Of a DNA stretch of 64,000 nt, positions 1 through 64,000 are shown one piece after another (positions within the stretch are counted from its first letter, which is position 1; every line of letters begins with the position of its first letter). Made by a program: the position numbers and the translations under genes. The notes below the pieces were generated by a model. It did not search any database. It saw only the letters and a program-made list of their open reading frames with translations, and was not told the origin of the DNA. Source of the DNA: Cupriavidus basilensis (GTDB lineage Bacteria > Pseudomonadota > Gammaproteobacteria > Burkholderiales > Burkholderiaceae); NCBI RefSeq assembly GCF_000832305.1, contig NZ_CP010536.1, positions 1,612,001 to 1,676,000 of the forward strand, given 5' to 3'.

Positions 1-717
1 TGGCTTATGCTGCTGGGCGCGCTTGGCGCGGCCGCGCTGCTGGCGCTGGTGGTGGGCGCGCTGGTGCTGCGCACGCGTGGCATCTATTTCATCATGGTTA
101 CGCTGGCATTCGCGCAGATGGTGTACTTCGTCTTTCACGACACCAAGATCGCCGGCGGCAGCGACGGTACCTATATCTATTTCCGGCCGGAGTTCGGCCT
201 GTTGGGGGCGCACCCGTTCGACGTCAACGACGTCACGCATTTCTACTGGCTGGTACTTGGCGCGCTGGTGCTCACGGTGGCGGGGCTGGCGGTAGTGCTG
301 CGCTCGCGCTTCGGCCATGCGCTGGTGGGCATCAAGCATAACGAGCAGCGCATGCGTGCTGCCGGTTATGCCACCTATCGCTACCAGCTTGGCGCCTTCG
401 TGGTGGCCGGCACTTTTGCCGGGCTGGCTGGCTACCTGTATGCCATCCAGTACGGCTTCGTCAATCCGGAGATCGCATCCTGGCACCAGTCCGGCAACGC
501 CATGCTGATGGTGATCCTGGGCGGGGCAGGCAGCCTGGCGGGCGCGGTGCTGGGGGCCTTCTCCTTCGTCTTGCTCGCGGAGTGGTTCAGCACGCTGACC
601 AAGCACTGGCAGTTGCTGATGGGCGGCTTTGTCATCCTGGCGGTGGCCTTGCTGCCGCATGGGCTGATCAGCCTGGCCCGTGGTGCCGCGCGCCGGCGCC
701 AAGGAGGATCACGATGA
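1..717 (+). CDS. livM: Branched-chain amino-acid ABC transporter permease, LivM type (5' end outside window)
   Basis: Inner-membrane permease of a branched-chain amino-acid (HAAT) ABC importer. The frame is open from the first base, so the N-terminus lies upstream; the ATG at 7 is probably internal. Several hydrophobic segments are visible, and the loop around NAMLMVILGGAGSLAGAVLG matches the conserved ATPase-contacting region of LivM. The 236 visible residues are about two thirds of a usual LivM. The stop overlaps the next start as ATGA (714-717), so it is translationally coupled to the ATPase gene. The transported solute could be a branched-chain amino acid or a related amide or urea; the sequence does not decide this. 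Confidence 0.9.
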   Translation, partial: WLMLLGALGAAALLALVVGALVLRTRGIYFIMVTLAFAQMVYFVFHDTKIAGGSDGTYIYFRPEFGLLGAHPFDVNDVTHFYWLVLGALVLTVAGLAVVLRSRFGHALVGIKHNEQRMRAAGYATYRYQLGAFVVAGTFAGLAGYLYAIQYGFVNPEIASWHQSGNAMLMVILGGAGSLAGAVLGAFSFVLLAEWFSTLTKHWQLLMGGFVILAVALLPHGLISLARGAARRRQGGSR

Positions 718-1562
718 ACGCACCTGCACCTGTCGTACCTGCGCCGGTCTTGTCGGCCCGCAAGCTGACTCGCCGCTTTGGCGGCCTCACCGCGGTGGGC
801 GACGTGGACCTGGACCTGGCCTTGCATGAGATCCACGCGGTGATCGGCACCAATGGCGCGGGCAAGTCCACGCTGATCAATATGTTGTCGGGCGAGCTGC
901 CGCCATCGGCTGGCGCGTTGCAATTGCAGGGGCGCGACGTGACCGGCTGGTCGCAACCACGCCTGGCGCGCGAGGGCGTGGGCCGCAGCTACCAGCGCAA
1001 CAATATCTTCCTGCCGCTGACGGTGCGCGAGAACTGCCGCTTGGCGGCACAGTCGCGCGCGCAGCGGGCCTGGCGGCTATGGGAGGGCGCGCAGCGTTGC
1101 CGCACCAGCCGCGCGCTGGGCGACGAAGCCTTGGAGTGCGCCGGCCTGGCGGGCTGCGCGGATACCGTTGCCACGGCGCTGTCGCATGGCCAGAAGCGCC
1201 AGCTTGAGGTGGCGATGTGCCTGGCCACCCAGCCCACCGTGTTGCTGCTGGATGAGCCATTGGCCGGCATGGGCGCGGAGGAGTCGGCACGCATGCTTGC
1301 GCTGCTGCGTTCGCTGCGCGATGGCCACGCGGTGCTGCTGGTCGAGCACGACATGGAGGCGGTGTTCTCCGTGGCGGACCGGATCACGGTGATGGTCAAC
1401 GGCACTGTGATCGCCTCGGGCGATCCCGAAGCGATCCGCGTCAATCGCGAAGTCCAGCAGGCTTACCTGGGCGAGGAGCCTGAGGGGGGCAAGGCGGGGG
1501 AGGGGGGCGAGCAGGGGGCGGATTCCCGCCAGGCGGCCCTGCATAGGGAGCAGGCAGCATGA
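714..1562 (+). CDS. livG: Branched-chain amino-acid ABC transporter ATP-binding protein, LivG type
   Basis: Cytoplasmic ATPase that powers the LivHM-type permease. Walker A is GTNGAGKST, the signature region is LSHGQKRQLEVAM, Walker B is LLLDEPLAGM, and the H-loop lies in VEHDMEAVF. The ATG at 714 was chosen because it overlaps the permease stop (ATGA) and follows an AAGGAGG-like ribosome site; the open frame extends upstream only in the shadow of livM. The C-terminus has a glycine/glutamate-rich tail of about 30 residues beyond the usual family end. Its stop again overlaps the next start (1559-1562). Confidence 0.93.
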   Translation: MNAPAPVVPAPVLSARKLTRRFGGLTAVGDVDLDLALHEIHAVIGTNGAGKSTLINMLSGELPPSAGALQLQGRDVTGWSQPRLAREGVGRSYQRNNIFLPLTVRENCRLAAQSRAQRAWRLWEGAQRCRTSRALGDEALECAGLAGCADTVATALSHGQKRQLEVAMCLATQPTVLLLDEPLAGMGAEESARMLALLRSLRDGHAVLLVEHDMEAVFSVADRITVMVNGTVIASGDPEAIRVNREVQQAYLGEEPEGGKAGEGGEQGADSRQAALHREQAA

Positions 1563-2278
1563 ATGCGCCAAGCGAGATGATTGCCGCACGCGGCGTGCAT
1601 GCCTGGTATGGCAGCAGCCATGTCCTGCGCGGGATCGACTTCAGCGTCGGCACGGGCGAGACCGTGGGCTTGCTGGGGCGTAACGGCATGGGCAAGAGCA
1701 CGCTGCTGCGTACTCTCCTGGGCCATGTGCGGCAGCGCGAGGGCGCCATCCTCGCTGGCGGGCGCGACGTCTCCCGTGCGCAGCCGTATGAAGTGGCACG
1801 CCTGGGCGTGGCCTATGTGCCCGAAGGACGGGGCATCTTCCCCAATCTCTCAGTGCGCGAGAACCTCTTGATGGCGGCGCGCAAAGGGCCATCCGGCCGG
1901 ATGGACTGGGACGAGGCAAGGGTGCTGGACCTGTTCCCGCGCCTCAAGGAGCGCCTTGGCCACGGTGGGCAGCAACTGTCCGGGGGCGAGCAGCAGATGC
2001 TGTCGATCGGCAGGGCCCTGATGACCAACCCGGACTGCCTGATCCTCGATGAGGCGACCGAAGGCCTGGCGCCACGCATTGTCGCCGAGATCTGGCAGGT
2101 CATTGCCACCGTGCGCGCCACCGGCATTGCATCCGTGGTGGTGGATCGCAACTACCGCACGGTGCTGGCCAATGCCGATCGGGTGGTGGTGCTGGAGAAG
2201 GGCATGGTCGTCATGAACGGGCCTGCGGCCGAACTGGCGGTGGAACCTGGCTTGCTGGATCGCTATCTTGGCGTTTGA
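1559..2278 (+). CDS. livF: Branched-chain amino-acid ABC transporter ATP-binding protein, LivF type
   Basis: Second ATPase of the importer, 239 aa, the normal LivF length. Walker A is GRNGMGKST, the ABC signature is LSGGEQQML, and Walker B is LILDEATEGLAP. The H-loop region reads VVVDRN instead of the usual VEQN, a variant I recall from a minority LivF group. The start is fixed by the ATGA overlap with livG. This is the last gene of the operon visible here; the following 330 bases hold no gene. Confidence 0.93.
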   Translation: MNAPSEMIAARGVHAWYGSSHVLRGIDFSVGTGETVGLLGRNGMGKSTLLRTLLGHVRQREGAILAGGRDVSRAQPYEVARLGVAYVPEGRGIFPNLSVRENLLMAARKGPSGRMDWDEARVLDLFPRLKERLGHGGQQLSGGEQQMLSIGRALMTNPDCLILDEATEGLAPRIVAEIWQVIATVRATGIASVVVDRNYRTVLANADRVVVLEKGMVVMNGPAAELAVEPGLLDRYLGV

Positions 2279-2608
2279 TCCGCACGCGATCCCCACTCAA
2301 TTGTGACTGATCGTGCGCAATTTGTGGCGGTGCAGCAACGTGCGTATCCCCCTATTCGTGGGCAATTCGGTGGTTCAACGCGCGCAAGCGCTTGACCGGG
2401 CGGGACTTCCCTCGCATGCTTGCCACGTCACCAGCACGAGGCAGGTTCCTCAAGGCGGGATGCTCCCTAGTGGTCGTCACCCGGCACTTCATCTAGAATG
2501 GCGCGCGTTTGTGCAACGCAATAGCGGCACGGTGCCGTTGCGCCATCTCAGGCGCACATAGCCGTGCGCCGATGCCGTTGCGCGAGCCTTTCAACCTTAC
2601 CCTTATCC
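2279..2608. other. Intergenic region before kup
   Basis: No coding region is supported. A TAGAAT hexamer (about 2493-2498) could be a -10 box, but no convincing -35 lies 16-18 bases upstream. Two near-identical copies of a GCCGTTGCGC motif (around 2532 and 2573) flank a short G+C-rich dyad. I see no riboswitch I can name. Confidence 0.4.
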
Positions 2609-4507
2609 ATGACCCAGCCCGCAACCAGTCATTATTTCGTCGAAAGTCCCAGCAAGCGTGCGCTGGTGATCGGGGCGATCGGCGTCGTCTTCGGCGATAT
2701 CGGTACCAGCCCGTTGTACGCGCTCAAGGAGTGCTTCAGTAAAGAGCACGGCATCCCCTTTAGCGACGCAGCCGTCATGGGGATCATCTCCATGTTGTTC
2801 TGGGCGATGATCATCGTGGTTTCGCTCAAATATGTGATGTTCGTCATGCGCGCCGACAACGACGGCGAGGGCGGCATCCTGGCCCTGATGGCGCTGGCGC
2901 TGCGTACTGCGGCGCCGCGCTCGCGCATGGCAAAGCTGCTGATGATGTTCGGCATCTTCGGCGCCTGCATGTTCTATGGCGACGCGGTGATCACCCCGGC
3001 GATCTCGGTCCTGTCCGCGGTGGAGGGCCTGGAGATCGCCGCGCCCGGGCTTACACACTTCGTCATACCGATCACGCTGGTGATCCTGGTGGCCTTGTTC
3101 ATGATCCAGCGCAGCGGCACCGCCGCGGTGGGCAAGCTGTTCGGGCCCATCATGATGGTGTGGTTCGCCGCGCTGGGCGCCCTGGGCGTGTATCACATGA
3201 TGCATGCGCCCTCGATCCTGATGGCGGTCAACCCGTACTATGCGGTCACCTTCCTGATGGAGCATTCGCTGCAGGCCTTCGTGGTGCTTGGCTCGGTGTT
3301 CCTGGTGCTGACCGGCGCGGAAGCGCTGTACGCCGACATGGGCCACTTTGGCATCCGGCCGATTCGCACGGGCTGGTTCGCGGTGGTGATGCCTTGCCTG
3401 ATGCTCAACTACTTCGGCCAGGGCGCGATGCTGCTGCAGAACCCCGAAGCCGTCAGCAACCCGTTCTACCTGATGGTGCCGCAGCCCCTGCTGATCCCCA
3501 TGGTGCTGCTGGCCACGTGCGCCACGGTGATCGCCTCGCAGGCCGTCATCTCCGGTGCTTTCTCGCTGACCAGCCAGGCGATCCAGCTGGGCTTCGTGCC
3601 GCGCATGCGCATCCGCTATACCTCGGACGCTGAAATCGGCCAGATCTACTTGCCTGTCATCAACTGGCTCCTGCTGGTGCTGGTGGTGATCGTGGTGGTG
3701 GCCTTCAAGAAGTCCGACAACCTGGCGGCCGCCTACGGTATCGCGGTGACCACCACCATGGTGATCACCACGTTCCTGGCCGCCGTGGTCATGCGCAACG
3801 TGTGGAAGTGGAACCCGATCCTGGTAACCCTGATCGGCCTGACCTTCCTGCTGGTCGACCTTGCGTTTTTCTCCGCCAACCTGCTCAAGATCGCCGAGGG
3901 CGGCTGGTTCCCGCTGCTGATGGGCGGCACCGCCTTCTTCCTGCTGATGACCTGGCACAGCGGGCGCAAGCTGCTGCGCGCACGCAGCCTGGAAGATGGC
4001 ATTCCGCTCGAGCCGTTTATCGGCGGGCTGCTGGCGCACCCGCCGCATCGAGTCGAAGGCACGGCCGTGTTCCTGACCGGCAACACCGAGTCGGTACCGG
4101 TTTCGCTGCTCCACAACCTCAAGCACAACCGCGTGCTGCATGAGCGCGTGGTGTTCCTGAGCTTTGTCACGCGCGACGTGCCCTATGTGGACGATGACCA
4201 TCGCCTGACCTGCAAGGATCTTGGCGGCGGCGTGTTCATCCTCAAGTCCGAGTACGGCTTCAAGGAAACGCCGGATGTGCAGCGGGTGCTGGATCTGGCC
4301 CAGCGCAAGCTCAACATGCAGTTCGAGCTGATGGAAACCTCGTTCTTCATCGCCCGCGAATCGGTGATTCCGTCGAAGCTGCCGGGCATGTCGATGTGGC
4401 GCGAAAGCCTGTTCGCTTGGATGCATCAGAACGGTGCCAAGCCCTCGGACTTCTTCCAGATTCCGGCCAACCGTGTGGTTGAGCTGGGAACCAAGGTGGA
4501 GATTTGA
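2609..4507 (+). CDS. kup: Low-affinity potassium/proton symporter Kup
   Basis: Inner-membrane K+ uptake protein of the KUP/HAK/KT family, 632 aa from the ATG at 2609. The family signature [13 protein letters not shown] follows the first hydrophobic segment. About twelve membrane helices follow, then a C-terminal cytoplasmic domain from roughly residue 450. The frame opens 15 codons earlier (2564), but [10 protein letters not shown] fits family N-termini better. It is convergent with tex. The terminator the two genes once shared has been split by an insertion element directly downstream. Confidence 0.96.
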
Positions 4508-4572
4508 CGGCAGTCCCCGCGGTTCGCATGCCGCAGTCGCGGCCGGGATAGCCTCACTGGCCCGCGGAAAGT

Positions 4573-4587
4573 AAAAAGCCCCTGTGC
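4573..4587. terminator. Left half of the split kup/tex bidirectional terminator
   Basis: AAAAAGCCCCTGTGC at 4573-4587 is the exact reverse complement of GCACAGGGGCTTTTT at 6662-6676. If the element between them and one copy of the 9-bp direct repeat are removed, a perfect 15-bp stem with an ACATG loop and A/T tracts on both sides is restored. That is a classical bidirectional Rho-independent terminator for the convergent genes kup and tex. Confidence 0.88.
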
Positions 4588-4594
4588 ACATGGC
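4586..4594. repeat. Target-site duplication, left copy (9 bp GCACATGGC)
   Basis: GCACATGGC occurs immediately outside the left inverted repeat and again at 6655-6663 immediately outside the right one. It spans the loop of the restored terminator hairpin. Depending on where the element end is drawn, the duplication could be read as 8 bp. Confidence 0.88.
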
Positions 4595-4601
4595 CTACCC
4601 G

Positions 4602-4629
4602 TTACACAAAGGTGTTGGTTAACTAAGAT
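4602..4629 (+). promoter_or_regulatory. Candidate transposase promoter in the left inverted repeat
   Basis: TTACAC (4602-4607) and TAAGAT (4624-4629), 16 bp apart, resemble sigma70 -35 and -10 boxes and partly overlap the left terminal repeat. A transcript would start near 4636 and enter the terminator-like hairpin almost at once. This would mean attenuation, or binding of transposase at the end shutting off its own promoter. Inference only. Confidence 0.35.
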
Positions 4630-4640
4630 GCAATGATTAG

Positions 4641-4680
4641 AATCCCCCGTAGGCATTGGCTTGCGGGGGATTTTGTTTTG
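4641..4680 (+). terminator. Inward-facing terminator at the IS left end
   Basis: A perfect 9-bp stem (AATCCCCCG at 4641-4649 with CGGGGGATT at 4664-4672) is followed by TTGTTTTG. It would stop transcription arriving from kup before it reaches the transposase gene. Its position argues against the ATG at 4633 being the real start. Confidence 0.75.
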
Positions 4681-4696
4681 CCGAAGAATTCTTCGG
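4681..4696. promoter_or_regulatory. 16-bp perfect palindrome upstream of the transposase start
   Basis: CCGAAGAATTCTTCGG is a perfect palindrome lying between the left terminator and the proposed GTG start, just before a GGGAGG ribosome site. It could be an operator, or an RNA hairpin that occludes translation. No partner is known. Confidence 0.4.
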
Positions 4697-4710
4697 GAGG
4701 TGACGGGGGA

Positions 4711-6615
4711 GTGACCCCGTCTCTGCTCGTGCATCTGCCGGACCCCTTCCCGCCGCCCCCCTCGCCAAAGCCCGCTCGACCCCGCATTCCGCCAGAAGCC
4801 GAGGGGATACAGGTCAATTTCTGTAAGTCGCCTAGGTGCGCCAACTTTGGGGTTCCGCCCAAAGCCGAGAGCAAAAGGGGCCGGGGCTCCGGCTCCCATG
4901 ACACCTACATCCTCACGGCCGCCAGTTCAAAGCGGGGAGCCGTTAGGCTTCGTCTGGAGTGCAAGCTTTGTGGCGAGAAGCCCCCTTTAAAGTCGAATCT
5001 CGCGATTGCTGAAGAAGTCGGCCGGTTGCTTGCCTACTTGGAGCCGGAACCTGAGCCCTGCTGCCCTAATGGCGCCTGTCGGTGCCATACCCTCGGGATG
5101 CTGACCCATCCAGGGGCCTATCAAGCTTTTGGCCAGACGGCCCACGGGTCGTCCCGCTATCGCTGCAAGTCCTGCCAGAAGACGTTCTCTGTACCTGGCC
5201 CGACGACCGGGCAGAAGAAGCCTCACCTGAACCGGGACATCTTCCTGGAGCTGGTGAACAAGGCGCCGTTCCGCCGGATTCTCGAAAAGCAAGACATCAA
5301 AGCGCCCACGCTATATCAGAAGATTGATTTTTTGGTTCGGCAATGCGAGCGCTTCCTCGCCAATCGGGAGCGCAAGCTGATGGAGGGCCTCCCGCTGGGC
5401 CATCTCTCGGTATCCGTGGACCGGCAGGACTACTACACCAACTGGACCAGGCGCCAGGACAAACGCAATGTGCCGCTTCACGCTGTGGTTGCGGCGGAGA
5501 ACCGGTCCGGCTATGTCTTTGGCACGCACGTGAACTTCGACGCGCGATTCCAGCCAGACGCGGTAGAGGCCGATGTCCGAACGGACGACGACGACCTTAA
5601 GCCCCAGGAGCATCGCCGAAACGCACGGTTTTGGCTCGCCTCCGAGTATTCAGCATCAGTGCTGGCATCCGGCGCCCGGAAGCGATATCGGAACGAAGGC
5701 GACGTTCTTGGAGCCGCCTCGGCGACCTATGCAAACGCTGCTCAACGTGACGACATCGAGGTGCCCGACGACTTCGTTGGGTCACAGCGCTTGCCAGAAA
5801 CCGGCATGCAGGTTCACTCTGAGTACACGCTCTATGCGCACTTCCAGATACTGAAGCGACTGCTGACCGGCGCGGATGCCGTCACTTTCTACCTGGACCA
5901 GGACTCAGGCATCCGGGCCGCTTGTCTTGCCGCATTTGCGGAAGACGTTCAGCGCGACCGCGTGCATGCCTTCTTTGTTAAGACAAACAAGGACATGACC
6001 AAAGGGGAGAAGGTCCGAGCCTTCAACGGCGCCAAGAAGACGTTCAGAGACGCACAAGCTCGCATGCCAGGCTTGTCTGATTACCGTGTAAAGGTCGAAC
6101 TCATCAAAGAACAGCTTCCTTTGATGAAGGAAATCGGCCGCTATCACGACCGGTGGTTGATTCATCCGTTGCCGACGATGAACGAGCCTGAGAAGGCGCT
6201 CTGCCATCTGACCGAGCGACCAGGTACGTCTCTTACTACGGATGCCCTGGCTGAGTTGTATCTGTATGGGTCCACCTATGGCGCCGACCGCTTCCTGGAA
6301 CTCGTCCGCCGGCGACTCAGCCCCCTGGAGCGGGCGCTCGGCAGCGCGAGCGCAGCCCGTCGCATGTGGTATGGGTATGCTCCTTACAACCCAGCCATGA
6401 TTGAGAAACTCCTGGTGCTGCTGCGCACCTACTGGAACTACTGCCTCGTTCCGGACGAAAGCCGAGACGGCAAGACCCCGGCCATGCGGCTTGGTTTGGC
6501 CAGAGCGCCCGTCCGACTCGAAGACATCATCTACTTCGACCCGCTGAAGCACAGCCGTGGGCCCACAAAAAAGGAGTCCATCCCCGAAGGGAAGGACTCC
6601 TCAGAATCAGCCTAG
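4711..6615 (+). CDS. DDE-type transposase with N-terminal zinc-binding cysteines
   Basis: Single gene of the insertion element. The longest frame opens at ATG 4633 (660 codons; residue numbers below use that frame). I prefer GTG 4711 because GGGAGG precedes it and a terminator and a palindrome occupy 4641-4696. Cysteines are grouped as C64/C69, C110/C113, C143-C151 and C178/C181; the last is in YRCKSCQKTFSV, a pattern like the InsA zinc ribbon of IS1. A likely catalytic core follows: D263 (SVDRQDYY), D422 or D424 (YLDQDSG) and E591 (MIEKLL). The ending RTYWNYC...KTPAMRLGLA is typical of DDE transposases. It is much longer than IS1 or IS1595 transposases, and I cannot name the family. Confidence 0.8.
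   Translation: MTPSLLVHLPDPFPPPPSPKPARPRIPPEAEGIQVNFCKSPRCANFGVPPKAESKRGRGSGSHDTYILTAASSKRGAVRLRLECKLCGEKPPLKSNLAIAEEVGRLLAYLEPEPEPCCPNGACRCHTLGMLTHPGAYQAFGQTAHGSSRYRCKSCQKTFSVPGPTTGQKKPHLNRDIFLELVNKAPFRRILEKQDIKAPTLYQKIDFLVRQCERFLANRERKLMEGLPLGHLSVSVDRQDYYTNWTRRQDKRNVPLHAVVAAENRSGYVFGTHVNFDARFQPDAVEADVRTDDDDLKPQEHRRNARFWLASEYSASVLASGARKRYRNEGDVLGAASATYANAAQRDDIEVPDDFVGSQRLPETGMQVHSEYTLYAHFQILKRLLTGADAVTFYLDQDSGIRAACLAAFAEDVQRDRVHAFFVKTNKDMTKGEKVRAFNGAKKTFRDAQARMPGLSDYRVKVELIKEQLPLMKEIGRYHDRWLIHPLPTMNEPEKALCHLTERPGTSLTTDALAELYLYGSTYGADRFLELVRRRLSPLERALGSASAARRMWYGYAPYNPAMIEKLLVLLRTYWNYCLVPDESRDGKTPAMRLGLARAPVRLEDIIYFDPLKHSRGPTKKESIPEGKDSSESA
6567..6600 (-). terminator. Inward-facing terminator at the IS right end, inside the transposase 3' coding end
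   Basis: Read on the minus strand: a GGAGTCC/GGACTCC stem, one mismatch, an inner TCCC/GGGA stem capped by a TTCG tetraloop, then six Ts. It would stop leftward transcripts from tex inside the element. It is built into the codons for the last residues of the transposase. Confidence 0.75.
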
Positions 6616-6654
6616 CCGGTCACCCGATTATCAACACCTTTGTGTAACGGGTAG

Positions 6655-6663
6655 GCACATGGC
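6655..6663. repeat. Target-site duplication, right copy (9 bp GCACATGGC)
   Basis: Identical to 4586-4594 and abuts the right inverted repeat. Its last two bases are also the first two bases of the right terminator arm (6662-6676). Confidence 0.88.
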
Positions 6664-6676
6664 ACAGGGGCTTTTT
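6662..6676. terminator. Right half of the split kup/tex bidirectional terminator
   Basis: GCACAGGGGCTTTTT pairs exactly with 4573-4587. Now that 2 kb separates the arms, neither half forms a hairpin with its old partner in nascent RNA. Termination of kup and tex is presumably taken over by the terminators inside the element. Confidence 0.85.
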
Positions 6677-6695
6677 TACGTCGGTCCCGCGAGGC

Positions 6696-9065
6696 TCAGC
6701 GCTTGAGCTTGGCGAAGGCCGCCGCCATGGCGCCTGACGGTTCATCGCGGCGCTGATTGCCGCCGAACCCCTTGCCCTGGCCGGGCCGCTGGCCCTGACC
6801 CTGGCGCGGCGCGTTGCCGCGGTCGGTCTGGCCCGCGCGGACCGGCCCCTGGCCGGGCTCGTCGTCCAGGCGCATGGTCAGGCCGATGCGGTTGCGCTTG
6901 ACGTCCACCTCCATCACCTTGACCTTGACGATCTGGCCAGCCTTGACCGCCTCGTGCGCATCCTTGATGAACTTGGTGGACAGGGCGGAGATATGGACTA
7001 GTCCGTCCTGATGCACACCGATATCGACGAACGCGCCGAAGGCGGCAACGTTGGTGACCACGCCTTCGAGCACCATGCCCGGCTGCAGGTGCTTGATGTC
7101 TTCCACGCCGTCCTGGAAGGTGGCGGTCTTGAACTCGGGGCGCGGGTCGCGGCCGGGCTTTTCCAGCTCGGACAGGATGTCGCGCACGGTCGGCAGGCCG
7201 AAGGTCTCGTCCGTGAAGGATGTCGGCGACAGGCCGCGCAGCGCTTCGCGATTGCCCATCACTTCCGGCAAGCCCTTCTTGATCTGGTCGAGGATCCGCT
7301 TGACCACCGGGTAGGCTTCCGGGTGGACCGAGGAGCGGTCCAGCGGATTGTCGCCATCGTTGACGCGCAGGAAGCCAGCGGCCTGCTCGAACGTCTTGTC
7401 ACCCAGTCGCGGCACCTTCTTCAGCGCGGCGCGATTGGGGAAGGCCCCGTTGGCATCGCGGTACTCGACGATATTGCGCGCCAGCACCGTGTTCAGGCCG
7501 GACACGCGGGCCAGCAGCGGGGCCGAGGCGGTGTTCACGTCCACCCCCACGGCGTTCACGCAATCCTCCACCACGGCGTCCAGCGCGCGGGCCAGCTCGC
7601 GCTGGTTCACGTCATGCTGGTACTGGCCCACGCCGATCGACTTGGGATCGATCTTGACGAGTTCCGCCAGCGGATCCTGCAGGCGCCGCGCGATCGAGAC
7701 CGCGCCGCGAATCGACACGTCGAGGTCCGGGAATTCCTTGGCGGCCAGCTCCGATGCCGAGTACACCGAGGCGCCGGCTTCGCTGACCACGATCTTGGTC
7801 AGCTTGGCTTCGGGCAAGGCCTTCATCAGGTCCAGCACCAGCTTGTCGGTTTCGCGGCTGGCGGTGCCGTTGCCGATCGAAACCAGCATGACATTGTGCT
7901 GCTTGGCCATGCGCGCCAGCGTGGCGAGCGAGCCGTTCCAGTCGCGGCGCGGCTCGTGCGGGTAGATGGTGGCGGTGTCGATCAGCTTGCCGGTGGCGTC
8001 GACCACGGCCACTTTGCAGCCGGTGCGGATGCCCGGGTCGATGCCCATCACGGACTTCGGTCCCGCCGGCGCGGCCAACAGCAGTTCGTGCAGGTTGCGG
8101 CCGAACACCTTGATGGCTTCGCTTTCCGCGGTTTCACGCAGCTGGGTCAGCAGCTCGGTTTCCAGGTGCGGCTGCACCTTGACGCGCCAGCACCAGCGGC
8201 AGACATCGGCCAGCCACTTGTCGGCAGGGCGGTTCTGGTTCTGGATGCCGACATGGCGCGCGATCATGCCTTCGCACGGGTGCGGCACCATGGCGTCCTG
8301 TTCCTCGCCCAGGCCGAGCTTGACCATCAGCACGCCCGCATTGCGGCCGCGGAACAGCGCCAGCGCGCGGTGGGACGGAATGGTGCGGATGGTTTCGCTG
8401 TATTCGTAGTAATCGCGGAATTTCTCTTCTTCCGCGCCTTCCTTGCCTTCCATCACCGAGGAGGTGACCAGGCCATGGCTCCACAGGTGCTCGCGTACTT
8501 TGCCGAGCAGTTCGGCGGTTTCGCCAAACTGTTCCGACAGGATGTCGCGCGCGCCATCCAGTGCGGCCTTGATGTCCGGCACGCCGCCGTCGGCGGTGGG
8601 GTTGCCGTTGACGTACTTGGCAGCCTCCGCCTGCGGGTCCAGCGTGGGGTCGGCCAGCAACGCCAGCGCCAGCGGTTCCAGCCCGCATTCGCGCGCGATC
8701 TGGGCGCGGGTGCGGCGTTTGGGTTTGTAGGGCAGGTAAAGGTCTTCCAGGACCTGCTTGGTTTCTGCGCCTTCGACGGCTGCGCGCAGCTCGGGCGTCA
8801 GCTTGCCCTGTTCCTCGATCGAGGCGAGGATGGTGGCGCGGCGCTCTTCCATCTCGCGCAGATAGAGCAGGCGTTCTTCCAGATTGCGCAGATGCGTGTC
8901 GTCCAGGTTGCCGGTCACTTCCTTGCGGTAGCGCGCAATGAACGGCACGGTCGCGCCTTCGTCGAGCAGTTCTACGGCCGCCGCCACCTGGCGGGGTTGG
9001 ACGGACAGTTCGGCCGCGATGAGCGACACGATCTTTTGCATGACGGAAGCTGGCAGAGTGGACAT
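6696..9065 (-). CDS. tex: Transcription accessory protein Tex (S1 RNA-binding)
   Basis: Cytoplasmic nucleic-acid-binding protein of the Tex family, 789 aa. In order it has an N-terminal helical region ([11 protein letters not shown]), a YqgF/RuvX-like domain ([18 protein letters not shown]), helix-hairpin-helix segments and a C-terminal S1 domain ([16 protein letters not shown]). A basic, glycine/glutamine-rich tail follows. The open frame runs upstream to 10154, but that part is the shadow of other genes. [11 protein letters not shown] from the ATG at 9063-9065 matches the family start. It is convergent with kup across the inserted element. Confidence 0.94.
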
Positions 9066-9266
9066 CAGGAAAACAGTCGGTCGAAAGCGGGGCATTTTGC
9101 CACAAGCTTGCCGCCCCGCGGCGGGGTGCTTGGGGAGCGGGGCTGCCCGCGTGGCCCGGGGTGCCCGCGGGGGCGGTGGCGCCGCGCCGGGATGCCGGCC
9201 TGCCCGTATGTCAACAAGCGTGGCAACAAGCACGGCAACCGGCAGGGCGGATGTTAGAATCCGAGC

Positions 9267-10079
9267 ATGATCGTCAAGCCACATCCGACCGCCCTTGCGG
9301 CCGCGTTCCCCGACCGCCTCGCCATTCCGGCTGTGCTCCGCGCGGCCCGCTTCCTGCCCGCGCAGGTGCGGCTCGCCGTGCTTGCCGCCGGCCTGGCGGC
9401 GTTGATCCTGCCAACGCTCGGCCAGGCGCAGGCGGCCCCTGGCGCCGCGCAGCCTCCTGGCGCCGCCGGCGCGGCGCAAACGCCGCCCCGGGATTTCGCC
9501 GCGGAGCGCAAGGCCATCAGCGACTCGCGTGCCTGGACCACCTATCGCTATGGCACGGCCGAGCACGATTGCTACAACAAGTTCTTTGTCACGCATTGCA
9601 TCGACAAGGCCAAGGACGTGCAGCGTGCCGAGTTGCAGGTGCTGCGCAAGCGCGAGCTTGAGGTCGGTGACGCTGAGCGCGCATTCAAGGCGGCCGAGCG
9701 TGACCGGCAACAGGCGATCCAGCGCGCCCAGTACGAAGCGGAGCAACCCGGCCGCGACGCCAACGAGCGCGCCAGCCGCGAAAGCTACGAGCGCAAGCAG
9801 CAGGAGCAGAAACTGCGCGATGCGCAGCACGAGGCCGATGCGCCGCAGCGCGCCGCCAATGCCCAGGCCTACGACAAGAAGCAGGCCGACTTCGATGCCC
9901 GCGTCAAGGCCGCTCAGGAGCAGGGCGCGCAGCAAGCCAGGCAGCGGCAGGAAAATGTAAAGGCCTACGACCAAAAGCAGCGCGACGCCGAGCAACGGCA
10001 GAAAGACGTCGACGAGCGTCGTGCCAAGGCCAAGGAGCAGCAGGGTCAGGCGTCCGCGCCACGCCCCTTCGGTTTCTGA
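9267..10079 (+). CDS. Exported coiled-coil protein of unknown function
   Basis: 270 aa. A hydrophobic stretch at residues 35-52 ending GQAQA looks like a signal peptide, but 34 residues precede it; a GTG at 9366 would give a more usual signal length. Behind it is an Ala/Pro-rich linker, then a short domain with two cysteines ([12 protein letters not shown]) that could form a disulfide. From residue about 125 there is a long charged Q/A/R/K-rich coiled coil resembling TolA- or colicin-like helices. It is divergent from tex, 201 bp away. Automatic pipelines often label such proteins TolA-like; I assign no function. Confidence 0.75.
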
Positions 10080-10224
10080 GCGGCTGCGCGCCGCGCCCAC
10101 AGCCGGGGGCAATACCGGCGACAATAGCCGGTGCCAGACGTCGGCGCGATGCATCTGGCCGCGCCCACGTCATTTGCCGTACCGGCGCCGCCGGCGCCAG
10201 CGCCGGCTTTGAGCGGGGGAGCCC

Positions 10225-10428
10225 ATGGACCGCAACCTGAATACCTTATCGCGACAGATCATGGAATTGCAGATCGAGCATCGCGATCTCGATTACCTGA
10301 TCGACCGCATGGTGGCTGATGCCACGCACGATGAGCTGCAACTGCGCCGACTGAAAAAGCGCCGTCTCAAGCTCAAGGATGCGATTACCTTGCTACAGCT
10401 TCAGCTCGAGCCGGACGTGCCCGCCTGA
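10225..10428 (+). CDS. DUF465/YdcH-family small protein
   Basis: 67 aa, two amphipathic helices. The core DYLIDRMVADATHDELQLRRLKKRRLKLKD matches the DUF465 (YdcH/SlyX-like) pattern in which a basic LKKxRLxLKD segment ends the domain. Probably a cytoplasmic helical hairpin; its role is unknown. GCGGGGGAGCCC supplies a ribosome site before the ATG. It sits 59 bp upstream of the helicase gene and may be co-transcribed with it. Confidence 0.85.
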   Translation: MDRNLNTLSRQIMELQIEHRDLDYLIDRMVADATHDELQLRRLKKRRLKLKDAITLLQLQLEPDVPA

Positions 10429-10487
10429 TTCCCCGATTCCCCCTTGCTCCGGGCCGCTCTTGAAGCGGCTCGCCAGAAAGCCTCGCC

Positions 10488-12692
10488 TTGCCCGACTCCG
10501 AAGACCTGCCCGCCGCCACCGTAACGTCAGATCCGTCTGATCACGCCGCTACGTCCGACATGCCCGACACGCCTGACTCGCCCGAAGCACCGGCGGCCAG
10601 CGCTGCCGGGCCGGCCGGTACGGCGGCTTCACACGCCGCCCAACTGGCCACCATCTTTGCCGAGACCGGGACCCTGGCCACCGGCATCGAGGGCTATCGC
10701 CCGCGCGCGGCGCAAGAGCAGATGGCCGCCGCCGTGGCCGGGGCGATCGAACGCGCAGACACGGTCATCGTCGAGGCCGGCACGGGCACGGGCAAGACCT
10801 TCGCCTACCTGGTTCCGGCCATGCTCTGGGGCGGCAAGGTGATCCTCTCCACCGGCACCAAGAACCTGCAGGACCAGCTTTTCCTTCGCGATATCCCCAC
10901 GGTGCGCAAAGCGCTCAATGTGCCGGTGTCGGTGGCGCTGCTCAAGGGGCGGGCCAACTACCTCTGCCATTACCACCTGGAGCGGGCCGAGATCCAGGGC
11001 CGCCTGGCTTCGCGCCAGGATGCCGCCTGGCTGCGCGAGATCGCCCGCTTTGCCAAAGTCACGTCGTCGGGCGACAAGGGCGAGCTGGCCTCGGTGCCGG
11101 AAAACGCGCCGGTCTGGCAGCTGGTCACCTCGACCCGCGACAACTGCATGGGCACGGAGTGCCCGAGCTACAAAGAGTGCTTTGTGATGCGCGCTCGCAA
11201 GGAAGCACAGCAGGCGGACATCGTGGTAGTCAACCACCACCTGTTCTTTGCCGACGTGGTGCTGCGTGACACGGGCATGGCCGAGCTGCTGCCAGCTGCC
11301 AATACGGTGATCTTCGACGAAGCGCACCAGTTGCCCGATACGGCGACGCTGTTCTTCGGCGAGAGCCTGTCTACCAGCCAGTTGCTGGAGCTGGCGCGGG
11401 ACACCGTGGCCGAGGGCCTCTCGCACGCGCGGGACGCCGCCGACTGGGTGCGGATCGCGGCCCCGCTGGAGCGCGCCGCGCGGGACCTGCGCCTGGCCTT
11501 CACCCGGGACAATTCCCGCCTGGCGGTGAGCCAGATCGAGGCGGACCCCCGCATCGGCAAGCCATTCTTCGAGACCCTGGACGCGCTCGAAACCGCGCTG
11601 GCAGAATTCGTGACCCTGCTGGAAAGCCAGGCTGAACGTGCCGAGTCGTTGGAGCAGTGCCATCGCCGCGCGGTGGAGCTCGACCAACGCCTTGCCGCCT
11701 GGCGCAGCGATGCCAAGGCGGCGCCACCGCCCGCCGCTGTGGAGGGTGATGAAAAAGCCCCGGCCAGCACGGCCCTCGGGCCGGAAACCGTGCGCTGGGT
11801 CGAGGTGTTCTCCCAGACCGTGCAGCTGCACCGCACGCCCCTGTCGATCGCGCCGATCTTCACCCGCCAGCGCGAAGGGCACCCGCGTGCCTGGATCTTC
11901 ACCTCGGCTACGCTATCTGTGAAGGGCAATTTCACGCACTATGCGGCTCAGCTTGGCCTGGACAAGGACAAGTCGCTGACGTTGCCCAGCCCGTTCGATT
12001 ACGCCACCCAGGGCTTGCTCTACGTGCCGCGCGACCTGCCGGCGCCGCAGTCGCCGCAGTTCACCGACGCCGTGGTGCAGACCGCGCTGCCGCTGATCGA
12101 GGCCGCCGGCGGCCGCGCTTTCCTGCTGTGCACCACGCTGCGGGCAGTGCAGCGCGCCTCCGACCTGCTGTACGAGGCCTTTGCCGAACGCGGCCTGGAG
12201 CTGCCCTTGCTGGTGCAGGGCCAGGCCAGCCGTACCGAATTGCTGGATCGCTTCCGCGAGCTTGGCAATGCGGTGCTGGTGGGCAGCCAGAGCTTCTGGG
12301 AAGGCGTCGACGTGCGCGGCGAGGCGCTCTCGCTGGTTATCATCGACAAGCTGCCGTTTGCCCCGCCCGACGACCCGGTGCTGGCGGCGCGCATGGAAGT
12401 GCTGCAAAGGAAGGGGCTGAGCCCGTTCGCCGTGCATCAGCTGCCGCATGCCGTGATCACGCTCAAGCAGGGCGCGGGGCGGCTGATCCGCTCGGAATCC
12501 GACCGTGGCGTGCTGGTGATCTGCGATACCAGGCTGGTTGAAAAGCCCTACGGCCGCCAGATCTGGCAGAGCCTGCCGCCCTTCAAGCGCACGCGCGAGG
12601 CCGAGACGGTGGTCCACTTCCTGGAGTCGCTGCGCAATGGCGAAAGCGCGCCGGCGGCTGGCGACGCAGGAGGGGAAGCCGCGCCCGATTGA
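10488..12692 (+). CDS. ATP-dependent DNA helicase, DinG/YoaA type (XPD-like, iron-sulfur)
   Basis: Superfamily 2 helicase. Motif I is EAGTGTGKTF. Four cysteines expected to hold a 4Fe-4S cluster appear in NYLCHYH and NCMGTECPSYKEC. The DEAH box is in VIFDEAHQL, and late motifs are GSQSFWEGVDV and QGAGRLIRS. The open frame begins at a TTG (10488); the first ATG is 10560 (MPDTPDSPEA). The first 50 residues are low-complexity, so the start is uncertain. A bidirectional terminator follows the stop. It resembles YoaA more than E. coli DinG, but I leave the symbol open. Confidence 0.92.
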   Translation: MPDSEDLPAATVTSDPSDHAATSDMPDTPDSPEAPAASAAGPAGTAASHAAQLATIFAETGTLATGIEGYRPRAAQEQMAAAVAGAIERADTVIVEAGTGTGKTFAYLVPAMLWGGKVILSTGTKNLQDQLFLRDIPTVRKALNVPVSVALLKGRANYLCHYHLERAEIQGRLASRQDAAWLREIARFAKVTSSGDKGELASVPENAPVWQLVTSTRDNCMGTECPSYKECFVMRARKEAQQADIVVVNHHLFFADVVLRDTGMAELLPAANTVIFDEAHQLPDTATLFFGESLSTSQLLELARDTVAEGLSHARDAADWVRIAAPLERAARDLRLAFTRDNSRLAVSQIEADPRIGKPFFETLDALETALAEFVTLLESQAERAESLEQCHRRAVELDQRLAAWRSDAKAAPPPAAVEGDEKAPASTALGPETVRWVEVFSQTVQLHRTPLSIAPIFTRQREGHPRAWIFTSATLSVKGNFTHYAAQLGLDKDKSLTLPSPFDYATQGLLYVPRDLPAPQSPQFTDAVVQTALPLIEAAGGRAFLLCTTLRAVQRASDLLYEAFAERGLELPLLVQGQASRTELLDRFRELGNAVLVGSQSFWEGVDVRGEALSLVIIDKLPFAPPDDPVLAARMEVLQRKGLSPFAVHQLPHAVITLKQGAGRLIRSESDRGVLVICDTRLVEKPYGRQIWQSLPPFKRTREAETVVHFLESLRNGESAPAAGDAGGEAAPD

Positions 12693-12722
12693 CCGCCTGG
12701 CGCGGGCGGCTGGCCAACAAAC

Positions 12723-12752
12723 AAAAAACCCGATCTTCCGATCGGGTTTTTT
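12723..12752. terminator. Bidirectional Rho-independent terminator
   Basis: AAAAAA, CCCGATC, a TTCC loop, GATCGGG, TTTTTT. It lies between the convergent helicase and bamD genes and works for both strands by symmetry. Confidence 0.92.
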
Positions 12753-12797
12753 GTTGCCGGCGCAGTTGCCAGCGCACTCAAGCGCCGTGCCTGACGT

Positions 12798-13628
12798 TCA
12801 GAACACTTCCCACCAGGACTTGTCCTTGCGGCGTTCCCCGTACTTGATGTAATCGCTGTTGGGGAAGTTCTTTTCCATCACGCGGGCGGTATCGTCGCGC
12901 AAGTCCTTCATGCCCAGCGAATCGTACGAGCGGATCATGATGTACAGCGCTTCCTCGTTGGCCGGCGCGCCGTCATAGTCCTTGAGCGCCTGCTGGGCCC
13001 GGTTTGCGGCGGCCAGGTAGGCGCCACGGCGGTAGTAGTAACGTGCCGCATGGACCTCGTGCTGGGCCAGCGAGTTCACGATGTATTGCATGCGCGCGGC
13101 AGCATCCGTCGTGTACTTGCTGTCCGGGAAGCGCGTGACCAGCGTGTTGAAGGCGTCATAAGCAGCGCGCGCGGCCTTGGGGTCGCGCTCGCTCAGGTCC
13201 TGACCGGAAAAACGGCCAAGCCAGCCCAAATTGTCATTGAAGTTGATCAGGCCCTTCAGGTAATAGGCATAATCCACGTTCGGGTGATTCGGATGCAACT
13301 GGATGAAGCGGTCGACCGAGGCAAGCGCGGCGGCGGTTTCGCCGTCCTTGTAGTTGGCGTAGGCGGTATCGATCTGTGCCTGCTGGGCGAAACGGCCGAA
13401 GGGATAACGTCCCTCAAGCTTCTCGTACAGCTTCACAGCTCGGGGAAAGTCGCCGGAATCTAGTGCGTCCTTGGCTTCCGAATATAATTTGTTAGCCGAC
13501 CAGCCGGCAGTTTCGTCTGGTTGATCCGACAGCAGGCCGCACGCCGATAGCATGACGCAGCCGCCTGCGAGCAGAATCGCTCCAATTCTTGCGCGCCAGC
13601 TGGCGCGCTTCATGCTCATCAATTGCAT
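12798..13628 (-). CDS. bamD: Outer-membrane assembly lipoprotein BamD
   Basis: Component of the beta-barrel assembly (BAM) machine, anchored in the inner leaflet of the outer membrane. The lipobox is LSAC within [12 protein letters not shown]. The mature part has TPR-like repeats ([35 protein letters not shown]), as in BamD/ComL. Length about 276 aa. Starts at 13628, 13619 or 13613 (MKRASW) are all possible; the last gives the tightest signal peptide. Only 16 bp separate it from divergent rluD, so each promoter probably lies inside the other gene. Confidence 0.93.
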
Positions 13629-13644
13629 GGGCAACGTATCCCGG

Positions 13645-14862
13645 ATGAAAAATAGCGTCAAGCATTATAGCCCAAGCCCCTTGTCGGAAACCGCCGCCAA
13701 GGGCATCGAGCAGCAAGCTGCCGATTCAACCGACATCTTGAACGAGGTGGAGGACCTGGAAGACCTGACCGATGTGGCCGCGCTAGGCGGCCTGGAGGCA
13801 GGAGCGGAGGCATCTCCAATCGAATTGGAAATGCAGCCGGTAGAGATCGAAGTTGATGGTGCATCACACGGCGAGCGCCTCGACAAGTTGTTGGCACGCC
13901 ACCTCAGCGGCTTCTCGCGCAGCCGCCTGCAGCAATGGATCGAGAACGGGGCGGTGCTGGTCGACGGCGAGGTGCGCCGCTCCAAGTCCTCCGTGCAGAT
14001 GGGCGAGCGCGTCGTGGTCCGTCCGCAGGCGGCGGCAGAATCGCGCGCCTTCGTGGCCGAAGACGTGCCGCTCAACGTCGTGTACGAGGACGCCACGCTG
14101 CTGGTCATCGACAAGCCCGCCGGCCTGGTGGTGCATCCTGCCGCCGGCAACTGGGGCGGCACGGTGCTAAACGGCCTGCTGCACCGCTACCCGGAGGCCG
14201 CAAGCCTGCCGCGCGCGGGCATCGTCCACCGGCTCGACAAGGAAACATCGGGGCTGATGGTGGTGGCCCGCACGCTGACTGCCCAGACCGACTTGGTGCG
14301 CCAGCTGCAGGCGCGTACCGTCAAGCGAAGCTACCTGGCGCTGGTGTGGGGCGTGACGCCCGAGTCCGGCACCATTGATGCGCCGATCGGCCGCGATCCG
14401 CGCGAGCGGATCCGCATGGCGATCGTGCTCACCAATAGCGGCAAGCCCTCGCGCACCCATTTTCGTACCCTTGGCACGGTGCCGCTCGGGCGCGGCCATG
14501 TCTCCATGGTGATGTGCCAGCTCGAAACCGGCCGCACCCACCAGATTCGCGTCCACTTCGAGTCGATCGGCCATCCGATGGTGGGCGACCCGGTCTATCA
14601 CCGCGCCGCCACCCAGCGCGGCCAGCGTCCGGCCATCAAGGCACCGCTGCCGGTGCCGCTGACGCGCCAGGCGCTGCACGCCTTCCGGCTTGGGCTGGTG
14701 CATCCGGCCACCGGCAAGCTCGTATCCTGGGAAGCGCAGCCGCCCGATGACTTGCAGGCGCTGATCGAAGCGCTCGACTTTGACCGTGCCGGCGACGAAG
14801 ACGAGGACGACGGCTGGACCGAAGGCGAGGACGGCGCATGGGAATACGGCGATGACGACTGA
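13645..14862 (+). CDS. rluD: Ribosomal large-subunit pseudouridine synthase RluD
   Basis: Makes pseudouridines in helix 69 of 23S rRNA. It has an S4 domain ([27 protein letters not shown]) and the RluA-family catalytic motif [14 protein letters not shown] with the active aspartate. It is longer than usual (405 aa): an acidic N-terminal extension of about 60 residues precedes the S4 domain, and the C-terminus has a D/E-rich tail. The ATG at 13645 was chosen over the frame's opening at 13552, which lies inside bamD. The stop overlaps pgeF by 11 bases, indicating an operon. Confidence 0.93.
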
Positions 14863-15655
14863 GGCGCCTTGGCTAGTTCCCGACTGGCCGGCTCCGGCGC
14901 GGGTGCGCGCGTTGTCCACCACCCGCCAGGGCGGCGTCAGCGAGGCTCCCTACGGCCTGGTTGACGGCAGCCCGGGCGGGCTGAACCTTGGCACCCATGT
15001 GGGCGACGAAGCCGCCGCGGTCGCGGCCAACCGCTCACGGCTGGACGCGTGGCTGCCAGCCGTGCCAGGCTGGCTGGAGCAGGTGCATGGCTGCGCGATC
15101 GCCACCGAGGACCAGTTTGCCGCCGATGGCGTGGTTCCACAGGCGGACGCCAGCATTGCCACGACCGCTGGCCGGGTCTGCGCCGTGATGACCGCCGACT
15201 GCCTGCCCGTGCTGCTGTGCGACCGTGCCGGCACGGTGGTTGGCGCCGCGCACGCCGGCTGGCGCGGGCTGTGTGGCGGCGTGATCGAGGCAACCCTGGC
15301 GCATATGGGCAAGCAGGTTGGCAAGCAAGCTGGCGCGCAGGCGCAATGGCTGGCCTGGCTCGGGCCGGCCATCGGCCCGGATGCCTTCGAGGTGGGCGCC
15401 GAAGTCCGGCAGGCGTTCCTGGCTCAGGCGCGGCCTGACGAGACGGCCCAGGTGGACCTTGCCTTCCGTGCCGGCGCAGGCGGCAAGTACTTCGCCGATA
15501 TCTACGCGCTGGCCCGCATCCGCCTGGCCCGCGCCGGCTGCACAGCGGTGTACGGCGGCGACGCCTGCACCGTTGGCGATGCGCAGCGCTTCTACTCCTA
15601 TCGGCGCGACGGCGTCACGGGGCGCATGGCCAGCCTGGTCTGGCTGGCCGCCTGA
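14852..15655 (+). CDS. pgeF: Purine nucleoside phosphorylase, PgeF/YfiH (laccase-domain) family
   Basis: 267 aa. Members of this family phosphorolyse adenosine and inosine and were earlier annotated as polyphenol oxidases; some act in peptidoglycan editing. Metal-binding and catalytic residues are visible in [13 protein letters not shown] and AHAGWRG, the hallmark histidine/cysteine set. The start overlaps the rluD stop, an arrangement common to both genes in proteobacteria. It ends 13 bp from a convergent small membrane-protein gene. Confidence 0.9.
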
Positions 15656-15668
15656 AACGTTCCCGGCG

Positions 15669-15953
15669 TCAATCCCGGGCAGGCGGCTGTTCCGGCCCCG
15701 CGGATTCTGCGGGTGCCACGGATCCGGAGGGCGCTTGCGCGCTCTTCGCCTGCCTCGCTTCCTCTGCCTTGCGCCGGCGCAGGCGCCCCGGGGTGCCCAT
15801 GATGTACACCAGGATCGCCACCGGGAACAGGCCGTAAAAGACGAATGTGGCCAGTCCCGCGATCACGGTATGTTCGGTAATGGCCATCATCAGGACCACA
15901 TACAGCCAACCGATTGCAACGATGTACATCAGAAAGTCATCCTTCTCTGGCAA
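15669..15953 (-). CDS. Small two-helix membrane protein
   Basis: 94 aa. Two hydrophobic segments (YIVAIGWLYVVLMMAI and VIAGLATFVFYGLFPVAILVYIMG) are followed by a basic stretch (RLRRRKAEEARQ) and a Pro/Ala-rich tail, probably cytoplasmic. It is divergent from phaC across the phaC promoter region. I do not recognise a named family. The start could also be the second methionine (15929). Confidence 0.72.
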   Translation of the reverse strand: MPEKDDFLMYIVAIGWLYVVLMMAITEHTVIAGLATFVFYGLFPVAILVYIMGTPGRLRRRKAEEARQAKSAQAPSGSVAPAESAGPEQPPARD

Positions 15954-16047
15954 GCTGGCCCCGTGGCCGGAGTGGCGCCGGAGTGAGGCTCGCAGGTTCG
16001 CGCTGAGCGCATTTTGCCGTTAGCGCCGGTCCACGCATCTTTCCGCA

Positions 16048-16077
16048 TTGACAGGCATAACATTGCAAGGCAACAAT
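16048..16077 (+). promoter_or_regulatory. phaC sigma70 promoter
   Basis: TTGACA (16048-16053), 18 bp, AACAAT (16072-16077), with GCAAGGC just before the -10. This matches in spacing and hexamers the mapped promoter of the R. eutropha phaCAB operon as I remember it. The leader to the phaC ATG is about 220 bases, also similar. A GAGAGACGAAAG ribosome site precedes 16303. Confidence 0.8.
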
Positions 16078-16302
16078 GGCCTCGAATGCACTGCAAGGCT
16101 GTGTGCTGGCAGGCATTCGCAGGCTCCGCCGGGACGTTCAGGTCCGCGGCGCGGCGTGTCCGGCAAGCATACCGCATGACGTCACCAGCCGAGGGCGTCA
16201 GCACGGGGCCGGTTCCGAGGCTGGCGGCGGGGGAGAGCCCCGCGGTGGTGGTACGCCGCCCAGCCAGCTTTCAAATAAGTGACGGCAGAGAGACGAAAGA
16301 AC

Positions 16303-18096
16303 ATGGCAACCGGCAAAGGTGCGACAGCTTCCACCAAGGAAGACAAGTCCCAACCGTTTTCATTTGCTTCGGGGCCATTTGATCCAGCGACATGGCTGGA
16401 ATGGTCCCGTCAGGCACAGGCTAACGGTGCGACGACCCAGCAGGGCATGCCTGGCATGCCATTTATTCCCGGTTTCGAGGCATTGAAGGGTTCCGCCATG
16501 GCGGGCGTGAAAATCGCGCCCGATCAACTGGCCGACATCCAGCAACGCTACATGAAGGACTTCACCGCGCTCTGGCGAAGCATGGCCGAGGGCGGTGCCA
16601 ATCCCGCCACGGCCCTGGCCGATCGTCGCTTTTCCGGCGATGCCTGGCGCAGCAGCGCGGCGTTTCACTACGCCGCCGCTTTTTACCTGATCAATGCGCG
16701 TGCCATGAATGAGCTGGCGGGCGCGGTCGAGGCCGATGCCAAGACCCGCCAGCGCATCCGTTTTGCGATCTCGCAATGGGTCGACGCCATGTCGCCGGCC
16801 AACTTCCTCGCCACCAATCCGGAAGCGCAGAAAAAGCTGATCGACTCCGGCGGCGAATCGCTGCGGGCCGGTGTGCGCAACATGCTCGACGACCTTGGCC
16901 GCGGCAAGATCTCGCAGACCGACGAATCCGCCTTCGAGGTGGGCCGCAACGTGGCCGTGACCGAAGGCGCGGTGGTCTATGAGAACGCCTACTTCCAGTT
17001 GCTGCAGTACAAGCCCGCCACCGACAAGGTGTTTGCGCGCCCGCTGCTGCTGGTGCCGCCTTGCATCAACAAGTACTACATCCTCGACCTGCAGCCGCAG
17101 ACCTCGCTGGTGAACTACATGGTGGAGCAGGGCCATACCGTCTACATGGTTTCCTGGCGCAATCCGGACGCTTCGATGGCCGAGCTCAGCTGGGACGACT
17201 ACATCGAACATGCCGCCATCCGCGCCATCGAAGTCACGCGCGAGATCAGCGGCCAGGACCAGATCAACGTGCTGGGCTTCTGCGTGGGCGGCACCATCGT
17301 CTCCACTGCGCTGGCGGTGCTGGCCAAGCGCGGCGAGCATCCCGCCGCCAGCCTGACGCTGCTGACCACGCTGCTCGATTTTGCCGATACCGGCGTGCTC
17401 GATGTGTTCGTCGACGAAGCCCACGTCAAGCTGCGCGAAAACACCCTGGGTGGTGCGGCGGGCACACCCTGCGCGCTGCTGCGCGGCGTGGAACTGGCCA
17501 ACACGTTCTCGTTCCTGCGTCCCAATGACCTGGTCTGGAACTATGTCGTCGACAACTACCTGAAGGGCAATACGCCGGTCCCGTTCGACCTGCTGTTCTG
17601 GAACGGCGACGCCACCAATCTGCCGGGCCCCTGGTATTGCTGGTACCTGCGCCATACCTACCTGCAGAACGAGCTCAAGGTGCCGGGCAAGCTGACCGTG
17701 TGCAACGCGCCGGTGGACCTGGGCAGCATCGACGTGCCAACTTACATCTATGGCTCGCGTGAAGACCACATCGTGCCCTGGATGTCGGCCTATGCTTCCA
17801 CCGCGTTGCTCAAGAACAAGCTGCGCTTTGTGCTGGGCGCGTCGGGCCATATCGCCGGCGTGATCAACCCGCCGGCCAAGAAGAAGCGCAGCCACTGGAC
17901 CAACGACAAGCTCCCGGCTTCGGCGCAGGAGTGGTTCGACGGCGCCGCCGAGCATGCCGGCAGCTGGTGGCCGGACTGGGCGGCCTGGCTGGCCAAACAC
18001 GCCGGCGCGCGCAAGGCGGCCCCCACCGACTACGGCAACAAGGACTACCGCGCGATCGAGCCGGCACCGGGCCGCTACGTCAAGGCGAAGGCATAG
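16303..18096 (+). CDS. phaC: Class I poly(3-hydroxyalkanoate) synthase PhaC
   Basis: Polymerises 3-hydroxybutyryl-CoA into PHB at the granule surface. 597 aa, against 589 in R. eutropha H16. The nucleophile is C327 in GFCVGG (H16 C319). The family aspartate and histidine lie in YGSREDH and GASGHIAG, expected near D488 and H516. The core is very close to the H16 enzyme, while residues about 38-68 differ and are longer (Gly/Met/Pro-rich linker). ATG 16303 was chosen by family N-terminus (MATGKGA) and ribosome site. First gene of phaCAB. Confidence 0.97.
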
Positions 18097-18172
18097 GATT
18101 TGTCCGGGCCGGCGCCCTGCGGGGCCGGCCCCTTTCACCCCTTATTTGCATCCAACTCGAGAGGACCTCCCA

Positions 18173-19354
18173 ATGACTGACATTGTCATCGTATCCGCTG
18201 CCCGTACCGCGGTGGGCAAGTTCGGCGGCTCGCTCGCCAAGATTCCCGCGCCCGAGCTGGGCGCCATCGTCATCAAGGCTGCGCTTGAGCGTGCCGGCGT
18301 CAAGCCCGAGCAGGTCAGCGAAGTGATCATGGGCCAGGTGCTGACGGCCGGTTCCGGCCAGAACCCGGCGCGCCAGGCAGCACTGAAGGCTGGCCTGCCC
18401 GTGATGGTGCCGGCCATGACCATCAACAAGGTCTGCGGCTCCGGCCTGAAAGCCGTGATGCTGGCCGCCAACGCGATTGCCGCGGGCGATGCCGAGATCG
18501 TGGTCGCTGGTGGCCAGGAAAACATGAGCGCCGCGCCGCACGTGCTGCCGGGCTCGCGCGATGGCTTCCGCATGGGCGACGCCAAGCTGATCGACAGCAT
18601 GATCGTGGACGGCCTGTGGGACGTCTACAACCAGTACCACATGGGCGTCACCGCCGAGAACGTGGCCAAGGAATACGGCATCACGCGCGAAGCCCAGGAC
18701 GCGTTCGCGGCCGGTTCGCAGAACAAGGCGGAAGCCGCGCAGAAGGCCGGCAAGTTCGATGAAGAAATCGTGCCGGTGCCGATTCCCCAGCGCAAGGGTG
18801 ACCCGGTGATGTTCGCCACCGATGAGTTCGTGCGCCACGGCGTCACGCAAGACGCGCTGGCTGGTCTCAAGCCCGCCTTCGACAAGGCTGGTTCCGTGAC
18901 CGCCGCCAACGCCTCGGGCCTGAACGACGGCGCCGCCGCGGTGGTGGTCATGTCGGCAGCCAAGGCCAAGGAACTCGGCCTGACCCCGCTGGCCACGATC
19001 CGCGCCTACGGCACCGCCGGTGTCGATCCCAAGGTGATGGGCATGGGCCCGGTGCCCGCGTCCAAGCGCTGCTTGTCGCGCGCCGGCTGGAGCGTGGAAG
19101 AGCTCGACCTGATGGAAATCAACGAAGCCTTCGCCGCCCAGGCCCTGGCCGTGCACAAGCAGATGGGCTGGGATACGTCCAAGGTCAACGTCAACGGCGG
19201 CGCCATTGCGATTGGCCACCCGATCGGCGCGTCGGGCTGCCGCATCCTGGTCACGCTGCTGCACGAAATGAAGCGCCGCGACGCCCACAAGGGCCTGGCT
19301 TCGCTGTGCATCGGCGGCGGCATGGGTGTGGCGCTGGCTGTGGAACGCAAGTGA
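18173..19354 (+). CDS. phaA: Acetyl-CoA acetyltransferase PhaA (beta-ketothiolase)
   Basis: Condenses two acetyl-CoA to acetoacetyl-CoA, the first step of PHB synthesis. 393 aa, the standard length. The acyl-accepting cysteine is C88 in VCGSGL; the C-terminal catalytic motifs GHPIGASG and CIGGGMG are intact. A GAGAGGACC ribosome site precedes ATG 18173, 76 bp after phaC. The frame is open further upstream inside phaC, which I treat as shadow. Confidence 0.97.
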
Positions 19355-19469
19355 CGATTTGCCGGGCTTGCCGCAGTCAACAAGCGCGCAGGCCGGTCTG
19401 AGGGGTGTGCCGGCGAGGGGGGGCTTCCCACCGCCGGCGTCAATAAGAACTAGCCATCAAGGAGTAGAT

Positions 19470-20210
19470 ATGACTCAGCGCATTGCATACGTAACCGGTG
19501 GCATGGGTGGCATTGGAACGGCCATCTGCCAGCGTCTGGCCAAGGATGGCTACAAGGTCGTGGCCGGTTGCGGCCCCAACTCGCCGCGCCGCGAAAAATG
19601 GCTCGAGCAGCAGAAGGCCCTGGGCTTCGATTTTGTCGCCTCGGAAGGCAATGTTGCCGACTGGGATTCGACCAAAGCCGCGTTCGACAAGGTCAAGGCC
19701 GAAGTGGGCGAGGTCGACATCCTGATCAACAACGCCGGCATCACGCGCGACGTGGTGTTCCGCAAGATGACGCGCGCCGACTGGGATGCCGTGATCGACA
19801 CCAACCTGACCTCGCTGTTCAACGTGACCAAGCAGGTCATCGATGGCATGGCGGATCGTGGCTTTGGCCGCATCGTCAACATCTCGTCGGTCAACGGCCA
19901 GAAGGGTCAGTTCGGCCAGACCAACTACTCCACCGCCAAGGCTGGCCTGCACGGCTTCACCATGGCTTTGGCGCAGGAAGTGGCGACCAAGGGCGTGACC
20001 GTGAACACGGTGTCGCCGGGCTATATCGCTACCGACATGGTCAAGTCGATCCGCCAGGACGTGCTGGACAAGATCGTCGGCACGATTCCGGTCAAGCGCC
20101 TGGGCGCGCCGGAAGAAATTGCTTCGATCTGCGCGTGGCTGGCGTCTGAAGAGTCGGGTTTCTCGACAGGCGCGGACTTCTCGCTGAACGGCGGCCTGCA
20201 CATGGGGTAA
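19470..20210 (+). CDS. phaB: Acetoacetyl-CoA reductase PhaB
   Basis: NADPH-dependent short-chain dehydrogenase making (R)-3-hydroxybutyryl-CoA. 246 aa. The cofactor loop is TGGMGGIGTAI, followed by the NNAG motif and the catalytic Ser/Tyr/Lys in NISSVNG and YSTAK. The substrate-binding glutamines of PhaB (GQKGQFGQ) are present. AAGGAG lies before ATG 19470. It closes the phaCAB operon and is followed by a terminator. Confidence 0.97.
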   Translation: MTQRIAYVTGGMGGIGTAICQRLAKDGYKVVAGCGPNSPRREKWLEQQKALGFDFVASEGNVADWDSTKAAFDKVKAEVGEVDILINNAGITRDVVFRKMTRADWDAVIDTNLTSLFNVTKQVIDGMADRGFGRIVNISSVNGQKGQFGQTNYSTAKAGLHGFTMALAQEVATKGVTVNTVSPGYIATDMVKSIRQDVLDKIVGTIPVKRLGAPEEIASICAWLASEESGFSTGADFSLNGGLHMG

Positions 20211-20258
20211 CGAGCGGCAAGCCGTCCCTGGTTTTCCTGGACGGTTTCTGTCTTGGGA

Positions 20259-20284
20259 AGGTCCTCTGCCGAGGGCCTTTTTCA
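20259..20284 (+). terminator. phaCAB operon terminator
   Basis: An 8-bp stem AGGTCCTC/GAGGGCCT (one G-U pair) with a TGCC loop, followed by TTTTTC. A weaker CCGTCC/GGACGG stem lies just upstream (about 20222-20244). Confidence 0.82.
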
Positions 20285-20435
20285 TTTCTGCGACCACTTG
20301 CGAGGCCTCTCACCCCGCAGCAATATTGCATCGCACACGCCGCACCGCACCAATGCGCGGGCGTGGCCCGGCATTGCGGGCCCCAAACACCCCGCAATCC
20401 TATGCCCCGTGCGGGTTTTCCTTAACGGGTCCGGC

Positions 20436-20464
20436 TTTCAATAGTGCCTTGTTGGGCATAGAAT
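20436..20464 (+). promoter_or_regulatory. Candidate phaR promoter
   Basis: TTTCAA (20436-20441), 17 bp, TAGAAT (20459-20464). The -10 is good and the -35 weak. It lies between the phaCAB terminator and the palindrome in front of phaR. Confidence 0.35.
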
Positions 20465-20547
20465 CAGGGCAGCGGCTAGCCCGCACCAAAATAGATCATG
20501 CGTTGCAGGTCAACACGTTGTATCCCCCGCTGGCGGTCCCTATTTGC

Positions 20548-20568
20548 GCACCGCACAGCATGCGGTGC
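20548..20568. promoter_or_regulatory. Candidate PhaR operator (TGC-rich palindrome)
   Basis: GCACCGCA, five bases, TGCGGTGC: a perfect inverted repeat ending 38 bases before phaR, in a stretch rich in TGC and GCA. PhaR is known to repress its own gene through GC/TGC-rich sites; assigning this palindrome as the site is inference. Confidence 0.45.
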
Positions 20569-20606
20569 AGCAGCATGCAACAGCGACGATAAAAGGATAG
20601 AGCACG

Positions 20607-21158
20607 ATGGCTACCACCAAGAAAGGCGCAGAGCGACTGATCAAGAAGTATCCAAACCGCCGGCTCTACGACACGCAGACCAGCACCTACATCACGCTAG
20701 CCGACGTCAAGCAGCTCGTGATGGATACCGAAGACTTCAAGGTGATCGACGCCAAGTCCGGCGACGAGCTCACGCGCAGCATCCTCCTGCAGATCATTCT
20801 CGAAGAAGAGACGGGCGGCGTGCCGATGTTCTCAAGCTCCATGCTGTCGCAGATCATCCGCTACTACGGCCATGCGATGCAGGGCATGATGGGCACCTAC
20901 CTGGAAAAGAACATCCAGGCCTTCATCGACATCCAGAGCAAGCTGGCCGAGAACTCCAAGGGCCTGTACTCGGGCGAGCCGTTCAGCCCCGATATGTGGT
21001 CCCAGTTCATGAACATGCAGGGCCCGATGATGCAAGGAATGATGAGCAACTACATCGAGCAGAGCAAGAACCTGTTCGTGCAGATGCAGGAGCAGATGCA
21101 AAGCCAGGCCAAGAACATGTTTGGCACGTTCCCGTTCAATCAGCCGGACAAGAAGTAG
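20607..21158 (+). CDS. phaR: Polyhydroxyalkanoate synthesis repressor PhaR
   Basis: Binds PHB and DNA. It represses phaP phasin genes and phaR until polymer forms, then leaves DNA for the granule. 183 aa. The N-terminal PHB/DNA-binding domain begins RLIKKYPNRRLYDTQTSTYI, the family signature. A C-terminal PHB-accumulation regulatory repeat is rich in Met and Gln. AAAGGATAG precedes ATG 20607. A GCCGGCGC/GCGCCGGC hairpin (21161-21181) lies after the stop but has a poor T-tract. Confidence 0.96.
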   Translation: MATTKKGAERLIKKYPNRRLYDTQTSTYITLADVKQLVMDTEDFKVIDAKSGDELTRSILLQIILEEETGGVPMFSSSMLSQIIRYYGHAMQGMMGTYLEKNIQAFIDIQSKLAENSKGLYSGEPFSPDMWSQFMNMQGPMMQGMMSNYIEQSKNLFVQMQEQMQSQAKNMFGTFPFNQPDKK

Positions 21159-21520
21159 AGCCGGCGCACGCCGCGCCGGCCTGTTGCGCGTTCCCAATCG
21201 CCCGGGAACGCATGGAACCCTCGCGGCGCCGGCGTTCTTGCCGGGCTGGCGTGGAGGCGAATTCCCGGCGCACGCATGACCTTCCTTCGCCGATCGGGGC
21301 GATCGGTTAAAATCACGCACATTCGGGTAACGCGCGGAATCACCGCGGCCGCTACCCCTGTCAAATGTGGCGATTCATACAGCGGACTCGCCTGCACAGC
21401 GCGAATCCCAATGCCCTCCGCAATCCAAGACATTCGCCAGGCGCTCGCCGCCGAGGCCACGCCCGTTCCCATGGTGGGTTTGGCGTTTTCTCGTTTTCCC
21501 GCATCGACGCCACCTTTCGT
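21159..21520. other. Intergenic region phaR-dusC
   Basis: Holds the weak GC hairpin after phaR and a GGTTAAAATC sequence (about 21305-21314) that could be a -10 element for dusC. The frame that later becomes dusC is open here, but codon content and the family start argue against translation before 21521. Confidence 0.4.
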
Positions 21521-22501
21521 ATGAGCCGGCTGTTTCTTGCCCCCATGGAGGGGCTTGCTGATTATGTGCTGCGCGACGTGCTGACCGGCTCGGGAGGATA
21601 CGATGGCTGTGTATCCGAGTTCGTCAGGGTGACGGGCTCTTTGCTTCCCGAGCGCGTCTACGAGCGGGACACACCCGAAATCCTCCACGGCGGCCATACC
21701 CCAGGCGGCACGCCGATGGTGATCCAGCTGCTCGGGAGCGATCCTGAATGGCTGGCGGTCAATGCGGCCCAGGCAGCTACCGTGTCGCCGCATGGCATCG
21801 ACCTGAATTTCGGCTGTCCCGCCAAAGTCGTCAACCGGCACGGCGGCGGGGCCATGCTGCTGGCGGACCCGGAACTGCTGAACCGCATCGTGTTGTCCGT
21901 TCGCGCCGCTGTGCCCGCGAACATCGCCGTGACAGCCAAAATGCGGCTCGGCGTGTCCGATACCGCGCTGGCGATCGACTGCGCCACGGCGCTGGCGGAA
22001 GGCGGCGCAGCCTCGCTCGTCGTGCATGCCAGGACGCGCGATCATGGCTACCGGCCTCCCGCGCACTGGGAGTGGATCGCGCGGATCGACGCCGCTGTGG
22101 ACGTGCCCGTTGTTGCCAACGGCGAAGTCTGGACGGTAGCCGACTGGGAGCGATGCCGGGCCGTCAGCGGCTGTGCCGACGTAATGATCGGGCGGGGCGC
22201 CGTGTCCGATCCGTTCCTGGCCTTGCGCATACGCGGGCTGATGGACAGGTCGGCATCCGGCGAGGAATGGCCGGCAGTGCTCCGTCATATCGCCGACTAC
22301 CTGAAGAAACTGCAGGCTAAAGCTGAATGCCTTCATGAGCACGGGCGCGTCAAGCTGTGGCTCAGCTACCTGAAACGGACCTGGCCGCAGGCTGCCGAAC
22401 TGCATGCGGCGATCCGGCGCCTGCATGATGCGCCTGCGATCCAGGCGGTGATCGAGAGCGCCCTGGCGGGCATGCCGGGGACATCACCCTCGTTGCAATA
22501 G
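21521..22501 (+). CDS. dusC: tRNA-dihydrouridine(16) synthase DusC
   Basis: FMN-dependent reduction of uridine in the tRNA D-loop. 326 aa from ATG 21521 (MSRLFLAPMEG, the family opening). The catalytic cysteine is in NFGCPAKVVNRHGGG. FMN-binding segments VVHARTRDHGY and MIGRGAVSDPF follow. The helical C-terminal domain carries WLSYLKRTWPQA, which fits DusC better than DusA or DusB. Confidence 0.92.
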   Translation: MSRLFLAPMEGLADYVLRDVLTGSGGYDGCVSEFVRVTGSLLPERVYERDTPEILHGGHTPGGTPMVIQLLGSDPEWLAVNAAQAATVSPHGIDLNFGCPAKVVNRHGGGAMLLADPELLNRIVLSVRAAVPANIAVTAKMRLGVSDTALAIDCATALAEGGAASLVVHARTRDHGYRPPAHWEWIARIDAAVDVPVVANGEVWTVADWERCRAVSGCADVMIGRGAVSDPFLALRIRGLMDRSASGEEWPAVLRHIADYLKKLQAKAECLHEHGRVKLWLSYLKRTWPQAAELHAAIRRLHDAPAIQAVIESALAGMPGTSPSLQ

Positions 22502-22791
22502 GCGCGGGCGCTGGCGGAGCAGACGGGCGAGCGGCTCAGCCGCCACGAGGAGCAAACGTTCTGGCAAGACCCCTAAACTGGATGCACGCCCCGCGCAATG
22601 GCGGCATGCTGGAGTTCGAGGAAGGGGAGGACACACATAGGCTGAACATGGGGGATTGCCTGCAGCTAGGCCTCCCGGCTTCCTGCACGTTCTCCAATCC
22701 GGGGGAGCAGGCCTGCCGTCTACGTGGTCGCATTGGTGTGCCGATAGCGGCTCCATCGGGCGGGTTCAGGCGTAGCATTGGTTGCCGATGA
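22502..22791 (+). pseudogene. Relic of a cupin-type regulator (C-terminal part)
   Basis: The peptide MLEFEEGEDTHRLNMGD followed by CLQLGLPASCTFSN looks like the C-terminal cupin domain of an HTH_XRE-cupin regulator. The preceding frame (ERLSRHEEQTFWQDP then a stop at 22574) seems to be its interrupted upstream part, joined only by a frameshift. No helix-turn-helix remains. Confidence 0.4.
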
Positions 22792-22823
22792 CTCGCTGGT
22801 CGGCGTCGCGTTCGAGGCGCCTT

Positions 22824-23396
22824 TCAGCGGCGCGCAACGAAGGCCAGCAAATGCCAGTGCTTGGCCCTGCCAAGCGCGGTGCGTCCATCCCACTCATGTT
22901 CGTCGAGGCTGAGGACCTGCCAGCCGCGCAGCAGTCGCTCGGCTTCTTCGCGGGTATGGACCAACAGGCCTCGCTCGCGCCATGGGTCACGTTCGCCAAA
23001 CAGGTGGCCGGCGAAAAGACCGCCCTGATCGAGAGCGTTCTCAATGCGCTGCCACAGGCCCGGGAAGGCCGGCGGGGCGCAGAAGGGCAAGGCGAAACTG
23101 GCGTTAATCAACTGGGCGGTGGGCAGGTGAAGGTCGTCGAAGCGCGCTTGCACGGTGTGCAGTCGTGGGCGATCGGCAACGCAGACCTGCGCCTCGAGAG
23201 CGGCCAGGGCCCGCGCTTCCACATCAATTGCCTGCACTCGCCAGCCACGCCGCAGCAACTCAAGGCTGTCACGGCCGGCGCCGCAGCCCAGGTCCAGCGC
23301 CAGTCCAGGCTCTCCCGTCCAGTGCTCCAGCGCCTGCAGCAGGCTCGGATGGGCGGGGGCGCCCCGGGTTTGTTGGTAGAAATCATGTTGTTTCAT
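22824..23396 (-). CDS. Class I SAM-dependent methyltransferase
   Basis: 190 aa. Motif I is LALDLGCGAGRDSLELL, followed by an acidic residue at the end of strand 2 (QAIDVEARAL) and a post-motif PTAQLINASFALPFC. The organisation resembles TehB/UbiE-like small methyltransferases; the substrate is unknown. A stand-alone gene flanked by relics on both sides. Confidence 0.85.
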   Translation of the reverse strand: MKQHDFYQQTRGAPAHPSLLQALEHWTGEPGLALDLGCGAGRDSLELLRRGWRVQAIDVEARALAALEAQVCVADRPRLHTVQARFDDLHLPTAQLINASFALPFCAPPAFPGLWQRIENALDQGGLFAGHLFGERDPWRERGLLVHTREEAERLLRGWQVLSLDEHEWDGRTALGRAKHWHLLAFVARR

Positions 23397-23563
23397 GGCT
23401 GGGTGCTAAGAGTGGATGTCTGCGCGCGCTTCGTTCATAAGTCCATCGTGGCCGAGAGCATGAAGGTACGCGGTGCGCCCAGGGCCAAAGTTGTCGGCAC
23501 TGATGTGTATTGGCTGGGACTCGATCTGACAGGTAGCCGGGCTGTCGAATTGAGAAGCGCAAC

Positions 23564-23740
23564 TCAATGCGAGATCAATTTCTCCTTGGCGAGTTCCAGC
23601 GAGTCAAGGAAGGTGCGCATGGGCGTTTTGCCGTAGCGCAATCGCCCCTGATGCTCTCGCTGGTTGTTGTGCTGGTCAAGCCAGGCATCAAGATCGAGCT
23701 TGAGGCTGATTTCCTTCTGCTTGGTCTTGGACAGCGGAAA
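23564..23740 (-). pseudogene. Transposase relic, C-terminal fragment (IS481-like)
   Basis: About 58 residues survive: KLDLDAWLDQHNNQREHQGR followed by LRYGKTPMRTFLDSLELAKE, which is the usual end of IS481-type integrase-core transposases. The catalytic core and both element ends are missing. The frame continues upstream to 23950 but no longer looks like transposase. Confidence 0.6.
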
Positions 23741-24284
23741 CGGCTCTCCCGCATTGGCGGCAGTTGCCGGCGCGCCAGCGGGTCGCAACAGGCCCCTTTG
23801 TCCTTGGCCCGGAACAGGACTGCGCTGGCATCGTGGATCAGCAGCATGCGCAGGTATCGTCGGCGCGCTTGCCATGCTGGAGGACGACGCCCACCGTGAC
23901 ACTTCGGCGTTGCGGATCAAGTCATAGGCGTTGCTAAACGCCAAGCCCACGCCGCCCGATGGGGAAATGTGACCTATGTTACACCTTCACGCCACTGCCC
24001 AGGTGCCAGGAAGAACGGGGGCAGGTTGGCTTCCGACGTGGACGTCGATGAGAGGGCAAGGGGGGCGCGCGTTATCGTTGCGCATAGCGTTTTGCCATGG
24101 ACCGCTAGACGGACCTCGCAGGTGGCATTGCCCCGCGCGACAGCCTGAAGCCGCAAACGGGCTGCCATGTTCATGTCTGCCATGAGTCCCCGGCAAACTC
24201 CCGCGAGCGGTTAAAATGCGCGATTGGCTTTGAACCGCCGGGCGGCCATGTCCCGCCCTGCTCGCCCCACATTTGGAAGTAACC

Positions 24285-25664
24285 GTGAAAAACCCTTCAG
24301 AATCAACGATCAAGAAAGACCATATTCCAAATGTGGGATTCGTAAGCCTTGGATGTCCAAAGGCACTTGTGGATTCCGAGCAGATAATTACCCAGTTGCG
24401 CGCCGAGGGCTATGCCATCAGCGGCACCTATGACGGCGCCGACCTGGTGGTCGTCAATACCTGCGGTTTTATCGACGAAGCCGTGCAGGAAAGCCTGGAT
24501 GCGATCGGCGAGGCACTGGCCGAGAACGGCAAGGTGATCGTCACCGGTTGCCTGGGCGCCAAGAAAAACGCAGCAGGTGAGGACATCATCACGTCGGTGC
24601 ACCCGAAGGTGCTGGCCGTGACCGGCCCGCACGCGCTGGGCGAGGTGATGCAGGCCGTGCACACGCACCTGCCCAAGCCGCATGACCCGTTCATGGACCT
24701 GGTGCCGGCGGCCGGCATCAAGCTCACGCCCAAGCATTACGCCTACCTGAAGATCTCCGAGGGCTGCAACCATCGTTGCTCGTTCTGCATCATCCCCTCG
24801 ATGCGCGGCGACCTGGTCTCGCGCCCGGTGGCGGAAGTCATGCTGGAGGCCGAGAACCTGTTCAAGTCGGGCGTCAAGGAACTGCTGGTGATCTCGCAAG
24901 ATACCAGCGCCTACGGCGTGGACGTGAAGTACCGCACCGGTTTCTGGGACGGCCGCCCGCTCAAGACGCGCATGACCGAACTGGTCGGCGCGCTGGGTGA
25001 GCTGGCTGCCAAGTACGGCGCCTGGGTGCGCCTGCACTACGTGTACCCGTACCCGCACGTCGACGAGATCATTCCGCTGATGTCGCAAGGGCACGTGCTG
25101 CCTTACCTGGACGTGCCGCTGCAGCACGCCCACCCGGACGTGCTCAAGCGCATGAAGCGCCCGGCCAACGCCGAGAAGACCATGGACCGCATCCGGGCCT
25201 GGCGCAAGATCTGCCCCGAGCTGACTATCCGCAGCACCTTTATCGCGGGCTTCCCCGGCGAGACCGAGGAAGAGTTCCAGACGCTGCTGGACTTCATCGC
25301 CGAAGCGGAACTGGACCGCGTGGGCTGCTTCGCCTATTCGCCGGTGGACGGCGCCACGGCCAACGACCTGCCGGGCGCCTTGCCCGACGAAGTCCGCGAA
25401 GAGCGCCGCGCGCGCTTCATGGAAGTGGCCGAGGAAGTGTCCGCCCGGCGCCTGCAGCGCAAGGTCGGCCAGACCCTGCGCGTGCTGGTCGACGAGATCA
25501 ACCAGGACGGCGGCATTGGCCGCTCGTCGGCCGATGCGCCGGAGATCGACGGCCTGGTCTATATCGACCCGCCAGCGCAGGGCGCGCCGCGCTACAAGGT
25601 TGGCGAATTCGTCTCGGTGAAGATCACCGGCGCGGATGGCCACGACTTGTGGGGCGAAGTCTGA
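24285..25664 (+). CDS. rimO: Ribosomal protein S12 methylthiotransferase RimO
   Basis: Radical-SAM enzyme that adds a methylthio group to the conserved Asp of ribosomal protein S12. 459 aa. The N-terminal MTTase domain has cluster cysteines in SLGCPKA, NTCGF and TGCLG; the radical-SAM motif is CNHRCSFC; a TRAM domain ends the protein. GTG 24285 is chosen because GGAAG lies five bases before it; an earlier TTG (24273) lacks such a site. TAAAAT at 24212-24217 may be a -10 box. Confidence 0.95.
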
Positions 25665-25767
25665 GGCTGGTGGCAGCCATCGGTCCGGATAGGTAAAAGT
25701 ACGATCGTTCGTTTTGGCGAACGCGCCGCTATACTGTGCGCTGCAACATCAGCCCAGGAGACACAAA

Positions 25768-26952
25768 ATGACACGTGAAGTGGTGGTGGTAAGCGGCGTC
25801 CGGACCGCGATCGGTACCTTTGGCGGCAGCCTGAAGGATCTTTCCCCGACCCAGATGGGCGCCATGGTGGTGCGCGAAGCGCTCGCCCGCGCGCAGGTCA
25901 GCGGCGACGACGTCGGCCATGTGGTGTTCGGCAACGTCATCCAGACCGAGCCCCGGGACATGTACCTTGGCCGGGTGGCGGCAGTGGAGGGCGGCGTCAC
26001 CATCGACGCGCCGGCCCTGACCGTCAACCGCCTGTGCGGCTCGGGCCTGCAGGCCATCGTCAGCGCCGCGCAGACCATCCTGCTGGGCGATGCCGATGTG
26101 GCCATCGGCGGCGGCGCGGAGAGCATGAGCCGCGCACCGTACCTGGCGCAGTCGGCCCGCTGGGGCGCGCGCATGGGCGACGCCAAGATGCTCGACATGA
26201 TGCTGGGTGCGCTGCACGACCCGTTCCACGGCATCCACATGGGCGTCACCGCCGAGAATGTGGCCAAGGAGTACGACATCTCCCGCGTCCAGCAGGACGA
26301 AGCCGCGCTGGAGTCGCACCGGCGCGCATCGGCGGCGATCCGCGCCGGCCACTTCAAGGACCAGATCCTGCCGGTCACGCTGAAGGGCCGCAAGGGCGAC
26401 GTGACCTTCGACACCGATGAGCACGTGCGCCACGACGCGGTCATGGAAGACATGACCAAGCTCAAGCCGGTCTTCGTCAAGGAGAACGGCACGGTCACCG
26501 CGGGCAACGCCTCGGGCTTGAACGATGCCGCCGCCGCCGTGGTGCTGATGGAGCGTGCCGAGGCTGAGAAGCGCGGCCTCAAGCCGATGGCGCGCCTGGT
26601 CTCCTATGCGCATGCCGGCGTCGATCCCAAGACCATGGGCATCGGCCCCGTGCCGGCCACGAAGAAGGCGCTGGAACGCGCTGGCCTGACCGTGGCAGAC
26701 CTCGACGTGATCGAAGCCAATGAAGCCTTTGCCGCGCAAGCCTGCGCGGTCACCAAGGCGCTCGGTCTCGATCCGGCCAAGGTCAACCCGAACGGCTCGG
26801 GCATCTCCCTGGGCCACCCGATCGGCGCCACCGGCGCGCTGATCACCGTCAAGGCCCTGTACGAGCTGCAACGCGTGCAAGGCCGCTATGCACTGGTGAC
26901 CATGTGCATTGGCGGTGGCCAGGGCATCGCGGCGATTTTCGAACGACTCTGA
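25768..26952 (+). CDS. bktB: Beta-ketothiolase BktB
   Basis: Thiolase with broad chain-length range; in R. eutropha it makes 3-ketovaleryl-CoA for PHBV. 394 aa. C90 in RLCGSGLQA is the acylated cysteine; GHPIGATG and CIGGGQG complete the active site. The sequence is much closer to H16 BktB than to the PhaA at 18173. CCAGGAGA precedes ATG 25768. Second thiolase within 8 kb. Confidence 0.95.
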   Translation: MTREVVVVSGVRTAIGTFGGSLKDLSPTQMGAMVVREALARAQVSGDDVGHVVFGNVIQTEPRDMYLGRVAAVEGGVTIDAPALTVNRLCGSGLQAIVSAAQTILLGDADVAIGGGAESMSRAPYLAQSARWGARMGDAKMLDMMLGALHDPFHGIHMGVTAENVAKEYDISRVQQDEAALESHRRASAAIRAGHFKDQILPVTLKGRKGDVTFDTDEHVRHDAVMEDMTKLKPVFVKENGTVTAGNASGLNDAAAAVVLMERAEAEKRGLKPMARLVSYAHAGVDPKTMGIGPVPATKKALERAGLTVADLDVIEANEAFAAQACAVTKALGLDPAKVNPNGSGISLGHPIGATGALITVKALYELQRVQGRYALVTMCIGGGQGIAAIFERL

Positions 26953-27001
26953 ACCTGAGGCTGCCTTGCGGCGCGTAGCGACTCTGTCCCTGCCTTTATC
27001 C

Positions 27002-27649
27002 ATGTCCTTGTCACTTCCCGTTTCCCTGTCCCTGTCCCTGGCAGCCGGGCTGGCCGCGGCAACGCTGGCTGGCGCCGCACTGGCCGCCGGCGGTACCGAG
27101 CTGTCCACGGGCACGCCCGGCACCGCCAATGCCGCCAGCGATGCCAGCCAGGTACAGGGTTTCGGGATCAACCAGGCCATCCGCGAGGGCGAGTCGCGGC
27201 GCGGCGCGCAGCTTTCAACCGGGTCCGTGCCCAAGGCGCTCGCGCCGCGGCCGGAGTACGCTTCGCTGCCGGTCTACGTGGGCACGCTCGGCGACCAGCC
27301 GGTGCGCCTGCGCCTGGGCCCCAAGCCCGACGAGCGCGACAGCGTGCGCGGTGAGTACAGTGTTGGCCATGCTGGCGGCGTGCGCTTGCTGGCCGGCGAA
27401 TTCGAGAACGGCGCTTTCCTGATGGAGGAGTCCAATGACGGCACGCACGTCACGGGCAACTGGGAAGGCAGCATCGACGGTGCCGGCATCGTGCACGGCA
27501 ACTGGACCGACCCGGTCAATCCGGCCATCGTGCTCCCCTTCATGATCCGGCCACTGGGCGTGCTGGTGATCCCGCCCTTCGACATGACCCCCAACAGCGG
27601 CATTACCTACGCCCCGCCCGCACCGAAGTCCTCGATCTCCGGCCGGTAG
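27002..27649 (+). CDS. Exported protein of unknown function
   Basis: About 215 aa. A long Leu/Ser/Ala-rich signal sequence ending near ALAAGG is visible. The mature part is Gly/Pro-rich with probable beta-strands (SLPVYVGTLGDQPVRLRLG, GNWEGSIDGAGIVHGNW). A TTG at 26966 preceded by GAGG is an alternative start giving a more basic N-terminus (MRRVATLSL). It follows bktB by about 50 bp. I recognise no family. Confidence 0.7.
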   Translation: MSLSLPVSLSLSLAAGLAAATLAGAALAAGGTELSTGTPGTANAASDASQVQGFGINQAIREGESRRGAQLSTGSVPKALAPRPEYASLPVYVGTLGDQPVRLRLGPKPDERDSVRGEYSVGHAGGVRLLAGEFENGAFLMEESNDGTHVTGNWEGSIDGAGIVHGNWTDPVNPAIVLPFMIRPLGVLVIPPFDMTPNSGITYAPPAPKSSISGR

Positions 27650-27756
27650 CGCCCAAGCCGAGGTGGACAGGGGCAGGCCCGCCAGGTAGGCCAACGCGCA
27701 CCCGAATGCTGGTAAGCTCAAACGTTCATTGAGTTATCGCCAGACAAGGAATCGCC

Positions 27757-28983
27757 GTGTCCGACCGCCAGCCACCCGAGCAGCCCGCTTCCCAACCCGC
27801 CTATCTGGCGACCGTGGCCGTCCAGCCAGAGCTGGATATCGCGCCGGGCTTCGCCTCGTTTTCCCAAGCTACCCATCGTGGCTCCACTGTGGTGTTCCGC
27901 AACCTGGCGGAGCTGCGCGCGCATGGCGACGGTGCCACCACCTACTGGCGCTATGGCCTGCATGCTACGCCCACCAGCGAGGCGCTGTGCCAGCACCTCG
28001 CGCTGATCGAAGGCGCGCGCCATGCGCTGCTGCTGCCGTCAGGGCTGGCTGCGATCTCGCAGGTCTACTTCGCCTTGGTCAAGTCGGGCGACGACGTGCT
28101 CGTCCCGGATAACGTCTACGGCCCCAACCGCGAGCACGGCGAATGGCTGGCACGGGACTTCGGCGTCTCCGTCCGGTACTACGACCCCATGATCGGCGCA
28201 GGCATTGCCGGGCTGATCCGCTCCAACACCCGCTTGATCTGGATGGAGTCGCCAGGCTCGGTGACGATGGAAATCCCCGACACCGAGGCCATCGTGGCCG
28301 CGGCAAAGGCGCGCGGGGTGCTCACCGCCATCGATAACACCTGGTCCGCCGGCGTGTATTTCCGGCCGTTCGACAAGGGCATCGACATCTCGGTGCAGGC
28401 GCTCACCAAGTACCAGTCGGGCGGCAGCGATGTACTGATGGGCGCCGTGCTGAGCACCGACGACAAACTCCATGACCGCATCAAGCGCGCCCGCATGCTG
28501 ATGGGCTGGGGCGTGTCGGCAGACGATTGCTACCTGGTGCTGCGCTCGCTGCCGAGCATGCCGGTCAGGCTGGCGGCGCACGACCGCGCCGCGCGCGAAG
28601 TGGCCGAGTGGCTGACCCAGCGCCCGGAAGTGGTCAAGGTCTTGCACCCGGCGCTGCCGGACTGCCCCGGCCACGACTTCTGGCGGCGCGATTTCAGCGG
28701 CGCCACCGGCCTGTTCTCGATTGTGCTGCACGCACGCTACACGCGTGCCCAGGTCGATGCCTTTGTCGAGGCCCTGCGCCTGTTCGCGATCGGCTGGTCC
28801 TGGGGCGGCGCGCATAGCCTGGCGTTGCCGTACCACGTCCAGACCATGCGGCCCCAAGGCAGCTGGCCGCCCGTTGGCTGGGAGAACACAGGCGAGCTGG
28901 TGCGCCTCTATATCGGGTTGGAAGACACCCGCGACCTGATCGCCGACCTGCGTGGCGCGATGGAGTCGCAGCTGGTGGCATGA
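27757..28983 (+). CDS. metC: Cystathionine beta-lyase (PLP-dependent)
   Basis: Cys/Met-metabolism PLP enzyme, 408 aa, predicted to cleave cystathionine to homocysteine, pyruvate and ammonia. The PLP lysine is in SVQALTKYQSGGSD; SGLAAI and IDNTWSAGVYF are cofactor-binding segments. The start is GTG 27757 after AAGGA. The family also includes lyases acting on other sulfur amino acids, so the symbol is by best fit. Confidence 0.87.
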   Translation: MSDRQPPEQPASQPAYLATVAVQPELDIAPGFASFSQATHRGSTVVFRNLAELRAHGDGATTYWRYGLHATPTSEALCQHLALIEGARHALLLPSGLAAISQVYFALVKSGDDVLVPDNVYGPNREHGEWLARDFGVSVRYYDPMIGAGIAGLIRSNTRLIWMESPGSVTMEIPDTEAIVAAAKARGVLTAIDNTWSAGVYFRPFDKGIDISVQALTKYQSGGSDVLMGAVLSTDDKLHDRIKRARMLMGWGVSADDCYLVLRSLPSMPVRLAAHDRAAREVAEWLTQRPEVVKVLHPALPDCPGHDFWRRDFSGATGLFSIVLHARYTRAQVDAFVEALRLFAIGWSWGGAHSLALPYHVQTMRPQGSWPPVGWENTGELVRLYIGLEDTRDLIADLRGAMESQLVA

Positions 28984-28986
28984 CAG

Positions 28987-29027
28987 GAAAAGAGCCGCCC
29001 CGGACGGTGTCCGGGGCGGCTCTTTTC
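28987..29027. terminator. Bidirectional terminator between metC and serB
   Basis: A perfect 19-bp inverted repeat (arms 28987-29005 and 29009-29027, starting GAAAAGAGCC) with a 3-base loop and A/T tracts at both ends. It lies between convergent genes. Confidence 0.93.
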
Positions 29028-29036
29028 GGCCGGGCG

Positions 29037-29891
29037 TCAGTGCGCAAACAGTTGCAGCAAGCCATCCAGCCCAACGTGGTTGAACGCCACGCTGGCCTGC
29101 GCACGCACCACCGGCTTGGCCCGGAAGGCCACCGACAGTCCGGCCACGGCCATCATCTTCAGGTCGTTGGAGCCATCGCCCATGACGATGGCCTGGGACG
29201 GGTCCGCGCCGATCTGCGCACACACTTCCTGCACCGTGCGGGCCTTGACGTCGGCATTGACGATCTCGCCCAGCACCTGGCCCGTGAGCTTGCCATCGAC
29301 GATCTCCAGCGTATTGGCGCGGGTCACGTCGAGCTTCAGGCGGGGCTTGAGTTTATCGGTGAAATGCACGAAACCGCCCGAAACCAGCAGGGTGCGCATG
29401 CCCAGGGCCTGCACGGTCCGCAGCATGGTTTCCGCGCCGGGCGACAGGCGCAGGCGCTCTTCATACACGCGGTCCAGCACACTGGCGTCCAGCCCCTTGA
29501 GCAGGGCCACGCGGCGGCGCAGGCTCTCGTTGAAATCAGTGATCTCGCCACGCATGGCGGCCTCGGTAATCGCCGAGACCTCCGCCTTGAGGCCGCAGAA
29601 GTCTGCGATCTCGTCGATGCACTCGATGGTGATCAGCGTGGAGTCCATATCCATCGCCACCAGCTTGAAGTCCGAGAGCTTGCGGCCGGCGGGCACGATG
29701 GCCCAGTCGATGCTGCGCGGGCCGCAGTAGGCATCCAGCGCTTCACGCAGGGCGGGCGTCAGCGCGGCGCAGGCATCGGCGGCTGCCACGGTCTCGGCGC
29801 GCGGCGCAAGCGTGGGAGCCTGGGCGATGGCGCGGACGGCGTCGATATCGTTGGCGGACAGCGGGGCGGGACTTTGCAGAATCAGGGACAT
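29037..29891 (-). CDS. serB: Phosphoserine phosphatase SerB
   Basis: Last step of serine synthesis. 284 aa from ATG 29891. The HAD motif I is DMDSTLI with the nucleophilic aspartate; motif II is in LLVSGGF; the motif IV region is VMGDGSNDLKMM. The frame opens further up (29990), but MSLILQSPAPL is the usual start. Confidence 0.94.
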   Translation of the reverse strand: MSLILQSPAPLSANDIDAVRAIAQAPTLAPRAETVAAADACAALTPALREALDAYCGPRSIDWAIVPAGRKLSDFKLVAMDMDSTLITIECIDEIADFCGLKAEVSAITEAAMRGEITDFNESLRRRVALLKGLDASVLDRVYEERLRLSPGAETMLRTVQALGMRTLLVSGGFVHFTDKLKPRLKLDVTRANTLEIVDGKLTGQVLGEIVNADVKARTVQEVCAQIGADPSQAIVMGDGSNDLKMMAVAGLSVAFRAKPVVRAQASVAFNHVGLDGLLQLFAH

Positions 29892-30117
29892 GGCGCGAAT
29901 GCAGGGCCTGGCCGGGCGGCCGATGGCGGTAAATGCGGGATGCGAGCCGCGGCGGCGGCGAAGACCGCTATTGTATATGCCCGCGCCCATGCGGCGCAGC
30001 CGCCGCCCGAAAGCGCCAGCGGCTGCAAGGCGGAATCCGTGCGGGCGGATGTGTTCTATCGTGCTCGTCGAGGTGTGGGGCCGGCCCGCAGGCCAGCCCT
30101 CATCGCACTACATCGCA

Positions 30118-30414
30118 CTACGCCACTTGCGCGTTAGCCTCGCACTGCGTGGCCAGCTCGCTCAGCACCAGCGTCTCGTGCGCCAGCCCGGCGGCCAGCG
30201 ACAGCACCCGGTTCTGGATCTCCGGGTTCAGGTCGCCAAAGACGCCGGATTCCGCATTGTCACTGGCCAGGAAGAGTAGGGCACAGAGCTGGGCCGATTT
30301 CTCGACGGCCAGGCTCAGCGGGGTTTCGCAGAGTACCCGCGAGCTCAGGTGGATGTCCGCATTGCGGTATTCGGCGGTGAGGCCGTGGCGGGTGTGCTGG
30401 CGGGGGTTATTCAT
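30118..30414 (-). CDS. Small protein of unknown function
   Basis: 98 aa, probably cytoplasmic. A strong ribosome site AAGGAGG seven bases before ATG 30414 decides the start. It has no membrane segment; the C-terminal half (LNPEIQNRVLSLAAGLAHETLVLSELA) looks helical. It lies alone upstream of serB on the same strand. Confidence 0.65.
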   Translation of the reverse strand: MNNPRQHTRHGLTAEYRNADIHLSSRVLCETPLSLAVEKSAQLCALLFLASDNAESGVFGDLNPEIQNRVLSLAAGLAHETLVLSELATQCEANAQVA

Positions 30415-30878
30415 TGGGCGCCTCCTTGTGCTTTGCTCGCGCTTTGCGGAGGACGGTGATGGAAAGGGGTAACGCTGAGCATGCGGGTGGGAAGCCGGAA
30501 TGGTCGAATGCAAAGAGGCGCATGGCGCGGTCTCCTGTCAATGAAAACGCCAGGCGGTGGCGCGGTCCGCCTTCGTTCGGGCTTCCAATCCCGGTCGCTG
30601 TGGTTGCAGCGACGAGAGAGTATAGCGCGCGATTGTCGAGTGGCGCTTTGTGTCGGGGCGGTCGGTAACTGCTCTCAGATCCCATGTAGGAAACGTGCAG
30701 CACAGACGAAGAAATTTCTCAGCACAGATTCGGACCAGTCTCATTGATCTCAGTAATGCAGTACGTCCAAATGGGGTAGGCGCATTTGCGCACATGACCC
30801 ATCCTGGGGGAAAGCGTATGCAGGAAGGCAAACAGCCCGTCGACATTTGGATGCGTTCCTTCCGGGCACGCATCATGG
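30415..30878. other. Gene-poor stretch
   Basis: I see no supportable gene, repeat or terminator. Open frames here are arginine-rich shadows on both strands. It marks the transition from core genome to the degraded accessory region. Confidence 0.4.
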
Positions 30879-31268
30879 ATGGTCGGACCTCGGTCGATCG
30901 ACGGAGATACTCTTTTGGGGAATCAAGTGAGCAGGTGGCGCTTCGTCGTGACGGCCGCATTCGCCGGCGTCGGCTTGGCTAGTGTCGTCGGATCTTCCGT
31001 CATTGATGCGTACCTCTGTGACGCGTTCCTGCGGCTATGCACGCCACGGCCTGGAACATGCGTTGGAATAGACGTGTGCCCTGCTGATGCACGGATGCTG
31101 TTTGGCTTGATTCTGTTGATACCCGTTCCACCGGTTCTGTTTGGCGTGTTGGGGTTTATGCTGAGCACGCGCGTTGAGAGAACCGGCCTGCTAGTTGTGG
31201 CGTTGGTGGCGGCGATTCTCACGCATTGGGTAGTGGCATTCGCCGCCACTAGAATTGTTGCGCTGTAG
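30879..31268 (+). CDS. Putative small membrane protein
   Basis: 129 aa from ATG 30879, or 113 aa from GTG 30927, which has a GGGG ribosome site. Three hydrophobic segments: FVVTAAFAGVGLASVVG, MLFGLILLIPVPPVLFGVLG and LLVVALVAAILTHWVVAFAA. Four cysteines lie in the loop between the first two (YLCDAFLRLCTPRPGTC and DVC). No family recognised. Composition is plausible for a real gene, but nothing nearby supports it. Confidence 0.5.
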   Translation: MVGPRSIDGDTLLGNQVSRWRFVVTAAFAGVGLASVVGSSVIDAYLCDAFLRLCTPRPGTCVGIDVCPADARMLFGLILLIPVPPVLFGVLGFMLSTRVERTGLLVVALVAAILTHWVVAFAATRIVAL

Positions 31269-31307
31269 CGATTCAGGGTAGGGCCCTGCTTACTGCTTCT
31301 CGCCCGC

Positions 31308-31375
31308 TGAACCGCCCCGGGTTTTGAGGAGTTCCATTCTCTCAAGGGGGGCTCCTCAAAATCCGGGGCGGTTCA
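31308..31375. repeat. Hairpin of two head-to-head IS-like ends
   Basis: 31308-31331 (TGAACCGCCCCGG...) and 31352-31375 are 24-base inverted repeats with one mismatch, separated by 20 bases. Each arm begins TGAACCGCCCCGG, which resembles terminal repeats of some IS3-family elements as I remember them. It looks like an element collapsed to its two ends, or a MITE-like remnant. There is no long T-tract, so terminator use is secondary. Confidence 0.7.
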
Positions 31376-31385
31376 TAGCATCCGA

Positions 31386-31852
31386 TTACGCGCGGGAGTG
31401 CAGCCTGGCGAGGGCCGGCAATGGCCGTGGGCCTGTCAGAAATTTTGCCTTTTTGCGCATTGCATTGATTCCATGCGCGTACCGCATTTCCGAGGTAAGC
31501 AAATGCGGAACCTGGGCGATGGCGGTGATCATGTACAGCAACATCACGGGATCGATTTCTTTCAGTCCTGCCGTCAACGTGGTTACATGCCTGATCGGCA
31601 TGACTGTTTGGTCATGCCGCGGACGAATGAACTTCTGCGCCATCCACTGAGGCGCGCCGAGTCACGGTTGGCTTCCTGCATCATCAGGCGCGCGTGTTCA
31701 GGGTGGCGCGCACAGTACCGGACGTAGGTGTGGATGTATTCCTTGACCGCATCCAGTGAAAACCCTTCCGAACCCGGCTCGGGCGGTATGTACTCTTTCT
31801 CCGAGTGTGCGAAGTCGCAGCGAAAGTGAATCCCCGTCGCCGACAGGATCAT
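31386..31852 (-). pseudogene. TetR-family regulator relic, frameshifted and lacking its DNA-binding domain
   Basis: Two minus-strand frames join into one TetR-type ligand-binding domain. 31852 to about 31650 encodes AVKEYIHTYVRYCARHPEHA and RLMMQEANRDSARL. A one-base shift then leads into WMAQKFIRPRH, GLKEIDPVMLLYMITAIAQV and PHLLTSEMR, ending at 31386. The helix-turn-helix part expected upstream is absent. A near-perfect operator-like palindrome survives 60 bases upstream (31912-31933). Confidence 0.65.
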
Positions 31853-31911
31853 GGTTTGTACTGAAGCCGGGAGAGGAGATTCGCACTTGACATGGGATCA
31901 AATTGGTTGAT

Positions 31912-31933
31912 AAATTATCCGATTGGATAATTT
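31912..31933. promoter_or_regulatory. Operator-like palindrome
   Basis: AAATTATCC, four bases, GGATAATTT: a perfect 9-bp inverted repeat in AT-rich DNA next to the TetR relic. The form fits a TetR-family operator. A 14-codon open frame (ATG 31935, MADGNPRGQTTVST) starts right after it. Confidence 0.55.
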
Positions 31934-32051
31934 AATGGCGGACGGAAACCCACGCGGGCAAACTACGGTGAGTACGTGAGCCTTCCTGGTTGCCCCCTAT
32001 CTGCCACACGATGGCGGCGCATGGTGATCTCGTGCTTGTGAGGCAGGCTTA

Positions 32052-32417
32052 ATGACGGCAGCAAATCCATGGGATCTCCTGATTCCTAACAATTTCTGTG
32101 TGCTTGCGAATCCCGTACCGCCTCGGCCACCGGCGTTACCGTTCAATGTCCCGTGCGCGGATCCCGACGCGCGCGCCCGCGAAGCCGAGGCAAGGGCTTC
32201 GCCAAAGTCGGCGACGAGCGGTCGGTGCCGCCAAACTGGAACGTCTATGGCGGCGAAGTCATTCCGCTCAGGCCGGGAGAGACCCTGCACGTGAATGCGA
32301 TGCGCATTGGCTATACGCCGGTCCAAATTGACTACGTCGACGGCGGCGCGACGGTGCAGAAGGCTCCTTATCGCGCGCATCTTTACTCATACAAGTTCGC
32401 AAATGCGGAGATCCTCC
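32052..32417 (+). pseudogene. Broken gene of unknown family upstream of the sulfatase
   Basis: The frame from ATG 32052 (MTAANPWDLLIPNNF) reads naturally to about 32195. A +/-1 shift continues as GFAKVGDERSVPPNWNVYGG then EVIPLRPGETLHVNAMRIGY, in the frame ending at 32617. The two pieces together look like one small protein damaged by a frameshift. I do not recognise it. Confidence 0.4.
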
Positions 32418-33932
32418 ATGAGCCTGCACAAGCCAGTCCGTTGTCGCTACCAATCGGGAGCAAGCCGTCTCGGCATCTATGGCGCCTTTGCGCTGCTGAT
32501 GCTACTTGGGGCGTTGCTCAACGCCGTTCCTGTACATGGGCAGACGCGCTCGGAGCCGTCAGCAGCCAGCCAGTTTCCTGCAAAGCGCCCCAATGTCCTG
32601 ATCATCGTGGCAGATGATCTGGCATGGCCTGATGTGTCCGCCTATGGGCGCAACGCTGTGCATACGCCGAACATTGACCGGATTTCCCGCCGTGGCGCGG
32701 CCTTTTCCAACGGTTATGTGGCGGCTTCCGTCTGTGCGATGTCGCGCGCGGCCCTGCTAACGGGGCACATGCCGCAGCGCATTGGATTCCACTACAACAT
32801 CGACGACGGCGATGCCAATCCCGAACAAGGATTGCCGCTAACGGAAACGACCATCGCCGATCGCCTAAAAGGCCACGGCTACCGTACGGCGGCAATCGGG
32901 AAATGGCATCTCGGCTTTGCGCCGCAGTTCTATCCGACGAGGCGCGGCTTCGACGAGTTCTATGGCTTCCTTGGCGGCGAGGCTCAGTACGCGGATCCCG
33001 GCACCCCCGGAATCGTTACAACGCCATCCAGGCGCGATAAGGCGTTCAAGCGAAATTCTGCCGCGGCTATCGTAATGGGCCCCGATGCCACGCCGGTGGG
33101 CAACCAACGCCGCTACCTCACGGAGGACCTGACCGATAGAGCTGTCGACTACATTGATCGCAACGCCAGCGGCAATGCACCGTTTTTTCTCTATCTGGCC
33201 TACAACGCACCGCACTGGCCGTTTCAGGTTCCGCAGAGCTACTACGATCGCTTTGCCGGAATCGAGGACCCGATCCGGCGCACCCAAATCGCCATGATCT
33301 CTGCGTTGGACGATGGTGTCGGGCGAGTCCTGGACGCACTTGAGAGAACGGGCACGCGTGACGACACCCTTGTCATCTTCGTCTCCGACAATGGTTGTCC
33401 GTTGCAACTGGGTGCTTGCGACTGCTCCCATCCGCTAGGCGCGGGGAAGTTCACTTACGTCGACGGTGGCATTCGCGTGCCGTTCCTGATCTCCTGGCCG
33501 CATGGCATGCCGGCAGTGGGGGCGGTCGACACGCCGGTTTCCAGTCTTGATGTGGTCCCTACAGTATTAACGGCCGCCGGCATCGACCTGTCGTCGTCGG
33601 AGCCATTGGAGGGGCTGAATTTGATCGCTGCTGCGCAGGGAAGGACATCCGAGCAACCGCGTGTGCTTATTTGGGGGCAGGACCCAGTGTTTGCTGCACG
33701 CGAGGGCAAATGGAAGCTATGGCAATCGATAGAGCGCAACCAGGTCGAACTCTATGACCTGGAGGCTGATTCAGCCGAACTGAAGGACATTTCAAAAGAC
33801 CACCCCGAGATCGCCCAGCATCTCGTCTCAAAGATCACCGCTTGGCGCGCAACATTGCCGCCGCCGTTATGGCCGCGCCGCTTCGCCAAGCAGTTGCCCT
33901 CGTGCAAAAAGGAAACCACATGGGTGTACTGA
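32418..33932 (+). CDS. Exported sulfatase with altered active-site signature
   Basis: 504 aa, alkaline-phosphatase-superfamily sulfatase. A hydrophobic N-terminal signal (residues 18-41) suggests export. Metal ligands are in NVLIIVADDLAWPD and VSDNGCP; HWPF and GKWHLG are further family motifs. The formylglycine signature reads C106-A-M-S-R110, then AALLTG. The usual proline or alanine two residues after the cysteine is methionine, so maturation is uncertain. GGAG precedes ATG 32418. The substrate is unknown. No formylglycine-generating enzyme gene lies in the window. Confidence 0.9.
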   Translation: MSLHKPVRCRYQSGASRLGIYGAFALLMLLGALLNAVPVHGQTRSEPSAASQFPAKRPNVLIIVADDLAWPDVSAYGRNAVHTPNIDRISRRGAAFSNGYVAASVCAMSRAALLTGHMPQRIGFHYNIDDGDANPEQGLPLTETTIADRLKGHGYRTAAIGKWHLGFAPQFYPTRRGFDEFYGFLGGEAQYADPGTPGIVTTPSRRDKAFKRNSAAAIVMGPDATPVGNQRRYLTEDLTDRAVDYIDRNASGNAPFFLYLAYNAPHWPFQVPQSYYDRFAGIEDPIRRTQIAMISALDDGVGRVLDALERTGTRDDTLVIFVSDNGCPLQLGACDCSHPLGAGKFTYVDGGIRVPFLISWPHGMPAVGAVDTPVSSLDVVPTVLTAAGIDLSSSEPLEGLNLIAAAQGRTSEQPRVLIWGQDPVFAAREGKWKLWQSIERNQVELYDLEADSAELKDISKDHPEIAQHLVSKITAWRATLPPPLWPRRFAKQLPSCKKETTWVY

Positions 33933-33983
33933 CGCAGCACGCTCTCACTTTCTATCGGCGGTGACTGTCAACCAACGGAAGTC

Positions 33984-34147
33984 TTGAAGTCTCACGCGAT
34001 TTACCCGAGCCTTAAAGGAAGGACCGTCGCCATCGCTGATGGAGGAAGCGGAATCGGCGCGGAGATGGTGGGTGCATTCGTCCGGAGGGGGGCCGGGTTC
34101 ATTCCATCGACCTGGCCGAGGAGGACGCACTGCACCGTTTGGCGTAG
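33984..34147 (+). pseudogene. Short-chain dehydrogenase relic, N-terminal fragment
   Basis: YPSLKGRTVAIADGGSGIGA and EMVGAFVRRG form the first Rossmann unit of an SDR. After a frameshift near 34090 the reading resumes as VHSIDLAEEDALHRLA and stops at 34147. The normal TGGGSGIG reads ADGGSGIG. The rest of the gene is gone. Confidence 0.6.
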
Positions 34148-34316
34148 CTCCGGTCGAGTGGCGGTGATGGCTGAAGGAGCGACTGCTCGACCGGTTGAAT
34201 CCGCAAACTATCTCGGCCGTTCAGGCCACGGTACATTCAATGACATCTCCTTCTGCACTTGTGACTCTTCAAATAACACTTCATCTCACGAATCGGAGGA
34301 CTTGATCCACATTGCC

Positions 34317-35324
34317 TTAGGCGGCAGTCTTGCGCCCCACGCCGCGGATAAGCTGCGAAACGCGACCCATGTACTGGTCGAAGAGCTGGTTCGCCTGCGC
34401 CTGATTGTCGATGGGCTGCGCGACCGCGCGGCCCTCGGCTTCCAGCTTGGACCGGATCTCCGGCTTCGCCAGCGCTTCGCCGATCGCCTTGCGCAGTACT
34501 GCGATCCGGTCGGCGGGTGTGCCCTGCTTGACGAAGTAGCCCCCGCTGATCGCGTATTCGAAGTCGGGGACCTGCCGGCTTTGCGAGATCAGCGGAATAT
34601 GCTTGAGCGGCGCGGGCAGCGACCTGGAAAAGCTTGTCAGCACCTTGAGCCGGCCCTGTTCCTGCATGCTGTCGAAGCTCGATTGGTAGGGCAGGATGGC
34701 AAAATCCACCTCCCCGCCGGCAAGGCCCTGCAGCGCGGGGGCCGCGCCCTTGTAGGGCACGTGCAGGAAGGGCGCGCCGATGCGGGCACCGAGTGCGTCG
34801 CCCATCAGGTGATAGATCGAGTCGATGCCGACGGTCGCGTAGGTCAGCGGCTTGCTCTTGTTCTGTCTTGCCACGTCCAGGAACTTGTCCAGCGAGTCGG
34901 CCGGGATGCCGCTGCGGATGAGGAGCACGATGCTGGCGTCGCTGATCGGGGCGGCAAGCATGAAGTCCTGAGGCTTGTAGCGGGCCGCCGGGTTCAGCAG
35001 CGGGGAGAGGAACACTTCGTTGATCGAGCCGTGGAAGAAGGTGTACCCGTCAGCCGGCGCGGCCAGCACCTTGTTGGCACCGATCAGCCCGGTGCCGCCT
35101 CCGTAGTTTTCGACGACTACTTGTTGCTTCACGCTCTTGCCGATGGATTCCCCGAAGATGCGCGCGGACGTATCGCTGGCGCCGCCGGCGGGGTAGGGAA
35201 CCACCAGCGACAGCGGCCGGCTCGGGAAGGTCTGCTCCGCAAAGGCGGGCAGGCCGGCGAGTACCGTCGAGCCTGCGGTCAGGCCGGCGTATTGGAGAAA
35301 GCGGCGGCGCGTCTGTGTGGTCAT
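34317..35324 (-). CDS. Bug/TctC-family periplasmic solute-binding protein
   Basis: 335 aa. The N-terminus TTQTRRRFLQYAGLTAGS carries a twin-arginine motif followed by a hydrophobic stretch ending AFAEQ, so Tat export is likely. The mature fold follows Bug proteins: PYPAGGASDTSARIF and GGGTGLIGANKV near the ligand site, VPYKGAAPALQGLAGGEVDF later. It lies 32 bp behind an M20 amidohydrolase gene on the same strand and has no TctA/TctB partner here, as is common for orphan Bug receptors in Burkholderiales. Confidence 0.92.
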   Translation of the reverse strand: MTTQTRRRFLQYAGLTAGSTVLAGLPAFAEQTFPSRPLSLVVPYPAGGASDTSARIFGESIGKSVKQQVVVENYGGGTGLIGANKVLAAPADGYTFFHGSINEVFLSPLLNPAARYKPQDFMLAAPISDASIVLLIRSGIPADSLDKFLDVARQNKSKPLTYATVGIDSIYHLMGDALGARIGAPFLHVPYKGAAPALQGLAGGEVDFAILPYQSSFDSMQEQGRLKVLTSFSRSLPAPLKHIPLISQSRQVPDFEYAISGGYFVKQGTPADRIAVLRKAIGEALAKPEIRSKLEAEGRAVAQPIDNQAQANQLFDQYMGRVSQLIRGVGRKTAA

Positions 35325-35356
35325 GGTTGTCTCCCGTTATTGAATTATTGAATTTG

Positions 35357-36547
35357 TCAGGCGAGGTAGCTTTGCGTCAGGCTGGCCCAGAACGCTGCGC
35401 CCACCGGCAGGGCCCTGTCGTTGAAGTCGTACAAGGGGTTGTGGACCATGCAGCCGCCATCCTGGCCGAGGCCGTTGCCGAGCCGGATGTAGGCGCCGGG
35501 GCGATGCTCCAGCATGCAGGCGAAGTCCTCGCTGCCCATCACGGGTCCGCGGGACACGACGTTGTCCTCACCCAGCAGCCGGACCGCCACTTCCCGCGCG
35601 CGCTCCGTCTGGCGGTCGTGATTGACCAGCACCGGATACTTGCGCTCGTAGACGACCTCGGCCTGAAGCTGGAAGCTCTGGGCCTGAGCCGCGACGAAGT
35701 CCCGCAGGCGCGTTTCGATGTAGGTGCGCACCTTGGGGTCGAGCGCTCTTACCCCGATCTTGATCGTCGCGCTCTCAGGCACCACGTTGTAGGTTGCGCC
35801 CGCCTGGATGGAGCCCACGGTGATCACCGCCGACTTCAGCGCGTCGATCTCGCGGCTGACGATGGACTGCAGTCCGAGCACCATGCTGGCCGCGCCCTGC
35901 ATCACGTCGATGCCATGGTGTGGCATGGCGCCATGGGCCGAGCGGCCGGTCAGCGTCACCGTGGCACGGTCGAACGAGGCCATGGCCGGACCGGCGATGA
36001 GGCCGATCTGGCCAACCGGCAGGCCGGGGGCATTGTGCAGGGCGTAGATCTCATCGCAGGGGAAGCGCTCGAACAGACCGTCCTCCAGCATGCGCAGCGC
36101 GCCGCCTTCGTTTTCCTCGGCGGGCTGGAAGATCAGGTTCAGCGTCCCGTTGAAGTCGACGGACTCGGCCAGATACCGCGCGGCGCACAGGAGGATGGCC
36201 GTGTGGCCGTCGTGCCCGCAGGCGTGCATTTTTCCGGGCAGGGTGCTGGCGTAGTCCAGCCCCGTCTTCTCCTGGATAGGCAGCGCATCCATATCGGCGC
36301 GGATGCCCAACGTCCGCGTTCCCAGGCCCTTCCTTAGCCTGCCGACCACGCCGGTCGTACCCAGGCCGCGATGGACCTCGTAGCCCCAGGCTGTCAACAG
36401 TTCCGCGACGAGGTCGCCGGTGCGTCGCTCTTCGAACGCCAGCTCGGGATGCGCGTGGATCTGGCGGCGAATCGCGACGAACTCTGGCGCGATGGCCTCG
36501 ATGGCCTCGATGGATCGTCTCAAGTGGGCGGGGGCGGATTCGGTCAT
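35357..36547 (-). CDS. M20-family amidohydrolase (hippurate hydrolase-like)
   Basis: 396 aa metallopeptidase-fold enzyme expected to hydrolyse an N-acyl or N-aroyl amino acid. Metal ligands are visible in IRADMDALPIQE, HACGHDGHTA and QPAEENEGGA, and a C-terminal histidine in SEDFACMLE context. First gene of an operon with the downstream Bug receptor; the receptor may sense or deliver the substrate or product. Confidence 0.9.
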   Translation of the reverse strand: MTESAPAHLRRSIEAIEAIAPEFVAIRRQIHAHPELAFEERRTGDLVAELLTAWGYEVHRGLGTTGVVGRLRKGLGTRTLGIRADMDALPIQEKTGLDYASTLPGKMHACGHDGHTAILLCAARYLAESVDFNGTLNLIFQPAEENEGGALRMLEDGLFERFPCDEIYALHNAPGLPVGQIGLIAGPAMASFDRATVTLTGRSAHGAMPHHGIDVMQGAASMVLGLQSIVSREIDALKSAVITVGSIQAGATYNVVPESATIKIGVRALDPKVRTYIETRLRDFVAAQAQSFQLQAEVVYERKYPVLVNHDRQTERAREVAVRLLGEDNVVSRGPVMGSEDFACMLEHRPGAYIRLGNGLGQDGGCMVHNPLYDFNDRALPVGAAFWASLTQSYLA

Positions 36548-36625
36548 GGTGGTCGTCGATCAAGGTGATTCACGCCATTATCTGCAGATGTGTCCGTCGC
36601 ATCCATGACAGCCGAAGGGGCGAAT

Positions 36626-36644
36626 TGTTGTATAAATGACAACA
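36626..36644. promoter_or_regulatory. LysR-type operator candidate
   Basis: TGTTGT, seven bases, ACAACA, in the 128-bp region between the divergent M20 operon and its LysR-type regulator gene, about 30 bases before the regulator start. It is the interrupted-dyad type expected for such regulators. Confidence 0.5.
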
Positions 36645-36675
36645 TTCGAGCCACAACATTTGAGATGTCGGTGCC

Positions 36676-37596
36676 ATGGAAGAACGGATGGGAGACGTGC
36701 TGGATCGGAAGCGGGCGCTTTGCCTGCTCCAGATCATCGAGACGGGGTCGGTGCGCGGCGCGGCGGATGTGCTCTCGGTGGACCCGTCGATGGTGAGCCG
36801 CGCCGTGGCCAAGCTGGAGCAGGACACGGGCCTGACGCTGCTGGAGCGGCGTGGGCGGGGCGTCGTCGTCACCGACGCCGGGCACATGCTCGCCCTGTTC
36901 GCCCGCCGCCAGCAGGACCTGCACGACACATTCCTCGCCGAGGTCAACAGCCTGAAGAACGCCCAGCGCGGGCACATCGAGCTGATCTTTGGCGAGGGCT
37001 TCATCGACATGGTGCTCGAGCCGGTGCTGCGCGACTTCCTGATCGGGCATCCCGACGTGACCTACAACGTCCGGGTGGCCGGGACCGAGGAAACGGTCCG
37101 CTGCATCGTGGAGGACATGGCACACATTGGCCTGGTGTTCCAGCCGCCCAACGACGCGCGCCTGCGCTCGCACTATTCGCGGCTGTCCCCGATCCGTGTT
37201 CACGTGAGCAAGGGCCACCCCCTGGCGCGCCACCGCAGCGCGCTGACCTTGGCGGAACTGGCGCCGCACCAGGGCGCGGCGCTGGTCGAGTCGTTCGGCG
37301 TGCGCAAGCACGTGCAGGCAGCGGAGCTGGACGAGCACATCACCCTGAAGCCGATGCTCGTCACCAACTCGTTCAAGGTGCTGTGGGAATTTGCGGCGAT
37401 GGGGCTCGGCTACATCATGACGCCGCGCTCGATTCCGCTCAAGGGCGCACAGTTTGCCGATCTGGTATCGCTGCCGCTTGCCAATCCAATCCTGAACAAC
37501 AGCCGGATCCACATCGTCACGCGAGCCGGACGGCCGCTCTCCCCGGTCGCCAGCAGTCTGTTGCGGCACGTGGTCAAGGCGTTTCCGAAGCTCTGA
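36676..37596 (+). CDS. LysR-type transcriptional regulator
   Basis: 306 aa. Helix-turn-helix in VRGAADVLSVDPSMVSRAVAKLE, then a periplasmic-binding-like effector domain (IELIFGEGFIDMVLEPVLRDFL onward). Divergent from the M20/Bug operon, which it probably controls. ATG 36676 was taken; MGDVLDRKRA at 36688 is an alternative. Confidence 0.92.
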   Translation: MEERMGDVLDRKRALCLLQIIETGSVRGAADVLSVDPSMVSRAVAKLEQDTGLTLLERRGRGVVVTDAGHMLALFARRQQDLHDTFLAEVNSLKNAQRGHIELIFGEGFIDMVLEPVLRDFLIGHPDVTYNVRVAGTEETVRCIVEDMAHIGLVFQPPNDARLRSHYSRLSPIRVHVSKGHPLARHRSALTLAELAPHQGAALVESFGVRKHVQAAELDEHITLKPMLVTNSFKVLWEFAAMGLGYIMTPRSIPLKGAQFADLVSLPLANPILNNSRIHIVTRAGRPLSPVASSLLRHVVKAFPKL

Positions 37597-37724
37597 CGTC
37601 AGCGGTTCGGGGCGTTTGCGTCGAGAGCACTCGGTCTGGCGAGACGCTAGCTCGGATATGTCACGCAGCGGCGCACACGGAGGTCGGCGCCATAGGTGCA
37701 CAACGGGAACAGGCTTTTCAACGT

Positions 37725-38636
37725 TCAGATAAGCAATGTCGCCGTATGACGCATCACGTATTCGATGAAAGCATGCACCTTGCGTGACTGCCGTCGATTG
37801 ATTGCGTAGACGAAGTGAATCCCGGCGTCCTGCAATGTGCTCATCGATGGGAAGTCCGGTAGCAACCGAACCAGCCGCCCGGCAGCCAGCGCGTCGCGAA
37901 CCAGCCAGTATGGCAGCAGAGCGATGCCCAATCCGGCCAGGGCGCTCTCCAGCAATACCTCCACGTCGTTGGCCACCAGATCGCCTTGTGGCGCCACTTC
38001 GATACATCCTTCGCCGTCGGGCTTCGCAAAGGTCCAGGCAACCCGCTCTCCGGAGCGACGGTAGCGCAAGCAATTGTGATTGAGCAGGTCTGCAGGCAAT
38101 TGCGGTGCCGTTCGCCCCCGCAGAAAGTCAGGGTGACACACGAGCAGCCGCCGATAGCGCCCAAGCGGTCTGCTGACAAGACTGGAGTCGCCAAGCGCTC
38201 CTATTCTGATGGCCAGGTCAGTGTCGGTCTCGACCAGGTCGACATAGTCATCGGTAAGCGACAACTCCAGCGTGACCTTTGGGAATGCCTCGAGAAACGA
38301 CGGAATCAGTGGCGTCAGCAAGCGCTTGCCAAAGACGCGGGGCGAACTGACCTTAAGCCGCCCGCGAGGTGCATCGGCGAACGACGCAATGCTCTCGTTG
38401 ACGGCATCCAGTTCAGCCAGCAGGGTGTCCAACTGTTCCTTGTAGGTATGGCCGGGCTCCGTCAACGTCAACCGGCGGGTCGTGCGGGTCAGGAGCTTGA
38501 CGCCCAGTTGGGCCTCGAGCGCATCGACCTGCCGGGACACGCTGGAAGCAGCGATGCCCAGGAGCTCGCTGGCGTCGGTGAAGCTCAGCGTCGAGGCCAC
38601 CTTCTGGAAGATGCGCATCGCTGCCAGCATGTCCAT
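37725..38636 (-). CDS. LysR-type transcriptional regulator
   Basis: 303 aa. HTH in FTDASELLGIAASSVSRQVDALE and a LysR substrate domain of the CrgA/DsdC-like group (RGRLKVSSPRVFGKRLLTPLIPSFL). It is the third gene of a minus-strand operon after a medium-chain dehydrogenase and a YciI protein (20-bp gap), so it probably regulates the operon it belongs to. Confidence 0.92.
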   Translation of the reverse strand: MDMLAAMRIFQKVASTLSFTDASELLGIAASSVSRQVDALEAQLGVKLLTRTTRRLTLTEPGHTYKEQLDTLLAELDAVNESIASFADAPRGRLKVSSPRVFGKRLLTPLIPSFLEAFPKVTLELSLTDDYVDLVETDTDLAIRIGALGDSSLVSRPLGRYRRLLVCHPDFLRGRTAPQLPADLLNHNCLRYRRSGERVAWTFAKPDGEGCIEVAPQGDLVANDVEVLLESALAGLGIALLPYWLVRDALAAGRLVRLLPDFPSMSTLQDAGIHFVYAINRRQSRKVHAFIEYVMRHTATLLI

Positions 38637-38656
38637 GCTTGTGTTTCCGTTGGCTG

Positions 38657-38953
38657 TTAGTTGGCCGGCGCGAACAGGTGCTCGGCACCGTCAGCAAATT
38701 TGCTGGGATTGAACTCGATGACTTCATATCGCGCCAGCCGTTCGCGGTAGAAAGGGTCCTCTGCCAGCACCGCGTCCAGCTGCGGGCGATCCAGATTTCG
38801 CGCCAGAATAACACCTCCGATGCGCGGTATCTGGGGGCCCGACACCACAAAATGACCGGTGCGATAGTTCCGGTCGAGAAAGTCGCGATGTTGCTGCATG
38901 AGCGGGTCGATTGCCGACAGGGGTTGAACGTAGTGCAAAAGTACAATGAACAT
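38657..38953 (-). CDS. YciI-family protein
   Basis: 98 aa, ferredoxin-like alpha/beta fold. The N-terminal FIVLLHYVQPLSAIDPLMQQHRDFL contains the conserved His-Asp pair of YciI proteins. Function is unknown; members are often paired with oxidoreductases. The gap to the dehydrogenase stop upstream is 10 bp. Confidence 0.88.
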   Translation of the reverse strand: MFIVLLHYVQPLSAIDPLMQQHRDFLDRNYRTGHFVVSGPQIPRIGGVILARNLDRPQLDAVLAEDPFYRERLARYEVIEFNPSKFADGAEHLFAPAN

Positions 38954-38963
38954 GATGCCTTCC

Positions 38964-39983
38964 TCAAACAGTCAGGATGATCTTGCCGAGACTCACGCCG
39001 GATTCGAGATGCCGATGCGCCTGTGCCGCCTGCTCGAGGGGCATCACCTGTTGGACTTGGGGTCTGACAAGGTCCCGCATCAGGAGATCTCGGACATGCT
39101 CAAGGTCCCTGCGACCGCTGCCCCGGCAACCCAGGATCTCCAGGCGGCGAGTAAACAGTGCCTTCAGATCCATCGGCGCCTCTGTGCCGGTCGTCACTCC
39201 GCCGAGTACCAGTCGACCGTCCATGGCAAGTGACGCTACCGATTGCTCGAAAGTGACCGCACCCACGTGCTCGAATACGAGATCCACGCCACGGTCGCCC
39301 GTCAGCTCGCGCACCTGCTCTGCCATGTTCGGTCCTGCCAGCACCACTGCGGCAGCACCAGCGCGGCGCAACGCCTCGTCGGTATCGGCTGTGCGGCCGA
39401 TCGCAATCACCCGAGCGCCCATGGCACTGGCCAGCTCTACTGCGGCGTACCCAAGGCCACCGTTGGCGCCCAGGATCATCACCCATTCGCCTGGTGCCAG
39501 CCGGCCACGACGCAGCATTGACGCGGCCGTAGCGTAGGTGAGGGCAAAGCTCGCGCCGCGGACGTAGTCGATCTGCTCAGGCAATGCCATGGCATTGCGG
39601 GCAGGGACGCGGACAAACTGCGCGTATCCGCCGTCAATGGTCGAGCCGACCGTACCAAACCTGCTGCAGAGGTTGTCTTCGCCACGCAGACAGTGGCCGC
39701 ACTGGCCGCATGACAGGATAGGGGCCGCGAACACGCGCTCGCCGATGCGGCTGCTATCGACGTTGACGCCAACGTCCACGATGTCTCCGGCGAAGTCCGT
39801 GCCGGGAATGCGCGGCAAGGGTACCTGGAATACGCTGCCTTCACGCAGGAGAAGATCGAGGCGATTGACGCCAACCGCATGGACCCGAATGATGAGGTCG
39901 TCTGGCCCCGGGGCCGGCATGTCGACATCGACGATGGCAAGAGATTCTGCCGGGCCGTGCTTCTGGATTTGTACCGCTTTCAT
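38964..39983 (-). CDS. Zinc-containing medium-chain alcohol dehydrogenase / quinone-oxidoreductase family
   Basis: 339 aa from ATG 39983 (MKAVQIQKHG). GroES-like N-terminal domain. A structural-zinc cysteine cluster lies in SCGQCGHCLRGEDNLC; the nucleotide-binding loop is GANGGLGYAAVELA. The residue after the fold (IAIGRTADT) suggests NADPH. Substrate unknown. First gene of the operon with YciI and LysR. Confidence 0.92.
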   Translation of the reverse strand: MKAVQIQKHGPAESLAIVDVDMPAPGPDDLIIRVHAVGVNRLDLLLREGSVFQVPLPRIPGTDFAGDIVDVGVNVDSSRIGERVFAAPILSCGQCGHCLRGEDNLCSRFGTVGSTIDGGYAQFVRVPARNAMALPEQIDYVRGASFALTYATAASMLRRGRLAPGEWVMILGANGGLGYAAVELASAMGARVIAIGRTADTDEALRRAGAAAVVLAGPNMAEQVRELTGDRGVDLVFEHVGAVTFEQSVASLAMDGRLVLGGVTTGTEAPMDLKALFTRRLEILGCRGSGRRDLEHVRDLLMRDLVRPQVQQVMPLEQAAQAHRHLESGVSLGKIILTV

Positions 39984-40605
39984 TTGAACTCCGAACTGTG
40001 GTGATGAGACAGCGGAGTCACTGTACGGCGCGCCTCCCCGAGTAAAAAGTGGATCGGCTGCAGAAGAGAATTCGGTCGTGCGCAAAAGTCGCCCGGGTCA
40101 TGCCGAACGAAACTCGCCTATCGAGCCAGATCACGTCGACATCCGTATTCGGCCATGTGGACGGCGCGCGGCCGAGCCGATCGACCATACCAAAGGATGA
40201 TTGGTATATCAGACGCGTTGCGAAGATACTCAAGCAAAGCCAGCTTACCAACATCCAACATCCCACATCGTGCAGTGGAAGCAGGAACCATGACACCCGG
40301 CACCGCCCAGGTTGGATCGACACCCTATCGCACGAACATATCCAGTCATTGAAGGATATGACCCCCCTGAGGATGACCGCGTACGGTCTAGCACAGACGC
40401 AGAGGAGTAGTCATATCCCTCACCGTACTCCGGGGTGTCTGCTCAGCGGATTCATGAATTCAAAATATTTGAATGATGCGTCCTTGATTGGATCACTTTT
40501 AGTAAAACTATCACCGCTATAGTTACGTCAATGGCAGCGCAACAACAAATGTTCGCTGCCAAAAAACATCAACCAAATTGAATGAAATAGAACGGAGAAA
40601 GCACC
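39984..40605. other. Gene-poor stretch upstream of the first isochorismatase gene
   Basis: AT-richer than its surroundings, especially 40440-40600. Open frames on both strands (plus 40049-40522, minus 40018-40323) have no ribosome site or recognisable protein. Probably eroded DNA plus the promoter of the next gene. Confidence 0.4.
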
Positions 40606-41304
40606 ATGTCCAACGCCAAGCTCGAAGTCCTGACCCCGCACAACAGCCAGATCATCTTCATCGACCATCAGCCCCAGATGGCCTTCGGCGTGCAGTCGAT
40701 GGACCGCCAGACCATGAAGAACAACGTGGTCGGCCTGGCCAAGGCGGCCAGGATCTTCGACATCCCGACCACCATCACCACGGTCGAGTCTGACTCGTTC
40801 TCGGGCTATACCTACCCCGAACTGCTCGACGTGTTCCCGGGCAAGCAGACGCTCGAGCGCACCTCGATGAACTCATGGGACGACCAGAAGGTGCGCGACG
40901 CACTGGCCGCCAATGGCCGCAAGAAGGTGATCGTCGCCGGCCTGTGGACCGAGGTCTGCAATACCACGTTCGCGCTGTGCGCAATGCTCGAAGGCAACTA
41001 TGAAATCTACATGGTGGCCGACGCCTCGGGTGGCACCACCAAGGAAGCGCACGACTACGCCATGCAGCGCATGGTGCAGGCTGGCGTGGTGCCGGTGACC
41101 TGGCAGCAGGTGCTGCTTGAATGGCAGCGCGACTGGAAGAACCGTGACACGTACGACGCGGTGATGAAGGTGGCCAAGGAACACTCGGGTGCCTACGGCA
41201 TGGGCGTGGACTACGCCTACACCATGGTCCACAAGGCCGAGCAGCGCACCGCCACGAAGCACGAGTCGCTGGCGCCGGTCCATGCGCAGGTGATCGAGCG
41301 CTAG
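40606..41304 (+). CDS. Isochorismatase-family cysteine hydrolase (YcaC-like)
   Basis: 232 aa. Catalytic triad candidates: Asp in IIFIDHQPQMAF, a lysine in the middle region, Cys in AGLWTEVCNTTF. LEWQRDWKNRDTYDAVMKV is a C-terminal signature of the YcaC subgroup. AACGGAGAAAG precedes ATG 40606. A second, shorter relative lies 293 bp downstream. Confidence 0.92.
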   Translation: MSNAKLEVLTPHNSQIIFIDHQPQMAFGVQSMDRQTMKNNVVGLAKAARIFDIPTTITTVESDSFSGYTYPELLDVFPGKQTLERTSMNSWDDQKVRDALAANGRKKVIVAGLWTEVCNTTFALCAMLEGNYEIYMVADASGGTTKEAHDYAMQRMVQAGVVPVTWQQVLLEWQRDWKNRDTYDAVMKVAKEHSGAYGMGVDYAYTMVHKAEQRTATKHESLAPVHAQVIER

Positions 41305-41389
41305 TACTGCATTCGCGGGCTGGACGATCCAAGGGACGTCCAGTCATTTCAGAGACCGGGCCAACAGCCCACTTCAATCCCGACTGACG

Positions 41390-41563
41390 ATGAAGCGCGT
41401 AAGGAAGATTGCCAGCAAGTGGGAGTTCGCCGTATTCGCGTTCGCGAGCGGATTCTTCAAGCATGCCCATACGTCATCTTCTCTCGGCATCCTCGCCGGC
41501 ACGCTGGCGGTGGGCGGATTGATCGCAGATCGCGGCATGAGAACAGATCGCGGTCTCAAATGA
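41390..41563 (+). CDS. Small putative membrane peptide between two isochorismatase genes
   Basis: 57 aa, MKRVRKIASKWEFAVFAFAS then GFFKHAHTSSSLGILAGTLA, ending with a hydrophobic helix (LGILAGTLAVGGLIA). The first residues are strongly basic. The stop codon overlaps the first unit of a 10-bp tandem repeat leading into the next gene, which would suit translational coupling. No family recognised; no strong ribosome site. Confidence 0.4.
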   Translation: MKRVRKIASKWEFAVFAFASGFFKHAHTSSSLGILAGTLAVGGLIADRGMRTDRGLK

Positions 41564-41590
41564 ACAAGAATGAACAAGAATGAACAAGAG
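41561..41590 (+). repeat. 10-bp tandem repeat, three copies, at the 5' end of an isochorismatase gene
   Basis: TGAACAAGAA twice and TGAACAAGAG once. Together with the A before each unit, every copy makes an ATGA, giving ATGs at 41560, 41570 and 41580, one in each frame; only the third is in frame with the gene. Confidence 0.8.
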
Positions 41591-41597
41591 AACTCCC

Positions 41598-42224
41598 ATG
41601 TCCAAACTACCGTTGCTCGACCCCGCCGATTGCGCCTTGATCCTCGTTGATGAACAGGCAGGCCTTGCGTTTGCTGCGGGTTCTCAAGACCCCCAGATTC
41701 TGCGCGGCAATGGCCTTGCGCTCGCGAAGACGGCGGTCGCCTTTGACTTGCCGGTTGTGGTCTCCACTTCAGCCTCGAAGGTGTACAGCGGCCCATTGAT
41801 GCCGGCTTTCAGAGACGTGCTGCCAGACGTCACGCCGATCGAGCGCCGCAACATGAACCTTTGGGAAGACGATGCGGTGCGCGGCGCGATTACGGCTACC
41901 GGAAAGCGTACGCTGATCATCGCGGGCATGCTGACGGAGGCCTGCGTGAGCTTCCCGGTTCTTTCAGCGCTGTCCGAGGGATATCAGGTATACGTCGCGG
42001 CCGATGCTTGCGGTGGGCTGACACCAACGAGCCATGATCTTGCGTTGCGACGGATGGCTTCCGCCGGCGCAGTCATGACTTCCTGGCTCCAGGTCCTTCT
42101 CGAATTCCAGAGGGATTGGACCCGTCATGACACCTATGAGAAGGCTCGCTCGATCGTGGTCGAGCATGGCGGCGGGTATGGCACGGGCCTCGCCTATGCG
42201 CGTGACATGATCAAACCGACATGA
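41598..42224 (+). CDS. Isochorismatase-family cysteine hydrolase
   Basis: 208 aa from ATG 41598 (MSKLPLLDPAD), preceded by AAGAGA; ATG 41580 in the repeat adds six residues. Asp in ALILVDEQAGLAF and Cys in AGMLTEACVSF mark the active site. LEFQRDWTRHDTYEKARSI parallels the neighbour at 40606, so the two genes look like diverged duplicates or a functional pair. Confidence 0.9.
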   Translation: MSKLPLLDPADCALILVDEQAGLAFAAGSQDPQILRGNGLALAKTAVAFDLPVVVSTSASKVYSGPLMPAFRDVLPDVTPIERRNMNLWEDDAVRGAITATGKRTLIIAGMLTEACVSFPVLSALSEGYQVYVAADACGGLTPTSHDLALRRMASAGAVMTSWLQVLLEFQRDWTRHDTYEKARSIVVEHGGGYGTGLAYARDMIKPT

Positions 42225-42328
42225 ACGTCCTCAATGCAGGCGTTTGACGCTCTGCGCGCTGCCAGGTGATGGATCGGCGTTCCGAGTCCGTCAGCAAAGC
42301 GCCCACTTCTGCCGGGAGTGTAATCGCG

Positions 42329-42787
42329 ATGAACCCGACTACCGTCGATCCGCAGGAAATCGTGACGAGCATCATTGTCCACGAGGTGGAGCCCGACGCC
42401 GCCGAGCAGTATGACGCGTAGCTCGCGGACATCCGAGCCGCAAGCGCCAGGTTTCCCGGCTACCTGAGCACCGATGTGATACGTCCGGTCGGCACGAGCC
42501 GCGAGTATGCGACCATCGTCCGCTTCGCCGACTTCAGGAGCCTCGACGCCTGGATGGAATCCGATGTGCGCCGCCAACATATTGAGAGAATGCGGTCATC
42601 GCTGCGGCAGGGCGACCGGTACGAGATCAGGACTGGCCTCGATTTCTGGTTCACGCCAAAGAACGCAAAGGTCAAGATCCCAACCGCGTGGAAGCAGTGG
42701 CTTATCACGTGGAGCGCCATCCTGCCGCTCAGCATCGTTGTGCCATGGGGCGTCGTGCCGGTGCTTGCGCGCTGCAGCGGCGCTTAG
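42329..42787 (+). pseudogene. Antibiotic-biosynthesis-monooxygenase-domain gene with in-frame TAG
   Basis: MNPTTVDPQEIVTSIIVHEV begins an ABM domain. The frame is stopped by TAG at 42419-42421 after EQYDA and continues intact as LADIRAASARFPGYLSTDVI to a hydrophobic C-terminal segment (WKQWLITWSAILPLSIVVPW). Relatives usually have Trp at the stop position, so TGG to TAG is the likely lesion. The end is also short: the second expected membrane helix is missing. Confidence 0.65.
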
Positions 42788-43286
42788 GCCGCGCGCCTTG
42801 CGTTTGCGCGTGTCGTCATGCGTGCGCCGAGCATGGCGCCGCCTTATGACGCCGCGTAGCCACGGCCAAATTTATCTCACTGCCGGACATAGAGAAGGCC
42901 TGCCCCCTGCCGGTGATGGATTGCTCGGCTTGCTAACATTTGTTTCGGGCGTCCGTGGAACCGTGGTCATATCCTGTTGCGACTTCCTCGAGGTATCTAG
43001 GAGGAAATTGTTGCTCTGGCGTAACCAGGGGAACTCCTTGCGCCATGGCGCTCCCGGCCAGACCCTTACCCTACTCGATGGTGCCAACCGGATGAGGGTG
43101 GCGGGATCTCCGGTGTGCGCCACCGAACGGCCGGAGGCGCGGCCCAGCCGGTTAATCATGGTCTCTTCATGACTCTCCGGCCGTATAGCGCGGCTTCTTG
43201 CGCTTACAGCTTCTTTGATCCAGCTCAAATCTGTGAGTGGTTCATCAGCTACCTTACGAACATGGTCATGTACGCCCCGTACCCCG
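42788..43286. other. Gene-poor stretch
   Basis: No supportable gene. It may hold debris of the damaged monooxygenase and ABC genes on its flanks, but I could not recover a recognisable peptide in any frame. Confidence 0.35.
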
Positions 43287-43850
43287 TCCTTTTTGAGCGG
43301 TGTGGACCTTGACCGTTATGACCTGGAGTTTGTCGTCCTGTTGGGAGCATCGTGAAGCGGAAAATCGACGTTGCTGCATATTCTTGGCGGGTTGGACTGC
43401 CCGACGTCCGGGACCGTCGAATACGGGAAGCATGACCTGGCACACGCGGATGAGGCCGGTCTTATCCTCTGCCGCCGCGAACACGTCGGCTTCGTATTTC
43501 AGGTCTACAATCTGATTCCGAGCTTGGCGGGGCTGGAGAACGTCGCACTGGTGGCCAATATTGCCGAACATCCCATGAATCCGCTCGATGCCCTTGAGTT
43601 GGTAGGGCTATCGGCGCGCAAGGACCACTTTTTAGCGCAACTCGCCGGCGGAGAACAGCAGCGCATCGCCATTGCCCGGGCCGTCGTCAAGCAACCAGAC
43701 ATTCTTCTCTGCGACGAGCCGACTGGAGCGTTGGACTACAGCACGGGGAGGCTTGTACTTGAGGTTCTTCAGCGCGCAAATACGGAGCAAGGGGCATCGT
43801 CGCGCGCCGTGCTGGTGCCGTCTTGCCGTCGAACGGGCCGGACGAGATGA
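43287..43850 (+). pseudogene. MacB/LolD-type ABC transporter ATPase, interrupted in its P-loop and truncated
   Basis: Reading in one frame: GVDLDRYDLEFVVLLGAS, stop (TGA), [19 protein letters not shown], then Q-loop [13 protein letters not shown], signature [14 protein letters not shown] and Walker [13 protein letters not shown]. The TGA replaces the glycine codon GGA of GASGSGKST. The signature LSGGEQQR has Ser changed to Ala. The frame ends soon after Walker B, before the H-loop. The partner FtsX-like permease is not present. Confidence 0.75.
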
Positions 43851-43950
43851 GCACGCGGAAATTACAGCGGCTCCTCTAAGGACTCGATGCCATCCGGCGG
43901 CTGCATTGCGCGCAAGAAGATGAGTTTGATTTTTTCTTGGGAGGACAGGG

Positions 43951-44571
43951 ATGAGCGATATCGCAGGCTTGCTTGTCCTTGCCGTCGTGGTCTTTGGCTT
44001 GAATCTGATGCCAGCCTTTGCACCGCCGACTTGGATGGTGATGTCATGGATAGGATTTTCACTGCCGGAGGCCAATCCCGCGCTTCTGGCGCTTGCTGCG
44101 GCATGTGCAGCGACTACTGGCCGCCTGGTTTTGGCTCAGATGGCCTTTACACTGGTGCGCCAGCGCTGGATGCGTGAGGATGACAGGCGGAACATTGATG
44201 TAGTTGGTCAGTGGCTGGGGCGCCGCAAAAGCATGACAATGGGGTTCATGCTTGCCTATGCCTTCAGCCCATTCCCCTCGAACTATCTCTTCATTGCCTA
44301 CGGCCTCACAGGGATGCGGCTTTGGATGATTGGACTGCCGTTCTTTGCCGGACGCCTCATCAGCTATTTCATGTGGACGCATCTGGCCCAAGTGGGCTCG
44401 CGCTATCTGGACACGGATGTTGATGGGGCCTATTTCGGCCTGTACTTCGTTCTTTCGCAGCTGCTTCTTCTGGCGGCCGTGTACCTTTTCACAAGAGTGG
44501 ACTGGGTATGCCTGCTGCATGAGCGACGCTTACGTTGGCGACGCTCACGGAGACTATCTTCTCCACCGTGA
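43951..44571 (+). CDS. Multi-pass membrane protein of unknown function
   Basis: 206 aa. About five hydrophobic segments: IAGLLVLAVVVFGLNLMPAF, PALLALAAACAATTGRLVLA, a loop with DDRRNIDVVGQWLGRRKS, then FMLAYAFSPFPSNYLFIAYG, MRLWMIGLPFFAGRLISYF and FGLYFVLSQLLLLAAVYLF. The re-entrant style around FSPFPSNY recalls VTT/DedA-like proteins but is not a safe assignment. GGGAGG precedes ATG 43951. The last 15 residues are arginine-rich. Confidence 0.78.
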   Translation: MSDIAGLLVLAVVVFGLNLMPAFAPPTWMVMSWIGFSLPEANPALLALAAACAATTGRLVLAQMAFTLVRQRWMREDDRRNIDVVGQWLGRRKSMTMGFMLAYAFSPFPSNYLFIAYGLTGMRLWMIGLPFFAGRLISYFMWTHLAQVGSRYLDTDVDGAYFGLYFVLSQLLLLAAVYLFTRVDWVCLLHERRLRWRRSRRLSSPP

Positions 44572-44670
44572 CGAAGCAACGTGCGTCGGAACCTAGCCGA
44601 TTCGGGGTGCCTGTCGGTCGAGCCGCGGGTGTCCGGTACAACGCATCGCAATCGAAGTCGCCAGGCCCGC

Positions 44671-46026
44671 TTACACGCGCTTCTGCATCGCTGGCGCAAC
44701 AAGCAAACGGTCGATGCTTACTTGCAGGCCGTCTTGCCAGCCCGGAACCGGGGAGCGTAGCTCAAGGGACGAACCCGCGCCGCGCACAATCGCTTCGACG
44801 ATAGCAAGGCCAAGTCCGCTGCCCTTGGCTGCCGTCGCGCCACGCTCGAAAGGCTTTGTCAGACGATCAAGTTCATCGTTCGGCAGCACCGGCCCGTGAT
44901 TCCTCACTGTGAGCGAACCGGTGGCCAGCAGCGAAATCCCCACGGTTTGCCCAGGTGAGCCGTGCTTTTGGGCATTTTCGACCAGATTGCGCACGACAAT
45001 GGCAAATGCGTCCTGATCAATCCACGACGGAACGGGCTGGTCGGGCAGGTCAAGCTGAATCGGGTTCGCAGAGGCCACGCGCCGAAAATCCTCGACTACA
45101 AGTTCCAGTACTGGTCGAAGATCCTGCGGCGCGTCCCCGAGCACGCGCCCATTTTCCGCCTTCGCCAGTTGCATGAGTCTTTCACTGACCCGCGACAGCG
45201 CGTGCAACCCCCGTTCGATGTTTTGTACTCGCTCTCGCACTCGGTCGGAAGGCGCTTCGGCCATGAGGCGCTGCGTCTGCGCAAGGGCTGCGGCAATCGG
45301 TGTGCGCAACTCGTGCGCGCTATTGGCAGTGAAGCTACGCTCCGCGGCCAGCGCGCGGTCCAGGCGAGCCATCAGGTCATTGACCGCGTCGGCGATCGGT
45401 GCGACCTCCGTCGGCAGTTCCTCTCTTTCGAGCGGTGTCAGGTCGTTCTGCCCACGTGCAGCGATGCTGTCGCAGAAGCGCCGGATTGGCCGTAGCCCGG
45501 TGCGGACAATCAGCCAGATGCCACACAGGCCCACCGGCAGAAACAGGATGAGGACCCTGGCGACCGCTAGCGCGGCTTCAATCACTGCATGCCGGCGCGT
45601 GGCGAGCGGCTCCGCGATCATCAGGGAGATCGTGCCCTGCAAGCCCGGCTCGGCATAGATCCGGTGCGACGCCGTTGAAGTGAAGCCCGCTTTCAGATCC
45701 GACGGGAAGATGACCGTATCGGCATCGTGCGATCGCAGCAAAAGTCTGCCCCTGTCATCGCGAACCGCGTAGGTCAGCAATTCGTCGTGTGGACGAACGG
45801 CTGCGATACGGCGGCTGCCATCGTCATCGCCATCCGCATCACGCCCGACGATATCCATGATGGCGAGTGGCAACAGGCGCTGCGCCGCTTCCTGCAACGC
45901 ACTGTCCGACATCCGATCGACTTCGTGGCGCAGCACGTAGAATGAAGCGGCCGCGGCCGCGAGCGACAGCACGGCGAGCCCTGCAACCAGTGCTGCCGCG
46001 AGTCGACCTTGCAGGCTGCGCAGCAT
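44671..46026 (-). CDS. Two-component sensor histidine kinase
   Basis: 451 aa. Two membrane helices (LAAALVAGLAVLSLAAAAASF and VLILFLPVGLCGIWLIV) bracket a periplasmic sensor of about 130 residues. Then come a HAMP region and a HisKA motif with phospho-accepting His in FTANSAHELRTPIAA. The ATPase boxes are N in VVRNLVENAQKHG and G in KGSGLGLAIVEAIV. It follows its response regulator by 2 bp. QseC/TctE-like organisation. Likely senses a periplasmic signal for the divergent redox operon. Confidence 0.93.
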   Translation of the reverse strand: MLRSLQGRLAAALVAGLAVLSLAAAAASFYVLRHEVDRMSDSALQEAAQRLLPLAIMDIVGRDADGDDDGSRRIAAVRPHDELLTYAVRDDRGRLLLRSHDADTVIFPSDLKAGFTSTASHRIYAEPGLQGTISLMIAEPLATRRHAVIEAALAVARVLILFLPVGLCGIWLIVRTGLRPIRRFCDSIAARGQNDLTPLEREELPTEVAPIADAVNDLMARLDRALAAERSFTANSAHELRTPIAAALAQTQRLMAEAPSDRVRERVQNIERGLHALSRVSERLMQLAKAENGRVLGDAPQDLRPVLELVVEDFRRVASANPIQLDLPDQPVPSWIDQDAFAIVVRNLVENAQKHGSPGQTVGISLLATGSLTVRNHGPVLPNDELDRLTKPFERGATAAKGSGLGLAIVEAIVRGAGSSLELRSPVPGWQDGLQVSIDRLLVAPAMQKRV

Positions 46027-46028
46027 GG

Positions 46029-46688
46029 TCAGTCCTGCTTCAGCCGATAGCCGAGCCCACGCAAGGTCTCAATGACATCGGCACCAAGCTTCTTGCGTAG
46101 GCGGCTCATATGTACCTCGATGGTGTTGCTGCCAATTTCTTCGTTGAAGGAGTAAAGGCGATCCTCCAGCCGGCTCCTTGATACGATTATTCCCGGATGC
46201 TGAATCAGCGCTTCGAGAAGTGCCCATTCACTGGCCGTCAGGTCGATGCGTGCGGCACCGCGCATCACGCTGCGCCCCACCGTATCGATACGGAGTCCGC
46301 CGAGCTCGACCAGGGGATTCGGATTGCCCGAATACCGGCGTGACACCGCGCCTACCCGTGCGGAAAGCTCTGACAGGTCGAATGGCTTGACGAGATAGTC
46401 ATCCGCGCCGGCGTTCAGGCCGGCGATGCGGTTCGATACCTGATCGAGCGCAGTCAGGATGATGACGGGCACGGTCGAACCACGCGCGCGAAGCTCTCGC
46501 AGGAAGTCGAGCCCCCGACCGTCGGGAAGCAGCAGATCGAGCAGGACTAGGTCGTAGTTAGCAGCAGCAAGGTGTCGGCGCGCCTCGGCGAGGCTGGCCA
46601 CGAAGTCGGTCGGATGTCCGTCTTTCTCGATCTGGTCGCGAACGGCCTCCCCGAGCCAAGGCTCATCCTCGATGAGAAGGACTCTCAT
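46029..46688 (-). CDS. OmpR/PhoB-type response regulator
   Basis: 219 aa. Receiver domain with acidic pair IEDEP, phospho-acceptor D51 in LVLLDLLLPDG, and K in YLVKPFD. C-terminal winged helix with SNTIEVHMSRLRKKLG. ATG 46688 (MRVLLIEDEP) replaces the longer frame start at 46727. It faces the PepSY/DUF2271 operon across about 140 bp, which should contain its binding sites. Confidence 0.94.
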   Translation of the reverse strand: MRVLLIEDEPWLGEAVRDQIEKDGHPTDFVASLAEARRHLAAANYDLVLLDLLLPDGRGLDFLRELRARGSTVPVIILTALDQVSNRIAGLNAGADDYLVKPFDLSELSARVGAVSRRYSGNPNPLVELGGLRIDTVGRSVMRGAARIDLTASEWALLEALIQHPGIIVSRSRLEDRLYSFNEEIGSNTIEVHMSRLRKKLGADVIETLRGLGYRLKQD

Positions 46689-46831
46689 TAAGATCTTCCT
46701 GATAGGTGTCTCGCGTGACTTTGCCACGCGAACCTGTCGCGAACATGAAGAAAATTCTTTGTGCCCGCAAGCTTGGCTTCAGGTTTCAGGTGCATTGTGG
46801 AGTCCAAGGATGCGAACGAGAGATGTTAGTC

Positions 46832-47245
46832 ATGAAACACCTGAGAATAGCCAGAAGCCTGATGCTCACCATGTTTGCACTTGTCGGCGCTGTCGGCATC
46901 CATCCCGCACAGGCGCACGACAGCGACGATTGCGAGGCGCCAGTGAATGCCTGGAAGCCGCGTGACGCTGTCCGGACGATGGCGCAGCAAAAAGGCTGGC
47001 AGATCGACAGGCTCAGGATCGACGACGGTTGCTACGAGGTCAAGGGGCATGATGCCGATGGCCGGCCTTTTAAGGCAAAACTTGATCCTGTCACCCTTGA
47101 CGTCGTCCGCATGAAGCGTGAAGACGCCGACCGCGGCGGAGCACGCGGACGCCTGCCGGACGCGAATACTGGCAGGCCACCGGCCGACGCACCCCACGAA
47201 GGCTTGCTGAAGCCGGGCGCGAAGCCCCAGGTCCAGATCCGCTGA
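46832..47245 (+). CDS. Exported PepSY-domain small protein
   Basis: 137 aa. The signal peptide is SLMLTMFALVGAVGIHPAQA, then two cysteines (DDCEAP, DDGCYEVKG) that could bridge. The PepSY-like unit is AVRTMAQQKGWQIDRLRIDD then GCYEVKGHDADGRPFKAKLD. A basic/proline tail follows. Such proteins are frequent targets of the two-component system they sit next to. ATG 46832 fits the signal; the frame is open upstream. Confidence 0.87.
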   Translation: MKHLRIARSLMLTMFALVGAVGIHPAQAHDSDDCEAPVNAWKPRDAVRTMAQQKGWQIDRLRIDDGCYEVKGHDADGRPFKAKLDPVTLDVVRMKREDADRGGARGRLPDANTGRPPADAPHEGLLKPGAKPQVQIR

Positions 47246-47358
47246 CCCCTTATTGCCGACGCACCGCGTACCTCATCGGCGTTGCCCCTGCTGAATCAGC
47301 GGCAGGCCAATGCGACGGGTGCGATGGCCCCCTTTTTGCCCAAATCAGGAGAATCCCG

Positions 47359-47826
47359 ATGAAACACGTAATCTCGATCGCCGTGCTTGCCGGCGCGCTT
47401 GCCGCGCCTTCACTGGCATCCGCGCGTCAGGTTTCGTTCGAAACGCAACTGTCGAGCTATGGGGGAGATGGCGCTTACGTTGCCATGTATGTCACCGATC
47501 GCACCGGACGGTACCAGGGCACGCTATGGGTGGCAGGGCGCAAAGCCAAGTACTACCGGCATCTGCGCGACTGGTATCGCGCCACGGGCGGCACCGCAAA
47601 GGTAGACGGCATTACGGGCGCCAGCGTCGGCGCAGGCAAGACGCTGCGTGCGACGCTGGATCTGTCCGACACGCTGCTCGACGCCGGATATGAGGTCCAC
47701 ATTGACACTGCGGTCGAGGACATGAAGGAGTACCCGTCCGAGGTCGTCGTGCCGCTGACCACCTCGGGCGCGAACAAGACGGTCAAGGGGAGCGGCTATG
47801 TGAAGTCGTTCCGCTATTCACTGTAA
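47359..47826 (+). CDS. DUF2271 exported protein with flavinylation motif
   Basis: 155 aa, signal peptide ending LASARQ. The DUF2271 beta-domain includes AMYVTDRTGRYQGTLWVAG. Residues 83-89 read DGITGAS, which fits the ApbE flavinylation consensus D-x-x-(S/T)-G-A-(S/T); T86 would carry FMN through a phosphoester. An ApbE gene lies in the same operon. CAGGAG precedes ATG 47359. I infer that this is the periplasmic electron acceptor of the fused reductase encoded next. Confidence 0.88.
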   Translation: MKHVISIAVLAGALAAPSLASARQVSFETQLSSYGGDGAYVAMYVTDRTGRYQGTLWVAGRKAKYYRHLRDWYRATGGTAKVDGITGASVGAGKTLRATLDLSDTLLDAGYEVHIDTAVEDMKEYPSEVVVPLTTSGANKTVKGSGYVKSFRYSL

Positions 47827-47851
47827 CCGGGGCTCGACGAGGAGGTGCCCG

Positions 47852-50059
47852 ATGTTACGTAAGCTCCATTCAATCCCCGGACTCGTCGCCGCATTGCTGA
47901 TGACGATCGTCGCCTTGACAGGCGTGGCGCTATCTGTGAATCCGGCACTTGAGCACGCAAGTGCCGTCCGCCCAGGCCAGGCTCCGCTCAGCGTTGCAAC
48001 GCTCGCCAGCCGCGTGAGCACCTCGGTGCCCGATGTCGAAACACTCATACGCCGGCCGTCAGGGGCGATCATCGCGTACTACCGGGCCGGCGGCGAACAG
48101 CGTGCATCGATCATTGATCCCGCTAGCGGCAAGGCTGTCGGCGATTATCGACCCTCGCCTGTCGAGCGTTGGCTGAGGAACCTGCACCGCAAGCTCTTTC
48201 TCGGCGACGCTGGCCGGATCGCCACCGGTGCAACTGCAGCTTTCATGCTATTCGCGGCGTTCTCCGGGCTTGTATTGCTCGCCCGCCGGATGGGCGGGTG
48301 GACGCATATCCTGGCCCCGATCCGGGGTGATGGGTTGCAGCGTTTGCATAACGAAACTGCACGAGCCGCGCTTGCCGGCCTCACGCTGTCCGCGATGACC
48401 GGAGTCCTCATGTCGTTGACGACGTTCGGCGTGATCCCGGAAGGCGGCGCGCAGCAGCCCGTCCTCAGCGTTTCGGCAATCACCACGCCCCCGATGCCAC
48501 TGCGGCAGATGCCCGCACTGGCAATAGATGTCTCCAGCCTGCGTCAGTTGACGTTTGCCAACGCCGCCGACCCGAGCAGCATCATCGAAGTGAATACGAC
48601 GGATGGAGCCGGTTATGTCGATCCATCGTTAGGCAGATGGCTTGCCTTTCAGCCCGCCGACGCCTGGCAACGTGTGCACGGGGTTGTCCGCATGCTGCAC
48701 ACGGGCGAAGGACTATGGTGGCTTGGTCTGATTCTCGGCGCATCGTCGGCGTCGGTGCCGTTGCTGGCCGCAACCGGCCTGCTGCTGTGGCTGCGTCGTC
48801 GACGGGCCATGCCGAAGCTCGCCCGCAACGTGCCGGCACGCGACGCGGATACTGTGTTGTTGGTGGGCACCGAGGGCAATAGCACGTGGGGCTTTGCTTC
48901 GGCACTGCATGCAGCGCTGACCCAGGCTGGCCTTCGCGTGCATGTTGCGCCGATGAACGATTTTGCAGCCGGCCGCAGCCTGCGGCATCTGCTAGTCCTG
49001 ACTGCGACCTACGGTGACGGCGATGCACCGGAGAGCGCTATACGATTCCTGCCGAAGCTCGGACGCCTGACGATCCCTGGCGGGGTGGCGTTCGGGGTCT
49101 TGGGCTTCGGCGACCGCCAGTTTCCTCATTTTTGCGGCTATGCGCGAACGGTTCATGACGCGCTGACCGCCAGGGGGCTGGAAGCACTGACCGAGCCGGG
49201 CACGGTTGACCGGCAATCTGAACCCGAATTCCGGCAGTGGTGCACGGGGCTAGCCAAAAGGCTCGGCGTGTCGCTGGATATCCGCTACACACCATTGCTG
49301 CCGCCCACGATACCGCTCAAGCTCGTCTCACGTGAGGACTATGGTGCGGATCCGGAGGACAGGACTTCAGTGCTGCGTTTCATGCCTGCCGAGGGGGCAA
49401 GATTCTGGGCCACCCTGCGACGGCCACGGCTGCCTCGGTTCGAGACGGGGGATCTGCTCGGCGTCGTGCCGCCGGGCGCCACCTCGCCCCGGTACTACTC
49501 GCTCGCGAGCGCGACGGCGGACGGCCTGGTCGAGATCTGCGTGCGGCGTCATCTGAACGGCGTGTGCTCCGGGTATCTCACAGGCCTGCGGCCCGACGAC
49601 ATGATTGAGGCATTCATGCGGCCGCACGCGTGCTTTCGGCCGGGTGCCGGTAGCGCGCCAGTGATCCTGATCGGGGCCGGTACCGGGATTGGTCCGCTGA
49701 TCGGTTTCATCCGGCACAATGCGGCCCGCCGTCCCATGCACCTGTATTTCGGTGCGCGCAATGCTGACGATGGCTTCCTGTACCGCGACGAGCTCAAGCA
49801 CCTCGTAGCCGACCGGCGGCTGCAGGCACTCACGACTGCCTTCTCACGTTCCGGAAGCCGGAGCTATGTGCAGGAGCGCCTTCTCGCCGATACACAGAGC
49901 TTGCGCACCCTGGTTACGCACGGCGCGCAAATCATGGTGTGCGGCGGCCGCAGGATGGCGGAGGGTGTCGCGCAGGCGTGGGAACGTATTCTGACGGATA
50001 CCGGCTTGTCCGTCGCACAACTGAGAGCACAGGGACGCTATGTCGAAGATGTCTATTGA
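47852..50059 (+). CDS. PepSY-membrane / flavodoxin / FNR-type reductase fusion
   Basis: 735 aa. The N-terminal half is a PepSY-TM module: helices near residues 10-30, 125-145, 170-195 and 290-315, a periplasmic part between the first and second, and possible haem-ligand histidines (LHSIPG, NLHRKL, RLHNET, RVHGVV, RMLHTG). The second half is cytoplasmic: a flavodoxin-like domain from about 335 (VLLVGTEGNSTWGFA, TATYGDGDAPES) and a CysJ-like FAD/NAD(P) reductase (RYYSLAS, GAGTGIGPLIGF, VCGGRRMAEGV). It should pass electrons from NAD(P)H across the inner membrane. AGGAGGTG precedes ATG 47852; 20-base overlap with apbE. Confidence 0.92.
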   Translation: MLRKLHSIPGLVAALLMTIVALTGVALSVNPALEHASAVRPGQAPLSVATLASRVSTSVPDVETLIRRPSGAIIAYYRAGGEQRASIIDPASGKAVGDYRPSPVERWLRNLHRKLFLGDAGRIATGATAAFMLFAAFSGLVLLARRMGGWTHILAPIRGDGLQRLHNETARAALAGLTLSAMTGVLMSLTTFGVIPEGGAQQPVLSVSAITTPPMPLRQMPALAIDVSSLRQLTFANAADPSSIIEVNTTDGAGYVDPSLGRWLAFQPADAWQRVHGVVRMLHTGEGLWWLGLILGASSASVPLLAATGLLLWLRRRRAMPKLARNVPARDADTVLLVGTEGNSTWGFASALHAALTQAGLRVHVAPMNDFAAGRSLRHLLVLTATYGDGDAPESAIRFLPKLGRLTIPGGVAFGVLGFGDRQFPHFCGYARTVHDALTARGLEALTEPGTVDRQSEPEFRQWCTGLAKRLGVSLDIRYTPLLPPTIPLKLVSREDYGADPEDRTSVLRFMPAEGARFWATLRRPRLPRFETGDLLGVVPPGATSPRYYSLASATADGLVEICVRRHLNGVCSGYLTGLRPDDMIEAFMRPHACFRPGAGSAPVILIGAGTGIGPLIGFIRHNAARRPMHLYFGARNADDGFLYRDELKHLVADRRLQALTTAFSRSGSRSYVQERLLADTQSLRTLVTHGAQIMVCGGRRMAEGVAQAWERILTDTGLSVAQLRAQGRYVEDVY

Positions 50060-51023
50060 GGCGTTGCCAGACACGCAATTCAAGCTTTGGCGCGTGAGCG
50101 GTGCGACGATGGGAACCCGCTACACGGCGGCCTTCCATACGTCGCCGAAGGCGGACGAAAAAGAACTGGCGGCGCGGCTTGCTGCGGCGCTTGGCTCGGT
50201 TGACGAGCAGATGTCGAACTGGAAGGAAAGCTCCGACGTGTCACGGTTGAATCGTGCCGAGCTGGACTGCTGGGTGCCGGTGTCCAGGAATCTCGCGGCT
50301 TTGCTCGCACGTGCGATGGAGATCGGCAACGATACGCACAACGCCTTCAACATCGGCGTCGGCGGGCTTGTCGGTTTGTGGGGTTTTGGGCCATCGGGCG
50401 AGCAGCGTGCACCTCGCCCAGGCGCGGTGCACACGTTCAAGGCAAGCCCATGCCCGTCTGTGAGCGAACTGATTGACGTGGATGTGCAACGGTGCCGGGT
50501 GCGCAAGCGGGGACCCGTTGCGCTGGATCTGTGTGGTATTGCAAAGGGGTTCGGCGTCGACGAACTTGCACGCGTGTTAAGCGAGCACGAGATCGACTCA
50601 TGGCTTGTCGGCATCGACGGTGAAATGCGCGCGTGCGGAAGCAAGCCGGATGGGTCGCCGTGGGCGATTGCGCTTGAGGCCCCGGATTACGAGCGGCACG
50701 CCGCAATGGGCGTGATCGAACTGAGCAACGCCGCTATTGCGACGTCTGGCGACTACCGCCACTGGGCTGACATCGACGGTGTGCGTATCTCGCACACAAT
50801 GGATCCCCGAACCGGCGCGCCACTGCGCAGTTCCGTTGCGTCGGTGACGGTCATTGCACCGACATGCGCGGACGCGGACGCCTACGCGACAGCCTTGCTG
50901 GTGCTCGGCGCGCAGGCGGGGCGAGATTATGCTCAGCGCAGGCGCCTCGACGCACTCTTCGTCGTACGCGACGGCGATGCGCTGCGCACGATCGGGACCG
51001 GCTACTTTGCCAATGCGCGCTAG
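50040..51023 (+). CDS. apbE: FAD:protein FMN transferase ApbE
   Basis: 327 aa. It attaches FMN from FAD to a Thr/Ser in target proteins. Family motifs: WRVSGATMGTRYTA, NDTHNAFNIGVGGLVGLWGF, DLCGIAKGFGVDELA, SWLVGIDGEMRACG and the C-terminal ISHTMDPRTGAP. No signal peptide or lipobox is visible, unlike most exported ApbEs, so its place of action is open. It starts 20 bases inside the reductase gene, so the two are coupled. The likely target is the DUF2271 protein at 47359. Confidence 0.93.
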   Translation: MSKMSIEALPDTQFKLWRVSGATMGTRYTAAFHTSPKADEKELAARLAAALGSVDEQMSNWKESSDVSRLNRAELDCWVPVSRNLAALLARAMEIGNDTHNAFNIGVGGLVGLWGFGPSGEQRAPRPGAVHTFKASPCPSVSELIDVDVQRCRVRKRGPVALDLCGIAKGFGVDELARVLSEHEIDSWLVGIDGEMRACGSKPDGSPWAIALEAPDYERHAAMGVIELSNAAIATSGDYRHWADIDGVRISHTMDPRTGAPLRSSVASVTVIAPTCADADAYATALLVLGAQAGRDYAQRRRLDALFVVRDGDALRTIGTGYFANAR

Positions 51024-51219
51024 GACCCTGGCCAGTTTTTGCTGCCGGTATGCGCTGTTGCCATACGCCCAGCGCGGCGATGTCTTCCGTGACGGCATTC
51101 CGGTTGCAGACGTCATCCAGACCTGGCTCGACGTCTCGGCTCACCTTGCACGCGGCGCAGAGCAGGCGGCGGAACTGGAACACGGGATTCTTGCAAACGC
51201 CGTCGAAGAAAGCGCTTGA
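51013..51219 (+). pseudogene. C-terminal relic of an antitoxin-like regulator (uncertain)
   Basis: About 68 residues; DVFRDGIPVADVIQTWLDVS followed by AHLARGAEQAAELEHGIL resembles the C-terminal end of AbiEi-type or related regulator proteins (PVADVIQxWLDVxxHPxRGxEQA, from memory). No N-terminal domain precedes it because the frame runs into apbE. It may be debris from an earlier insertion. Confidence 0.35.
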
Positions 51220-51506
51220 GCGACCTCATCGAAATTACCCAGGCGGCTAGCCTTGAAGCTGATCGAAAAAGGAACTTGAATTCCTAGACGCGGACCCAAA
51301 CCGGGGCGGAGGTGTTAGAGGCGCCATCCTGAGTTCCGTCTCAGATCAAGTCGTTGCCAGGACGGGTCGTCCAGTGCCGCAGGAGCGCGATCGGTCCGAT
51401 GGTGACGGACTTACGCAGTCGGCCCCTATCGTGACCGGTAATCGGGGCCGCTGTCGAAATCCAATGGGGACAGGTAAATGCCGATTTCAAAAGCCTTGGC
51501 ATCGCG

Positions 51507-51695
51507 ATGTCGTCGCTGTTGGCCGCGCTGGTGGCAGTGGGTTGCGCGACACAGACGGAACCTGGGGAAGACCGCGTGCGCATCATGGAGCAGCGGGGCA
51601 TTCCCTACGCTTGTGCCAGAGATGACGAGGCCGGTAGGCGGGCCATGGAAGATGACTGGCTACTTTGCACAAGTACGAGCTGTCCGTGCCGCTGA
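51507..51695 (+). CDS. Possible small lipoprotein
   Basis: 62 aa: MSSLLAALVAVGCATQTEPG has a short hydrophobic segment and a lipobox-like VAVGC. Behind it is a charged segment (EDRVRIMEQRGIPYACARDD) and four more cysteines. The hydrophobic core is very short and I see no clear ribosome site. No family recognised. Confidence 0.35.
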   Translation: MSSLLAALVAVGCATQTEPGEDRVRIMEQRGIPYACARDDEAGRRAMEDDWLLCTSTSCPCR

Positions 51696-51955
51696 ACTGA
51701 GCCGCCGCGCGGTGCATGACTACTACCTGCATTGCGCCCCGGCGCGAGTACCACGACACATGGTCATCCCCTCCTGAGTAGGGCATGAGAACAAAAGGTC
51801 CTGCCACAAATCAGCAATGTGCGGGATCTGCCCAAAATCTGATAGGCGTTTCTTCCCACCGTCGCACGCTCACTCGGGCGCGTAAGAGCGTTTCTGCCTA
51901 CGCCATGGGGACATAAGCCGCCGTAGTAATGCGAGGATAGGCGGCTTCGCCGTGG

Positions 51956-52816
51956 CTAACGCTTTGGATGCCCCAGGGCGCGCAGCGCCCTTACTGCCTT
52001 GCGTCTCCGTACTCGCCGCTCCTTTTTCATCCACTGCATGAGCAACGCGTGAGCGCCCGCGCAATCTGTGCGCTTCGGCAGTGTCGAGACGTAAGCTGCA
52101 CCAACGAGGACGTCGTTCAACTCTCGAAGGACCGCCTGCGCCTCGGCCAAGTGCACTGCGCGCTCGCGGTCCGTGCCTCTGAGCACCGGTGCGAAATACT
52201 CGATTAGATAACGCAAGCGCCTGATCTCATGGCGGACCTGCTGAACGTCGTCCAGTTTGCCCTTCCTCGCTCGCTTCAAGCGCCGTCCCAATCGAATGGA
52301 AGCCACTTTCACGCGCGCACGTGCGAGATCCCCGATGACCATCGTTCCCTCTAGCTGACCGCCTGCGAGTACGGCGGCAGCCGCCCTAATGCCGGGAATC
52401 AGATCGTTTTGACTCGGAACGGTGAGTGCCGTGCGGCTCTCGGCGCGAGCCCGATGCGTGAGATCATCCAGAATCTCTAGAAGGACCAGTGCGGCGGGAT
52501 ACGTCGGCGGCACCGCGGCGCGCAAGAACTCGCTAACGATGACCTCCCAGTTTCGCGCATTGGCGACCTGACCGGCCAACGCGCCAAGTTGCTTGCGCCA
52601 CCGCTTCGCAAGTCCCGCCGGCAGCAAAGATTGATATGCCCAGAACAGTGCCCGCAGCCTACGGAGGGCTACCCGCATCTGATGCCCAACCTCTGGGTCA
52701 TGGCTCTCGAGGTAGAGCGCGGTGTAGCGCTCCACTATCGCCGCATCGAGCGACATTAGGCGAGGTAGCACGGCGAGAGCAGGGATCCCGGGGTGTAACC
52801 TGGGAAAGTCGCTCAT
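51956..52816 (-). CDS. CHAD-domain protein
   Basis: 286 aa, all-helical. Conserved histidine/arginine pairs in VGHQMRVALRRLRALFWAY and VRHEIRRLRYLIEYF mark the two halves of a CHAD domain, which binds polyphosphate. It lacks the CYTH (triphosphate tunnel) domain often fused to it. In Cupriavidus some CHAD proteins associate with PHB granules; whether this one does cannot be read from the sequence. It stands 23 bp downstream of a binding-protein gene on the same strand. Confidence 0.9.
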   Translation of the reverse strand: MSDFPRLHPGIPALAVLPRLMSLDAAIVERYTALYLESHDPEVGHQMRVALRRLRALFWAYQSLLPAGLAKRWRKQLGALAGQVANARNWEVIVSEFLRAAVPPTYPAALVLLEILDDLTHRARAESRTALTVPSQNDLIPGIRAAAAVLAGGQLEGTMVIGDLARARVKVASIRLGRRLKRARKGKLDDVQQVRHEIRRLRYLIEYFAPVLRGTDRERAVHLAEAQAVLRELNDVLVGAAYVSTLPKRTDCAGAHALLMQWMKKERRVRRRKAVRALRALGHPKR

Positions 52817-52839
52817 CTTCGTCCCTCGCCTATCGGGAC

Positions 52840-53733
52840 TTATTGTGCAGGCTTATCGCTGCGCGCCTTGATATTGGCGCGTAATGCGTCGCTCATCGGC
52901 ATATTCAAATTCGCGCCGGCGGGAGGGATAGGCGATTCAAACCATTTCTTGTACAGCCGCGCGAACTCCCCCGACTTCATCAACCGTGTGATGGTTCCGT
53001 CCACCAACTTCTTGAACTCGGTGTCGTCCTTGCGAACCATGCAGGCATACGGCTCAACTTGAAGGGTATCGCCTACGATCTCGAGTGCGGAAGGATTTCC
53101 AGAGTTGGCTCGCAGGCCAAACAGCAGCACGTCGTCAAGGGCAAGCGCCACGGCGCGGTCGTTCAATACCAGTTGCATGGCATCCGCATAGTCCTTGCCG
53201 GAGACGAATTGGATATCCAGATTGTGGTCGGCGCTGAATTTGTTCAGCAGTTTCTCGTTGGTGCTACCGGCCGTACTGGCCACCGTCTTCTTCGTTAGAT
53301 CTGAGTAGTTCTTAATGCCTGAGCTCTTCTTGGTCAGCAGGCGCGTGCCGGCGTAGAAGACGTTGATCGAAAACGCCACCTCTTTGCCGCGTGCACTGGT
53401 GTTGGTGGTGGATCCGCACTCCAGATCATAGGTGCCGCTTACCAACATGGGGATTCGGTTTTGGCCGGTCACCGGGACGTAGTCGACCTTAAGGTGAGGC
53501 TTCTTCAGCCGGGCACGCACTTCGTCAACGATCGCTTCTGTCAGATCGACCGAGAATCCGACTGCCTTGTGTGGTGCCAGCAGATAGCTGAACGGCACGG
53601 CGGCCTCCCGATAGGAGACCGTGATCGTGTCGCTTGACGCGATCTTTTCCAGGGTTTGAGCATAAAGATCTGAGGCACCGAGCGGCAGTCCGGCAGCGAT
53701 CAGCATAGTGGCGACTACGGGAATGCTTTTCAT
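52840..53733 (-). CDS. Glutamate/aspartate-type ABC transporter periplasmic binding protein
   Basis: 297 aa from ATG 53733 (MKSIPVVATML; GGAGAA upstream). Signal peptide ending near DLYAQT. Family 3 solute-binding fold: SDTITVSYREAAVPFSYL, KAVGFSVDLTEAIVDEV and MLVSGTYDLECGSTTNTSARG match GltI. No permease or ATPase gene is adjacent, so it is an orphan receptor here. Confidence 0.91.
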   Translation of the reverse strand: MKSIPVVATMLIAAGLPLGASDLYAQTLEKIASSDTITVSYREAAVPFSYLLAPHKAVGFSVDLTEAIVDEVRARLKKPHLKVDYVPVTGQNRIPMLVSGTYDLECGSTTNTSARGKEVAFSINVFYAGTRLLTKKSSGIKNYSDLTKKTVASTAGSTNEKLLNKFSADHNLDIQFVSGKDYADAMQLVLNDRAVALALDDVLLFGLRANSGNPSALEIVGDTLQVEPYACMVRKDDTEFKKLVDGTITRLMKSGEFARLYKKWFESPIPPAGANLNMPMSDALRANIKARSDKPAQ

Positions 53734-54447
53734 TTTTATGTTCTCCATTCAAGCGTCCGAAGGGGCGGCCAATCTGGTCGCCGGCATGCTAATACGACTG
53801 TAGATGCCACCGCGGTCGCGTGGTTGACCAATGTCAACGCGCGACGAACGGGGACGGCGCCGTTGGTTGATGTTTGTGCTTTATGCGGTACCTGCAGGTT
53901 CAAGCTTCAAGACGCCCTGACTTGGGGGCCGCCTCCTTTGTCAGTGGTTCTTGCTACACGAGGGCAAAAACTTGCCCGCCAGCGATTGACAGCATCAGCA
54001 GCAGTTCAGTTGCGGGTAATATTTAGCATCTTGACGTGCACTTGCTTTTCCATCACGTCAGTGGTGATTGTGTCCCGGCATGATGTTCAGGTCGTGTTAA
54101 ACCGGCATTTCATGTGCTTGTGACTCCTTGATCTCCTTCTGTTCGTCCATTAGGAACAGATCGCAGCCTTCCCCGTTCTTGTAGCCCTCGACGAACGGTT
54201 CGACCACGGCGGTGAGTTCGGCGGTCACCAGGCCATATGCGACGCTCGTAAACTCAACAGGATCTCGCGCTCTGTTCATACGAATCAATCGAAATTGCTG
54301 TAGTCAGAACAGAAACGAAAAAGGCCAACGAGAGTAAGGTTGCCAACATAGCTTGCCTCCTGTTCCTTTGTGCTCAGTTCGGACTACTGCCATGTCCTTA
54401 ATGCCACAACGAAGACGGGACGACGCAAGTCCTAGACTCCAACTGTT
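53734..54447. other. Gene-poor stretch with one doubtful small frame
   Basis: A 63-codon minus-strand frame at 54097-54288 (RDPVEFTSVAYGLVTAELTA) has protein-like composition but no ribosome site or known family. The remainder is non-coding as far as I can see and somewhat AT-richer (53990-54110). Confidence 0.35.
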
Positions 54448-55170
54448 TCAGGAAGGCCAATTCAAGTGCTGCGCGACACCTCCCTTCGATGGAATCGTAA
54501 CCTCCGTCTTACGCTCGATTCCGTTTGCAGTAGCAACCACACGATACTTTCCAGCCGGAAGTTTGATGTACATAAAGGGCCCGTCGGATATCGCCCGAAA
54601 GATCTGTTTGCCATCCGGCTTGTAGATCCGAGTGTCAACGTCGGCCAGAAATTCGCCTCGCTTGCCGGTAAAGGTAAGGCGCAGACTATAAGCTGGCGCA
54701 GCAGCCCGGAAGGCGGCGGCTTCATCCTCGCCAATGCCACCACTAAGGTAGGCCACGCCGCTCGCCCGTTTCTGCGGCGGCAGCCCGCCGGCTGCTGGTT
54801 GATCAGTGTCGGCACTACGGCCCATCATGGGGCCGCAGTCCAGGCTTGCGGTGCTCCGACCGCCGCCGTACATGCGCTGTCCGCCCCCGCGCTCGTGACG
54901 AAGCACGACGCCGTGTTGATCGGCGCGTGTATGCACGAGATCATGCAGGCGACGCGTGATTTCCCGGCGCTCTTCGGGAGTCGCGGCGGCGCGCATGCGG
55001 GCGCAGAAATCCGCCTTCTCCTCGCTGCTGAGTAGGTCAACTCCGCGCATGGTCTGGGGAGTTGCGGGTTTTGCAGCCCGTCCAACGGTTTCCTGTGCAT
55101 GGCACTCAGGGGCAAACAAGCTGAGGCTGGCAATGCTGACGATACAAAATAGCTCAAATGCGCCTTTCAT
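54448..55170 (-). CDS. Exported protein with carboxypeptidase-regulatory-like beta domain
   Basis: 240 aa. Signal peptide ending ECHAQET. A helical charged segment (SSEEKADFCARMRAAATPEE) is followed by a Gly/Arg-rich linker. The C-terminal domain, residues about 158-235, has the beta-sandwich pattern of transthyretin/carboxypeptidase-regulatory folds: YIKLPAGKYRVVATANGIER then KTEVTIPSKG. Function unknown; probably periplasmic. Confidence 0.82.
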   Translation of the reverse strand: MKGAFELFCIVSIASLSLFAPECHAQETVGRAAKPATPQTMRGVDLLSSEEKADFCARMRAAATPEERREITRRLHDLVHTRADQHGVVLRHERGGGQRMYGGGRSTASLDCGPMMGRSADTDQPAAGGLPPQKRASGVAYLSGGIGEDEAAAFRAAAPAYSLRLTFTGKRGEFLADVDTRIYKPDGKQIFRAISDGPFMYIKLPAGKYRVVATANGIERKTEVTIPSKGGVAQHLNWPS

Positions 55171-55540
55171 GATGTTGACTCCAGTTGTTCGTCGATCTGT
55201 CGATCTTGCATATACTCCAGAGTTTCGAACCGGTGAAAGTCATGACCGGATCCCTCGGAGCCCCCAACGCCACCTTGTTCATCTTGTTCATCGCTGGCCT
55301 GATGGAAGAGCCGGCGCGCCCGCGTGGCAACTGATTTACGGAGAGATATCGCTCGTGCCCGTGCAGTGGCGAATTTATTCCCCTATTCAGCCTAGCCGGT
55401 TCCATCAGGGGAGACTTGACGCTTGTCAAACTCGGCGTTCTGGACGAATTACTCGATGAGATCGACCCATGACTTGCCTGGCTGGATCGTCGGTCCGACC
55501 GGCAGGCCGTCAATGACCGATTGCAAAGTACGCTCGCTTT

Positions 55541-55802
55541 TTTTGCGATATCGCGCTCCATTCTCAGGCGCGCATTCTCCGCCCGCAGCCGAGCCAACTC
55601 CATCTGCTCAGGCTTGCCGGTCGTCCCCGCCGCCAGTTCTCCCTTCTCCCTTCTCACTCTGACGCATCCATGCCCAAAGGCTACCCTTGGGAATGCCGAG
55701 AACCTTCGCCGTGACCGCTATCGATTGGCTGGCCCTCACCTGGCGAACCGCCTCCAGTTTGTATTCCTGCATGTATTTCGCTCGCGTTTGCTTGCCTGCC
55801 AT
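55541..55802 (-). pseudogene. IS3-family OrfA relic, frameshifted
   Basis: From ATG 55802: AGKQTRAKYMQEYKLEAVRQ and VRASQSIAVTAKVLGIPKGS are the IS3-type OrfA helix-turn-helix. After WAWMRQSEKGE a shift moves the frame to GELAAGTTGKPEQMELARLR and AENARLRMERDIAKKAS, the leucine-zipper end. OrfB and both element ends are missing. Confidence 0.72.
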
Positions 55803-55980
55803 GTCTTGGCTCCTTGCTCGTATTTGAACATTGGCTAAGAACTCCACGCTTCGAGGGCAAGATCTTTATCGGAGTTCGCTGCTCGCAACCGATTTCCCTC
55901 GCAGCCGCGCTGCGCTTGTCTCCCTCGAATGGGCGAAACGGCCTCTTCAGCCGTTCGGAGGGCGCAGGGGAGGCGAGTAC

Positions 55981-57705
55981 TCAGAAAGACTGCCAGTCGT
56001 CGACACCGGTGCGCGGCGTGGCGTCGGCCGTAATGGAGAGCGGTGCTGTCACCTCAACGGTCTTGGCCCTGGGCCAAGCCACGCTCCGGGTTGCCGCGGA
56101 GGTGCTGCCTACAGCCTGACTGGTTGCTGTCGCCGACAGCGGCCGCGCACTGCCCATATCGTTCGGGAGCTTGAACAACGCCACTGTCTGCACCAACCGC
56201 TGAGCGTCGTCGCGCAGGCTTTCGGCGGCCGCTGCACTCTCTTCTACCAGCGCGGAGTTCTGCTGCGTGGCCTGGTCCATCTGACTCACGGCTTCGCCGA
56301 CCTGCGTGACGCCAGCACTCTGCTCGGCGCTGGCCGCACTGATCTCGCCCATGATGTCGTTGACGCGCCGGATCGACGTGACGACCTCACTCATCGTTGC
56401 GCCGGCCTGGTCCACCAGGGTGGTGCCTTGCTGGACGCGCTCGACGCTGGCATTGATGAGCGACTTAATCTCCTTGGCCGCCCCGGCGCTGCGCTGTGCG
56501 AGGCCGCGGACCTCGCCGGCCACCACGGCGAAGCCGCGGCCCTGGTCGCCCGCGCGGGCGGCTTCCACCGCAGCGTTGAGCGCCAGGATATTGGTCTGAA
56601 AGGCGATGCTGTCGATCACGCCAATGATGTCGGAGATCTGCCGGGCGCTGTCGTTGATGCCTTTCATGGTGTCCACCACAAGCCCCACTGCGTTGCCACC
56701 CCGCACGGCCACGTCGCTGGCGCCAACTGCCAACTGGTTGGCTTGCTTGGCGTTGTCGGCATTTTGCTTGACAGTGGAACTGAGTTGCTCCATCGAGGAG
56801 GCAGTTTCTTCCAATGCGCTGGCCTGCTCTTCCGTGCGGCTCGACAGCTCAATATTGCCCTGCGCGATCTGCGCGCTTGCGGTGGCCACCGCTTCGGCGC
56901 CGCGGCGTACGTTGGACACGACCTTGATGAGACTGGCTTGCATGTGTTTGAGAGCGCGGAGCAGTTGCGCGGTCTCGCTCTTGCCCTCCGCGTCAAAGGT
57001 GGCGCTGAGGTCGCCAGACGCGACCGCGCGCGATATCTCGACCGCCTTGTTGAGGGGCACCGTGATGGCACGGATGATCCACAGACCCATCAGCAAGGCG
57101 ACTACCAGCGCGACGGTGCCCGTCGCCCAAATGACCGCCTTCAGTCCGTCGACGGCCAGCGATGCCCGCTGGGCGGATTCATCCATCAAGGTGTTAAGGT
57201 ACTTGATGAGATCGTCGGTATGCGAAAAATAGTCCAACTGCGCGGGTCGGAGTTCGCCCAAGAGCAGGCTCTTCGCCGCGTCCAAATTGCCGGCTCTAGC
57301 CAGATCGATAAAACGGGTCTGGAGCGCCACAAACTTGGCACGGGACTCGTTGATCTTGGGCAGGAGCGCCTTGCCCTTTTCTGTCTGGATATGCGCCTGA
57401 AGTTCCTTCCATTGCTCACCGACTGCCTTGCGGAGAGATTCCGCGGAATCGAGCTCGCCGTTGATTTCGGCCGGCTCGCTCATGATTAGCGCATTGCGCG
57501 ACTTGCGCGCGATCAGGTTCATGTCTTCCTTGATCTTGGTGGCCGCAGCGATCTTCGGGTAGCGATCTTTCATGGCGACGGAGAACTCATTCTCCACCGA
57601 GGTGACCTCAACCAGCGACATGCCCCCCATAAGCGCGATCAATAGGACCAAGACGCCAAACCCGAGCGTCAGGCGGGTAGAAATTTTCATGTCGTTGACA
57701 TTCAT
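55981..57705 (-). CDS. Methyl-accepting chemotaxis protein
   Basis: 574 aa from ATG 57705 (AAGAGAA upstream). First membrane helix LTLGFGVLVLLIALMGGMS; a four-helix-bundle periplasmic sensor; second helix AVIWATGTVALVVALLMGLW; HAMP; then a long signalling coil with the conserved tip FQTNILALNAAVEAARAGDQ. The protein ends DWQSF, a CheR/CheB-docking pentapeptide of the xWxxF type. Its ligand is unknown. A stand-alone gene. Confidence 0.94.
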   Translation of the reverse strand: MNVNDMKISTRLTLGFGVLVLLIALMGGMSLVEVTSVENEFSVAMKDRYPKIAAATKIKEDMNLIARKSRNALIMSEPAEINGELDSAESLRKAVGEQWKELQAHIQTEKGKALLPKINESRAKFVALQTRFIDLARAGNLDAAKSLLLGELRPAQLDYFSHTDDLIKYLNTLMDESAQRASLAVDGLKAVIWATGTVALVVALLMGLWIIRAITVPLNKAVEISRAVASGDLSATFDAEGKSETAQLLRALKHMQASLIKVVSNVRRGAEAVATASAQIAQGNIELSSRTEEQASALEETASSMEQLSSTVKQNADNAKQANQLAVGASDVAVRGGNAVGLVVDTMKGINDSARQISDIIGVIDSIAFQTNILALNAAVEAARAGDQGRGFAVVAGEVRGLAQRSAGAAKEIKSLINASVERVQQGTTLVDQAGATMSEVVTSIRRVNDIMGEISAASAEQSAGVTQVGEAVSQMDQATQQNSALVEESAAAAESLRDDAQRLVQTVALFKLPNDMGSARPLSATATSQAVGSTSAATRSVAWPRAKTVEVTAPLSITADATPRTGVDDWQSF

Positions 57706-58725
57706 GCCGGTTCTCTTGCTTGCTTGTTTGAAGGAACGCAACCCGCGCGCATGACATGTGGCGAAGCCTGGCTGCTTTCCCTGTCGACTATGTTTCGGTC
57801 TGTTTCGACGGAATCTTCGATAGCCTTCTGCACACGCGTTAGCCTGCGTTGATCAATATCGACGCAGCGGAAATAACCTTAATGTCGTATGGTGGAAAGA
57901 CTGTTCGTCTAGCGGCACAGTTTGTGGGCGCGATCATGCACTATGCGATTTGACGAAAGTCGACCGACAGTCAAGGACTCAATGCGTTCCGAAGCGCCGA
58001 GGTGCGAACAATCGAACGTTTAGCCGATGAAGCAGCATTCGTCTTCCGGGGCGGAATGACCGTCTCCTAGGCGGAGCCGACGTTCGACCCTCGCCGCGAG
58101 AGCGTGCGCCAACGGCCGAAGATGGCCGAAGATGGCCGAGAAGGGCCAAGCAGCGCTCTAGGTTCCGCAACTCTGCAGCGCAGAACGCGTCAGGTGCGGG
58201 TATCCCGTCCGCTGAGCCAGTTCAGGCCACGTCCACGACAAACCCCTTGACGATCTCGAAAATTAAACTGCGTGGCCACCCCTCCAGTCTCTGCACCAAG
58301 GAAGGACATCTCAACGGTCAAACCGGCGTTGGCCACGCCATGAGTCATGACACCCGCACGCTAAACACTCACAACGCCGGCGGGATGATGTGGAAATGTC
58401 TAACATAGGGTGCTTGTCAAGAACGAGCATTGTGCCGGATAGATTAGCCATTACGATCAAATGACCGACACCACGCGTACCTGAGGGCCTACGGCGATCC
58501 CTGTGTCAGTCTGTTCACAGCAATCGCCCGAGCCTCAAAGACGTTCTTCAACAGGGGGGGGCGGCGTGAGGACACAACAAGATAAAAAAAACGGCCTGGC
58601 AACCGTCAATCATGCCGCCGCTTCATGCCTGCACGTCCCTCGACCTCAAGGAAACGCTCCCCACACCTCGAAACCCACTACAAACCGATCTTGTTAAACG
58701 GCGAGGCTCCTTATAGGTGGATTGA
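57706..58725. other. Long gene-poor region
   Basis: No supportable gene in 1 kb. It contains a 10-bp tandem repeat (58114-58143), a G8-type run (about 58554) and an A8 run (about 58584). Probably degraded DNA between the chemoreceptor and IclR loci. Confidence 0.4.
58114..58143. repeat. 10-bp tandem repeat, nearly three copies
   Basis: GGCCGAAGAT twice, then GGCCGAGAAG. No gene reads through it. Confidence 0.7.
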
Positions 58726-59568
58726 TCAAACCCCGCCCTCGCTCTTCGACACCCGCAGTTCCGTGCGAAACGGCCGCTGCGCCGCCGGGTTGGGCGGCGT
58801 CGTGGAAATCAGGCGTGCCGTTTCCAGCATCAGCGGCACGAACTTGCTGATGGCACGCTTGACGGTGAATGTCGAGGAAGACACGGACAGGTTGAGCCCG
58901 GCAACGACGTTGCCCGCCGCGTCCCATATTGGCACCGCCAGGGCCAGATCGCCGCGATAGAACTGGTCATTGCAGCAAGCGAATCCGTCCTCGCGTGCCT
59001 GCTGAACGAGCGCCAGCAGCGCATCCACATCCGTCACCGTCTGCGGCGTGTAGCGAACCCGATCGCTGCGCTCCAGGATCTCGCGTGCTGCATCGTCCGA
59101 CAGCCCGGACAAATACGCGCGCCCCGTGGAGGCGCAGAACATCGGAATGCGCTGCCCGATCGGCACATGCGCGATCAGCCGCGCCAGGCTGGAAAATCGC
59201 CCGATGTACACCATGCAGTCATCCGCGGGTTCGGCCAGGTTCACCGTTTCCCCGGTGCGCTGGTTCAGATCCAGCAGATAGGGATTCGCGCGCTCGAGCA
59301 ACGGGTGGCACTGCAGATACTGATAGCCCGATTCCAGGTTGGCCGAGGAAAGGGAATATCGCTTCGACTGCGGGTCTTTCTTGAGCATCCCCAGCGCTTC
59401 CAGCGTGAAGGCAAAGCGCTGCGCCGCGCTCTTGGAGATTCCGACGGCAGAGGCGATCTCCGGCAGGCTCATCGATGCGCGTTGCGTATTGAACGCTCTT
59501 AACACCTGCACGCCAGTGGCCAGCGACTGCACATACAGGGTGGACGATTCCGGGTTCACGGGGGTCAT
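58726..59568 (-). CDS. IclR-family transcriptional regulator
   Basis: 280 aa. Winged HTH in MSLPEIASAVGISKSAAQRF and effector domain with ARLIAHVPIGQRIPMFCAST and GLNLSVSSSTFTVKRAISKF. Divergent from the amino-acid ABC/oxidase operon beginning at 59903, which it presumably controls. Confidence 0.93.
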   Translation of the reverse strand: MTPVNPESSTLYVQSLATGVQVLRAFNTQRASMSLPEIASAVGISKSAAQRFAFTLEALGMLKKDPQSKRYSLSSANLESGYQYLQCHPLLERANPYLLDLNQRTGETVNLAEPADDCMVYIGRFSSLARLIAHVPIGQRIPMFCASTGRAYLSGLSDDAAREILERSDRVRYTPQTVTDVDALLALVQQAREDGFACCNDQFYRGDLALAVPIWDAAGNVVAGLNLSVSSSTFTVKRAISKFVPLMLETARLISTTPPNPAAQRPFRTELRVSKSEGGV

Positions 59569-59782
59569 GAGGGCAAATCCATAGCCACATCACATCGGTG
59601 TGGCAAGACAGAAGATCAATCGATAACAGATAGGTGTCTACTGTATAGAAATACGGGAAGACATTCGTCACCGGCAGCCGAAAATTCGCTCAGAGCGAGC
59701 CTAACCGAGGGAAATCCCTAGGAAATTAGGGGCGAAAGAGCTGATCCAGCGTCGGTGGTTTGCAGTATTCTTACCTCAACGA

Positions 59783-59815
59783 ATCGCTAATCAATTTTGC
59801 GTATTGTTTAGCGAT
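59783..59815. promoter_or_regulatory. Candidate IclR operator
   Basis: ATCGCTAA (59783-59790) and TTAGCGAT (59808-59815) are perfect inverted repeats 17 bases apart, in the AT-rich part of the 334-bp divergent region, about 90 bases before the ABC binding-protein gene. Confidence 0.45.
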
Positions 59816-59902
59816 ACGATATTACCCGATCAATCGGTCTTTCCACAAGGCATCCAGCTTCGTCACTCAGGTGCGGCGCCGGATCAACAACTGAAAGCTC
59901 CC

Positions 59903-60658
59903 ATGCTGAAGATTGCTCTGAAATCGCTTGCCGCCGCTCTGTCCTTCGCCCTTGTGTCGGCCTACGCGCAGCAACCGGTCATCAAGATCGGCGCGACGCC
60001 TACCGCCGTGCCCTTCAACTTCCTCAATGTGAAAACGAACGCACTGGAGGGCGTGATGATCGACGTGGCCCGTGCGGTCAGCAAGGAACTAGGCGTCACA
60101 CCCGAGATCTCCGGAATCCCGTTTGCCACCCTGATCCCGTCGCTCCAAACCAGGAAGATCGACATGATCTCGTCGGCCTTCGCCAAGACTCCCGCGCGCG
60201 CCGTCGCCGTGGACTTCTCGGAGACCGTCCTGACGTACAAGGAGGCGCTGCTGGTGCCCATCAATGACACCAAGGCCTATCGCAATTACGACGACCTCAA
60301 GGGCAAGGTCGTCGGTGTACAGATGGGCACGTCCTATGTGGAGCCGCTCAAGGCCGTCCAGGGCTTCAAGGAACTGAAGATGTACGACACCATGGCCGAC
60401 CTTGTGCGTGATATCGGCCTGGGCCGCGTGGACGCGGGTTTTGGCGATGGCCCGGTCGTCGCCTACCAGGTGCGCACGTCCGCCTCGAAGCAGGTGCGCC
60501 TTGTCGACACCTACCAAAGCCTGCTAGCCACCGACATCGCCCTGGCCGTGCGCAAGGGCGATACCGAGATGCTGGCCAGGGTCAATGCCGCCGTTGCCAA
60601 GATCAAGCAAAACGGCGAGCTGGCGGACATCCTGAAGAAATGGGGCGTGCCGCAGTAA
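59903..60658 (+). CDS. Polar amino-acid ABC transporter substrate-binding protein
   Basis: 251 aa from ATG 59903; signal peptide SLAAALSFALVSAYAQQ. Family 3 binding fold: IKIGATPTAVPFNFLN, LEGVMIDVARAVSKELG, FATLIPSLQTRKIDMISSAF. Context with two FAD amine oxidases suggests an amino acid, imino acid or opine-like solute. First gene of an operon with permease and ATPase. Confidence 0.92.
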   Translation: MLKIALKSLAAALSFALVSAYAQQPVIKIGATPTAVPFNFLNVKTNALEGVMIDVARAVSKELGVTPEISGIPFATLIPSLQTRKIDMISSAFAKTPARAVAVDFSETVLTYKEALLVPINDTKAYRNYDDLKGKVVGVQMGTSYVEPLKAVQGFKELKMYDTMADLVRDIGLGRVDAGFGDGPVVAYQVRTSASKQVRLVDTYQSLLATDIALAVRKGDTEMLARVNAAVAKIKQNGELADILKKWGVPQ

Positions 60659-60737
60659 TGCCCCTCAGCCTCTGCATGGCACGCCGACGTGAGAGTCGGG
60701 GCCATGCAGCCCCTGTCCGACCTGCCAAGGCTCACCT

Positions 60738-61397
60738 ATGTTCGACACATTTTTCAGCGATGCGGCTGAGTACCTTCCCGTGCTGATGCAGGGGGTCTTG
60801 ACGACCCTCGCCATCACCATCGCGGCGCTGCTCATCGCCACCTTCCTGGGCCTGTTCTGGGCCTTGCTGCGCGTTTCGGGCATCGGCCCGCTGTCCCATG
60901 CCAGCCGTATTCTCACCAACATGATCCGGGGCGTTCCGATCATCGTCGTGCTGTTCTACATGTATTTCGTGTTGCCCGAACTCGGCGTCAGCCTGAATGC
61001 ATTCCAGGCCGGCGCGCTGGGGCTGGGCATTGCTTATTCGTCGTACATGGCCGAGGTGTTTCGCGCGGGCATTGACGCCGTGGACGTTGGCCAGTACGAG
61101 GCCGCGCAATCGCTGGGCATGTCGCGCGCTTTGCTGATGCGCCGCGTCATCCTTCCGCAAGCGATCAAGATCGCGCTGCCTCCTTATGGCAACAACCTTG
61201 TGATGATGCTCAAGGATTCGTCCCAGACCGCGGTGATCACCGTCGTCGAACTGTCCATGCAAAGCAAGCTGATCGCCGCCGCCACGTTCAAGAGCGCCAC
61301 TATCTTCACGCTGGTGGCCCTGGTCTATCTCGTGATGAGCCTTCCCATGATGTATGGCGTGGGCAAGCTGGAGCGCAGCCTGGGGAGCCGCAAATGA
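60738..61397 (+). CDS. Polar amino-acid ABC transporter permease
   Basis: 219 aa, HisM/GlnP type. Hydrophobic segments surround the EAA loop, readable as [20 protein letters not shown] followed by [26 protein letters not shown] is the family's N-terminal signature. Only one permease gene is present, so it should act as a homodimer. ATGA overlap with the ATPase gene. Confidence 0.94.
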
Positions 61398-62125
61398 TCA
61401 AGATGGAGCAGTTGAGCAAGTCCTACGGGGCGCACCGGGTGCTGTCGAACATTGACGCGGAGATCCGGCAAGGAGAGGTCGTCTGCCTGATTGGTCCGTC
61501 GGGATCAGGTAAATCAACCATGCTGCGCTGTATCAACGGCCTCGAACAGTACCAGGGCGGCAGCATCACCATCGATGGCGAGCGCGTCAACGCGGCTTCG
61601 CCCGGGATCCGGCAGATTCGCCAGCGCGTGTCGATGGTGTTCCAGCGCTTCAACCTCTTCCCGCACCGCACGGCGTTGGAAAACGTGATGGAAGGCCCGG
61701 TTCACGTCAAGAAGGAAAGCGTCGCCGAGGCGAAGGAGAGGGCGGCCGAGATCCTCGCCTCGGTCGGCCTTGCAGAGAAGATGGCGCATTACCCAACCCA
61801 GCTATCGGGTGGGCAGCAGCAGCGCGTGGCGATTGCCCGGGCTCTCGCCATGCGCCCGGATGCCATCCTGTTCGACGAGCCCACCTCGGCGCTCGACCCG
61901 GAGCTGGTTGGCGAAGTGCTTGGCGTGATGCGCAAGCTGGCAGAGAAAGGCATGACGATGGTCATCGTGACGCACGAGATGAAATTCGCTCGCGAGGTAT
62001 CAAACCGGGTGCTGTTCCTCGACGGCGGCCGCATTGCCGAGCAAGGTCCCTCCGCACAGGTCTTGACCCAGCCAAGCAATGAACGCATGCAAGACTTCCT
62101 GCGCCGTGTCACGCATGCCGGGTAA
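61394..62125 (+). CDS. Polar amino-acid ABC transporter ATP-binding protein
   Basis: 243 aa, GlnQ/HisP type. Walker [11 protein letters not shown]-loop in [13 protein letters not shown], signature [14 protein letters not shown], Walker [15 protein letters not shown]-loop VTHEM. The start overlaps the permease stop by four bases. Confidence 0.95.
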
Positions 62126-62129
62126 CGCC

Positions 62130-63425
62130 ATGTGCAGCCGACTCTCTACGCCCTCCACATCGCTCTGGGCTGCCACCGCGTTGCCGCGCACCGCTTCCGA
62201 GGCGGTGCGCGGCCCCCTCCAGGTTGACGTTGCCATCGTCGGTGGCGGCTTCACGGGATTATCGGCGGCTCTGCATCTGGCACAAGCCGGCGTGCACACC
62301 GCATTGTTCGAGGCCTTTGAAATCGGCCACCGCGCTTCGGGTCGCAACGGCGGTCAGGTCGTGCCCGGCGTCAAGCCGCCGCCGTCGGCGCTGACCAAGC
62401 GCTTCGGAGACGATACGGCCCGACGCATGATGCGCCTCGCCTACGGCAGTGCCGACGAATTGTTTGCGCTCGTGGAGCGTTACCAGATCCGCTGCCAACC
62501 GACGCGCAATGGCTGGCTGCAGGGTGCCTACTCCCAGGCGTCAAGCGGCTATCTGCGTCAGCGGTCGCATGAAATCAATGGCCAGGGCGGCAACACGACC
62601 TACCTTGACCGCGATGAGATGCGCGCCGCCACGGGATCCGATTACTGGCCCTCGGGCTTGCTCGAGAAGAGCGCGGGCGCCGTGCAGCCCCTGGCCTATG
62701 CGCGCGGCCTGGCAAGGGCGGTAACCGATCTCGGCGGCACGCTGCACGAGTATTCGCCCGTTCAATCGATTTCCACCTCGGCGGGGAGATTCAAGTTGCA
62801 GGTGAATGGTCATGCGGTGCAAGCAAGGAAGGTCATCCTGGCCACCGATGCCTACACCGACCGCTTGGTCCCCGAGGTCGCGCAGTCGTACGTGAACGTT
62901 TCCAGCGCGCAAATCGCCACTGATCCGCTGCCACCGGAATTGCAGCAGCGCCTGCTGCCGCTGCGCGCCGGCATCTCGGAGACGCGCAAGATCACCTACT
63001 ACTGCCGCCTCGACCCCGAGGGCCGGTTCGTGATCGGCGGCCGGGGCCGCGACAGCGACAACCTCGACCCCGCCACGCGCGAGCAACTACGCCTCGCGGC
63101 CTGTCAGCGCTTTCCGGAACTGAACGACGTGGTATTCACCCACGGCTGGGCATGCCGCGTGGGCATGACCATCGATGATCTCCCACATTTGCACGAACTG
63201 GCCGATGGCCTGTGGGCCGCGTACGGCTACTGCGGCCGGGGCGTGGCGATGGGGACGGTCCTGGGACGCGTGTTGGGCGAAGCCGTGCGCGGCATGCCCG
63301 CGGCGGCGTTGGACTATCCCGTCACGCCCGTCAAGCGGCTGCCGCTGTACCCAGTGCGCCAGGTCAGCGCGATGGCGGCGCTGCAGTGGTACCGGCTGCG
63401 CGACGCGATGGGCCACCCCGGCTGA
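62130..63425 (+). CDS. FAD-dependent oxidoreductase (DAO / PuuB-OrdL type)
   Basis: 431 aa from ATG 62130 (MCSRLSTPSTSLWAATALP); ATG 62115 overlapping the ATPase stop is an alternative. The dinucleotide fold VDVAIVGGGFTGLSAALHLA is followed by the family segment HRASGRNGGQVVPG. C-terminal GMTIDDLPHLHEL and GYCGRGVAMGT contact FAD. PuuB-like enzymes oxidise gamma-glutamyl-putrescine and related secondary amines; the substrate here is probably what the ABC importer brings in. Confidence 0.92.
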   Translation: MCSRLSTPSTSLWAATALPRTASEAVRGPLQVDVAIVGGGFTGLSAALHLAQAGVHTALFEAFEIGHRASGRNGGQVVPGVKPPPSALTKRFGDDTARRMMRLAYGSADELFALVERYQIRCQPTRNGWLQGAYSQASSGYLRQRSHEINGQGGNTTYLDRDEMRAATGSDYWPSGLLEKSAGAVQPLAYARGLARAVTDLGGTLHEYSPVQSISTSAGRFKLQVNGHAVQARKVILATDAYTDRLVPEVAQSYVNVSSAQIATDPLPPELQQRLLPLRAGISETRKITYYCRLDPEGRFVIGGRGRDSDNLDPATREQLRLAACQRFPELNDVVFTHGWACRVGMTIDDLPHLHELADGLWAAYGYCGRGVAMGTVLGRVLGEAVRGMPAAALDYPVTPVKRLPLYPVRQVSAMAALQWYRLRDAMGHPG

Positions 63426-63580
63426 CAGGCCTGGGCCGCAAGACGCGCAGGCGGGGCAGCCCCTGACCCTGACGCAACAAACCACATAGCACGAGAACAG
63501 TCCGGAGCACGGAGCCCGCGGCGGGAATTTGCCTGCCTGATCGCTCCGCTCCTTCCCCCCCATCTTCCAGCGCCTGCATC

Positions 63581-64000
63581 ATGTCCTCCTCACTTCCGCA
63601 GCAAGTCGACGTTGCCATCATCGGCGGCGGCATCATCGGCATCAGCACCGCCTGGGCACTGAGCCGGGCCGGTCAGCGTGTCGCCGTCTTTGAAAAAGGC
63701 GTCCTGGCCGGCGAGCAATCGTCGCGCAACTGGGGCTGGATTCGCAGCATTGGCCGTGACCCGGCAGAGCTGCCGTTGGCCCACCGCGCCAACAGCCTCT
63801 GGCGCGAGATCCAGCAACAGGTGAACGTCGGTTACCGGCAGATCGGCCTGGCCTACCTGGGCGAAAACGCGACCGACCAGGCCGGACTCCAGACGTGGCT
63901 CGACTCGGCCCGCGAGCACCCGACAGGCGCGCACTTGCTCACCGGAGAGGCCGTACGCCAGATCCTGGCCGAGCCATCCACGCGCCCGTGGACAAGTGCA
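63581..64000 (+). CDS. FAD-dependent oxidoreductase, D-amino-acid dehydrogenase-like (3' end outside window)
   Basis: 140 residues visible from ATG 63581. VDVAIIGGGIIGISTAWALS is the FAD-binding start, followed by VFEKGVLAGEQSSRNWGWIR typical of the DadA-like DAO group. The frame is open to the last base. It follows the first oxidase by 155 bp and is likely in the same operon, giving two different amine/amino-acid oxidases behind one importer. Confidence 0.9.
   Translation, partial: MSSSLPQQVDVAIIGGGIIGISTAWALSRAGQRVAVFEKGVLAGEQSSRNWGWIRSIGRDPAELPLAHRANSLWREIQQQVNVGYRQIGLAYLGENATDQAGLQTWLDSAREHPTGAHLLTGEAVRQILAEPSTRPWTSA

Follow-up and report, generated by a model that had tools for sequence, protein, structure and literature searches.

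The window analysed here is the whole 64,000-nt stretch of Cupriavidus basilensis DNA (GCF_000832305.1, NZ_CP010536.1, positions 1,612,001-1,676,000, forward strand). As shown by the open reading frames and Pfam domains, a sensor kinase gene and a response regulator gene on the minus strand face four genes on the plus strand, encoding a PepSY_2 protein, a DUF2271 protein, a PepSY_TM-flavodoxin-FNR fusion, and ApbE (Table 1). All the genes described in the original prediction were present with the domains it named, and the two-component system that it had facing the operon was found on the opposite strand, divergent from it. The response regulator ORF extends to 46727, and the conserved start is at 46688. 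The PepSY_2 ORF covers 46706-47245 (+), with 46832 as its likely start; the counterpart on a Cupriavidus plasmid is annotated with 414 bp. The VTT-like gene adjoins the same kind of locus on Cupriavidus plasmids. Scanning the window for Rfam families and tRNAs gave no match, and the promoter scan of 46600-51200 gave no sigma-70-like site.

Table 1. Features of the locus, in positions of the window.
Feature	Position	Strand	Basis or remark
VTT-like membrane protein, neighbour outside the core	43951..44571	+	91% over 191 aa to plasmid gene
Sensor histidine kinase, QseC-like periplasmic sensor	44671..46026	-	HisKA, HATPase_c; just outside 46029..51023
OmpR/PhoB-type response regulator	46029..46688	-	Response_reg, Trans_reg_C; regulator tree
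Degenerate box CTGAC-N6-CTGAA-N28-TTCAG, 2 mismatches	46734..46782	.	Box of relatives
PepSY_2 protein, signal-like N-terminus, first gene of the operon	46832..47245	+	PF13670
DUF2271 protein, Sec-type signal peptide, predicted FMN carrier	47359..47826	+	PF10029
Flavinylation motif DGITGAS, residues 83-89, predicted acceptor Ser89	47605..47625	+	
PepSY_TM-flavodoxin-FNR fusion, 735 aa, predicted NADPH-to-periplasm electron conduit	47852..50059	+	PF03929, PF00258, PF00175
ApbE flavin transferase without recognisable signal peptide	50040..51023	+	PF02424

The DUF2271 protein scored 132.2 bits against PF10029 (gathering cut-off 27.3), and it carries DGITGAS at the residues originally named, with ApbE encoded in the same operon. 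The original prediction had turned on whether this motif is conserved next to ApbE. It is: [ST]GAS was found in 35/35 distinct loci of the window's class, all ending in GAS, and also in 120/120 DUF2271 homologues among the matches listed (2804 found), all ending in Ser. Because of this conservation, the motif is not due to chance. According to excerpts of PMC12052999, ApbE targets the last Ser/Thr of D-x-x-[S/T]-G-A-[S/T]. By this rule the flavin site is not T86, as had been proposed, and FMN should instead sit on Ser89, which closes the DGITGAS motif; T86A would therefore be the wrong mutant. The predicted fold of DUF2271 is β-rich with low confidence (mean pLDDT 70, motif loop <50), and searching the PDB with the model gave no match with E at or below 0.001.

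The original prediction is supported in part, and its core idea is already in print. In the parts consulted of Meheust et al. 2021 (PMC8238504), DUF2271 is established as a substrate of ApbE, and gene clusters with PepSY, DUF2271, and ApbE are described which share with the window the PF03929 membrane protein, a DUF2271 protein with [ST]GA[ST], and ApbE; 1077 of the PepSY-like genes carry an NAD-binding domain. As far as those parts go, the window differs in that it has no DUF4198, a two-component system of its own with PepSY_2, a Ser acceptor, and a leaderless ApbE.

The fusion gene, adjacent to the DUF2271 and apbE genes, encodes a protein that scored 133.8 bits against PF03929. Its membrane histidines H6, H112, H166, and H283 are invariant in 40/40 sequences. 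The domains support the earlier view that this protein has what is needed to move electrons from NAD(P)H to the periplasm: it is predicted to hold two b haems, to take electrons from NADPH, and to pass them outward. The membrane half matched FoxB (7abw), a PepSY_TM ferrisiderophore reductase, in a profile search (E 9.5e-10); as a single sequence it matched no PDB chain. With the whole fusion, FoxB was not among the matches listed (best 50) in either fold search; these belong to the soluble half. The likeness to FoxB lies in the membrane half and the conserved histidines. However, FoxB, with a chain of 382 aa, lacks a reductase domain of its own, whereas in the window DUF2271 is the likely periplasmic partner. 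Unlike NADPH-cytochrome P450 reductase and CysJ, which are also diflavin reductases, the window's reductase shares one chain with a PepSY_TM membrane domain. TGAT near residue 125 of the fusion was considered as a further flavinylation site and rejected, because it is not conserved among the 40 sequences.

ApbE scored 261.3 bits against PF02424 (cut-off 25.6). Only 20 residues precede its catalytic motif, and no hydrophobic stretch, signal peptide, or lipobox was recognised on the crude hydrophobicity scale by which signal peptides were judged. On the same scale, a recognisable signal peptide is missing in 118/118 scorable ApbE homologues. The DUF2271 signal is of the Sec type by hydrophobicity, without twin arginine in the homologues. 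Tat export was considered as a way out of this topology puzzle and rejected, since RR occurs within the first 14 residues in 0/120 of the homologues listed. The pairing of ApbE with DUF2271 in the original prediction thus stands for motif and enzyme, but the leaderless state of ApbE was overlooked. A leaderless ApbE with a leader-bearing substrate implies flavinylation before export, and attachment of the flavin likely precedes the export of DUF2271, as judged from the two sequences. The pairing appears to be new: among titles and passages of the literature, no description of a leaderless ApbE or of a two-component link to such operons was found. The excerpts of PMC12052999 describe a Klebsiella ApbE, also without a signal peptide, which is cytoplasmic and serves a cytoplasmic target; that target is a soluble fumarate reductase, whereas in the window the one evident target carries a Sec-type signal.

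The same excerpts present periplasmic ApbE as the rule, and report an early study in which ApbE function needed a periplasmic location. The locus might accordingly be an ordinary PepSY/DUF2271 system, in which DUF2271 receives its flavin in the periplasm, either from an exported ApbE encoded elsewhere or from the window's ApbE, exported by some other route; the leaderless ApbE may then serve another, cytosolic target. Two genomes with loci of the window's class (G532 and G623) have no ApbE beside DUF2271 and exported ApbEs elsewhere, so periplasmic modification is possible there. The second ApbE of the C. basilensis genome is ambiguous, as its N-terminus scores 2.3 on the crude scale, a value compatible with a signal. 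However, this genome has only two ApbE genes, each beside a DUF2271 gene, and no FMN_bind match; in two other genomes (G452 and G674) the sole ApbE is of the leaderless type. The first 20 bases of apbE lie within the end of the fusion gene, both in the window and in 9/11 plasmid loci where both genes are annotated (the overlap is absent in two), and the checked region of the fusion has no conserved [ST]GA[ST]. Periplasmic flavinylation is thus considered rather unlikely, and cytosolic flavinylation is preferred.

The best NCBIfam matches of the kinase and regulator are QseBC and PmrAB, yet the scores are far below the curated equivalog cut-offs (QseC 150.4 of 475, PmrB 123.7 of 314, PmrA 208.5 of 330, QseB 175 of 345); the kinase is below the CopS cut-off too. 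The kinase sensor region can be aligned across the window's class, and the two-component system is missing in 9/35 loci. In the relatives, the conserved system comes with a promoter box, a palindromic tandem repeat, spaced by N17 in most. In the window, the box is degenerate and falls short of significance at N17; its N28 spacing was chosen after the sequences had been seen. The divergent two-component system likely activates the operon via tandem TTCAG-N6-GTCAG half-sites. This regulator group, together with the box, is also found on b561 and NQR/RNF-like modules, in genomes without DUF2271. This conserved pairing of system and box, common to other membrane electron-transfer modules, looks new. 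Matches to the box pattern in G558 and G432 (2 mismatches) had no such two-component system alongside in the stretches read, and were taken as chance.

The C. basilensis genome also carries, elsewhere, a locus (L091) of the DUF4198/Fur-box type, here class A. DUF4198 is optional in the published clusters (1500/3220 in the parts consulted of PMC8238504), and a profile search found it in 0/35 loci of the window's class; the window's locus is a variant distinct from class A. L091 and the Caulobacter operon CC3059-3063 (PMC3751524) share with the window DUF2271, ApbE, and a flavodoxin-FNR reductase, and L091 also has a PepSY protein. They differ in that DUF4198 is present, the reductase is a separate gene, the acceptor in L091 is Thr, and the Caulobacter operon is Fur-regulated. 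The L091 DUF2271 protein begins with MRRLL. A pairing of motif loss with ApbE loss in class A was rejected because the correlation is not clean: six loci without a nearby ApbE read SSA[ST], and other ApbE-less loci retain GAT, whereas L159, L161, and L164 read SSAT despite a nearby ApbE.

The original prediction favoured extracytoplasmic reduction, for example of ferric siderophores, and the locus might be a ferric reductase of iron uptake, reducing ferric siderophores so that iron-starved cells can take them up. PepSY_TM relatives reduce ferrisiderophores (excerpts of PMC13038864), PepSY-like clusters are tied to iron (PMC8238504, in part), and the related Caulobacter operon is repressed by Fur (PMC3751524). 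Scored against a Fur-box consensus, the best Fur-like site at the window's locus has 6 mismatches (3/200 shuffles), no worse than several class A sites, and Fur may control the operon on this sequence match. However, the site runs over the very beginning of the response regulator's coding sequence, start codon included, and the uptake type belongs to the other class, with DUF4198 and upstream Fur-like sites (L091, 5/19 mismatches to this consensus, 0/200 shuffles). The operon's own two-component system and the frequent metal-transport neighbours described below also speak against uptake, which is considered improbable.

In relatives, plasmid loci included, the neighbours are often metal-transport genes, namely hemerythrin P-type ATPase, VIT, and CDF; in 20/35 loci no relative of these queries was found nearby. 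The window itself has just a 48-aa ATPase remnant. The ATPase on the Cupriavidus plasmid of L270 has a TPC motif, which we take to be the mark of P1B-5 ATPases, and a C-terminal hemerythrin domain; the Thioclava ATPase has TPC and no hemerythrin match. Such metal transporters usually export, which is a further point against iron uptake. The recurring neighbourhood, which looks new, suggests metal stress, and the operon probably serves a metal stress response rather than iron uptake; this is the weakest step. A role in periplasmic repair or redox stress, in which electrons from the DUF2271 flavin go to a non-metal acceptor such as oxidised proteins or peroxide, would fit the b561 and NQR/RNF-like modules, where no metal pump was found among the genes labelled or scanned. 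But metal transporters recur as neighbours, and by annotation no repair reductase is conspicuous among the plasmid neighbours; this role seems the least probable of those considered.

In summary, the observations are the gene order, the domains, the conserved motif, the four histidines kept throughout, and an ApbE without a leader alongside a DUF2271 that has one; on these, the following explanation is modestly favoured. The leaderless ApbE would attach FMN to Ser89 of DUF2271 in the cytosol, and the flavinylated protein would then leave via Sec. The fusion would pass NADPH electrons through two predicted haems to the exported flavin, with the two-component system turning the operon on through the tandem half-sites. 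The final acceptor is probably an oxidised periplasmic metal, Fe(III) first, in a metal-stress response. It is more tentatively suggested that both of two things hold: that a dedicated leaderless ApbE flavinylates in the cytosol before Sec, and that one regulator group and box command interchangeable electron-export modules across Pseudomonadota (PepSY-diflavin/DUF2271, cytochrome b561, ferric-reductase type, and NQR/RNF-like with FMN_bind).

If flavinylation comes first in the cytosol, cells need not export FAD, and a bulky cofactor would pass the Sec channel on the chain. This would revise the usual view that ApbE has to be in the periplasm, where exported FAD is found. The common regulator box offers a handle on the signal that calls for electron export, and plasmid carriage beside metal pumps suggests an electron kit shifted from iron hunger to metal stress.

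All genes named in the original prediction are present in the window, and its two-component system stands opposite the operon as described. The DGITGAS motif of DUF2271 and an ApbE in the same operon were both seen.

Features of the flavin electron-transfer locus and its surroundings
Feature	Position	Strand	Remark
Metal-transport block remnant	43371-44571		ABC-transporter ATPase fragment, hemerythrin P-type ATPase remnant (48 aa, at 43808), VTT-like gene
Sensor kinase	44671-46026	minus	divergent to operon
Response regulator	46029-46688	minus	ORF extends to 46727
Candidate box	46734-46782		CTGAC-N6-CTGAA-N28-TTCAG, 2 mismatches
PepSY_2	likely 46832-47245	plus	operon gene
DUF2271	47359-47826	plus	DGITGAS at residues 83-89
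PepSY_TM-flavodoxin-FNR fusion (735 aa)	47852-50059	plus	
ApbE	50040-51023	plus	start overlaps fusion end by 20 bases
Solute-binding protein gene	52840-53748		92% identity to a gene near the same operon on Cupriavidus plasmid L270

According to section 8 of PMC12052999, the residue that closes D-x-x-[S/T]-G-A-[S/T] is the one to which ApbE attaches FMN, and Thr is preferred there over Ser. The predicted FMN site is therefore Ser89; T86, proposed earlier as the acceptor with T86A as the test, is the wrong residue under this rule. The motif ends in Ser in 35/35 class B loci (the window type), and in 120/120 DUF2271 homologues among the matches listed. Thr ends the motif in all the non-class-B rows except L134.

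All 69 DUF2271 places above the Pfam cut-off in a 398-genome sample were inspected, of which 14, counting the window, are class B; 18 named relatives and further genus members were added. After removal of six duplicates (L092-L095, L098, L099), the class B set contained 35 distinct loci. The fusion gene was found in 34, an adjoining ApbE in 33, the divergent kinase and regulator in 26, and PepSY_2 in 25; none of the 35 contains DUF4198. The C. basilensis genome has a second DUF2271 locus, L091, of the DUF4198-containing class A. L091 has the same make-up as a Caulobacter operon (PepSY, DUF2271, DUF4198, ApbE, and a separate flavodoxin-FNR protein), which PMC3751524 describes as Fur-regulated. 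Six class A loci (L125, L131, L134, L135, L138, L141) have DUF4198, no ApbE nearby, and a Gly to Ser change in the motif (e.g. DAVTSAT); L159, L161, and L164 have SSAT despite an adjoining ApbE, so the link between motif-Gly loss and ApbE absence is not clean. In L121-L124, DUF2271 and ApbE are fused in single proteins with signal-like N-termini, and flavinylation would take place outside the cytosol.

The location of ApbE is a sharp, testable anomaly. The window ApbE has only 20 residues ahead of the catalytic motif and no hydrophobic stretch. On a simple leader scale (best 10-residue mean hydropathy N-terminal to the motif), 31 of the 33 class B ApbEs could be scored, all at 0.56 or less; the other two were too short. 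Among 120 homologues of the window ApbE in the matches listed, many of them near-identical Burkholderia entries and hence not independent, 118 were scorable, with a maximum of 1.12. Of 27 ApbEs outside class B, taken from the same genomes or from related ones, 23 scored at least 1.65 (exceptions L228, L230, L240, L241), many with lipobox or twin-arginine leaders. The DUF2271 homologues (120 among the matches listed) have a clear Sec-type signal: all 118 that could be scored reach 1.83 or more, and a twin arginine was seen in none of the 120. The C. basilensis genome contains two ApbE genes, each adjoining a DUF2271 gene, and no FMN_bind match. Its other ApbE is ambiguous at the N-terminus (2.3), as are many class A ApbEs. 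Class A ApbEs of L091, L101, L102, L151, and many of L175-L203 carry an N-terminal R-[VI]-L-[VI]-P...PP peptide, which resembles neither a normal signal nor the catalytic domain. In G452 and G674, the single ApbE is the leaderless one.

The simplest reading of these sequences is that DUF2271 would be flavinylated in the cytosol and then exported. Against this, G532 and G623 have a class B DUF2271 without an adjoining ApbE and exported ApbEs elsewhere, and a known cytoplasmic ApbE acts on a cytoplasmic target. Flavinylation may not require the substrate to be folded, since flavin tags of only seven residues are modified (PMC12052999) and few parts of the predicted DUF2271 model are less ordered than the motif loop. 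On a Shinella plasmid (L271, 11688-12810), an IS6 transposase follows the fusion, and no ApbE is annotated there.

The kinase sensor regions align throughout class B, and the response regulators cluster together in the topology of a FastTree tree. In relatives, the regulator-PepSY_2 gap contains CTGAC-N6-CTGAA-N17-TTCAG-N6-GTCAG. Its two tandem repeats point in opposite directions, an arrangement that would suit control of both flanks by an OmpR-type regulator. Outside the Cupriavidus/Pandoraea/Paraburkholderia clade, the pair was found in every one of the 11 loci that could be tested (0/300 shuffles each; L013 and L117 left out), a figure that is not independent because the box was derived by eye from the same sequences. 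The spacing is 17 in eight loci, and 9, 18, and 37 once each. Within the window's clade, 13 loci were tested and none has a significant N17 pair; the N28 form there (1/1000 shuffles, spacing picked after seeing the sequences) equals N17 plus one 11-base unit. A search of the 398 genomes with up to 2 mismatches matched 14, and the reversed control none. Eight are class B genomes, and in seven of these the box recurs in the stretch from the divergon to DUF2271. In G604, G708, and G711, where DUF2271 was not found, the box, same regulator group, and kinase occur with PepSY_2 and cytochrome b561. In G685 they occur with an FMN_bind-like protein (20 bits, cut-off 22), a short-leader ApbE, and an NQR/RNF-like NAD-binding fusion. 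The G558 and G432 matches look like chance. The second copies and the matches in G533, G604, G708, G711, and G685 were not used in deriving the box. The regulator group has ties to several electron-transfer modules. The stretch L266 (486-5338) carries the same regulator group and a 2-mismatch box upstream of three genes, for an FMN_bind-like protein with SGAS and a signal-like start, an ApbE with a short leader, and a NAD-binding protein of NQR/RNF-like type. In L244 (4294-5358), the second PepSY_2 gene of C. basilensis lies directly upstream of a cytochrome b561 gene, and no two-component system was noticed next to it.

Fur-like sites were scored against a 19-position consensus. Class A upstream regions showed 3 to 8 mismatches to it; the C. 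basilensis class A copy has 5 (0/200 shuffles), and 12/13 sites at other class A loci fell below 5% of shuffles, with L151 above. The class B locus of the window may also be under Fur control: its best site (6 mismatches, 3/200 shuffles), which covers the start codon of the response regulator, matches at least as well as several class A sites.

Relatives of P-type ATPase, VIT, or CDF queries were found near 14/35 class B loci, and none near 20/35 (6 to 9 kb of flank). All that is left of the ATPase in the window is a remnant adjoining the VTT gene; this stretch is the remains of a metal-transport block that two Cupriavidus plasmids (L204, L270) carry intact beside the operon. The solute-binding gene shared with L270 suggests an island reaching beyond the operon. 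The DUF2271 protein matched 97 plasmid records, assigned to class A or B only in part; 71 are typed conjugative, and 38 come from one genus. Among 14 plasmid stretches picked for variety, 13 were annotated; 11 of these contain a P-type ATPase, VIT, or CDF gene (none in L279 or L280), and all 13 a response regulator and kinase, in the operon's direction in L276 and with the kinase annotation in pieces in L279. In the Cupriavidus ATPase, a TPC motif is combined with a hemerythrin domain, as PMC9388753 describes for some P1B-5 ATPases; a reference title there names Sinorhizobium Nia, of the same type, as involved in nickel and iron transport. A ferric-reductase-like protein is added in operons L110, L112, L113, and L273, and cytochrome b561 in L271.

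The central idea is already published: in PMC8238504, Amantichitinum DUF2271 is flavinylated by its own ApbE, with the target Thr to Ala change abolishing flavinylation, and of 3220 PepSY-like clusters, 2833 contain DUF2271 and 1500 DUF4198, with an NAD-binding domain in 1077 PepSY-like genes. The part of the open-licence literature surveyed yielded no description of the ApbE location anomaly or of the regulator group's tie to several modules. The kind of system is known, and the variant is distinct. The metal-transport neighbours, also on plasmids, favour, with moderate confidence, reduction of oxidised metal in the periplasm as part of a metal-stress role.
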